A program made the translations under genes and the position numbers. Positions 1 through 38,446 of a stretch of DNA of 38,446 nucleotides are shown one piece after another. Origin of the DNA: Acidaminococcaceae bacterium (GTDB lineage Bacteria; Bacillota; Negativicutes; Acidaminococcales; Acidaminococcaceae); NCBI GenBank assembly GCA_029004715.1, contig JAQVYX010000008.1:1-38446 (forward strand), in the 5' to 3' direction. The stretch's first letter is position 1, and each line of letters opens with the position of its first letter. The notes under the pieces were generated by a model. It did no database searches. It was not told the origin of the DNA and saw only the letters and a list, made by a program, of their open reading frames with translations.

Positions 1-66
1 TTTTTCAGTTACTTCTTTTTGTTGTACGGGAAGAGTTTGGAAATATACAAAAATGTTCTTGCAAAC

Positions 67-93
67 AAAAAAGACACGCAAGAGCTGCGTGCC
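67..93 (-). terminator. Intrinsic terminator after tRNA-Leu
   Basis: Read on the minus strand, GGCACGCA pairs with TGCGTGTC (8 bp, one G-U) around a 5-nt loop and is followed directly by six T. It lies about 85 bp downstream of the tRNA-Leu gene and is the natural end of that transcript. Confidence 0.75.
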
Positions 94-178
94 TTCTTAA
101 CAACATTCGTTCAATCAATAATTGTATCTGAAACTAAAGTAGAGATACACATGAATTTCAACAGTGTTGTCGGTTTTG

Positions 179-263
179 TGGTGCCGAAGGCCGGACTCGA
201 ACCGGCACGCTTGTAGGCGCTTGATTTTGAGTCAAGTGCGTCTGCCAATTCCGCCACTTCGGC
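179..263 (-). tRNA. tRNA-Leu (anticodon CAA)
   Basis: An 85-nt tRNA with the long variable arm of a class II tRNA. The acceptor strands GCCGAAG and CTTCGGC pair, the discriminator is A and the CCA end is encoded (complement at 179-181). The T arm carries GGTTCGAGTCC. The anticodon stem CTTGA/TCAAG encloses the loop CTCAAAA, giving anticodon CAA, which reads UUG leucine codons. The gene stands alone with its own promoter (295-323) and terminator (67-93). The reading frames that overlap it are shadows. Confidence 0.97.
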
Positions 264-273
264 ATAATGGGAA

Positions 274-289
274 TTGTTCGTGCGAACAA
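274..289. repeat. Perfect inverted repeat in the tRNA-Leu 5' leader
   Basis: TTGTTCG and CGAACAA are perfect 7-bp arms separated by 2 nt. They lie between the -10 box and the 5' end of the tRNA, so they should be transcribed in the pre-tRNA leader. This could be a leader hairpin upstream of the RNase P cut or a DNA operator just downstream of the start site. Nothing in the sequence decides between these. Confidence 0.7.
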
Positions 290-294
290 TAGAT

Positions 295-323
295 ATAATA
301 CCATTCACAGCTTACCTTGTCAA
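295..323 (-). promoter_or_regulatory. Promoter of tRNA-Leu
   Basis: On the minus strand TTGACA (318-323) is followed after 17 nt by TATTAT (295-300). This is a near-consensus housekeeping promoter about 30 bp upstream of the tRNA, as expected for a strongly transcribed tRNA gene. Confidence 0.8.
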
Positions 324-343
324 GATGTTTTGCATATTTTTAC

Positions 344-847
344 TCATTTAATGCTATCAATTTTTTGCATAAGATATTTAGCCAATAAAATGCCTAAAAC
401 AGCAGTCACAAACTGTGGCCAACCCATAGCAATCAAGAATACTTTCGCTAGTGCAGTATTTATTGCCAAACTCCTAAATAGTAAGAGCGCACTTAGATAC
501 ATTACCGAGGCTTTTGCTATTGGTGCAATTATGAAAATATGCTTACGCCAAAATTTATTACAGAAAACAACCAAAACAAAGTTACCAATAAAGACAATAG
601 GTATTAAAAGCACTAAGGGCAAATGTCCCTGCAAAAAAGCTATGACAGGCAACGCAGCACACATTACCACAGCCGTAGATAAGCCCGTATAGCGTACCGC
701 TAAAACAAGCGTAGCATTTACTATGGTGCCTATAACTAAAGACGTCACAAGCGTTGGCAGGGGCAATACTAGGCGTAATTGTTGAGCTACTACAGCCAAA
801 GCCAAAAGTAAAGCACCTCGCACTAGCATTCTTTGTTTGTTTTCCAT
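344..847 (-). CDS. Small membrane protein, ECF-transporter S-component-like
   Basis: A 167-residue, very hydrophobic protein with about five or six predicted membrane segments and a short charged N-terminus (MENKQRM) leading straight into the first segment. The size and layout resemble substrate-specific S components of energy-coupling-factor vitamin transporters, which work with a shared EcfA/EcfA'/EcfT module encoded elsewhere. No substrate can be read from the sequence. It starts 7 nt after the stop of the class IV aminotransferase homologue and has only a weak ribosome site, so it is probably translated by coupling with that gene. A different small integral membrane family is possible. 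The S-component call is a resemblance, not a motif match. Confidence 0.5.
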   Translation of the reverse strand: MENKQRMLVRGALLLALAVVAQQLRLVLPLPTLVTSLVIGTIVNATLVLAVRYTGLSTAVVMCAALPVIAFLQGHLPLVLLIPIVFIGNFVLVVFCNKFWRKHIFIIAPIAKASVMYLSALLLFRSLAINTALAKVFLIAMGWPQFVTAVLGILLAKYLMQKIDSIK

Positions 848-854
848 AAGCAGC

Positions 855-1724
855 CTATTTCTTAGGACATTCTTTTAGAATATAGTTTCTAAAAGCTCCT
901 TGTAATTTTTTTGTCACTGCTCCCACTTGTTTATCAGCCACAAATTTACGGCCTATTTTCGTAACAGGAATAATTTCATAGTGTGGCCCGACTAAAAAAG
1001 CTTCTTCTGCCCCTAAGGCAAAATCCACTGTAAAAGCTTTTTCTACTACCTGCATATCCACATCCGATGCTAGACGTTCTTTCACCAAACGAGCTGCTAT
1101 TCTATTGTGAATTAAATTATTGGCAGGATGTGTCCAAATAATATCGTCTTTAATAAGAAATAGATTACCCTCTACTGCTTCAGTAATTTTTTCGTTACGC
1201 ACAAAAATAGTCTCAAAAGCTTTTCCTACAATAGCCTTTTGCTTAGCCAAAACTTCAGGCAATCTATTCAAGGAGTTAATATCACAACGCTGCCAGCGTT
1301 CATCAATTTCCGTCATAACGTTAACACCTTTTTCTTGTTGTTCAGTTAAATTTACTCTGTCATTTTCTGCTACGAACATAGTTAACTGCGGCACCATCAT
1401 TTCAGGAAACCCTAAACTGCCCTTTCCCTCACCACGAGTAAGTTGCGTATAGATTTCACCATTTTCTAGACCGCTGGCGTTTATTAATTGCTCGTGTAAT
1501 TCCACTATTTCCTCTACTGTATAAATGCCTGGAATTTTAATTGCCATAGCGGATTTAAACAAAGCTTCTATGTGAGGAAGCAAAGCAAAACAACGTCCAT
1601 TGTATACAGGGACTACTTCAAAGACGCCGTCACCAAATTGTTGTCCTCTATCACCAAAAGCAAATGTTGCATTGTCCCTGTCCATTATTTCACCATTAAC
1701 CAAAACTACATTTTTTATCATCAT
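855..1724 (-). CDS. Class IV aminotransferase (D-amino-acid transaminase-like), catalytic Lys missing
   Basis: The 289-residue protein aligns along its length with D-amino-acid aminotransferases and branched-chain aminotransferases (fold type IV, PLP). The N-terminal GDRGQQFGDGVFEV block, the central CDI-x-SLN block and the C-terminal ITE and THPANN blocks are all in the right order. In Bacillus D-amino-acid transaminases the central block reads CDIKSLN and that Lys forms the Schiff base with PLP. Here residue 150 is Asn (codon AAC, complement of 1275-1277). The substrate-binding RGxxxRxH-type stretch is also altered (RGEGKGSLGF, residues 97-106). If these changes are real the protein cannot be a normal transaminase. 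Two adjacent ATGs (1724, 1721) follow a GGAGG, and the second has the better spacing. It is cotranscribed with the S-component-like gene. Confidence 0.8.
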   Translation of the reverse strand: MMIKNVVLVNGEIMDRDNATFAFGDRGQQFGDGVFEVVPVYNGRCFALLPHIEALFKSAMAIKIPGIYTVEEIVELHEQLINASGLENGEIYTQLTRGEGKGSLGFPEMMVPQLTMFVAENDRVNLTEQQEKGVNVMTEIDERWQRCDINSLNRLPEVLAKQKAIVGKAFETIFVRNEKITEAVEGNLFLIKDDIIWTHPANNLIHNRIAARLVKERLASDVDMQVVEKAFTVDFALGAEEAFLVGPHYEIIPVTKIGRKFVADKQVGAVTKKLQGAFRNYILKECPKK

Positions 1725-1810
1725 TCATCCTCCAAAATACTAACAAGGGCTTTTCAATACCTCTTCCCTAAGAGTATAATATATATATGTTTTATTATAT
1801 ATTAAAAACC

Positions 1811-1831
1811 AGCTTTTGTTAACCAAAAGCT
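1811..1831 (+). other. Hairpin in the leader of the 172-aa gene
   Basis: AGCTTTTG and CAAAAGCT are perfect 8-bp arms with a 5-nt loop, ending 2 nt before the GAGGAGG ribosome site (1834-1840). An AT-rich -10-like TATAAT lies at 1775-1780 without a good -35. The hairpin may stabilise the mRNA or affect ribosome access. Confidence 0.5.
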
Positions 1832-1846
1832 AAGAGGAGGATTTTT

Positions 1847-2365
1847 ATGACTAACGACGTCATTAAATGTGCGACGGATTATGCTAAGGACAATAATATC
1901 CAATACATCGTTACCGCTTCTATTACAGGCAATTCCCTTCCTGAGTTAGTAAACAGTTTCGACGGTGAAATTATTTGTGTTACTCATGTTAACGGTTATA
2001 AGATCCCTGGAGAGAATGAATTTCCCGCCGATTTGCGTCAAGAATTCGCCTCTAAAGGCGTGAAATTTCTAACTGCTGCCCATGTATTGTCTGGCGCAGA
2101 ACGCGGCGTAAGCAGCGTTTTTAAAGGCATGTACCCTGTAGAAATAATTGCTCAGTCCTTACGCATGTTAGGTGCCGGTACTAAAGTCGGTGTAGAATGT
2201 GCAGTTATGGCCTTAGATGCTGGTTTAATCCCTTTTAATACCAAAGTACTCTCTTTAGGCGGTACCGGGCGTGGGCTAGATACAGCAATTGTTATTACCC
2301 CCGGCTATGCACAAAAAATTTTTAGTACCAGAATTCATAAAATACTAATCAAACCGGAGTTGTAA
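1847..2365 (+). CDS. Stand-alone pyruvate kinase C-terminal (alpha/beta) domain protein
   Basis: 172 residues with the pattern of the pyruvate kinase C-terminal domain but without the catalytic barrel: a Rossmann-like repeat, TASITGNS near residue 24, the glycine-rich GTKVGVECAVMALDAGLIP stretch near residue 115, and a late SLGGTGRGLDTA loop. In full-length kinases this domain carries the allosteric site. Free-standing copies exist in anaerobic bacteria and archaea, but their function is unknown to me. A strong ribosome site (GAGGAGG, 6 nt spacing) fixes the start. The acyltransferase gene begins 4 nt after the stop, so the two share an operon. A true pyruvate kinase lies nearby on the other strand. 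It is unlikely to have kinase activity by itself. Confidence 0.7.
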   Translation: MTNDVIKCATDYAKDNNIQYIVTASITGNSLPELVNSFDGEIICVTHVNGYKIPGENEFPADLRQEFASKGVKFLTAAHVLSGAERGVSSVFKGMYPVEIIAQSLRMLGAGTKVGVECAVMALDAGLIPFNTKVLSLGGTGRGLDTAIVITPGYAQKIFSTRIHKILIKPEL

Positions 2366-2369
2366 AATT

Positions 2370-3458
2370 TTGAAAGAACGCAATATGATTTTTGATAATC
2401 TACGTGGCATATGCATGTTAGGCGTTATTGCCATCCACGCCGGTTCCTATGTAATGGATTCAGCTACTGCCAGTGAACATATTTTTATGCTCATGGAAGT
2501 ACTGAGCCGTTACAGCGTGCCTGCGTTTTTTTTCATATCCGGCTACGGTCTTTTTTATACCTATGCCTTAGACAAGCCTTTAGCTTATTGTCCATTTATA
2601 AAAAAACGTCTAGTCAGTATCGGCATTCCCTATGTGCTCTGGTCGCTATTGTACATTGCAGCTTATGACTACTCCTATCCCGACCCGCAAAACTGGGACT
2701 TAAATGAATTATTGTTTAAGTTAGCGTTCGGCAATGCTTCCTACCATATTTATTTTCTGGTAATACTTATGTGGTTTTATGCTCTTTTTCCTTTGTGGCG
2801 CAAGTTAATGCTGCTAATGGAAAAATGCTCTTTAAAACTTTCCTTGCCTATTTTATTTTTTGCTCAGTTATATTTTTATAATTTAAGTTCGCACTTTTGG
2901 GGCTATCCTGCTTGGATTATGCAAGATGATTTTATTTTTAATTTATTCCAATACAGATTAAATTATATTCCTTTTTTTTATCTGTTTATTTTTATGTTAG
3001 GTGGCGTAATAGCACATCACTACGAAGTATTCGCAAACTTTATACGCAATAATTTTAAACTGATAACCTGTGCCTTCCTTCTTAGTGCCTTAGTCAACGC
3101 AACGGTATTTTATCGTCACCTCTACAAATGGCATATTGATTTAGAAACAATTATTAATACTTTACAACAGCTTAGCACCTATGGTTTGGTTTATACCATT
3201 GCCTCTTTATTTTTCTTTTGTGCACTCCTAGATAAATATCGTACTCATAAAATAACCTGGCTACAGAAACTTTCTAATCGTTCTTTTTTGATTTATTTAA
3301 TCCATCCCTATATTATGGATCAAATCTATTTGCAGCTAAAATTTGCCAATATTCCTTTTTCTCTGGTTCCTATGCCGCTATTTTATCTAGCAATAGTCGT
3401 TATATCTTATTTTGCCGCCGTGGTAATGCATAAAACCATGAAGGCACTACACATTTAA
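2370..3458 (+). CDS. Acyltransferase 3 family membrane protein
   Basis: 362 residues with about ten membrane segments. The N-terminal DNLRGICMLGVIAIHAG block contains the invariant His (residue 23) and an upstream Arg of the acyltransferase-3 family, which moves acyl groups (often acetyl) onto surface sugars or lipids. The family also includes proteins of unknown substrate. The start is a TTG at 2370, chosen because GGAG (2356-2359) sits 10 nt upstream. An ATG five codons later (2385) would be too far from it. The gene lies 4 nt after the stop of the preceding gene and ends at a clear terminator. Base use is more T-rich than its neighbours, as is usual for a membrane protein. Confidence 0.8.
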   Translation: MKERNMIFDNLRGICMLGVIAIHAGSYVMDSATASEHIFMLMEVLSRYSVPAFFFISGYGLFYTYALDKPLAYCPFIKKRLVSIGIPYVLWSLLYIAAYDYSYPDPQNWDLNELLFKLAFGNASYHIYFLVILMWFYALFPLWRKLMLLMEKCSLKLSLPILFFAQLYFYNLSSHFWGYPAWIMQDDFIFNLFQYRLNYIPFFYLFIFMLGGVIAHHYEVFANFIRNNFKLITCAFLLSALVNATVFYRHLYKWHIDLETIINTLQQLSTYGLVYTIASLFFFCALLDKYRTHKITWLQKLSNRSFLIYLIHPYIMDQIYLQLKFANIPFSLVPMPLFYLAIVVISYFAAVVMHKTMKALHI

Positions 3459-3468
3459 ACAAAATTAA

Positions 3469-3503
3469 ACGAGTCTAGGTTTTTTACCTTAGACTCGTTT
3501 TTT
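3469..3503. terminator. Bidirectional terminator between acyltransferase gene and pyk
   Basis: ACGAGTCTA and TAGACTCGT pair, extended by a GG/CC with one bulge, and are followed on the plus strand by T6. A-rich sequence precedes the stem, so the minus-strand transcript of pyk also gains a weak T-tract. It lies between two convergent genes. Confidence 0.8.
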
Positions 3504-3528
3504 GTGCTTAGAAATATACAACCTATGT

Positions 3529-5277
3529 TTATTTTATATTAATACGTCCATCGTAAACACTGCCACTGCTAACGGCTAAGGTAACTTCTTGCCCGTCATT
3601 TAGCCTATCCATAGCACCTACGGCCCCTACTATAACCGGAATGCCACAGTTAATGCCAACTATCGCCGCCGAGGAAGTCAAACCTCCTTCTTCGGCAATA
3701 ATACCGGAAGCCTTAGCTGCGTAGGGAGCAATTTCGTTTTCTATAGAGGACACTAACATAATGTTGCCCGGCTTGAATTTAGCCAAATCTTCTACTCCAT
3801 GTACTTTGCAAATAATACCAATAACAGCGTTTTTACCAATACCAACTCCATGCACAATTGCAGTTCCCAAATTAATCACCTTGATTAGGTTTGTGCTGCC
3901 TATTTTGCCCACGTTCATGCCGGCAGTAACCACAACCGAATCCCCTTCCTTTAAAAATTTTCCTTCTTCTGCTCTTTGTAAAGACAATTCAATAAGTTCA
4001 TCTGTACCTTTAGCTTGCGCTCCTAAAAGCGGTTTAACTCCCCAATACATTTGCATACGCCTGATATTTGCTTCCACAGGAGATACAGCTATAACTGTAG
4101 CCTTAGGCCGGTATTTAGCAATCATGCGTGCCGTATACCCAGATTCGGTAATGGTAAGTATGGCATCAGTCTCCAGCTCTTGAGCTATCTGTACTGTAGC
4201 GTGGCTGATAGCATCAGTCATGTTAACTTGAGCACCAATGCCCTTGCTTCTAAATATTTTCACATAGTCCAGTGCTTCTTCTGTACGCACGGCTATTTTA
4301 TTCATGGTCTGTACAGCCTCCAAGGGATATTCACCGGAAGCAGTTTCACCGCTTAGCATGATAACATCGGTGCCGTCAAAAATAGAATTTGCTACATCAC
4401 TGGCCTCTGCTCTGGTAGCCCGATAATTACTAATCATGCTCTCAAGCATTTGCGTAGCTGTAATAACAGGTTTACCTACTTTATTACATTTAGCAATAAT
4501 AGCTTTTTGTACCAAAGGAACTTCTTCCGCTGGAATTTCTACGCCTAAATCTCCTCTTGCCACCATAATTCCATCTACTACCTGCAAAATCGTGTCAATA
4601 TTGTTAACGCCATCGCGGCTTTCGATTTTAGCAATAATTCCCATAGTAGAATGCTTTTCCTCTAGTAGTTTTCTAATCTCAATAACGTCCTCTTGTGTCT
4701 GTACAAAAGAAGCCGCAATATAATCCATATTATGCTCAATAGCAAAAGTAATATCTGCCTTATCTTGCTCGGACATAAATGGTAACTTAAGTACGACACC
4801 AGGAACCGCTACGCGCTTACGCGAACTAATCTCTCCGCCATGTATTACTTTGGTATAAATTTTTGTCGATGCTAGTTTAGTAACTTCCAAAGTCAGTTTG
4901 CCATCATTTAAAAGCACTTGATCCCCCACAGAAAGTTCTGTCGGCAACCCGCTATAATTAACGGAAGAAATATTTTCATCTCCCTCTATTTTCTCCGTGG
5001 TTAGGCAAAATTCATGGTCTTCTGTTAAGATAACTTTACCTTGTTTGAAAATGCCCAAACGCATTTCAGGGCCTTTGGTATCAGCTATGAGAGCTACTGG
5101 TTTCCCTGCTTCTCGTGCTGCCGCGCGCACCATAGCAATACGCACTTCTTGTTCGGCATGTTCTCCGTGGGAAAAGTTAAATCTTGCCATATCCATACCA
5201 GATTTTATCATTTCCAACAATAGTCCTGGTTTATCCGTGGTTGGTCCCATGGTACAAATAATTTTAGTTTTTTTCAT
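3529..5277 (-). CDS. pyk: Pyruvate kinase with C-terminal PEP-utilising domain
   Basis: 582 residues; catalyses PEP + ADP to pyruvate + ATP in the last step of glycolysis. The barrel begins KTKIICTMGP and carries the RFNFSHG substrate loop, the ARGDLGVEIP Mg/ADP site and the ITATQMLESM helix. The allosteric domain follows, then an extra domain of about 110 residues ending with the GGLTSSAAIVGINCGIP block, as in Bacillus-type enzymes. That block usually has TSH; here the His is Ser. The start is the ATG at 5277 behind AAGGAG (5287-5292), and the longer frame begins within the leader. A 9-bp hairpin lies just upstream of the ribosome site. No separate promoter is obvious, so transcription may come from the etf side. 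Confidence 0.95.
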   Translation of the reverse strand: MKKTKIICTMGPTTDKPGLLLEMIKSGMDMARFNFSHGEHAEQEVRIAMVRAAAREAGKPVALIADTKGPEMRLGIFKQGKVILTEDHEFCLTTEKIEGDENISSVNYSGLPTELSVGDQVLLNDGKLTLEVTKLASTKIYTKVIHGGEISSRKRVAVPGVVLKLPFMSEQDKADITFAIEHNMDYIAASFVQTQEDVIEIRKLLEEKHSTMGIIAKIESRDGVNNIDTILQVVDGIMVARGDLGVEIPAEEVPLVQKAIIAKCNKVGKPVITATQMLESMISNYRATRAEASDVANSIFDGTDVIMLSGETASGEYPLEAVQTMNKIAVRTEEALDYVKIFRSKGIGAQVNMTDAISHATVQIAQELETDAILTITESGYTARMIAKYRPKATVIAVSPVEANIRRMQMYWGVKPLLGAQAKGTDELIELSLQRAEEGKFLKEGDSVVVTAGMNVGKIGSTNLIKVINLGTAIVHGVGIGKNAVIGIICKVHGVEDLAKFKPGNIMLVSSIENEIAPYAAKASGIIAEEGGLTSSAAIVGINCGIPVIVGAVGAMDRLNDGQEVTLAVSSGSVYDGRINIK

Positions 5278-5299
5278 AAAAATCAACTCCTTATAGTAC

Positions 5300-5327
5300 A
5301 AAAGACTGGGCAAAAAAATGCCCAGCC
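5300..5327 (-). terminator. Hairpin (weak terminator or attenuator) upstream of pyk
   Basis: On the minus strand GGCTGGGCA pairs with TGCCCAGTC (9 bp, one G-U) around six T, followed by CTTTTG. It sits between the 65-aa gene and the pyk ribosome site, about 8 nt before AAGGAG. The T-tract is short, so part of the upstream transcription may read into pyk. Confidence 0.6.
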
Positions 5328-5329
5328 TT

Positions 5330-5527
5330 TTATATATTCGTTATGTTATTATAAATCAATTCACAAGCTTCTTCGGCTTCAGAAAAAGGCACACATAGCT
5401 CTTGTGTACTCTTTTTAGCTCCAGAACTAACTTCTTTTTCTTTCACCAAAAATCCAGCATCTTCCAACAATATTTTTGCTTTTTTCATAGCTTCTTTATT
5501 TTTGGCAATGTAAACTACCTTCCACAT
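5330..5527 (-). CDS. Small conserved protein (DUF2007-like signal-transducer type)
   Basis: 65 residues beginning MWKVVYIAKNKEAMKKAKILL. A short beta-alpha-beta-beta-alpha pattern is suggested by the YIAKN strand, the amphipathic helix, and the ELCVPFSEAEEACELI end. This resembles small DUF2007-type proteins encoded near glycolytic and dnaE genes in Bacillota. The start is the ATG at 5527 because CGGAGG (5535-5540) is 7 nt upstream. A longer frame to 5578 would overlap etfA by 32 bp and lacks a ribosome site. It sits between etfA and pyk. The function is not known. Confidence 0.65.
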   Translation of the reverse strand: MWKVVYIAKNKEAMKKAKILLEDAGFLVKEKEVSSGAKKSTQELCVPFSEAEEACELIYNNITNI

Positions 5528-5546
5528 AGGTTTACCTCCGCCTACT

Positions 5547-6755
5547 TTAGGACTCTTTAATAGTTCTGATTTTTTCAATAAGTTTTGGCAAAACCACCAA
5601 AGCGTCTCCTACTATACCATAGTGAGCAACTCTAAAAATAGGAGCATTTTCATCTTTATTAATAGCTATAATAATGTCAGATTTATTCATACCGGCTAAA
5701 TGCTGCACCGAACCGGAAATACCAAAAGCGAAATAAATTTTAGGTGTAACTGTTTTGCCTGACTGCCCAACTTGGTGAGGATGATCAATCCATCCTTCAT
5801 CCACTACAGCGCGTGATCCGCCAACTGCACCACCCAAAACCTTGGCTAATTCTTCCAGCATTTTAAAGTTATCTTGACAACCCATGCCACGTCCACCGGA
5901 ACAAATCATTTCGGCGTCATCAATCTTCATAGCACTAGTTTCGACTACTGGTTCATTTCTCAACATTTTTGCACGGTCTACGATTTTATTTTGTATTTCG
6001 TAGTTAATTACTTTGCCTGTTCGTTCCAAATCAGGCACTGCCGGTTTAAATACTTTAGGACGAACTGTACCCATTTGCGGACAGCGTTCTTCACATAAAA
6101 TAGTCGCTAAAATATTACCGCCCAAAGCAGGTCTTGTCCAATGCACAATCTTACCTTCAATATCTAAAGCTGTACAATCTGCACATAGACCAGTATTCAT
6201 GCGAGCTGCGATCCTAGGGCCTAAATCTCTGCCATCAACTGTTGCACCCACTAATATGGCACTAGGTTGATATTTTTTTATAAGTTCACAAAAAGCATTA
6301 GTGTAGCAATCTGTGTTGTAAGCTGCATATTCTTCACCAGTTACCACATATACTACATCAGCACCTGCTGCAATTAGTTTTTGAGGAATATCGCCGGCAT
6401 CGTTGGTCAAAAGTACAGCTCCGCAAAGTTGCCCGGATTTTTTAGCCAAAACAGCTGTTTCCGCCAAAAGTTCATAAACAACATGTACAGGTTCGCCATT
6501 TTCAGTTTCTACAAAAACCCATAAATCTTTTTCTTGACCCGTAGCCATTCCCACAACAGATGTCTTGTCAGCAACTGCCGCTTCGCCTAGGCTAATAACT
6601 TCTACAGGGCATTCACTAATACAAGCCCCACAATTAATACAATCTTCTTCTTTAACCTCTGCCTTACCGTCAACCATATATAATGCTCCTACGGGGCAAA
6701 TGCTTAAGCAAGTCTCACAACCAATACAATTATCTTTATCAATAGTTACTGACAT
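5547..6755 (-). CDS. etfA: Electron transfer flavoprotein alpha subunit with N-terminal 2[4Fe-4S] ferredoxin domain
   Basis: 402 residues. The first 50 form a bacterial ferredoxin with cysteines at 10, 13, 16, 20 and 39, 42, 45, 49 (two CxxCxxCxxxCP sets). The middle is the EtfA N-domain, and the end is the FAD-binding domain with [30 protein letters not shown] and [10 protein letters not shown] blocks. EtfA with this ferredoxin extension is known from electron-bifurcating or confurcating complexes such as the caffeyl-CoA reductase and lactate dehydrogenase systems of acetogens. It starts 11 nt after etfB, so the heterodimer is made from one message. No acyl-CoA dehydrogenase, lactate dehydrogenase or other Etf partner is encoded in the window. 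Confidence 0.93.
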
Positions 6756-6766
6756 TTACTCACACC

Positions 6767-7561
6767 TCATCTGGCAATTATTCTTGCCTCTAATAATTTC
6801 CCTACCAATTTGTCAACTGCCACTTGAGGATCTTCCTCATGAAAAATTTCGCTGCTAATTTCGGCAACAGGTGGCGTGAATACCGTTACTACCTTGGTTG
6901 GTGACCCGTTAAGTCCAATAATATTGACATCTAAATTCATATCTGCCGCAGACCATGTAGGTATTTCCATTTTTCTTGCCTTCATCTTACCTTTAATGCT
7001 CGCAAAGCGTGGTTCTTTCTCGCTTCTAGCAACCGTTATCAAAGCAGGCAAAGGCACAGCTATTGTTTGCACTGTTGTTTCATTGTCCCTATCAACCAAA
7101 ACCTTAGCATCTTCAATACGTATTTTAGTTGCCCCGGTTACTTGAGGTAAATTCAAATGTTCGGCCATTTCCGGTCCTACTTGGGCGGTATCACCGTCAA
7201 TAGCTTGTTTGCCACAAAGGATTAAATCAAAATCCCTCACATGTTTAACAGCAGCAACCATAGCGTGACTGGTAGCCAAAGTATCAGAACCGGCAAAAGC
7301 ACGATCACTAATAAGAGCTACGTCGTCTGCTCCCATAGCAATGGCATCTTTTAAAATAGCTACAGCTTGTGGCGGCCCCATAGTAAGCACTGTTACCTTG
7401 GCACCCATAGTGTCTTTTAGCTCTAAGGCCATTTCCAATGCATATTTATCATACGGGTTCATTATACTTTGAACACCGTCCCTAATCAAAGTATTCGTCA
7501 CCGGATCAATTTTTATTTCTGCAGTATCCGGTACTTGCTTGACACATACAATTATGTTCAT
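6767..7561 (-). CDS. etfB: Electron transfer flavoprotein beta subunit
   Basis: 264 residues starting MNIIVCVKQVPDTAEI, the typical EtfB opening. Other family blocks are NPYDKYALEMALELKD, VLTMGPPQA, the CGKQAIDGDTAQVGPE flavin/AMP-site signature near residue 120 and the ARSEKEPRFASIKGKM stretch near 190. EtfB binds AMP in ordinary ETFs, or a second FAD that is the bifurcating flavin in the bifurcating class. The ferredoxin-fused EtfA partner makes the bifurcating class likely here. AAGGAGG (7568-7574) is 6 nt from the ATG, and a near-consensus promoter lies about 110 bp upstream. Confidence 0.93.
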   Translation of the reverse strand: MNIIVCVKQVPDTAEIKIDPVTNTLIRDGVQSIMNPYDKYALEMALELKDTMGAKVTVLTMGPPQAVAILKDAIAMGADDVALISDRAFAGSDTLATSHAMVAAVKHVRDFDLILCGKQAIDGDTAQVGPEMAEHLNLPQVTGATKIRIEDAKVLVDRDNETTVQTIAVPLPALITVARSEKEPRFASIKGKMKARKMEIPTWSAADMNLDVNIIGLNGSPTKVVTVFTPPVAEISSEIFHEEDPQVAVDKLVGKLLEARIIAR

Positions 7562-7671
7562 AAATATCCTCCTTATTGTTTTCCCCTAAATTAAAAACTC
7601 TTTACATAGCAAAGGAAGCTTGCCATATTCGCTCTTAGCAAAGAGTAACCAATTAGAAGAATATACCCTAC

Positions 7672-7700
7672 ATTTTATCATTCAACTGTTACAAGTGCAA
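7672..7700 (-). promoter_or_regulatory. Promoter of etfBA
   Basis: On the minus strand TTGCAC (7695-7700) is followed after 17 nt by TAAAAT (7672-7677). It lies between the dnaE stop and etfB, leaving a leader of about 105 nt that contains a small CTCTT-TGCT-AAGAG hairpin (7632-7645). No strong terminator after dnaE was seen, so some readthrough from dnaE is possible. Confidence 0.55.
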
Positions 7701-7719
7701 GCATTTACACCTTACAGCT

Positions 7720-10700
7720 CTATCTTAAGGTATTCTCACCTAAAAGTGCCTTGATATCTGCTATAAAACCCGGATCAGTGGCTTTTACCCAAAAACGTGA
7801 ATCCGTCTTCACTATTTTTCTTGAACCCAAAAGATGAAGATAAACTGGGTTAAGGCCTCTATATTTAGCGAAAATCTCGGCCATTTGTTTTTGTATTTCC
7901 GGTTTTTCTTTGTCTGCCGCTACGAAAATACGCACATCTTCTACGGTCTTTTCCAACTTCATAATAGTATTAGCAAAAATACGCGGTTCTTCTTCATCTA
8001 ATTTTAAAATACCTTGGACTTTTACAATATTTTCTTGAAAAATATTGCCTGCATTGGCTGTATAACTGCGAGGAAAAGCAATACAAGTTAACGATCCTGA
8101 GAAATCTTCTAAGGTAAATGTTGCCATATTATCGCCGGTTTTAGTGGTGCGAATTTTATTTTCAGCAATAATTCCCCCTACCGTAACACGCTGCCCTTCG
8201 CCAAATTGCCCTTGATCTAAGTCTTTTATAGGTGTCAATTTATTTAAGGAACTACGGAAGGCATCCAAGGGGTGTCCTGTTACATAAAACCCTATAAGCT
8301 CCTTTTCTAATCTTAAAATTTCGTCTTTGGGCATTTCCGCTACATCCGGCAAAGCGATGGAATTAACCTCTTCAAACTCCTCTTCGCCAAAAAGCCCCAA
8401 TTGCCCACTCATACGATCTTTTTGCCTGCTAGCCGCCAATTCCAAGGCTCGTTCCATAACAGCCAAAAGCTGGGAACGTTTAGCTCCAAACCCATCCATA
8501 GAACCGCTTTTTATAAGATTTTCTACTACGCGTTTATTTACTTTGCTAGCATCAATACGCTGCGTAAAATCAACGAAATCTTTATAGGGACCATTTTTAG
8601 TGCGTTCTTCTAATATGCTATTAACAGCACTATCGCCCACACTTTTAATTCCTGCCATACCAAAACGAATTGCTTTACCATCAACGCCAAAATTAGACTC
8701 ACTAGCGTTAACATCCGGTGGTAATACTTCTATTTCCATGCTACGGCAAATATTAATGTACCAACTAACTTTCTCTGCATTACCAATAATACTATTTAAA
8801 AACGCAGCCATATACTCAACGGGATAATTCGCCTTTAAGTAGGCCGTCTGATAGGCAACCAATGCATAAGCCGCTGAATGTGATTTGTTAAATCCATAGC
8901 CGGCAAAATGTTGTAACAAAGCAAATACTTCTTCAGCCAAAGCTCTATCAATATTATGGTGGGTTTTTGCACCCGCAATAAATTTTTCTCTCATGCTATC
9001 TAGTTCTTTAGCTTTTTTCTTGCCCATGGCTCTACGCAAAATATCTGCTTCACCTAACGAAAATCCGCCTAAAACAGAAGTAATCTGCATAACTTGTTCT
9101 TGATACAAAATAACCCCATAAGTATCAGCGATTACCGGCTCCAGCAAAGGATGTAATGCCTTGGCTGTACGTTGCCCATGCCTGCCTTTAATAAAGTCTG
9201 TAGCCATTCCGCTGCCCAAAGGTCCCGGTCGATACAAGGCTACCAAAGGAATTAAATCCACAAAGCCTTCCGGTGCTAAGTCACGCATGAGTTGTGTCAT
9301 GCCATCAGATTCCATCTGAAAGACCGCAGCCGTATCGCCACGACAAAGCATAGCACAAGTTTTTTTATCCTCTAAATCCAGCTTATCCACATCTACAACA
9401 ATATTACGATTTTTTTTGAGCATTTTTACAGCATCGTCAATAACCGTTAGTGTCCGAAGACCTAACAAATCCATTTTTAAAAGTCCCAGTGATTCAGCTC
9501 TATCTTTGTCATACTGAGTACATACATACTCATGCTCATCATCTGAACTGGAAGTAATCTGCAGTGGCACATAATTAGTCAATTCTTCCGGTGTTATCAC
9601 AACGCCGGCAGCATGTGTTGAGGTATGCCGAGGCATTCCTTCAACCTTTTTGGCAAAATCTAACATTTGGGCTATAGCTGCATCACTTTCACAAAGCGCC
9701 CGTAATTCTTTACTGTTTTTGAGTGCATCTTTTAAGGTAGTCCCTGGAATATTGGGAATCATTTTATTTACTTGATTAACAGTAGACAAAGGAACATCTA
9801 GCGCTCTTCCTACATCTTTTACGGCTGCTTTTGCTGCTAAAGTTCCAAAAGTAATAATTTGAGCAACATGAGTTTCTCCGTATTTTTTTGCTAAATAATC
9901 TACAACTAAGTGTCGTTTAACATAACATATATCTGTATCAATATCAGGCATGCTTACACGTTCAGGATTTAAAAACCGCTCAAATATTAAATCGTATTTT
10001 AAAGGGTCAATATTAGTTATTCCAGTTAAATAGGCCACAATACTGCCTGCTGCCGATCCTCTTCCCGGACCTACAGGAATATCATTATTACGACAGTAAT
10101 TAATGAAATCCCAGACAATAAGAAAATAGCCCGGATAACCCATTTGTTCAATAATACCCAATTCATATTCTAAGCGGTCAATAGCTGTTTTATCGGTAGT
10201 GCTGTAGCGCGAGGCAAAACCATCTTTGCATAATTTACGTAAATACTCCATACCCGTCGTTCCTTTTGGTAAAGGAAATTTGGGCAGCAACAAATGTCCA
10301 AACTCTAATTTAAGGTTACAGCGCTCAGCAATTTTTAATGTGTTATTTAAAGCTTCTATATCTTCAGGAAAGCGTTCTTCCATTTCTTTTCTGCTTTTTA
10401 AATAATACATATCATTGTTAAAACGCATACGGTTAGGATCACTATAGCGTGCATTAGTTTGAATGCAAAGTAAAATATCTTGTCCCGCTGCATCTGCACG
10501 ATGCACATAATGTAAGTCATTAGTAGCCACTAGTCCAATATTATATTTAACCGCAAATTCCCTTAACTTGGCAGCAACAATTTTCTCTTCCGGTAAATCG
10601 TGGTTTTGTATTTCCAAAAAATAATGTTCTCTGTCAAAAATTTCCAGATATTCCAGCATAACTCGTTCGGCAGTTTCCATTTCGCCACGCAAAATATGTT

Positions 10701-11136
10701 TTTGCACTTCTCCAGCCACACAGGCACTTAAACAAATTAAGCCCTTACTATATTGACGAAGAACCTCCTTATCAATACGGGGCTTGTAATACATGCCTTC
10801 TAATTGTCCTATTGATACAAGCTTCATTAAGTTCTTGTAACCTTCATAGTTCTCAGCTAATAAAATAAGATGGTACTGTTTATCACGGACTTTTACACCC
10901 TTATCAAACCTTGAGCCCGAAGTAATATAAACTTCACACCCAATAATAGGTTTTATTCCCTGTTTAATACACTCCTTATAAAATTCAATAACACCATACA
11001 TAACTCCATGATCAGTAATAGCTAAAGCAGGCATGCCCATTTCTTTGGCATAACTAACCAAAGAGGTAATATCTGAGGCTCCATCTAGGAGGCTGTATTT
11101 AGTATGCACATGTAAGTGCACAAAACTTTCGGTCAT
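7720..11136 (-). CDS. dnaE: DNA polymerase III alpha subunit, DnaE type
   Basis: 1138 residues; the DNA-synthesising subunit. The N-terminal PHP domain starts with HLHVHTKYSLLDG (residues 7-19). The catalytic palm has GPGRGSAAGS and the acidic triad PDIDTD (397-402). The finger block VILYQEQVMQI, helix-hairpin-helix region and a C-terminal OB fold (about residue 960 on) follow. There is no internal proofreading exonuclease as in PolC. Bacillota usually also carry PolC, and here DnaE would act with it in lagging-strand or primer extension. The start is the ATG at 11136 with AAGGAG (11143-11148) 6 nt upstream. An in-frame TTG at 11157 overlaps that ribosome site and is rejected. Confidence 0.97.
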   Translation of the reverse strand: MTESFVHLHVHTKYSLLDGASDITSLVSYAKEMGMPALAITDHGVMYGVIEFYKECIKQGIKPIIGCEVYITSGSRFDKGVKVRDKQYHLILLAENYEGYKNLMKLVSIGQLEGMYYKPRIDKEVLRQYSKGLICLSACVAGEVQKHILRGEMETAERVMLEYLEIFDREHYFLEIQNHDLPEEKIVAAKLREFAVKYNIGLVATNDLHYVHRADAAGQDILLCIQTNARYSDPNRMRFNNDMYYLKSRKEMEERFPEDIEALNNTLKIAERCNLKLEFGHLLLPKFPLPKGTTGMEYLRKLCKDGFASRYSTTDKTAIDRLEYELGIIEQMGYPGYFLIVWDFINYCRNNDIPVGPGRGSAAGSIVAYLTGITNIDPLKYDLIFERFLNPERVSMPDIDTDICYVKRHLVVDYLAKKYGETHVAQIITFGTLAAKAAVKDVGRALDVPLSTVNQVNKMIPNIPGTTLKDALKNSKELRALCESDAAIAQMLDFAKKVEGMPRHTSTHAAGVVITPEELTNYVPLQITSSSDDEHEYVCTQYDKDRAESLGLLKMDLLGLRTLTVIDDAVKMLKKNRNIVVDVDKLDLEDKKTCAMLCRGDTAAVFQMESDGMTQLMRDLAPEGFVDLIPLVALYRPGPLGSGMATDFIKGRHGQRTAKALHPLLEPVIADTYGVILYQEQVMQITSVLGGFSLGEADILRRAMGKKKAKELDSMREKFIAGAKTHHNIDRALAEEVFALLQHFAGYGFNKSHSAAYALVAYQTAYLKANYPVEYMAAFLNSIIGNAEKVSWYINICRSMEIEVLPPDVNASESNFGVDGKAIRFGMAGIKSVGDSAVNSILEERTKNGPYKDFVDFTQRIDASKVNKRVVENLIKSGSMDGFGAKRSQLLAVMERALELAASRQKDRMSGQLGLFGEEEFEEVNSIALPDVAEMPKDEILRLEKELIGFYVTGHPLDAFRSSLNKLTPIKDLDQGQFGEGQRVTVGGIIAENKIRTTKTGDNMATFTLEDFSGSLTCIAFPRSYTANAGNIFQENIVKVQGILKLDEEEPRIFANTIMKLEKTVEDVRIFVAADKEKPEIQKQMAEIFAKYRGLNPVYLHLLGSRKIVKTDSRFWVKATDPGFIADIKALLGENTLR

Positions 11137-11234
11137 AATAATCTCCTTACTAAACAATTCACTGCCAACACAATATCACTTATTAGTGAAAATTAGAAAA
11201 TACATTCGGGTTAATTATAACATATTGGAAGCAC

Positions 11235-11265
11235 AAAAAAACTACCTACAAAAAATGTAGGTAGT
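11235..11265 (-). terminator. Terminator after sepF
   Basis: On the minus strand ACTACCTACA and TGTAGGTAGT are perfect 10-bp arms around 5 nt, followed by a run of T (7 including the stem edge). It begins 12 bp after the sepF stop and insulates sepF from dnaE. Confidence 0.88.
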
Positions 11266-11276
11266 TAGTTAATAAT

Positions 11277-11612
11277 TTAATAGTTTCTACGACCAGGTCG
11301 TTCAACGCTTACAGTATTAGGAGTATAAAGCAAGAGCTCAGGAGTGATTAATTCCACGGAGGCACCGGCAATATAGCACACTCCAGCGAGATAATCAGCA
11401 ACACGCGTGCTGGCTGCGTCATCTAAGTCAACATACGAAATTAAAAGTGTATCGCCACTCATAAGAGCATCTGCATATGCTTGCACATCTTGAAAATTTC
11501 TAGGAGTTCTAACGCGCATATTCATAGCAGGAGTCTCAACTAATACTGGGCCTCTAACTTCTGTTTCATCTGCATCATTAAAAAATCTTACTGCACTTTT
11601 TAGATTCACCAT
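11277..11612 (-). CDS. sepF: Cell division protein SepF
   Basis: 111 residues; SepF binds and bundles FtsZ filaments and tethers them to the membrane in Bacillota and related bacteria. Family blocks are the VRTPRNFQDVQAYADALMSGDTLLISYVDL region, RVADYLAGVCYIAG and the late LLYTPNTV strand. It is short compared with Bacillus SepF (about 150 residues). The linker between the N-terminal helix (MVNLKSAVRFF, weakly amphipathic) and the core is trimmed. GGAGG lies 5 nt upstream of the ATG. It is monocistronic, between its own promoter (11648-11677) and terminator (11235-11265), rather than in the usual ylm cluster beside ftsZ and divIVA. Confidence 0.85.
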   Translation of the reverse strand: MVNLKSAVRFFNDADETEVRGPVLVETPAMNMRVRTPRNFQDVQAYADALMSGDTLLISYVDLDDAASTRVADYLAGVCYIAGASVELITPELLLYTPNTVSVERPGRRNY

Positions 11613-11647
11613 GCTCGCCTCCTAACTTACCGCTCCATTATAGGGCA

Positions 11648-11677
11648 ATTATACTCTTAAATATCCAAAAAAGTCAA
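11648..11677 (-). promoter_or_regulatory. Promoter of sepF
   Basis: On the minus strand TTGACT (11672-11677) and TATAAT (11648-11653) are separated by 18 nt, about 35 bp before the sepF start. A second TATAAT-like box follows closely (CCTATAATGG, near 11636-11641) but has no -35 of its own. Confidence 0.7.
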
Positions 11678-11692
11678 TTACTGCTAGGTACA

Positions 11693-13513
11693 TCAATCTT
11701 TCTTATTGCGCGAACGTTGTCTGCCGCGTTCTATTCTATCTAGAATAGTTTTACGCATGCGGATGCTCTTAGGAGTAACTTCTACTAATTCGTCTTCATT
11801 AATTTGTTCTAAGGCTTGCTCCAAAGAAAAAGTCCTCGGTGGAATCAAATGTACACTATCATCACTACCGCTGGCACGCATATTACTAACATGCTTTTTC
11901 TTACAAGGATTAATATCCATATCATCTTCACGAGCATTCTCGCCAATAATTTGTCCTTCGTAAATCTTTTGGTTAGGAACTACGAACATAACACCACGTT
12001 CTTGGCATTTATCAATACCATAAGGGGTAACTTCGCCTGCCTCAAAAGCAACCAAAGAACCGCGTGTACGACCGGGAATATCTCCCTTGTAATCTGCCCA
12101 TCCGGCAAAAACATGATTCATGATGCCATTGCCCTTGGTATCTGTGAGGAATTGATTACGGAAACCAATCAAGCCACGAGCAGGAATAGTAAATTCCATA
12201 CGCAAATAGCCAGCCATTTCTGTCATGTTGACTAATTCAGCTTTACGCATTCCTAATCCTTCCATAACTGCCCCCATAAAATCTTGTGGCACGTCAATGG
12301 TCAAAGCCTCCATTGGTTCTTGTAATTTGCCTTCCTCATTTTTATGCATAATTACTGCTGGCTTACCAACTTGTAATTCAAAACCCTCACGGCGCATAGA
12401 CTCAATCAATACAGACAAATGCAGCTCTCCGCGGCCTGACACTTTAAATGCATCAGGAGTCTCAGTTTCTTCCAATTTCATGCTGACGTTGGTTTCCATT
12501 TCTTTAAACAAACGGTCACGTAAATGACGGCTTGTAACAAATGTGCCTTCGCGTCCGGCAAAAGCACTGGTATTAACGGAAAAAACCATGGACAAAGTCG
12601 GTTCATCAATTTTAATGCCATGCAAAATTTCCGGATTCTCTAAATCAGCAATGGTATCGCCTATTTCTGCATCCGCTAAACCTATTAAAGCAATAATATC
12701 GCCGGCACCAGCTTCTTGCGCTTCAACGCGCTTCAAACCTTGGTAAGAATATAAGCGCCCAATTTTAGCCTTCTTACTGGTGTCTTCGTGCATTAATGTA
12801 ATATTTTCACCATTGTGAATAGTCCCTCTTAAGATACGGCCAACAACAATACGTCCAACATAATCATCATAATCTAGCGTATTTACAAGCATTTGTAAAG
12901 GAGCTTCCAAATCTACATTGGGAGCCGGAATATTTTCTAAAATAACTTTAAACAATGGCTCCAAATTATCACTAGGATCATCCATGGAAAGTTTAGCATA
13001 ACCGCTACGTGCAGAAGCTAAAACAACCGGGAATTCCAACTGCTCATCAGTTGCATCAAGTTCTATGAACAAGTCCAAAACCTCATCGATAACTTCCGCT
13101 ACGCGTTGGTCAGGACGATCAATTTTGTTGATGACAACTATGGGCTTCAAATGTTGTTCCAAGGCTTTACGCAATACATACTTAGTTTGAGGCATAGGTC
13201 CTTCATATGCATCAACTAAAAGCAAAACGCCGTCAACCATAGTCAATACACGTTCAACCTCGCCACCAAAATCAGCATGACCAGGCGTATCCAAAATATT
13301 TATCTTGGTCCCTTGATGCATAACGGCGGTGTTTTTGGACAAAATAGTAATACCGCGTTCGCGCTCTTGGTCATTAGAATCCATGACCCTTTCTTGTACA
13401 TGTTCGTTCGCACGGAAAATACCGCTTTGTTTCAGCATAGCGTCCACCAATGTTGTCTTGCCGTGATCAACGTGAGCTATAATAGCAATGTTGCGTAAGT
13501 CATTTCTAATCAT
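11693..13513 (-). CDS. typA: Ribosome-binding translational GTPase TypA/BipA
   Basis: 606 residues, the usual family length. The GTPase domain carries GHVDHGKTTL (P-loop, residues 14-23), ERGIT switch I, DTPGHADFGGEV (switch II) and NKID. EF-Tu-like domain 2, the EF-G-like domains and the TypA-specific C-terminal domain with GLIGFRNQFLTDTKG near residue 430 follow. TypA acts on the 70S ribosome and on 50S assembly, especially in the cold and under stress. GAGGAG precedes the ATG at 13513. The gene has a perfect-consensus promoter (13604-13632), and a 12-bp hairpin lies between promoter and start. Confidence 0.96.
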   Translation of the reverse strand: MIRNDLRNIAIIAHVDHGKTTLVDAMLKQSGIFRANEHVQERVMDSNDQERERGITILSKNTAVMHQGTKINILDTPGHADFGGEVERVLTMVDGVLLLVDAYEGPMPQTKYVLRKALEQHLKPIVVINKIDRPDQRVAEVIDEVLDLFIELDATDEQLEFPVVLASARSGYAKLSMDDPSDNLEPLFKVILENIPAPNVDLEAPLQMLVNTLDYDDYVGRIVVGRILRGTIHNGENITLMHEDTSKKAKIGRLYSYQGLKRVEAQEAGAGDIIALIGLADAEIGDTIADLENPEILHGIKIDEPTLSMVFSVNTSAFAGREGTFVTSRHLRDRLFKEMETNVSMKLEETETPDAFKVSGRGELHLSVLIESMRREGFELQVGKPAVIMHKNEEGKLQEPMEALTIDVPQDFMGAVMEGLGMRKAELVNMTEMAGYLRMEFTIPARGLIGFRNQFLTDTKGNGIMNHVFAGWADYKGDIPGRTRGSLVAFEAGEVTPYGIDKCQERGVMFVVPNQKIYEGQIIGENAREDDMDINPCKKKHVSNMRASGSDDSVHLIPPRTFSLEQALEQINEDELVEVTPKSIRMRKTILDRIERGRQRSRNKKD

Positions 13514-13548
13514 AAAAACCTTTTCTCCTCTACAAATAAAATCACGAA

Positions 13549-13578
13549 AAGAGGATGCTTGTCAAGAAGCATCCTCTT
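13549..13578 (-). other. Strong hairpin in typA leader (attenuator or upstream terminator)
   Basis: AAGAGGATGCTT and AAGCATCCTCTT are perfect 12-bp arms with a 6-nt loop. On the minus strand the 3' arm is followed by TTCGTGATTTT, a broken T-tract. It lies downstream of the typA promoter and upstream of the typA ribosome site, so both readthrough from the TRAP operon and the typA transcript itself must cross it. Confidence 0.7.
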
Positions 13579-13603
13579 CTACAGTTTGTTTACTGACTAA
13601 GTA

Positions 13604-13632
13604 ATTATAGTCTTTTTCAGCTTATGTGTCAA
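13604..13632 (-). promoter_or_regulatory. Perfect-consensus promoter of typA
   Basis: On the minus strand TTGACA (13627-13632) and TATAAT (13604-13609) are exact consensus hexamers separated by exactly 17 nt. The predicted start site is near 13597, giving a leader of about 84 nt that contains the hairpin 13549-13578. Confidence 0.88.
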
Positions 13633-13675
13633 TTATATAGGAAAGAAATTTGCATGTTGGGCAAAAATTAATTTC

Positions 13676-14953
13676 TTATTTTAACACGCCAGGAAGCCAT
13701 GTAGCTATTCCTGGGAAGAAACACAACAATAAAATTTCTAAAACCATAACGCCCGCAAAAGGTATTACGCCTTTAACTATTTGGGTCATTTTACTGTCCG
13801 GACTAATTCCCTGCAATACAAACAAGTTCATGCCTACCGGAGGCGTAATCAATGCCAATTCTAGGTTAATCAACATAACTACATTAAACCAAATAGGATC
13901 AAACCCTAATTTTAGGATAATTGGATATAAAATTGGCAAAGTTATAAAAATAATAGAAATCGATTCTAAAATACACCCCAAAAAAAGAAGCAGAATATTA
14001 ATAGCTATAAACACAACCCATCTACTAGCCTGCATACCGGCTACCAACTCTGTCACAGCCTGTGGTACATTTAAAATTGTCAAAACAAATCCAAATAAAG
14101 TAGCGCCTATCATAATAGCAAAAATCATAGAAGTAGTCTTAATTGTATCATTAAGTATGACCGGAAGATCAGAGAGTTTTAAGGATTTGTAAACAACAAA
14201 GGTAATAAACAAGCTAAACACTGTTCCCACGGCAGCCGCTTCTGTAGGGGTGAAAGCTCCTGTGTAAATTCCGCCTACTACCAACAACGGTAGCAGCAAC
14301 CCCCAAAAGCTCTTTTTTAGCGCCGTTAAACGTTCTGCAATAGGCGCTTTGGATTCCAAGGGGAGATTGCGACAACGATAAACCATAACGGCAATGAACA
14401 TAACTGTTAGCATTACACCAGGTACAACCCCGGACATGAATAATTTCCCTACAGATTGATCTGTAATAGCTCCATACAAAATCATAGGAATAGAAGGTGG
14501 TATAAGTATCCCCAAAGTACCTCCGGCAGCTACAGCCCCTAAAACAATAGAGCGTTCATAGCCGCGTTTAAGCATTTCCGGAATAGCTATAGCGCCAATA
14601 GTTACGGCGCAGGCCACAGAAGACCCTGTAATGGCAGCAAAAACAGCGCAGGCAGCAACAGTTGCAATACCTAGCCCTCCTGGATAATGTCGCAACCATT
14701 TATTGCCCAATTCAAATAAATCGTTACCAACTTTTCCTGTTAAAAGAATTTGGCTCATTAGTATGTATAAAGGCACTGCCGTTAAAACAAAATCATCCAG
14801 AGCTTTATAGGCTAAAATGGGGATTTGCGTTAAAGATGAAGCCCCTCCCATAAAAACATACATGCCGAAAACTCCTGCAACACCCAAAGAAAATGCTACC
14901 GGTAACCCTATAGCAATAAATACCAATAAAAGAGCTGTAAAAAGAATTATCAC
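13676..14953 (-). CDS. dctM: TRAP transporter large permease subunit DctM
   Basis: 425 residues, the standard DctM length, with about 12 membrane segments. It is the Na+-coupled transport subunit of a tripartite ATP-independent periplasmic transporter. Family blocks include GLPVAFSLGVAG near the start, AAITGSSVACAVTIGAIAIPEM near residue 110, GGTLGILIPPSIPMILYGAITDQSVGKLF (about 147-175) and the late TPPVGMNLFVLQG. The start is the GTG at 14953. AAGGAGG (14963-14969) is 9 nt upstream, while the in-frame TTG at 14962 abuts that site. The start follows the dctQ stop by 1 nt, so translation is coupled. The substrate is not readable from the sequence. Confidence 0.93.
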   Translation of the reverse strand: MIILFTALLLVFIAIGLPVAFSLGVAGVFGMYVFMGGASSLTQIPILAYKALDDFVLTAVPLYILMSQILLTGKVGNDLFELGNKWLRHYPGGLGIATVAACAVFAAITGSSVACAVTIGAIAIPEMLKRGYERSIVLGAVAAGGTLGILIPPSIPMILYGAITDQSVGKLFMSGVVPGVMLTVMFIAVMVYRCRNLPLESKAPIAERLTALKKSFWGLLLPLLVVGGIYTGAFTPTEAAAVGTVFSLFITFVVYKSLKLSDLPVILNDTIKTTSMIFAIMIGATLFGFVLTILNVPQAVTELVAGMQASRWVVFIAINILLLFLGCILESISIIFITLPILYPIILKLGFDPIWFNVVMLINLELALITPPVGMNLFVLQGISPDSKMTQIVKGVIPFAGVMVLEILLLCFFPGIATWLPGVLK

Positions 14954-14954
14954 C

Positions 14955-15479
14955 TTAGGCAACCTCCTTAGAAAATTCTCCGGAAGTGAGTTTGGTAATA
15001 TCTACAAATATCGTACCTAAAAAATGTAAAAACAACATCCCGATGCCGATAGGCATAGACAACTGAGGAATCCATAAAGGCACCCTTAAAGTATCCGGTG
15101 AGCGTCTATCTATTTCATATGACAAACTAGCCATATTAACTGCTTCCACAAAAAAAACTAAACAAAATATAGCGCCTATGGTTGATGCTAGTATTTCCAA
15201 AAAACAATAATTTTTAGGAGACAATTTCGACGTGAATATATCAACTTTAATATGTTTTCCCGCTCCATAAGTGACCGGCATACCCAAAAATCCTGCTACC
15301 AGTACACAATACACTGATAGTTCTATAGACCACTCTGTCGGAGCATTAAACATTCCACGCATAACAACTTCATAAAAAATCATGAGCGCCGGCACGAACA
15401 AAATTACACCAGCAAAAACGCCCATAACATTTGTAACCTTTTTTAAAATAGTTTCATAAAAAAATATTGCTTTTTTCAC
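14955..15479 (-). CDS. dctQ: TRAP transporter small permease subunit DctQ
   Basis: 174 residues with four predicted membrane segments, the small membrane subunit that pairs with DctM. Family features are the N-terminal helix with VFAGVILFVPALMIFYEVVMR, the AGKHIKVDIF stretch after the second segment and the late SLSYEIDRRSPDTLRVPLWIPQL loop. The start is GTG at 15479, with GGGAG about 10 nt upstream. It lies 61 nt after dctP, and that gap holds a GC-rich hairpin (15509-15530). The last codons of dctQ contain the dctM ribosome site. Confidence 0.9.
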   Translation of the reverse strand: MKKAIFFYETILKKVTNVMGVFAGVILFVPALMIFYEVVMRGMFNAPTEWSIELSVYCVLVAGFLGMPVTYGAGKHIKVDIFTSKLSPKNYCFLEILASTIGAIFCLVFFVEAVNMASLSYEIDRRSPDTLRVPLWIPQLSMPIGIGMLFLHFLGTIFVDITKLTSGEFSKEVA

Positions 15480-15508
15480 CCTTCACAGCTCCCTACTTCG
15501 GAAAGAAT

Positions 15509-15530
15509 GCCGCCCCCCTCAGGCAGCGGC
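15509..15530 (-). other. Hairpin between dctP and dctQ
   Basis: GCCGC pairs with GCGGC, extended by partial pairing of TGCC with GGGG, in the 61-nt dctP-dctQ gap. There is no long T-tract. Such hairpins behind binding-protein genes often protect the upstream mRNA so that more binding protein than permease is made; here that role is inferred. Confidence 0.5.
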
Positions 15531-15540
15531 CTTGTATAAT

Positions 15541-16578
15541 TTATTTTTTTGTGCAAATATCAATTAGTTCTTGACCTAATTTGCCGGAGTGTTTAACAAA
15601 AGTGTCCCAGCAAGGTTTTGTTGCCTGTTGCCATTGACCGATTTCATTAGCAGGAACAACATAAACCTCCATGCCTTTTGCTTTTAATTTCTCCAACGCA
15701 ACAGTATCTTCAGTTTGAGCATTTTTGCGCAATTCATCGCGTACTTCTTTAGCCGCCTCGGTAATAATTTTTTGTTGTGCAGGGCTCAATTTTTGGAAAG
15801 ATTTTTCATTCATGGCCAAAATAAATTCCGGATAAGCATGATTAGTAATAGTTAAATATTTAGCAACTTCGTATATTTTGCGATCAAACATAGCTGTTGT
15901 TCCTGAAGTTAAACCGTCAACAACTCCACGTTGTATAGCCATATATACTTCTCCGCTGCCCATAGTAACAGGAGCTGCTCCCAAAGCTTTTATAGTATCA
16001 GAAGGCATTTCTCCGTACCCGCGCAACTTCAAGCCTGCAAAATCCTCCGGTTTTGTTATTGCATGTTTAGCATTAGCAAATTGTACAAATCCATAATCAG
16101 CCCAAATTAAAGAACGAACGCCTTTTTTTAACAATTCTGCCCCTAGTTTAGCACCCAAGCCACCATCAATAGCTTTATCCACCTGAGCATATGACGGGAA
16201 CAAGAACGGAACATCAAATACTTCCATAGCAGGTATAACACTAGACCATCGTCCCACTGTATTTAGCCCCATATCAATACCACCGGCCATGATGGCATCA
16301 TTCATACTCTTATCATTGTAAAGTTGCCCGGAAGGATAAATTGTTATGGTAATATTTCCCATAGATTTTTCTTGAACTTTCTTGGCAAAGGTTGCTGCCC
16401 CCTTCGCTAAAGGATGGGATGCAGGTAAATTATGTGCTAATTTAAGCGTCACCTTGTCGCTTTCTTTTGCACTAGTGCTCTTAGAACTATTACCACCACC
16501 ACAGCCCAAAGTAATTGCCATGGCACAAACCATTGTGACAGCTATCATTTTTTTTAACATCTTTGACCCCATTGTCAT
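15541..16578 (-). CDS. dctP: TRAP transporter substrate-binding lipoprotein DctP
   Basis: 345 residues; extracytoplasmic solute receptor that delivers an organic or amino acid to DctQM. The signal peptide ends in an ITLGC lipobox with Cys26 followed by GGG, so it is probably lipid-anchored. The mature part has LKLAHNLPASHPLAKGA, YPSGQLYNDKSMNDAIMAGGIDMG and the signature GLKLRGYGEM stretch whose Arg clamps the substrate carboxylate in this family. The start is the ATG at 16578 behind AAGGGGTG. The longer frame to 16674 runs back through the T-box terminator and is an artefact. Expression is controlled by the T-box leader 16610-16854. C4-dicarboxylates are the classical substrate, but the T-box suggests an amino acid or its 2-oxo acid. 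Confidence 0.92.
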   Translation of the reverse strand: MTMGSKMLKKMIAVTMVCAMAITLGCGGGNSSKSTSAKESDKVTLKLAHNLPASHPLAKGAATFAKKVQEKSMGNITITIYPSGQLYNDKSMNDAIMAGGIDMGLNTVGRWSSVIPAMEVFDVPFLFPSYAQVDKAIDGGLGAKLGAELLKKGVRSLIWADYGFVQFANAKHAITKPEDFAGLKLRGYGEMPSDTIKALGAAPVTMGSGEVYMAIQRGVVDGLTSGTTAMFDRKIYEVAKYLTITNHAYPEFILAMNEKSFQKLSPAQQKIITEAAKEVRDELRKNAQTEDTVALEKLKAKGMEVYVVPANEIGQWQQATKPCWDTFVKHSGKLGQELIDICTKK

Positions 16579-16609
16579 AATTGCACCCCTTAAATGTTTT
16601 TTTACATAT

Positions 16610-16854
16610 AAAAAAGCCCCTGCCGACTTTAGTCGACAGGGGCGTATGTACGCGGTACCACCCTGTTTTATCACTTTTGTGTTAAAATACAGCCTTAACG
16701 CGGCCTTGCGCTCATTCTTACTGCTATTTCAGAATAAGAGCTCCCAGGTGAGAGATGATTTTAGGCACTATCGATTTTCACCAAACATCGACTCTCTTTA
16801 AATGCCGCCAAATTATCATTCCTGTTCAAAACTTCTGCTTATTTTCACTAATGT
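16610..16854 (-). promoter_or_regulatory. T-box riboswitch (tRNA-sensing leader) upstream of the TRAP operon
   Basis: The minus strand contains the T-box core AGGGTGGTACCGCG (16651-16664), whose TGGT (16657-16660) can pair with a tRNA ACCA 3' end, so the sensed tRNA should have discriminator A. It is followed by a terminator of 11-13 bp with a GCCCC...GGGGC base (16616-16643) and T6. Upstream is Stem I with AAAGAGAG, the terminal TTTGGTGAAAA loop and the CACCTGGGAG block (16741-16750). The likely specifier is ATC (16757-16759), followed by A, which would read Ile. AAA (Lys) and CTC (Leu) nearby are weaker alternatives. Uncharged tRNA should favour the antiterminator and turn on dctPQM. Confidence 0.92.
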
Positions 16855-16860
16855 GTAACT

Positions 16861-16889
16861 AGTATAGCAATGCTACAAACTATTGTCAA
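16861..16889 (-). promoter_or_regulatory. Promoter of the T-box/TRAP operon
   Basis: On the minus strand TTGACA (16884-16889) and TATACT (16861-16866) are separated by 17 nt. It lies 39 bp after the stop of the MBL-fold gene, and its start site near 16854 begins the T-box leader. Confidence 0.82.
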
Positions 16890-16927
16890 GAGACAAATGC
16901 TGAATTATTTTACAATTATTATACTCT

Positions 16928-18535
16928 TTAAACAGATTTCATTACATCATCAATATACTGCTTAATTTTTTCCAATTTTTTCTTCATTTCAGCGACTTTA
17001 GTATTATCACTAGCAGCTACCTGTTCTAATTTGTTTTTGTATAACAAGTAATCTTTTTCCATATGACGCATATAATCACGCAACTCATCAATTTCAGGAA
17101 CACCCGCAACAGCAGAGGAAACCTCCATGTGCCAATCTGTCCCATCAATAACAACGCTATCACCGTAATTAGGGATAACCGTAGCTGTTCCCAAGGTATT
17201 ACGTAAATTTTCAGCAAAAGCCGAAGCCGCATCATACTCACCATGTACAACAAAAAACGCTGTCGGTTTTTGCTTCATCTGCTTAAACATCGCCATCATT
17301 TGGTCTTTATCAGCATGAGCGGAGAATCCAGCCATATTATAAATCTTAGCTTTAACGGCAATTTCCTCCCCCATAATCTTCACGCGTTTTGCCCCTTCAA
17401 CTAAGCGACGCCCCATACTGCCCTCTGCTTGGTAACCGGCAAAAATTACACTGCTATCGCTGCGCCATAAATTATGTTTTAAATGATGAAGTATACGACC
17501 GGCATCGGCCATGCCACTAGCAGAAATGATAATCATCGGGCTAGGCATTTCGTTAATGGCCCGTGATTCTTCCGGTGTCTGCGTATACCGTACATTAGGC
17601 ATATCGATTAATTTACCACCTTGCGCATCATAGATTGATTGTGCTTCTTCATCATATTCATCCGGATTAAGAAACATTACTTGGGTAGCCTTAATAGCCA
17701 TGGGACTATCAATCATAATCGGCACACGCTGAATCTTTTTGGCATCCATAAGTTTTTGGAAATAATATAACATTGTTTGAGTACGACCTACGGCAAAAGC
17801 AGGAATGATAACATTACCACCTTTGGCCAAAGCCTCTTGCATAATATCACACAGCTCTTGCTCGCGGTCGGCAACTTCATGAACTCTATCTCCATAAGTA
17901 GATTCCGTGATGATAAAATCTGCCCCCGACATATTATCAGGATCAGGCAAAATGGGCTGGTTGGGTTGTCCCAAGTCGCCGGTAAAAATAATTTTGGTCT
18001 TCTTGCCATTTTCTTCCACAAAAATATTAACTATAGAACTACCCAAAATATGTCCTGCTATTTGAAAACGCACTTTAATTCCAGGAAATAATTCCACCTC
18101 TTCATTGTAATCATGCACAGTAAAATGTTTTAGTGCAATATAAGCATCATCTACAGTATACATAGGCTCTACAACACTTCTACCGGCACGTTTGCCCTTA
18201 CGATTAAGGAATTCTGCTTCCGACTCTTGAATATGCGCACTATCAGGCAACAATATATCACACAATTCTCTAGTTACTTTGGTACAATGCACTCTACCTG
18301 CAAAACCATGTTTTACCAGCTTGGGGAGTAAACCACTATGGTCAATATGAGCATGGCTGAGAACCACTGCGTCAATTTCTCCCGGGTTAAAAGCAAAATC
18401 TCGATAATTTAATGATCTTATAATCTTAGGACCTTGAAACATACCGCAATCAAGCAAAATCTTTTTACCATTAACTTCTAACATGTGACAAGAACCGGTT
18501 ACCGTTCTGTCCGCTCCCAAAAATGTTATTTTCAT
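16928..18535 (-). CDS. MBL-fold / beta-CASP metallo-ribonuclease
   Basis: 535 residues. The metallo-beta-lactamase core has HAHIDH (residues 61-66, zinc ligands), a later GHILGSS His and the FTGDLG Asp. The beta-CASP insert (about residues 210-390) includes STYGD, PAFAVGRTQTMLYYF and SPMAIKAT. The final IISASGMADAGRILHHL and FSAHAD blocks complete the site. Members of this CPSF-like group are RNA endo- or exonucleases. It lacks the KH domains of the archaeal form and carries a Lys-rich coiled C-terminus. Its promoter region contains a long inverted repeat (18566-18618). A role in RNA processing or decay is known for the family; the target is unknown. Confidence 0.9.
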   Translation of the reverse strand: MKITFLGADRTVTGSCHMLEVNGKKILLDCGMFQGPKIIRSLNYRDFAFNPGEIDAVVLSHAHIDHSGLLPKLVKHGFAGRVHCTKVTRELCDILLPDSAHIQESEAEFLNRKGKRAGRSVVEPMYTVDDAYIALKHFTVHDYNEEVELFPGIKVRFQIAGHILGSSIVNIFVEENGKKTKIIFTGDLGQPNQPILPDPDNMSGADFIITESTYGDRVHEVADREQELCDIMQEALAKGGNVIIPAFAVGRTQTMLYYFQKLMDAKKIQRVPIMIDSPMAIKATQVMFLNPDEYDEEAQSIYDAQGGKLIDMPNVRYTQTPEESRAINEMPSPMIIISASGMADAGRILHHLKHNLWRSDSSVIFAGYQAEGSMGRRLVEGAKRVKIMGEEIAVKAKIYNMAGFSAHADKDQMMAMFKQMKQKPTAFFVVHGEYDAASAFAENLRNTLGTATVIPNYGDSVVIDGTDWHMEVSSAVAGVPEIDELRDYMRHMEKDYLLYKNKLEQVAASDNTKVAEMKKKLEKIKQYIDDVMKSV

Positions 18536-18565
18536 TTGTTAATCACTCCCTTATTAATTAATAAA

Positions 18566-18618
18566 AACTTTTAATATGCTATCTACAGTATACAATATTT
18601 AGCATATTATTAAAAGTT
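18566..18618. repeat. Long inverted repeat around the promoter of the MBL gene
   Basis: Arms 18566-18581 (AACTTTTAATATGCTA) and 18600-18618 (its complement with a 3-nt bulge) match over 16 bp and flank an 18-bp centre. The centre contains, on the minus strand, TATACT (18587-18592), a good -10 box for the MBL gene. The symmetry around a core promoter suggests a repressor operator or a cruciform. Confidence 0.6.
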
Positions 18619-18648
18619 AATTGATAAATGTTACAAATAAGTAGCAAC

Positions 18649-18700
18649 AAAAAGCTGATCATTAAATGTTATTTTCAACTAACATTTTAGTAATCAGCTT
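18649..18700 (-). terminator. Terminator after the 157-aa gene
   Basis: A long imperfect hairpin: on the minus strand AAGCTGATTACTAAAATGTTA pairs with TAACATTTAATGATCAGCTT, followed by TTTTTG. It begins 12 bp after the stop codon and is preceded by no other gene. Confidence 0.8.
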
Positions 18701-18712
18701 AAAAAGATTCAT

Positions 18713-19186
18713 TTATTTTTTTAATGGTAACCCTTTTTGCAAAATCTCCTCGATATTAGTAGGCTTAGGACGCACGTCATCATAGGCAAAAACTAATTCA
18801 ATAATCGTCTCCTTACCCTTGGCATCGGGTTTTTCAGCAAAAACACATTGCTTAATTGCCCCATCGTGATCTCGGAAATTGATTATAAGACAAGTAACTT
18901 CCTCCGGGTACTTACTATCTGCCGGTGCCGCCCAGGACAAAAATTTCTCCCCTTCAAGTTTACCAATAAGCCCTCCCGCCATTACAGAAACCAAACCTAT
19001 GATGCCGTCTTCCTGCAAAACATCAGTACCATCAAATTCAAAGGTAGCAATATCTTGAAAAGATAGTTCATTTTTATAATTAGCACTTGTAATACTAATG
19101 CCCCTACCTGACAAGGCTATAGTGCACTCTTCGCCTTCTGTAATTGGTAGTCCGTGTACATGATAAAGTTTGACTTTTAAATCCAT
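18713..19186 (-). CDS. Hypothetical protein, mostly beta, unknown function
   Basis: 157 residues, no signal peptide. Alternating short hydrophobic strands (KVKLYHV, CTIALSGRGISI, IATFEF) suggest a PH-like or other beta-rich fold. One glycine-rich segment, IIGLVSVMAGGLIGKLEG (about residues 62-79), may be buried or membrane-touching. I do not recognise the family. GAGGAAG precedes the ATG and a TGG-TATAAT extended -10 lies about 35 bp upstream. It is a single-gene unit with a strong terminator. Confidence 0.7.
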   Translation of the reverse strand: MDLKVKLYHVHGLPITEGEECTIALSGRGISITSANYKNELSFQDIATFEFDGTDVLQEDGIIGLVSVMAGGLIGKLEGEKFLSWAAPADSKYPEEVTCLIINFRDHDGAIKQCVFAEKPDAKGKETIIELVFAYDDVRPKPTNIEEILQKGLPLKK

Positions 19187-19219
19187 ATTATCTTCCTCGT
19201 TTCGTTAAATAATTGTTTT

Positions 19220-19228
19220 ATTATACCA
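19220..19228 (-). promoter_or_regulatory. Extended -10 promoter of the 157-aa gene
   Basis: On the minus strand TGG-TATAAT gives an extended -10 without a recognisable -35, about 35 bp upstream of the ATG. Confidence 0.4.
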
Positions 19229-19322
19229 TATTCTCTTTATTTTATTCGCATTTTTCCCTCCGCCATCTCTAGCAACAAGGTATATAATATACTTGTAACA
19301 AATATGAAAGGAAATGATAACA

Positions 19323-19715
19323 ATGAAAGAAGTTTATGACTTTTTAAAAAAATGCGGTACTTTTTATGTGGCCACTATAGACGGCAAACAACCAAGGGTA
19401 CGACCATTTGGTGCTGTAGACATTTATAACAATAAGCTGCATATCCAAACTGCAAATACCAAAAAGGTTTTCCGGCAAATGCAAATTAATCCTCGCATTG
19501 AGATTTGTTGCTTTGATGGCTCTACTTGGCTGAGAATTGAAGCCACTGCCGTTTTAGATGACAACTTAGATGCCAGAGAACACATGCTAATTGCCAATCC
19601 TGTTTTACAGAAAATGTATGCCGCTAATGATGGCGTAGGTGTTGTTTTCTACCTAGAAGATGCCGTAGCTACCTTTGCTTCTTTTACCGCTAAGCCAAAA
19701 GTTATTAGTTTCTAA
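19323..19715 (+). CDS. Pyridoxamine 5'-phosphate oxidase family flavin-binding protein
   Basis: 130 residues starting MKEVYDFLKKCGTFYVATIDGKQPRVRPFG, the usual opening of small split-barrel FMN proteins of the PNPOx-like superfamily. The NKLHIQTANTKKVFRQMQINPRIEICC block and the late VFYLEDAVATFASF end also fit. Members bind FMN or F420 and reduce varied substrates; the substrate here is unknown. The start is the ATG at 19323, 10 nt after AAGGA (19308-19312). The ATG at 19314 is only 1 nt from that site. A TATAAT lies at 19283-19288 without a clear -35. The gene is convergent with the COG2509-type gene, and no terminator is visible between them. Confidence 0.85.
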   Translation: MKEVYDFLKKCGTFYVATIDGKQPRVRPFGAVDIYNNKLHIQTANTKKVFRQMQINPRIEICCFDGSTWLRIEATAVLDDNLDAREHMLIANPVLQKMYAANDGVGVVFYLEDAVATFASFTAKPKVISF

Positions 19716-19730
19716 AAATACCTGTACTCT

Positions 19731-21119
19731 TTATTCTGCGCGCAAACGTTGTCCAATCTGCCTAGCGACGTAAACCCCTGAGGCAGAAGCTTGGGAAAGG
19801 CCTCTTGTTATGCCTGCCCCATCGCCGACAGCGAATAAATTAGGTATCTGAGTTTCCAATTTACTGTCTAACTGTAAGCGCGAACTATAAAACTTCACTT
19901 CTACACCATAGAGCAAGGTGTCGGCATTGGCCGTACCCGGAGCTACTTTGTCCAAAGCGTAAATCATCTCGATAATATTATCCAAATGACGTTTAGGCAG
20001 AACTAGGCTTAAATCACCAGGTACTGCCTCCAAAGTAGGCTTAGTAAAACTTTGGCTCAGTCTATGCTCATTTGTTCTTCTTCCTTTGATTAAATCCCCA
20101 AAACGTTGAATTAAAACACCGCCGCCGAGCATATTGGAGAAAGAAGCTATGCGTTTACCGTACTGGTGTGGTTCTTGAAAAGGTTCTGTAAATTTATTGC
20201 TTACTAATAGGGCGAAATTAGTATTAGGACTATTTAATTTGGGATCGCTGAAGCTATGCCCATTGACGGTAACAATACCGTCGGTATTTTCTGCTACCAC
20301 ATAGCCATTGGGGTTCATGCAAAAAGTGCGTACAAGGTCCCCATACTGCTTGGTGCGATAAACAAGTTTGGCCTCGTAAACCTCATCTGTAATATGTTTA
20401 AATACTTGTGCAGGTACTTCTACGCGCACTCCCACATCTACTTGGTTATTAATAAAGGATAAGCCTAACTCCTTGCACTGCTCAGTAAACCACTCGGCGC
20501 CTGCGCGTCCCGGAGCCGCTATTAAACATTTACAATGCACATCAGCAATTTCTCCTGTAGTTTGAAGCACAAAACCTGTGCCTTCTTGGCAAATTTTTTC
20601 TACATGAGTATCACAGCGAATATCTATTTTACCTATTAGATATTTATAGATGTTTTCCATGATTATCAAATTGTTTTCGGTACCTAAATGGCGCACCTTG
20701 GCGTTAAGCAAATGTAAATCATAGGCCAAGGCTACTTTGCCTATGTTACAATTTTTCGTACTAAAATATTCTCCCGGCGCTCCATGACGGCAATTCAATT
20801 TATCTACATAGTCGATAAGCTCAATAACCGTTTCGCTGGGAATATATTCACTTAACCAACCGCCGAATTCAGTGGTGAAATTGTATTTGCCGTCAGAAAA
20901 AGCCCCCGCACCGCCAAAACCACGCATAATATCACAAGGAATGCAGCGCAAACAGTGATTTACTTTCTTTTGTGCCAAAGGGCATTGCCTTTTATCAATA
21001 GGATGCCCTTCTTCAATTATTGCAACCTTGAGCTTCGGATATTTCAACGTAAATTCATAGGCTGCAAAAATTGCCGCCGGGCCACCGCCAATAATAGCAA
21101 CATCAAATTCATTCCTCAT
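19731..21119 (-). CDS. NAD(P)/FAD-dependent oxidoreductase, COG2509 type
   Basis: 462 residues. An N-terminal FAD Rossmann motif (AIIGGGPAAIFAAYE, about residues 8-22) and the closing GDGAGITRGLSQASASG FAD block are clear. Between them is a Cys-rich stretch (QCPLAQKKVNHCLRCIPC, about 44-61) followed by RGFGGAGAFSDGKYN, characteristic of the uncharacterised FAD-dependent dehydrogenase group COG2509. The four cysteines could hold a metal or FeS cluster or form redox pairs. The physiological substrate is unknown. It overlaps the preceding hydrolase gene by ATGA, so the two are translationally coupled. Confidence 0.85.
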   Translation of the reverse strand: MRNEFDVAIIGGGPAAIFAAYEFTLKYPKLKVAIIEEGHPIDKRQCPLAQKKVNHCLRCIPCDIMRGFGGAGAFSDGKYNFTTEFGGWLSEYIPSETVIELIDYVDKLNCRHGAPGEYFSTKNCNIGKVALAYDLHLLNAKVRHLGTENNLIIMENIYKYLIGKIDIRCDTHVEKICQEGTGFVLQTTGEIADVHCKCLIAAPGRAGAEWFTEQCKELGLSFINNQVDVGVRVEVPAQVFKHITDEVYEAKLVYRTKQYGDLVRTFCMNPNGYVVAENTDGIVTVNGHSFSDPKLNSPNTNFALLVSNKFTEPFQEPHQYGKRIASFSNMLGGGVLIQRFGDLIKGRRTNEHRLSQSFTKPTLEAVPGDLSLVLPKRHLDNIIEMIYALDKVAPGTANADTLLYGVEVKFYSSRLQLDSKLETQIPNLFAVGDGAGITRGLSQASASGVYVARQIGQRLRAE

Positions 21120-22051
21120 TTCTTAAAGACCTCCTTGTCGACAACTGAATTATAAATAATTGACGATATTTGATTAATTGTTTTGAGCGTTTTTGCCTTA
21201 TCAATAGAACTGTCTGTCATAATAGCCAAAATATACTTTTCTTTGGCATAAATAATACCACAATCATTTTGTACCCCCGGCAAATCTCCTTCCATGTGGG
21301 CAACAACTACATTTTTAGGGAGCAACGCCGGGATTTTATTTTTTCCCTGGACAGCTTGCAAAAATTGTAGCATTTGGTTATCATAACCAACTGACACACA
21401 TTTTCCTCGATAAATTTTTTCGAAAATAGTAACTAAGTCATTTACCGAAGTATAATTTTCTTTTCCTTCTTTTTGCGCATTATAATCCATCATTTTACGC
21501 AATAAAAGGGTATCAGCATAACCTTTATCTTGTATGTACTTATTAATATTGTCCATGCCTAAAATATCTATAAGCATATTTGTAGCCGTGTTATCATTGG
21601 CTACAATCATTTTTTCCAGTAAAGCACCAAAAGTTAGTTTTATCCCTGGTTTTTCATTTTGTAGAGCCGGGCTTCCTTCTACAATATCATCTTCCTTAAG
21701 CGTATATTCATCAGTATTTTTATATATACCTGCCTGCAAATCATCCATTGCCTTCGCCATGATAAATACTTTTATCATACTAGCTGCCGGCATTTTTCCC
21801 GAATAATTGTAAAATATTTGGTTAGTGCTTAAAGACTTATAGTATACGGAGCACCCCGCGCCTGATTGGGCGATAATATTGTTCAAAAAAGTATAGGGCA
21901 ACTGCGTATTAGCATTGTGAGCTACGGTACTCGCTTCTTTTTTAAGTGCCTGTTCCTGATATTTACCGCTATGGTTAATGGCTGCAAATGCTACAATTGC
22001 CAAGGCAACTAGTACCAGTAATATAATTAATAATTTTTTATTTATACTCAT
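21116..22051 (-). CDS. Class A beta-lactamase-like serine hydrolase, membrane-anchored, motifs altered
   Basis: 311 residues with one N-terminal membrane segment (about residues 6-25), so the enzyme domain is extracytoplasmic. SMIK (Ser91, Lys94) gives the SxxK nucleophile motif of serine beta-lactamases and PBP-like hydrolases, and the NDNTATN and KMMDYNA blocks match the COG2367 group. However, the SDN motif reads NDN (152-154) and the KTG motif reads MEG (253-255, in AHMEGDLPGV). These changes make ordinary beta-lactam hydrolysis doubtful. It may act on peptidoglycan or be a binding protein. It sits in an ATGA-coupled trio, downstream of a metallopeptidase and upstream of an FAD oxidoreductase. 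Confidence 0.8.
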   Translation of the reverse strand: MSINKKLLIILLVLVALAIVAFAAINHSGKYQEQALKKEASTVAHNANTQLPYTFLNNIIAQSGAGCSVYYKSLSTNQIFYNYSGKMPAASMIKVFIMAKAMDDLQAGIYKNTDEYTLKEDDIVEGSPALQNEKPGIKLTFGALLEKMIVANDNTATNMLIDILGMDNINKYIQDKGYADTLLLRKMMDYNAQKEGKENYTSVNDLVTIFEKIYRGKCVSVGYDNQMLQFLQAVQGKNKIPALLPKNVVVAHMEGDLPGVQNDCGIIYAKEKYILAIMTDSSIDKAKTLKTINQISSIIYNSVVDKEVFKK

Positions 22052-22707
22052 AGAATCTCCATCAACTTCCTATTATTTTTTAGCCATTTTTCCTGCTGAC
22101 CATAGTCTGGCAATACCTCTGCAACGCTTGCCCAAAATGCTCTATTATGGCTTTTATTTTTTATATGACAAAGTTCATGCACAATGACATAATCCATAAC
22201 ATCTAGCGGACACATAACCAATCGCCAGGAAAAGTTAATATTATTACGAAAACTGCACGAACCCCAACGAGTTCTCGCTTCTGATACTTTAACTTCATGC
22301 GGCACCACTTCCATAAGTGTAGCATAATAAGTTGTTCTTTTCTTCATTAATGCCAAAGCCTTTCGTTTAAGCCACATTTTAAATTGTTCGCAAGAACACG
22401 CCAACGGAATTTTAATATATACTCCAAACAAAATAATGTCATCTATAGCACACAAATTGATAGTATAGTCTTCCCCACAAAATTTTACAATATCCCCTTC
22501 GGTCATAGTTATGGGGTGAAATTTGCTGTTAGCTGCTTTTACAGCCATACATTTGCGCTCCAACCAATTTTGTTTCTCATGAATAAACCCTATTATAGCA
22601 TCTTTAGATGCATAATAAGGTGCTCTTACTATGAGTTCGCCGTCGCTATTAACGACCAAAGCAATACTTTTTCTTTTGGACCGAATAATCTCTTTAGGTA
22701 TAATCAT
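22048..22707 (-). CDS. YgjP-like (DUF45/SprT-type) metallopeptidase
   Basis: 219 residues. The C-terminal third has ARTRWGSCSFRNNINFSWRL followed by YVIVHELCHIKNKSHNRAFW, the HExxH zinc site and downstream His that define YgjP-like metallopeptidase domains. The start is uncertain. The conserved part begins at the ATG at 22707, which has no Shine-Dalgarno, and TATAAT sits only about 8 bp upstream. The message could therefore be nearly leaderless, or begin at an upstream GTG (22743) that also lacks a ribosome site. The stop overlaps the next start by ATGA. The substrate is unknown. Confidence 0.8.
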   Translation of the reverse strand: MIIPKEIIRSKRKSIALVVNSDGELIVRAPYYASKDAIIGFIHEKQNWLERKCMAVKAANSKFHPITMTEGDIVKFCGEDYTINLCAIDDIILFGVYIKIPLACSCEQFKMWLKRKALALMKKRTTYYATLMEVVPHEVKVSEARTRWGSCSFRNNINFSWRLVMCPLDVMDYVIVHELCHIKNKSHNRAFWASVAEVLPDYGQQEKWLKNNRKLMEIL

Positions 22708-22812
22708 AATGTTAATTATACCATTAAATGTAGACAAAACCACAATATTGTTCTACTATGTATTTGTGGCTTAAACAATAAAATACATCTAGACAGAAAA
22801 GGAGATGCAAAT

Positions 22813-23127
22813 ATGTCTGAATTATCTATGGTATTAGATAAGCTTGGTTTTTGGGAAGCAGAAACAGAAGATGACCATATTACTATTTACGGGATGGACT
22901 TTCCTGAAGCTCATTGCTACATCCTGATTACCGATGATGGGGGCAATACTCCAGAAGATAACAGAGCACCGCTAGTTGTTGCTTGTTATGATGAAAACGA
23001 TTGTTTCCAATGGGGCAAAGAATTGAAAAATCTCTTTATTCTAGATGAAATAGTCGGGGCACATACTGCCGGCAGTACGATATTATTAACAGCTATCCAA
23101 GATTATGTAACGCCACCTAAAAAATAG
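22813..23127 (+). CDS. Hypothetical protein, 104 aa
   Basis: Begins MSELSMVLDKLGFWEAETED and is acidic, without membrane segments. It contains a YILITDDGGNTPEDNRAPLVVACYDEND region and an Ile/Leu-rich end. I do not recognise it. The start is fixed by AAGGAG (22799-22804) 8 nt before the ATG at 22813. The open frame that continues upstream to 22384 is antisense to the metallopeptidase and is not coding. It is a single-gene unit ending at a strong terminator. Confidence 0.72.
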   Translation: MSELSMVLDKLGFWEAETEDDHITIYGMDFPEAHCYILITDDGGNTPEDNRAPLVVACYDENDCFQWGKELKNLFILDEIVGAHTAGSTILLTAIQDYVTPPKK

Positions 23128-23133
23128 CAGGCG

Positions 23134-23168
23134 AAAACACTAATTCCGCAAAGAATTAGTGTTTTTTT
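23134..23168. terminator. Bidirectional terminator
   Basis: AAAACACTAATTC and GAATTAGTGTTTT are perfect 13-bp arms around a 6-nt loop, with a T7 run on the plus strand and T4 on the minus strand. It ends both the 104-aa gene and the convergent UPF0178 gene. Confidence 0.88.
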
Positions 23169-23169
23169 A

Positions 23170-23628
23170 TTATATTTTTCCCTTATTCGTTGCTATCATT
23201 TCTTGTATTATTGCTTTTAGCTTGCAAACAAACTCGGTATCTTGCTCACTATTACGCTTTTTGGGTCCCTTTAAGCGTCCTCCTGCCATTCTAATCTTTT
23301 TAGCCGTGTGCCTAGCTAATAGCAAAGAATCAATATTAAAAGAATCATACTCTAAACCATTTTGGCTCATAACTCTTGCCAAACGTGCCAGACACATTGC
23401 TGCCAAACCATAGTCTTGAGTAATAACTATATCATCCTTTTTTACCATATTAACCAAAGCAAAGTCTACACTATCCGGGCCTTTGGAAAACTGTATGGTA
23501 GTCGCGCCAGGTTTGGTAAATACATGGCTGGCATCACATAATATTAAACACTCTAGCTTGAAAAATGTTGCTATGGCTATAGTTGCATCTATAACTGGGC
23601 ACCCATCGCCATCTATGAGAATTCTCAT
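23170..23628 (-). CDS. UPF0178 (YaiI/YqxD, DUF188) family protein
   Basis: 152 residues with the family blocks DGDGCPVIDATI at the start, DIVITQDYGLAAMCL in the middle, then RMAGGRLKGPKKRNSEQD. These proteins have a PIN/NYN-like fold with acidic residues suggesting a nuclease, but no activity is established. It overlaps the preceding 118-aa gene by ATGA, and is the last gene of a three-gene minus-strand unit. Confidence 0.9.
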   Translation of the reverse strand: MRILIDGDGCPVIDATIAIATFFKLECLILCDASHVFTKPGATTIQFSKGPDSVDFALVNMVKKDDIVITQDYGLAAMCLARLARVMSQNGLEYDSFNIDSLLLARHTAKKIRMAGGRLKGPKKRNSEQDTEFVCKLKAIIQEMIATNKGKI

Positions 23629-23981
23629 AATATTTCAACCTTGTACTCATCATCTCCGCTAGCAGCAAAGTATTCGCGCAGTTTCGCCGCAAATTCATTA
23701 GCTGCTTCCGGTCGTACTTTTCCTAGAAAATAAACTTCCCCACCAACATCTATAGCAAATGTTTGTCTCTCTATTTTATTCATAGCTAAGAATTTTTCAT
23801 AGTTTTTTCGACCTCTAACAAAACTAACATAACCACGTTCTTGTAATTCATCTAAAATACTATCAATAAAATAATTTGTATTTGTAGCGTCTTCTGCCAT
23901 AGCCTCAAAGGTATTTTCTCCTATGCCGAGCAAAAACAACGCATCTTTTAATATTTTTTTCGTTTCATCACTAATTTTCAT
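23625..23981 (-). CDS. Hypothetical protein, 118 aa
   Basis: A soluble protein rich in charged helices. The first 55 residues look helical (KISDETKKILKDALFLLG), and the rest alternates strands and helices (TFAIDVGGEVYFLG, then an AANEFAAKLREYF helix). I do not recognise it. It starts 13 nt after the upstream gene with an AGAGGTG ribosome site and overlaps the UPF0178 gene by ATGA, so it is translationally coupled to it. Confidence 0.72.
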   Translation of the reverse strand: MKISDETKKILKDALFLLGIGENTFEAMAEDATNTNYFIDSILDELQERGYVSFVRGRKNYEKFLAMNKIERQTFAIDVGGEVYFLGKVRPEAANEFAAKLREYFAASGDDEYKVEIL

Positions 23982-23994
23982 GAAAACTCACCTC

Positions 23995-25068
23995 TTATTT
24001 AGCTGGTAATATGTTATAACATTCAATAGCCTTAGTATCATCATTGAAATGTAAAGCTGTAAAAACAACCTGGCTAGTTGTTGTTGCCAAATCACAGGAA
24101 CTTATTTCTTTATCACCACTGTCATAAGAATTTAGTACCCAAGAATTGTTGAAATGCCATAAGCCGTCCTTGCTCTTAGACAAGTCAATGTCACCGGAAG
24201 TGAAATCGCGAGAAAAAATCACCTTTTTATCTTTATTAAAAATTAGCAAAGTACCGCTTACGCTTTTAATATTAGCAGCCAACAATTTAAAAGGTATCCA
24301 CGCCTTTATAACCGACTCTTTATCTTTGTTTAGGCGTTCTATTGACATACTTCCAGATCCACTAGTAATAAGCTGTACCTTGGCTTTGATTTTATCTTGA
24401 ATAGGCTTGTTTAAAGCCGCCAAACGTTTTTCTACAACTTTATCTCTTTCTGCGATAAAATCTTTGAGATTAGCAATTTCAGTCAAGCACCAAGTTCCAT
24501 CCCCTAACTGTTGCATCTGCAGACGAAGTACAAAGTTTTGGTCTAATTGTTGATCCCAGACATTTATAGTAACTATTGCCTCAGTCTTATTTCTACTGGT
24601 ACTAGCAATCCCTTTGAATTTCATAGATGTAAGGCCAGTGCGTTCTGCGGCCGAAGCCACTATAACTTGCCCATCATTTTGTGCGTTTAATTTGCTAAAG
24701 CTGCCAGTTGTAACATATTTTTGTGCCTGTACCACAAAGGCCGGCACCGCTGCCGCCTTAACCATATTAATAATTCCGGCAACTGCAGGTGTTTTCATTT
24801 CTTCCGCCGGAATAGTAGTGGCTATCATATCATCAATAGCCTGCGTGCCAATATTCTGCAGGTTAACATGCTTTTCAAAAGTAATAAGATCGTGTTTTTC
24901 CACCGCGTCCTTAATAATACCAAGAGAATGTTGTGGTGTCTTCACCCAATACAATAAATAAAAAGCAGCTATAGCTGCTAAGACAATTACAATGCCAATA
25001 ATAATCTTGCTAAGCTTACTCTTGGGCTTTACTACCCCACCACCTATTTTTTCTTGCTTATCTGTCAT
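23995..25068 (-). CDS. Membrane-anchored protein, DUF2939-like
   Basis: 357 residues. A short Lys-rich cytoplasmic tail is followed by one membrane segment (about residues 22-42, IIIGIVIVLAAIAAFYLLYW) and a long extracytoplasmic domain whose TPQHSLGIIKDAVEKHDLITFEKHVNL opening resembles DUF2939 proteins. Function unknown. The start is the ATG at 25068 with GGAG about 8 nt upstream; the extra eight residues in the longer frame include that site. A TGG-TATAAT promoter lies 26 bp upstream. It is first in an operon with the 118-aa and UPF0178 genes. Confidence 0.75.
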   Translation of the reverse strand: MTDKQEKIGGGVVKPKSKLSKIIIGIVIVLAAIAAFYLLYWVKTPQHSLGIIKDAVEKHDLITFEKHVNLQNIGTQAIDDMIATTIPAEEMKTPAVAGIINMVKAAAVPAFVVQAQKYVTTGSFSKLNAQNDGQVIVASAAERTGLTSMKFKGIASTSRNKTEAIVTINVWDQQLDQNFVLRLQMQQLGDGTWCLTEIANLKDFIAERDKVVEKRLAALNKPIQDKIKAKVQLITSGSGSMSIERLNKDKESVIKAWIPFKLLAANIKSVSGTLLIFNKDKKVIFSRDFTSGDIDLSKSKDGLWHFNNSWVLNSYDSGDKEISSCDLATTTSQVVFTALHFNDDTKAIECYNILPAK

Positions 25069-25093
25069 TATTCCATCTCCATTCACAGGCAAT

Positions 25094-25121
25094 ATTATAC
25101 CACACCGAAAAAAAAATGAAA
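25094..25121 (-). promoter_or_regulatory. Promoter of the DUF2939-like operon
   Basis: On the minus strand TTTCAT (25116-25121), 16 nt, then TATAAT (25094-25099) preceded by TGG, an extended -10. It is embedded in the T-tract side of the livJ terminator. Confidence 0.45.
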
Positions 25122-25151
25122 CTACTGTGTAATAATATACACAGTAGTTTC
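25108..25151 (-). terminator. Terminator after the LivJ-type gene
   Basis: On the minus strand GAAACTACTGTGTA and TACACAGTAGTTTC are perfect 14-bp arms around 6 nt, followed by A and nine T. It is one of the strongest terminators in the window. Confidence 0.93.
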
Positions 25152-25196
25152 ACTAAATATTTTCATGCCCGTTCTAATATAAAAACTAATAGAAGA

Positions 25197-26366
25197 TTAA
25201 GGTTTAATGGAAGTCTTTAAAACTTGTTTACCATCTTTCATTTCAATGACAACGGCATTCTTATCCGCATCATGATTTTTGTTAATAGTAGTTACACCGC
25301 TAACTGCTTTAAAGTTCTTGGTAGCTGACAAAGCAGCAACGATTTTATCTGCGTCTGTACTGCCTGCACGTGCAATGGCATCTGCCAAAACGTACACTGC
25401 ATCATAACCAAGTACCGCTAAAGCTTCAGGTTTTTGGCCAAATTCCTTAGTATAGTTAGCAATAAAAGCTTTCCCAGCTGCTGAAGGATCGTCTACTGAA
25501 TAATGATTAGTAAAGAAAGTGTTATTTAGAGCTTTTGCTCCGGCCATAGCCGCCAACTTGGGAGAATCCCAGCCATCAGCACCGACGATAGGTATCGTAA
25601 TGCCCATTTCACGCGCCTGCTTAACAATTTTGCCTACTTCTTCATAGTAACCCGGAACAAATAAAACATCTGCTCCTTGGGCTTTAATCTTAGTTAACGT
25701 AGCCTTGAAATCAGCATCTTTTTGTAAATAGGCTTCGTTTGCTACAATAGTACCACCGGCTTTAGTAAATGCCGCTTGGAAAAATTCACCCAGACCTTTA
25801 GAATAATCACTACTGTTATCAATCAACATAGCCGCCTTTTTGCTCTTCAGGTTATTAAAGGCAAAATTTGCTGCTACTGTTCCTTGGAAAGGATCTATGA
25901 AGCAAACCCTATAAATATATTTTTTTACCTTATTGGTCTTGGGATCTACAGTAACTTTGGGATTGGTAGCTCCAGCAATCAAATATGGCTTCCTTGCCAC
26001 CTCTGCTACGCTTGCCGCCGCAATAGCATTAGAACTGGAAAATGTCCCTGTAACTGCCACAACGTTATCTTGGGACAAAAGTTTAGTCATAGCATTTGCC
26101 GCTTCTGCCGGTTCAGACTTATTATCTGCTGCTACCGCTTCTAATTGTTTTCCCAGTACGCCGCCTTTAGCATTAATTTCTTTAATAGCCATTTTTGCCC
26201 CATTAGCAGCTGCTGTACCAATTGTAGCATTACCACCGGTCATTTCGTTGAGGAGGCCAATTTTTATTGTATTTTTATTTGCCTTTCCTCCACAACCAGC
26301 TAGGCTAGCCACCATTAGTGCCGTCATCATACTAACTGCCGCTAGTTTCAACAATCCTTTGTTCAT
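25197..26366 (-). CDS. ABC transporter substrate-binding lipoprotein, branched-chain amino acid (LivJ) type
   Basis: 389 residues. The signal peptide ends in SLAGC (Cys25) and is followed by the periplasmic-binding fold typical of LivJ/LivK: IKIGLLNEMTGGNATIG, NAKGGVLGKQLEAVAADNKS, AVTGTFSSSNAIAAASVAE and LGYDAVYVLADAIARAG. The expected ligand is Leu, Ile, Val or another amino acid. The start is the ATG at 26366 behind GGGGG-AAAG. The reading frame extending to 26465 covers the promoter and is not coding. No LivH, LivM, LivG or LivF gene is in the window, so its permease must be elsewhere, or it is an orphan receptor. Confidence 0.9.
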   Translation of the reverse strand: MNKGLLKLAAVSMMTALMVASLAGCGGKANKNTIKIGLLNEMTGGNATIGTAAANGAKMAIKEINAKGGVLGKQLEAVAADNKSEPAEAANAMTKLLSQDNVVAVTGTFSSSNAIAAASVAEVARKPYLIAGATNPKVTVDPKTNKVKKYIYRVCFIDPFQGTVAANFAFNNLKSKKAAMLIDNSSDYSKGLGEFFQAAFTKAGGTIVANEAYLQKDADFKATLTKIKAQGADVLFVPGYYEEVGKIVKQAREMGITIPIVGADGWDSPKLAAMAGAKALNNTFFTNHYSVDDPSAAGKAFIANYTKEFGQKPEALAVLGYDAVYVLADAIARAGSTDADKIVAALSATKNFKAVSGVTTINKNHDADKNAVVIEMKDGKQVLKTSIKP

Positions 26367-26436
26367 TTTTCTTTCCCCCTTATAAAAATGTGACTTCCAG
26401 TTCTCATAAAAAAAGACCACCTTTGTCATGGGTAGG

Positions 26437-26465
26437 ATTATATTACAATTTGCCGTCATTTTCAA
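26437..26465 (-). promoter_or_regulatory. Promoter of the LivJ-type gene
   Basis: On the minus strand TTGAAA (26460-26465) and TATAAT (26437-26442) are separated by 17 nt. This gives a leader of about 65 nt before the ATG at 26366. Confidence 0.78.
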
Positions 26466-26680
26466 TGTTTTCTACTCAAAAAAATCTCACAAATACTTTG
26501 TTTTAAGGCCAAACATGTTTTATTTCGTGGACACATTGCTTTTTTGTGCATTTGCTAAATACACCTGTAATATTTTTTACATTTTTTACCCTTTTGAAGC
26601 CTAAAAAAGACCTAATTTTCGTATAGTTTCCCTTAGAAAGACTTTCGCAAAATTTGTCCATTTAAAAATATATTAGCAGC
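26466..26680. other. Intergenic DNA between divergent promoters
   Basis: AT-rich and rich in T-runs on the plus strand. I see no open frame, RNA signature, strong hairpin or repeat here beyond the promoters on either side. Confidence 0.6.
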
Positions 26681-26713
26681 ATATTTGACCTGCTCAAATA
26701 TTTTGCCTATAAT
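26681..26713 (+). promoter_or_regulatory. Promoter with overlapping operator-like inverted repeat, CNNM-family gene
   Basis: TTGACC (26685-26690), 17 nt, TATAAT (26708-26713). A perfect inverted repeat ATATTTGA-N5-TCAAATAT (26681-26701) covers the -35 box, a position where bound repressor would block RNA polymerase. The regulator is unknown. Confidence 0.72.
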
Positions 26714-26743
26714 TAAGCTAGTTATAAGAGAAAGGTGTTGACC

Positions 26744-28030
26744 ATGGACACAATTTCAAATTCAATAACAGGATTGTCGTTTACCCTGTTCGTTTTAATA
26801 TGCTTGTCTGCTTTTTTCTCCTCATCAGAGACTGCATTATCCTCCTGCAGTAAAATCCGTTTAAAAAACATTGCTAAAACAGGTAACAAAAAAGCAGTCA
26901 AAGTACTTACGCTCATAGAGGATTTTGATAATGCCCTATCTACTATCCTCATTGGTAATAATGTCGTTAATATTGCCGCAGCTTCCATTGCTACCGTAGT
27001 TTTTACAGCTTTCTTTGGTTCTTCCGGCCTAGCAGTAGCTACAATTGTAATGACCATTATTGTCTTGATTTTTGGAGAAATATTGCCCAAGAGTTTTGCC
27101 AAAGACAGACCGGAAATTTTCGCCATGTGGTGTGCTCCCTATTTACATTTCCTTATAGTAGTATTTACACCACTAAATATCATTTTTAAACTGATGAAAG
27201 AACAGTTTCGCAATTTTTTTAATACCGGTGAACATAGGGGAATAACTGAAGATGAACTTATGATCATGGTAGACGAAGTAGAAAATGAAGGTGCTATTAA
27301 TAAACAAGACAGCGAATTAATCAAATCTGCCATTGAATTTAGCGATATCCGCGTCAAAGAAATACTTACTCCCAGGGTGGATATTGTTAGTGTAGATATT
27401 AACGAAGGTAATGCGGCAGCCCTAAAGACTTTTACCACTCATGGATTTTCACGCTTGCCGGTATATAAGGAAAATGAAGATCAAATTATTGGTATTATTC
27501 ATGCCAAAGATTTCTTTAGCCATTATATTAATAACCAAAACTTCCGACTGGAGCGAATTGTAAAAAATATTGCCTTTGTGCATAGTTCTACAAAAATTTC
27601 TTTGGTTTTGAAAACATTGCAAGATGCCAAAGTAGAAATGGCCATTGTTATCGACAGCTATGGTGCTATAAGAGGCTTAGTTACCACGGAAGATATTGTA
27701 GAAGAATTAGTAGGCGAAATTTGGGATGAACATGACAAAATTATTTCTACCTTTCATGAAATTGGCAAAGATAAATATTTGATTTCTTGTAATTCTAATT
27801 TGCAAAATGCTAATCTACATGACTTATTTAAATACTTAAAATTAGACATTGATCAATATAAGTTGGAAAACAACTCTATTAGCGGCTGGGTAGTAGAAAC
27901 TTTAGGAGAAATACCTCATAAAGGTGATGACTTCACCTATCGCAATTTACACGTAACTATAAATAAAACCAATATGCATCGAGTCCTGGAAATTATCGTT
28001 GATATTGACCGCTCCCAAAAAACAGAATAA
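26744..28030 (+). CDS. CNNM/CorC (hemolysin C-like) family transporter with CBS domains
   Basis: 428 residues. The membrane domain (DUF21/CNNM, about residues 1-185) contains SAFFSSSETALSSCSK and IFGEILPKSFAK. A CBS-domain pair follows (about 200-330), starting VKEILTPRVDIVSVDI, with the second repeat in SYGAIRGLVTTEDIVEELVGEI. A C-terminal CorC_HlyC domain ends the protein. These proteins are linked to Mg2+ or Co2+ export and resistance; 'hemolysin' is a historical label. The start is the ATG at 26744, 6 nt after AAGGTG. An in-frame GTG at 26735 overlaps that site. It is monocistronic, with a promoter at 26685-26713 and a complex terminator at 28033-28111. Confidence 0.9.
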   Translation: MDTISNSITGLSFTLFVLICLSAFFSSSETALSSCSKIRLKNIAKTGNKKAVKVLTLIEDFDNALSTILIGNNVVNIAAASIATVVFTAFFGSSGLAVATIVMTIIVLIFGEILPKSFAKDRPEIFAMWCAPYLHFLIVVFTPLNIIFKLMKEQFRNFFNTGEHRGITEDELMIMVDEVENEGAINKQDSELIKSAIEFSDIRVKEILTPRVDIVSVDINEGNAAALKTFTTHGFSRLPVYKENEDQIIGIIHAKDFFSHYINNQNFRLERIVKNIAFVHSSTKISLVLKTLQDAKVEMAIVIDSYGAIRGLVTTEDIVEELVGEIWDEHDKIISTFHEIGKDKYLISCNSNLQNANLHDLFKYLKLDIDQYKLENNSISGWVVETLGEIPHKGDDFTYRNLHVTINKTNMHRVLEIIVDIDRSQKTE

Positions 28031-28032
28031 TA

Positions 28033-28111
28033 AAAACTCCCCTATGAACTGCCTTCAAGGTTGGACAAAAATCCAACTTTTGAGGAGCAACTTCATTAAG
28101 GGAGTTTTTTT
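28033..28111 (+). terminator. Large branched terminator overlapping the Ca2+-ATPase stop
   Basis: The outer stem AAAACTCCC/GGGAGTTTT is followed by T7 (28105-28111). Inside it ATGAA pairs with TTCAT and a central hairpin GTTGGA/TCCAAC (with CAAAAA loop) is capped by CCTTCAA/TTGAGG pairing. The structure spans almost 80 nt, much longer than a normal terminator, and its last bases overlap the stop codon of the convergent ATPase gene. Confidence 0.8.
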
Positions 28112-30761
28112 ATACTATATATTTACGTCCTTTTTCCAACTTTTTAAAAACAAACTTACGCATCAAATCTACTATTACCATACTAAAAGACATAGCTACC
28201 ACTATAATCCATTCTACCTTAGTCAAAGGTGTCATGCGCAAAACTTTACCGCCGATAAAAGTCAACACTAGCTGCACTATGACAATTAAAGCCATGATCT
28301 GCAAAAAACCCACATTTCTATTAATGTTTTTCAACAAATTCATGCTATTTACTCTAACATTAAAGGCGTTAAAAACAGCCATAAATACATACACACAAAA
28401 GAAACCAGTATAAGTGTAAATATGATCAGGAGCATTTCTAAACCAATGGTCAATAGTGGTGCTTTTGAAAAACAGTATTGCGATAAAAGTCATATAAGCC
28501 CCGGCTAAAAGAATATTTATAGCCATTTCTCTGCTAATAATAGGGGCTTGCCTATTCTTGGGTTTTTCCTTTAAGTATTCTGCTAAAGCAGGTTCTCCGC
28601 CAAAAGCTAAAGCCGCCATCGTATCCATAATTAAATTAATCCATAATATTTGAGTTATGGTCAAGGGCCTGGCAATGCCAATAAAAGGCGCAATTAGATT
28701 AATAGCTACTGCAGAAAAATTAATGGTTAACTGGAAAGTAATGAACTTACAAATAGAGTTATAAATAGTGCGTCCATACAAGATGGCCTTTTTTATACTT
28801 AGGAAGTTGTCATCCAAAATAACAATGTCTCCTGCTTCCTTTGCCACCTCGGTACCACTACCCATAGCAAACCCTACATCGGCCTTTTTTAGTGCAGGCG
28901 AGTCATTAACTCCATCTCCCGTCATTCCGACTACTAAGCCCAGTTCCTGTGACAATCGGACTAAGCGAGATTTATCCATAGGCAGTGCCCTCGCGACCAC
29001 TCGTAAATCGGGAATATATTTTTTTACTTCCTCGTCACTAAGAGCCGCTAATTCGTCGGAAGTCCAAACGATATCTGTGGATTCTCGGAAAATCCCCGCA
29101 TCTTTGGCTATAGCCATAGCAGTCTCCTTACGATCGCCTGTAATCATAACTACCTGTACCCCGGCATTTTGTACTTCCCCTATGGCCTCTATGGCTTCAG
29201 GGCGTACGTCATCGCGAATACAGGCTACTCCGATTAGGCGAAGGCCTTCTCCCGGCAATTTATCGCCTTCAAAAGATTGCGGATAGGTAAAGAGTCCTAA
29301 CATGCGAATAGAATTCTCTGCAAAAGTAATCATCTTTTTATCCAGCGTCAGTTTAAGCTCAGCAGTTAAAGGGCACAAATTCCCGGCAGCGTCAAAATAT
29401 TCCTGTGCATAATTAATTAGCTTATCAGGTGCTCCCTTGATTAAACAAAAATCATAACTTCCTCGTACATGTGCCAGAGAATACTTATTAAAGCTGTTAA
29501 ATGGTATAAACCTAATCTTCTCTAAATTTAAATCCACATTATAACCCGATAGATAATTACTCAAAGCTACTTCCGTCATATTACCGCCAATAACTTTACC
29601 ATCAGCTACGGCAGCTGAAGTGTTAAGCAAACAATTAGCAAAAGTCAGTTCTTTTATCTTATCGGGCAAATTACCAAACGAAGGAAAAGTCGTACCATCA
29701 CCAATGAGAAAATCCACTACTTCTAACTTACCCTTAGTAATAGTTCCTGTCTTGTCTGTATAAAGGAGGTTTAAACTTCCTGCCGTCTCTATACCCGCTA
29801 ACTTACGCACCAGTACATTATCTCTAAGCATTTTTTTCATATTAAGGGAAGATACTACAGCAATCATAAGAGGCAGTCCTTCCGGTACAGCCATTACTAT
29901 AATTATGATTCCCAAAATTGCTGCTTGCACTAAATCTTGCAGCAATCCTGGAACATCAGCGAAATAAGCGCCTACACTAGGAGCACTAAATATATTATGC
30001 AGCATTACTGCCAAAACAATGAGCACACCGACGGAGTACCCAACTTTGCTAATTTGTCCTGCAAGTTCAGTTAACTTTACTTTTAAAGGGCTATCGCGTT
30101 CATCATCTTTTAGTTCTTGCGTAAGCTTTCCATATACAGAGCTATCCCCAATATCAATGGCACGCATAACGCCTTGTCCCTCAACAACTACCGAACCGCG
30201 AAAAAGTTTATTTGCATCTAAAAAATCAATATTACCAACACCCCAGGCAAAATCCTTGGGAGCTATTTGTTTATTAGCTTCTTCGCTTTCACCATTTAGG
30301 GTAGCTTGGTCAACTTTAATTTCTCCATCTAGCAAAATCCCGTCTACAGGAATTTTATCTCCTGCCTGCAAAATAATAGCGTCTGCAACAACTATATCAT
30401 CAATGTGTACTTCTGTAGGAGCGCCATCGCGCCAAACTTTACAGCTAATAAGGCTTGCTTCTTCCTGCAGTTTTTGAAAGGCAGATTCATTGCTGTATTC
30501 CGAATAGGTACTAACAAAAGTCGCCAAAATAATGGCCAAAAAAATACCAGCTGTTTCAATCCAATCTCCGTGCCCTGTATACACAAAGACAATATTAATC
30601 AACAAAGCAAAAATCAAAATCCTAATTATAGGGTCCTGAAAGTTCAGCCATAGTTTATGCAGGAACGTTTCCTTAGGTGGCTGAGTTAAGCTATTATTTC
30701 CGTTTTTAGTTAGTGACTCCTGCACCTGTGCAGAGGTCAGTCCAAAATGTTTATATGTCAT
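28110..30761 (-). CDS. P-type Ca2+-transporting ATPase (P2 type)
   Basis: 883 residues. The actuator loop is LNGES (about residues 155-159; usually TGES), transmembrane segment 4 has VPEGLPL (292-298), the phosphorylation site is DKTGT (Asp336), and the hinge is MTGDGVNDSPALKKAD. About ten membrane segments are arranged as in SERCA/PMCA-type pumps, starting with the short cation-ATPase N-terminal domain. It would export Ca2+ (possibly Mn2+) using ATP. GGAGG is 4-5 nt from the ATG. The neighbouring CNNM gene is convergent, and both are cation transport genes. Confidence 0.93.
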   Translation of the reverse strand: MTYKHFGLTSAQVQESLTKNGNNSLTQPPKETFLHKLWLNFQDPIIRILIFALLINIVFVYTGHGDWIETAGIFLAIILATFVSTYSEYSNESAFQKLQEEASLISCKVWRDGAPTEVHIDDIVVADAIILQAGDKIPVDGILLDGEIKVDQATLNGESEEANKQIAPKDFAWGVGNIDFLDANKLFRGSVVVEGQGVMRAIDIGDSSVYGKLTQELKDDERDSPLKVKLTELAGQISKVGYSVGVLIVLAVMLHNIFSAPSVGAYFADVPGLLQDLVQAAILGIIIIVMAVPEGLPLMIAVVSSLNMKKMLRDNVLVRKLAGIETAGSLNLLYTDKTGTITKGKLEVVDFLIGDGTTFPSFGNLPDKIKELTFANCLLNTSAAVADGKVIGGNMTEVALSNYLSGYNVDLNLEKIRFIPFNSFNKYSLAHVRGSYDFCLIKGAPDKLINYAQEYFDAAGNLCPLTAELKLTLDKKMITFAENSIRMLGLFTYPQSFEGDKLPGEGLRLIGVACIRDDVRPEAIEAIGEVQNAGVQVVMITGDRKETAMAIAKDAGIFRESTDIVWTSDELAALSDEEVKKYIPDLRVVARALPMDKSRLVRLSQELGLVVGMTGDGVNDSPALKKADVGFAMGSGTEVAKEAGDIVILDDNFLSIKKAILYGRTIYNSICKFITFQLTINFSAVAINLIAPFIGIARPLTITQILWINLIMDTMAALAFGGEPALAEYLKEKPKNRQAPIISREMAINILLAGAYMTFIAILFFKSTTIDHWFRNAPDHIYTYTGFFCVYVFMAVFNAFNVRVNSMNLLKNINRNVGFLQIMALIVIVQLVLTFIGGKVLRMTPLTKVEWIIVVAMSFSMVIVDLMRKFVFKKLEKGRKYIV

Positions 30762-30838
30762 TTTACCTCCAATGTTTTGTGAAACACGCTACCATGTTTA
30801 TGTAAATTTAGCTACCAATATAATACACATTATAGCAT

Positions 30839-30867
30839 AAAAAAACGGCTCCTATATAAGGAGCCGT
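30839..30867 (-). terminator. Terminator after the YbjN-like gene
   Basis: On the minus strand ACGGCTCCT and AGGAGCCGT are perfect 9-bp arms with a 5-nt loop, followed by seven T (six beyond the stem). It separates the 143-aa gene from the Ca2+-ATPase gene. Confidence 0.9.
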
Positions 30868-30878
30868 AGCTTTTTAGC

Positions 30879-31310
30879 TTAATTCCCCCAAATTTCTTTC
30901 ATAAGTTTAGGGTACTCATCTGTAAGATGTTTCAGAATAACATCAATTACCGCATGAACTATATTGCAATCAAAGCTCTCTGCAGTAGCCGGCATACAAC
31001 TATCTAGGCAAATATCTCCACCTTCGCCTACATAATATTTAAAAACCTTGAATTTCATATTGTAAGCATTTAAAATTCCCTCTACGGCTACTTTATTAGC
31101 ATCAGTAACAACCTTTTCTGCTACACGAACTTGAAACATGGAATAAATGCTATCATCTAATACCAGCATAGAGGGTAATTTCTGTCCTGCTACTTCTAAA
31201 AACGCTCTAAAAACTACAGTATGAATTTCATTGTCTACTTCTTGTACACCGAAACATTCGATCTTATTTTCTTTTAAAAATGCTGACCATTTTTCTGCTT
31301 TTGCATTCAT
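30879..31310 (-). CDS. YbjN-domain-like protein, 143 aa
   Basis: A soluble protein beginning NAKAEKWSAFLKENKIECFGVQEV and containing MFQVRVAEKVVTDANKVAVEGILNAYNMKFKVFKYYVGEGGDICLD, a pattern typical of YbjN/type III-chaperone-like folds (beta strands, then a helix with an NxxN-like turn). Such proteins are associated with stress or regulation, but no function is certain. The match is by overall pattern only. AAGGAG lies 11 nt before the ATG. It is monocistronic, divergent from gltB, and ends at a strong terminator. Confidence 0.6.
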   Translation of the reverse strand: MNAKAEKWSAFLKENKIECFGVQEVDNEIHTVVFRAFLEVAGQKLPSMLVLDDSIYSMFQVRVAEKVVTDANKVAVEGILNAYNMKFKVFKYYVGEGGDICLDSCMPATAESFDCNIVHAVIDVILKHLTDEYPKLMKEIWGN

Positions 31311-31431
31311 ATCGACGACAACTCCTTAAATTAGGTTTGATATATTAGTCACTAGTATAACATAATTCCCTAAAATAATAAATTTTTTCTACTAAGAGAA
31401 CTCTTTGCGACTATATGTACAAAAAAAAATA

Positions 31432-31471
31432 TTGTATACAAATTGACTTATTTATTCCCTACAAATATAAT
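31432..31471 (+). promoter_or_regulatory. gltBD promoter with palindromic operator candidate
   Basis: TTGACT (31443-31448), 17 nt, TATAAT (31466-31471), about 35 bp before the gltB start. Immediately upstream of the -35 is the perfect palindrome TTGTATACAA (31432-31441), which resembles GntR/FadR-type half-sites (TNGTATACNA). Its position suggests an activator or repressor site. Confidence 0.72.
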
Positions 31472-31505
31472 ATTTTTGTAATCTTTTTTTAAGGAGAGTG
31501 TTAAT

Positions 31506-34500
31506 ATGACTTTTTCTAAGTTGCCGCCTAAACAAGGTCTTTATGATCCTTGGTTTGAGCATGATGCCTGTGGTTTAGGTGTTGTTGCCAATATAAAAGG
31601 TAGGAAATCCAACAAAATATTACAGCAAGCTTTGGTAGTGTTGCGTAATATGGACCATCGTGGTGGACAAGGCGCAGACAGTAATTCCGGTGATGGTGCC
31701 GGCATTTTGTTCCAAATTCCCCACAACTTTTTTTATAAAGAATGTCTTAAAGAAAATTTGCTTTTACCCACCGAAGGTCAGTATGCGGTAGGTTTCATGT
31801 TTTTACCGCCAGACGTAGTAGAAAGGGAAAACACTCAGCGTCACTTTGAAAATATTGTCAAAGAAAACGGTCAAGAAATTATTGGTTGGCGTAAAGTTCC
31901 CGTTAACCCGGAAGTATTAGGCGATAATTCGCGTAAAAGTCAACCGGAAATGTCACAGGTCTTTATTAAAGCCAGTGAAAAAGTTTTAGAACGCCTCATA
32001 ATAGATGAAAATGCTTTTGAACGCAAGCTCTATATTATACGCAGGGAAGCAGAAAATAAAATACGTTATGGTAATCTACGTGGAGGAAAATATTTCTATA
32101 TTTCCAGTCTATCCTCACGCACCATCATATACAAAGGCATGTTAACTACAGTTCAGCTAACTAGCTTTTATCCTGATTTGCAAGACGAAGCTATGGAAAC
32201 TGCTCTTGCCCTTGTACATTCACGTTTCAGCACCAATACTTTTCCCAGTTGGGAGAGAGCGCATCCGTACCGTTACTTAATGCATAATGGGGAAATTAAT
32301 ACCTTGCGTGGCAATATTAATTGGATGCGTTCACGTCAAACAATGTGTGGTAACAGTTTATGGGGAACAAACATAAAAAAAGTTATGCCTATTATTGATG
32401 AGACAGGCAGCGACTCCGGTATGTTTGACAACTGCCTAGAATTTTTAGTAATGAGCGGACGCTCTTTGCCCCACGCTGCTATGATGATGATTCCTGAGCC
32501 TTGGAGCAAAAATCCCCATACTAACCCTGACTTAAAGGCTTTCTTTGAATATCATAATTCGATAATAGAAGCTTGGGACGGACCGGCGGCAATGGCCTTT
32601 ACTGACGGCCGTACTATTTGCGCGGCCCTAGATAGGAACGGACTGCGGCCTTCTCGCTATTATATTACTAACGACGACACTATTGTCTTGGCGTCAGAAG
32701 TCGGCGTAGTAAGCCTTGATCCCCTAACCATTGTGAAAAAAGATCGTCTACGCCCCGGCCGTATGCTCGTTATTGATACCATAGCAGGCCGCATTATTAG
32801 CAATGAAGAAATTAAGAATAAAGTTGCTAAGGAACATCCATATCGCAAATGGTTAGATGAAAATCTCATTAAATTAAAAGATATTAGTATTACTGCTCCT
32901 TTGCCCAAACCAGACCACGAAACCCTGCTGCGTCGGCAAATGGCTTTCGGCTATACATTAGAAGAACTAAACAAATTTTTAAAACCTATGGCTACACAAG
33001 CCGTAGATCCTATTGGCTCCATGGGAAATGACGCTCCCCTTGCGGTTCTTTCAGCTAAACCGCAGCTACTTTTTAATTATTTCAAACAACTTTTCGCACA
33101 GGTTACCAATCCACCTATTGACGTTATTCGTGAGGAAGTTTTTACTGATACTACAAGTGCAATCGGTCCTGAAAAAAATCTTATTGATCCACAACCCGAT
33201 AGCTGTCAGCAAATTTCAGCAGAATCCCCTATCCTTAGTAACATTGAATTAGCTAAATTGAAAAACATCAAGCTTCCTAAATTTCAGTCGGCAATCCTGC
33301 CCATTTTGTTCCCTGTGGCAAATGACGGTCCCGGCCTAAAAAAAGCTCTAGATGAATTATGTAAACAAGCCGATAAGTTTATTGCTACCGGCAAATGCAT
33401 CCTCATCCTATCAGACAAAGGCGTGGACAAAGACATGGCGCCTATTCCTTCTGTTTTGGCATGCGCGTGCCTTCACCACCATCTAATTCGCAATGGCACT
33501 CGCTTAAAAGCCAGTATAATTCTTGAATCGGCAGAACCTCGCGAAGTACATCATTTTGCACTGCTTCTAGGTTATGGCGCCAGCGGCATTAATCCCTATT
33601 TAGCCTTTGAAACTATTGATGACATGTGTTCCAATGGTATGATTAAAAACACCTCCTTTGAAAAAGCGACGGAAAATTATATTACCGCTTGTACTCACGG
33701 TATTGCCAAAGTTCTATCAAAAATGGGTATTTCCACCGTACAAAGCTATCGTGGAGCACAAATCTTTGAAGCCATTGGTATTAGCAATAAAGTTATAGAT
33801 GAATATTTCACCGGAACACCGTCACGTATAGGCGGCATCGGCCTGGCAGAAATAGCACAAGAAGTGAAGATGCGTCACAGCCCAGCTTTTACCGAGCAAG
33901 CTTTGGGAAGCTGCGCTTATAATTCAGGTTCTGCTTATCAATGCCGGGATAAGGGCGAAAGTCATATTTTTAATCCCAAGACGATTTTCACTTTGCAGCA
34001 TGCCTGCCGGGAAAACAATTATCAATTATTCAAGCAGTTTAGTAAAGAATTAAATAGCAGCGAACATGCAAACCAAAACTTACGCAACCTACTTTCTTTC
34101 TCACCGCAACGTCTGCCTATTCCCATTGAGGAAGTAGAATCTATAGAAAATATTTGCCATCGTTTCAAAACAGGTGCTATGAGCTATGGGTCTATCAGCA
34201 AGGAAGCCCATGAATGTTTAGCTATCGCCATGAACCTTATTGGCGGCAAAAGCAACACAGGAGAAGGCGGAGAAGATCCCAGCCGCTTCAAAGCTATGGC
34301 CAACGGTTATAGCAAACGTAGTGCGATTAAACAGGTCGCTTCCGGTCGTTTTGGCGTTACCAGCAACTATTTAGTTAATGCTGACGAAATCCAAATTAAA
34401 ATCGCTCAGGGTGCAAAGCCCGGCGAAGGTGGTTATTTACCTGGTTCCAAGGTTTATCCTTGGATTGCCGAATGCCGTGGGACTACTGCGGGCATCGGCC

Positions 34501-36092
34501 TAATTTCTCCTCCGCCACATCATGACATTTATTCTATTGAAGACTTAGCCGAGCTTATTCACGACCTGAAAAATGCTAACCCAAGAGCACGCATTACAGT
34601 AAAATTAGTATCTGAAGTTGGTGTAGGTACAATTGCCGCTGGCGTGGTTAAGGCGTGTGCTGATGTTGTTCTTATTAGCGGTTATGACGGTGGTACCGGC
34701 GCTGCTGCCCGCACCAGCATTAACAATGCCGGTCTTCCTTGGGAATTAGGTTTGGTAGAAGCACATCAAACCTTACTTTTAAATAACCTACGTAACAGAG
34801 TTATTTTAGAAACTGACGGTAAGTTGCTTACCGGTCGGGATGTGATTATGGCCGCGCTCTTGGGCGCTGAAGAATATGGTTTTGCTACCGGGCCTTTGAT
34901 TACCTTAGGCTGCGTTATGATGCGTGTGTGCAATTTGAATACCTGTCCAACCGGTGTAGCTACACAAGATCCAACTCTTCGCAAAAACTTTCATGGTAAA
35001 CCTGAATATGTAGTTAATTTCATGCGCTTTATCGCACAGGAAGTCCGCGAGTACATGGCCATGCTTGGCTTCAAAACAATTAATGAAATGATTGGGCGAA
35101 CAGAAGTTTTAATCGTCAAGAAAAATAGAAACTGGAAGGATAAGAATTTAGATCTTTCCTCCTTGCTCTACAAACCTGAGGTCGATCCTAATACCGAAAA
35201 TTATTGTACGCAAAAACAAAACCATCACTTAGAAAAATCTTTGGATTCCCGAGAACTTTTAGCCATTTGTAAAAATGCTCTAGAAAACAAAACCCCTGTT
35301 AGTGTTACCCTGCCAATAAAAAACACAGACAGGGTAGTCGGCACTATTTTAGGCAGCGAAATCACCCGCAAATATGGTCTTAAGGGTCTGCCAAGTGACA
35401 CTATTAAACTTGCCTTCAACGGTTCTGCAGGTCAAAGTTTTGGTGCATTCCTGCCACAAGGAGTGACCATGATTTTAACCGGCGATGCCAATGACCATGT
35501 TGGTAAAGGACTATCAGGCGGTAAATTGATTATTAAACCTTTTAACAGAGTATCCTTTGATCCACATGAAAATATTATTATAGGAAATGTAGCTCTTTAT
35601 GGAGCTACCAGTGGTGAAGTATATATTCGCGGAATTGCCGGAGAGCGGTTTTGCATCCGCAACAGCGGCGCGACAGCAGTAATTGAGGGTGTAGGCGATC
35701 ACGGCTGCGAATATATGACCGGTGGCACTGTAGTTATTCTAGGCACCACAGGGCGTAATTTCGCTGCGGGCATGTCAGGAGGTGTTGCCTATGTTTATGA
35801 CACTAATGGTGATTTTGCGGACTACTGCAACAAGGAAATCATCCTCTTAGAGCCCTTAAGGGAAATAGGTGATAAGCTTACAGTCCAAAAGATGATTCTT
35901 AAACACGCTCAGTATACAGGGAGCACAACTGCGCAAAACATCTTAGCACAATGGGATACATGCTTAACTAAGTTTGTAAAAGTTATTCCCAAGGACTATA
36001 AACGCGTAACTGGACGCATGTTAGAATTATTACAGGAAGGTTATAGCGAACAAGATGCCGCACTAAAAACATTTGAGGAGGTACACGCATAA
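31506..36092 (+). CDS. gltB: Glutamate synthase large subunit
   Basis: 1528 residues; makes two glutamates from glutamine and 2-oxoglutarate. A 21-residue propeptide (ends FEHDA) precedes Cys22, the nucleophile of the glutaminase (class II, residues 22 to about 430). The central domain, the FMN-binding synthase domain with [10 protein letters not shown] and the [10 protein letters not shown] barrel loop, the 3Fe-4S cysteines in [15 protein letters not shown], and the GxGxG C-terminal domain follow in order. The length is standard. AAGGAG (31491-31496) is 9 nt upstream. The stop overlaps the gltD start by 1 nt. The promoter and a palindrome lie at 31432-31471. Confidence 0.97.
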
Positions 36093-37561
36093 TGGGAAAC
36101 CCTACAGGCTTTATAAAATATTCAAGAAAAGAACTCTCTCTGCGGCCTGCCTTAAAACGTCTGCGGGACTGGAAGGAAATTAAATCCAGCACTCTAACGC
36201 ATCGAGAAGCTTTGCAAGAACAAGCAGCTCGATGCATGGATTGCGGTATACCTTTTTGTCACAGCGGCATAATGCTTGGTCAGGCATTATCCGGATGTCC
36301 TTTACATAATCTTATGCCTGAATTCAATGATTTTGTTTATCAGGGCTTAGATGAATTTGCTTACGCCCGCCTAAACAAAACAAACAACTTTCCCGAATTC
36401 ACTTCACATGTATGTCCCGCTCCCTGCGAGGGTGCATGCACTGCTGGATTAGTAAAGGACCCTGTAGCCATTAAAAACATTGAGCAATATATAATTGAAA
36501 CCGCATTTGCCAAAAAATTAGTCAAGCCTAATAAACCTCTGCACCGCACCAATAAAAAAGTCGCCGTTATTGGCTCCGGCCCATCCGGCCTTGCCTGTGC
36601 CGACGAATTGAACAAATATGGGCATAGCGTTACCGTATTTGAGCGCTCCGACCGCCCAGGCGGACTTCTCATGTATGGGATTCCTAATATGAAGCTAGAC
36701 AAAAAGCTTATAGAGCGTCGCGTTAATCTTATGAAAGATGGTGGAGTAGTCTTTTCCTTAAATAGTGAAATAGGATACAATGTATCTTCAGAAATGCTGC
36801 TGAAACAATATGACGCCATTGTACTGTGTACGGGAAGCCCCATCCCACGCGACCTTCCTATACCTGGCAGAGAATTAACTGGTATTCATTATGCCAAAGA
36901 CTATCTCGCTGCTGCTACCAAGAGTCTTTTGGATTCTGGTGGTAAAGATGGTAAAGCCATTACAGCTAAGGATAAAGACGTAGTTGTTATTGGCGGTGGC
37001 GATACCGGGACTGATTGTGTTGCTACGGCTATTAGACAGGGATGCAAAAGTATACGGCAATTTGAAATTATGCCCTGCCTGCCGCATTCTCGTACGCCCA
37101 ATAATCCTTGGCCAGAGTTTCCAAGAATCTTCAAAACCGATTATGGTCAGGAAGAAGCAATCGCTCTCTACAAAGAAGACCCTAGGCAATACTGTATTAC
37201 CAGCAAAAAATTTATGGGTAGTACAAATACAGTAGAACAGCTAGAAATTTGTCAAGTTGAATGGAAAAAAATTGACGGACGCATGGTTCCTCAAGATATA
37301 AGAAATACCAAGGAAATCATTCCCGCACAATTAGTTTTATTAGCTATGGGCTTTGTGGGTACTGAACAGAAGATTTTTGATGAATTCAAGCTTACAAAAT
37401 CAGCCCAGAATAATATTGAAACTACAGAAGAAGATTTTACAACTTCTATTTCCGGTATATTTGCCGCAGGAGATGCCAGACGAGGTCAAAGTCTTGTTGT
37501 ATGGGCTATTAGTGAAGGCAGACGTGCCGCCAGCGCTGTTAACAACTATTTAAAATCATAA
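36092..37561 (+). CDS. gltD: Glutamate synthase small subunit
   Basis: 489 residues; passes electrons from NAD(P)H to GltB. The N-terminal FeS domain has ARCMDCGIPFC, SGCPLHN and CPAPCEGAC. The FAD site is AVIGSGPSGLACADEL (about 153-168) with RPGGLLMYGIPNMKL, the NAD(P)H site is VVVIGGGDTGTDCV, and the end GIFAAGDARRGQSLVVWAISEGR is typical. The ribosome site is GAGGAGG inside the end of gltB. The last codons (Ser-stop and the last two bases of the Lys codon) lie inside the 127-bp repeat 37554-37680, so the natural C-terminus may have been changed by insertion of the IS element. Confidence 0.95.
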   Translation: MGNPTGFIKYSRKELSLRPALKRLRDWKEIKSSTLTHREALQEQAARCMDCGIPFCHSGIMLGQALSGCPLHNLMPEFNDFVYQGLDEFAYARLNKTNNFPEFTSHVCPAPCEGACTAGLVKDPVAIKNIEQYIIETAFAKKLVKPNKPLHRTNKKVAVIGSGPSGLACADELNKYGHSVTVFERSDRPGGLLMYGIPNMKLDKKLIERRVNLMKDGGVVFSLNSEIGYNVSSEMLLKQYDAIVLCTGSPIPRDLPIPGRELTGIHYAKDYLAAATKSLLDSGGKDGKAITAKDKDVVVIGGGDTGTDCVATAIRQGCKSIRQFEIMPCLPHSRTPNNPWPEFPRIFKTDYGQEEAIALYKEDPRQYCITSKKFMGSTNTVEQLEICQVEWKKIDGRMVPQDIRNTKEIIPAQLVLLAMGFVGTEQKIFDEFKLTKSAQNNIETTEEDFTTSISGIFAAGDARRGQSLVVWAISEGRRAASAVNNYLKS

Positions 37562-37680
37562 CCGCCGGCTCAGCCGGCGGTATGTGCAGCACCTATAAGG
37601 TGCTCTTACCTGCCACATCTTAAGATGTACTGAATTAGTTCGCCAATCGCACATCTTTCCCGAATTAGGCCCCTTGGGCC
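37554..37680 (+). repeat. 127-bp direct repeat, first copy
   Basis: Identical over 127 bp to 38320-38446 (offset 766). It starts AATCATAACCGCC and contains a 10-bp-arm hairpin ACCGCCGGCT-c-AGCCGGCGGT (37561-37581), an AGCACCT/AGGTGCT hairpin, a palindrome ACATCTTAAGATGT and a GGCCC-CTT-GGGCC terminator stem. Stacked hairpins of this kind are typical of IS200/IS605-family ends. Confidence 0.9.
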
Positions 37681-37685
37681 TTTTT
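37667..37685 (+). terminator. Terminator downstream of gltBD inside the repeat
   Basis: AGGCCC and GGGCCT pair with a 3-nt loop and are followed by five T. It probably ends gltBD transcription. It belongs to the IS end, and on the other strand overlaps the 3' end of the transposase region. Confidence 0.65.
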
Positions 37686-37686
37686 C

Positions 37687-38157
37687 TTATTTATTCTCTT
37701 TTACCGGCTCACCCGTGAACGGGTCTACATACTCTTTCAGCGAGATTTTGTCTGTGGTGATATCATCCTGTAGCTGATTCCTAACATATTCCTCTATCCT
37801 TTTGCTGTTTTTCCCTACTGTATCTACATAATACCCCCTACACCAGAAATGCCTGTTTCCATATTTATATTTTAAATTGGCATGTCGGTCAAATATCATA
37901 AGAGAACTTTTCCCTTTCAGATACCCTAATATTTGGGATACGCTATATTTAGGTGGTATTTTCACTAGCATATGAACGTGATCAGGACAACACTCTGCCT
38001 CAATTATTTCTACTTCTTTTCTCTGGCATAACAGCCTTAATATTTTTCCTATATCCAATCTTATTTTCCCGTATATTACTCTTCTCCTATACTTCGGAGC
38101 AAACACTATATGATATTTGCAGTTCCAACTACTGTGTGATAAACTTTGACTGTCCAA
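37687..38157 (-). CDS. tnpA: IS200/IS605-family Y1 transposase TnpA
   Basis: 156 residues, the family size. The HUH motif is DHVHM (in CCPDHVHMLVKIPP), the catalytic Tyr with metal-binding Gln is YVRNQ in the C-terminal helix, and NCKYHIVFAPKYRRRV is the usual N-terminal strand. It acts as a dimer on single-stranded DNA at replication forks. All key residues are present, so the element may be active. The start is TTG at 38157 with AGGAGG (38166-38171) 8 nt upstream. Leader hairpins (38188-38201) may limit its translation, as in IS200. Confidence 0.93.
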   Translation of the reverse strand: MDSQSLSHSSWNCKYHIVFAPKYRRRVIYGKIRLDIGKILRLLCQRKEVEIIEAECCPDHVHMLVKIPPKYSVSQILGYLKGKSSLMIFDRHANLKYKYGNRHFWCRGYYVDTVGKNSKRIEEYVRNQLQDDITTDKISLKEYVDPFTGEPVKENK

Positions 38158-38187
38158 TCTGGATACCTCCTCTGTTATTTATGTGTG

Positions 38188-38201
38188 GTTGGCGAACCAA
38201 C
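38188..38201 (-). other. UUCG-tetraloop hairpin in the tnpA leader
   Basis: On the minus strand GTTGG-TTCG-CCAAC, a 5-bp stem with the very stable UUCG loop, about 17 nt upstream of the tnpA ribosome site. It could belong to the element's left end or damp transposase translation. Confidence 0.5.
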
Positions 38202-38246
38202 ACTATTTTAACATTGGAGGTTTTTTCTGCTAAAGCTATTGAATCT

Positions 38247-38263
38247 CGCCGGCATAGCCGGCG
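38247..38263. repeat. GC-rich hairpin near the upstream end of the IS element
   Basis: CGCCGGC-ATA-GCCGGCG, 7-bp arms with a 3-nt loop. It has the same stem core as the hairpin at the start of the 127-bp repeat, so the two probably mark opposite ends of the IS element. The flanking 38264-38319 shows nothing else that I recognise. Confidence 0.6.
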
Positions 38264-38319
38264 GTTTATTGTTTCTTCGCTCCCTTGTCGCTCGAAACCA
38301 TCGCTAAAGCAAAATATAC

Positions 38320-38446
38320 AATCATAACCGCCGGCTCAGCCGGCGGTATGTGCAGCACCTATAAGGTGCTCTTACCTGCCACATCTTAAGATGTACTGAA
38401 TTAGTTCGCCAATCGCACATCTTTCCCGAATTAGGCCCCTTGGGCC
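38320..38446 (+). repeat. 127-bp direct repeat, second copy, reaching the window end
   Basis: Base-for-base identical to 37554-37680; the base to the left differs (c instead of a). The copy runs to the last base of the window, so its true right boundary is unknown. It may be followed by a second IS copy or by other sequence. Confidence 0.9.

Follow-up and report, generated by a model that had tools for sequence, protein, structure and literature searches.

A leucine T-box riboswitch predicted to control a TRAP transporter operon in Acidaminococcaceae

Introduction

Which amino acid does the leader RNA of a TRAP transporter operon respond to, and what does this say about the substrate that the transporter imports? 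This question is raised by a window of 38,446 nucleotides (the whole stretch of DNA analyzed here) from an Acidaminococcaceae bacterium (GCA_029004715.1, contig JAQVYX010000008.1). Its minus strand carries three adjacent genes that form a complete DctP-type TRAP subunit set according to Pfam: dctP, encoding the solute-binding protein (15541..16578; PF03480, 4.9e-82; TIGR00787 above cut-off), dctQ, encoding the small permease subunit (14955..15479; PF04290, 2.7e-29), and dctM, encoding the large permease subunit (13676..14953; PF06808, 1.6e-108; TIGR00786 above cut-off), for which we chose by eye the likely GTG start at 14953. The substrates of TRAP receptors are hard to assign from sequence, and a conserved leucine T-box narrows the choice to leucine-related carboxylates.

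Results

Judged by its sequence, the dctP leader is a canonical transcription-terminating T-box riboswitch. The initial annotation had placed a T-box before dctP and proposed checking it with the Rfam covariance model RF00230; we found that this model matches 16838-16635 on the minus strand (feature 16635..16838) with 103.5 bits (cmscan, E 5.6e-22), which is over the gathering score of 93, that the match is full-length (model positions 1-219 of 219), and that dctPQM follows directly downstream. When the organism's own genome was scanned, which gave 13 T-box matches, this leader reached an E-value of 6.8e-24. The promoter, Stem I, T-box and T6 terminator that had been listed before are all present, each on the minus strand. 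A sigma-70-type promoter was read from the sequence at 16861..16889 (TTGACA at 16889-16884, a 17-nt spacer and TATACT at 16866-16861), and the same hexamers or a close variant recur upstream of most orthologous leaders. Stem I, identified from the cmscan alignment and the sequence, spans 16745..16824, carries AGAGAG and UUUGGUGAAAA elements and has a base helix of CAGG (16824-16821) and CCUG (16748-16745). The T-box sequence AGGGTGGTACCGCG (16651..16664), whose UGGU bulge would pair with ACCA, is invariant in the leader alignment. The antiterminator (CAGGG...CCCTG, 16637..16665, from the cmscan alignment) and the intrinsic terminator (16610..16643; arms GCCCCTGTCGACT...AGTCGGCAGGGGC at 16643-16616, then T6 at 16615-16610) have the segment GCCCCTG (16643-16637) in common and are thus mutually exclusive, and the dctP ATG at 16578 lies 31 nt beyond the T-run. 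The terminator was recognized from sequence, folding and compensatory changes: the segment extending from the T-box through the terminator has a folding energy of -28.7 kcal/mol (z -5.1 versus shuffles), and across 18 leaders 19 of the 35 consensus pairs keep pairing through double-sided changes in at least one sequence, with such changes seen in the upper Stem I helix and the terminator.

To read the specifier codon, we calibrated its register on T-boxes of the same genome (valS, ileS, thrS, pheS, serA, trpE, leuA and ilv; targets named from their translations, leuA also by Pfam). For all of these except valS, the specifier is the triplet separated by one base, usually A, from the 3' strand of the base helix (e.g. 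ileS AUC-A-CUCUA, thrS ACC-A-CCUUC, trpE UGG-A-CC and leuA CUC-A-UCCCC); the valS specifier GUC sits one base farther from the helix. Applied to the dctP leader, this rule yields CUC-A-CCUG and hence the leucine codon CUC at 16752-16750 (feature 16750..16752, minus strand), a register confirmed by the base helix CAGG/CCUG. Comparing the leaders of orthologous dctP genes, as had been suggested, gave the same answer: among the 27 aligned leaders, which are the loci with a recognizable T-box motif and, as several come from close relatives, not 27 independent cases, the codon at the specifier position is CUC in 24 leaders and CUG in three, so that a leucine codon is found in 27 of 27, while the neighboring frames give no codon reading for a single amino acid. 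The synonymous change between CUC and CUG fits selection for leucine. Leucine had been listed before only as an alternative, and both the register and the alignment now support it. The previously preferred reading, an AUC specifier with a TRAP system for isoleucine or its 2-oxo acid, could draw on two ATC triplets (16759-16757 and 16756-16754) within the specifier region and on the UGGU bulge, which would also fit tRNA-Ile with its discriminator A, but it is very improbable. AUC is found here four or seven bases 5' of CUC and out of register with CAGG/CCUG, whereas in the ileS and ilv T-boxes of this genome it immediately precedes A and the helix. It is also not conserved across the 27 leaders, whose alignment contradicts the isoleucine reading. 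The lysine alternative (AAA) and the other frames of the specifier loop were likewise rejected by register and alignment.

The cognate tRNA-Leu(GAG) is encoded on contig C19 of this genome, as detected by ARAGORN and by the Rfam tRNA scan; a simple pattern search for it matched only another tRNA-Leu. The 3' end of tRNA-Leu(GAG) reads CCGC-A-CCA, and its discriminator A thus matches the UGGU bulge, in line with the earlier argument that the bulge needs a tRNA of this kind. We propose that the anticodon of uncharged tRNA-Leu(GAG) would pair with CUC and its ACCA end with UGGU, which would stabilize the antiterminator and let RNA polymerase proceed into dctPQM, and that the terminator would form when leucine is ample. 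Control of the TRAP operon by a leucine T-box is, on the evidence of register, conservation and tRNA, very likely. A gene for tRNA-Leu(CAA) is found at 179-263 of the window (minus strand), near its edge and apart from the T-box locus.

Other genes of this genome share this predicted control. The leucine pathway genes are present, and leuA is preceded by a leucine T-box of its own. Contig C69 ends, past serA, with a second leucine T-box (L003), and contig C39 starts within ilvN and continues with ilvC, leuC, leuD, leuB and ilvB (named from translations, leuB also by TIGR00169); in Phascolarctobacterium faecium, the same order as in the L003 region leads to ilvN. From this synteny we infer that C69 and C39 join and that the L003 T-box precedes ilvN-ilvC-leuCDB-ilvB. 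In relatives, CUC T-boxes are also found before leuS, leuA, ilvN and leuC. The TRAP operon therefore appears, by its predicted specifier, to belong to a leucine regulon together with leuA and ilvN-ilvC-leuCDB-ilvB (and leuS in relatives). A separate T-box (L002, G000:C12:30209-32002, T-box at 1501-1773, minus strand) has one Stem I followed by two tandem T-box/terminator units; its specifier, read by eye, is probably UUC (Phe), and it precedes a gene of the sodium:solute symporter family (PF00474). A near-identical partial copy of this T-box is present at a contig end (L012).

We then considered how widely the T-box and the transporter occur together. DctP orthologues with 51 to 83 percent identity are encoded by 36 of 59 family genomes, this one included, and further orthologues are found in Phascolarctobacterium faecium, Acidaminococcus intestini, Succiniclasticum ruminis, Sporomusa ovata, Megamonas and a Peptococcaceae bacterium; the Rfam scan recognized a T-box at most of the orthologous loci scanned. 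In a tree of 45 DctP proteins built by a quick method (a few loci were dropped for length or as duplicates, including L070, which has no T-box), the close orthologues form one clade with a support of 99 that comprises Acidaminococcaceae, some Sporomusa, Megamonas and Peptococcaceae. Usable upstream DNA is available for 38 rows of this clade, and 34 of these have a T-box; an extra gene lies between it and dctP in 14 of them and is absent from this position in 20. No T-box was recognized in the remaining four (L047, L064, L065 and L072), although for L064 the upstream DNA covers no more than about 400 nt and a T-box farther away could be missed; these four rows suggest that leucine control is not essential to the transporter. 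On the tree, four changes are required to explain the distribution of the T-box and six that of the extra gene, and in our reading both are probably old and were lost sporadically. Regulation of the TRAP genes by this T-box is predicted from sequence, and a degenerate or fortuitous element without regulatory effect on them is most improbable, given that the T-box match is full-length and exceeds the gathering score, that 19 of the 35 pairs show compensatory changes and that a T-box is present at 34 of 38 orthologous loci.

Other neighbors of the operon also recur. A beta-CASP nuclease with a metallo-beta-lactamase fold is encoded at 16928-18535 of the window (minus strand); among NCBIfam models it scores best against that of type VII CRISPR Cas14, with 438 bits, well under the cut-off of 800, so that by this test it is not a member of that model. 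A nuclease of this type is also found upstream of the TRAP operon at two other loci (L045 and L089). A family S58 peptidase gene (PF03576) lies 3' of dctM in Sporomusa ovata (L057, 5938-6894), and a similar gene lies 3' of dctM at L068.

The extra gene that many relatives carry between T-box and dctP, within the same T-box operon, encodes a protein of about 287 residues of the isocitrate lyase/PEP mutase superfamily with the segment EDQVWPKRCGHM. By sequence, its closest PDB entry is the petal death protein (1zlp, 259 bits), compared to 182 bits for methylisocitrate lyase and 174 bits for 2,3-dimethylmalate lyase. The petal death protein cleaves 2-alkylmalates; our literature search for details of its substrates found none. 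No match to the lyase gene was detected in this genome or in its nearest relative, which makes any argument from the lyase to the substrate an indirect one, and no clear clue emerged from the genes around unlinked lyase homologues (L090-L096).

The receptor itself points to a carboxylate. In DctP-type TRAP receptors, a conserved arginine binds the substrate carboxylate (PMC4646407), and Arg186 of this DctP, within the motif GLKLR, is invariant among 21 sequences. Arg186 would fit this rule, assuming from the motif that it is equivalent to Arg-147 of SiaP. The AlphaFold model of DctP (pLDDT 84.9) has 4p47 as its best PDB match (Z 35.9), and a structure search with the model returned many DctP-type receptors with Z of about 31 to 36; these PDB neighbors bind varied acids, and the search gave no pointer to the ligand.

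Discussion

The initial annotation argued that a T-box-controlled TRAP system should supply an amino acid or its precursor, and the predicted leucine specifier upholds this argument. The retention of the leucine T-box across the family and in distant relatives suggests that the transporter probably imports a leucine-related organic acid, and a branched 2-hydroxy- or 2-oxo-carboxylate of the leucine pathway is suggested by the combination of a leucine regulon, a receptor for carboxylates and, in sister operons, a C-C lyase that may act on alkylmalates. Our leading, still tentative, reading is that the TRAP system imports a carboxylate convertible to leucine, with a branched 2-oxo acid or a branched 2-alkylmalate (2-isopropylmalate, for example) as the most likely kind. 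Uncharged tRNA-Leu would then switch on carboxylate uptake that feeds leucine synthesis. We also consider it possible, if doubtful, that the leucine T-box, the petal-death-protein-like lyase and dctPQM constitute an undescribed route by which branched 2-alkylmalates (2-isopropylmalate, 2-isobutylmalate) are scavenged from the environment for leucine synthesis, with this genome holding the transporter without the lyase.

Alternatively, under the same regulation, the transporter might import leucine itself, as a zwitterion, and scavenge it during leucine starvation. In favor of this, amino acid transporters are frequent targets of T-boxes (PMC2494555), DctP receptors are known to bind zwitterionic amino acids (PMC4646407), and the specifier is CUC or CUG. 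Against this, the lyase in the operon of many relatives has no obvious use with leucine, and leuB is present in all 25 TRAP-bearing genomes of at least 90% completeness, which argues that the TRAP system is no substitute for synthesis, an argument weakened by the presence of leuB in 36 of 38 such genomes overall. Across all 59 genomes, the TRAP system is kept in two of the seven without leuB versus 34 of the 52 with leuB, an association that is not significant (Fisher p 0.098, and 0.11 in the better genomes) among genomes that are related and partly incomplete. We regard import of leucine itself as unlikely. Less likely still is an ordinary C4-dicarboxylate or sugar acid as the substrate, with the same regulation and a T-box that was co-opted as a general starvation switch. 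This would agree with Pfam and NCBIfam, which name DctP by family only, and with the varied acids bound by its PDB neighbors, but the leucine specifier survives synonymous change across a deep clade, which points to a function linked to leucine. With less certainty than for the T-box, we thus favor a leucine-convertible carboxylate over an ordinary C4-dicarboxylate. The T-box offers a ready assay in cultured species such as Phascolarctobacterium faecium, Acidaminococcus intestini, Succiniclasticum ruminis and Sporomusa ovata, and if the substrate is a pathway intermediate, this would indicate that gut and rumen communities exchange precursors of leucine.

How does this locus compare with known systems? 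The transporter families under T-box control given in a table legend of PMC2494555 are ABC, APC, DAACS, LIVCS, MFS, NHAC and NSS, and the text of that paper mentions no TRAP transporter. Our literature search, with most subscription journals and the T-box databases outside its coverage, found no paper pairing 'T-box' with 'TRAP transporter'. The RNA is, in its predicted form, an ordinary T-box, and its TRAP target may be new. Like the transporter proposed here, the TRAP system of a 2006 study, as cited in PMC5812351, supplies amino acid precursors. Going by that description, its receptor type is not among the recognized matches of this DctP. We know of no T-box control of that system. For the predicted lyase of the sister operons, the petal death protein 1zlp is the closest solved relative by sequence and is alike in the EDQVWPK(R/K)CGHM segment; the former is bacterial and absent from this genome, whereas the latter is a plant enzyme. 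The system of Marta et al. (1996), as far as its title in the reference list of PMC2494555 conveys, shares with the dctP leader a T-box with a CUC specifier, a predicted response to leucine and a transcription antitermination architecture, and differs in that its targets are biosynthetic genes rather than a TRAP transporter. Leucine T-boxes are also found before amino acid permeases (PMC2494555), namely yvbW of the APC family and, in the B. cereus group, a gene of the NSS family: unlike dctPQM, these targets are not TRAP systems, but their T-boxes likewise precede a transporter and were used to predict its substrate.
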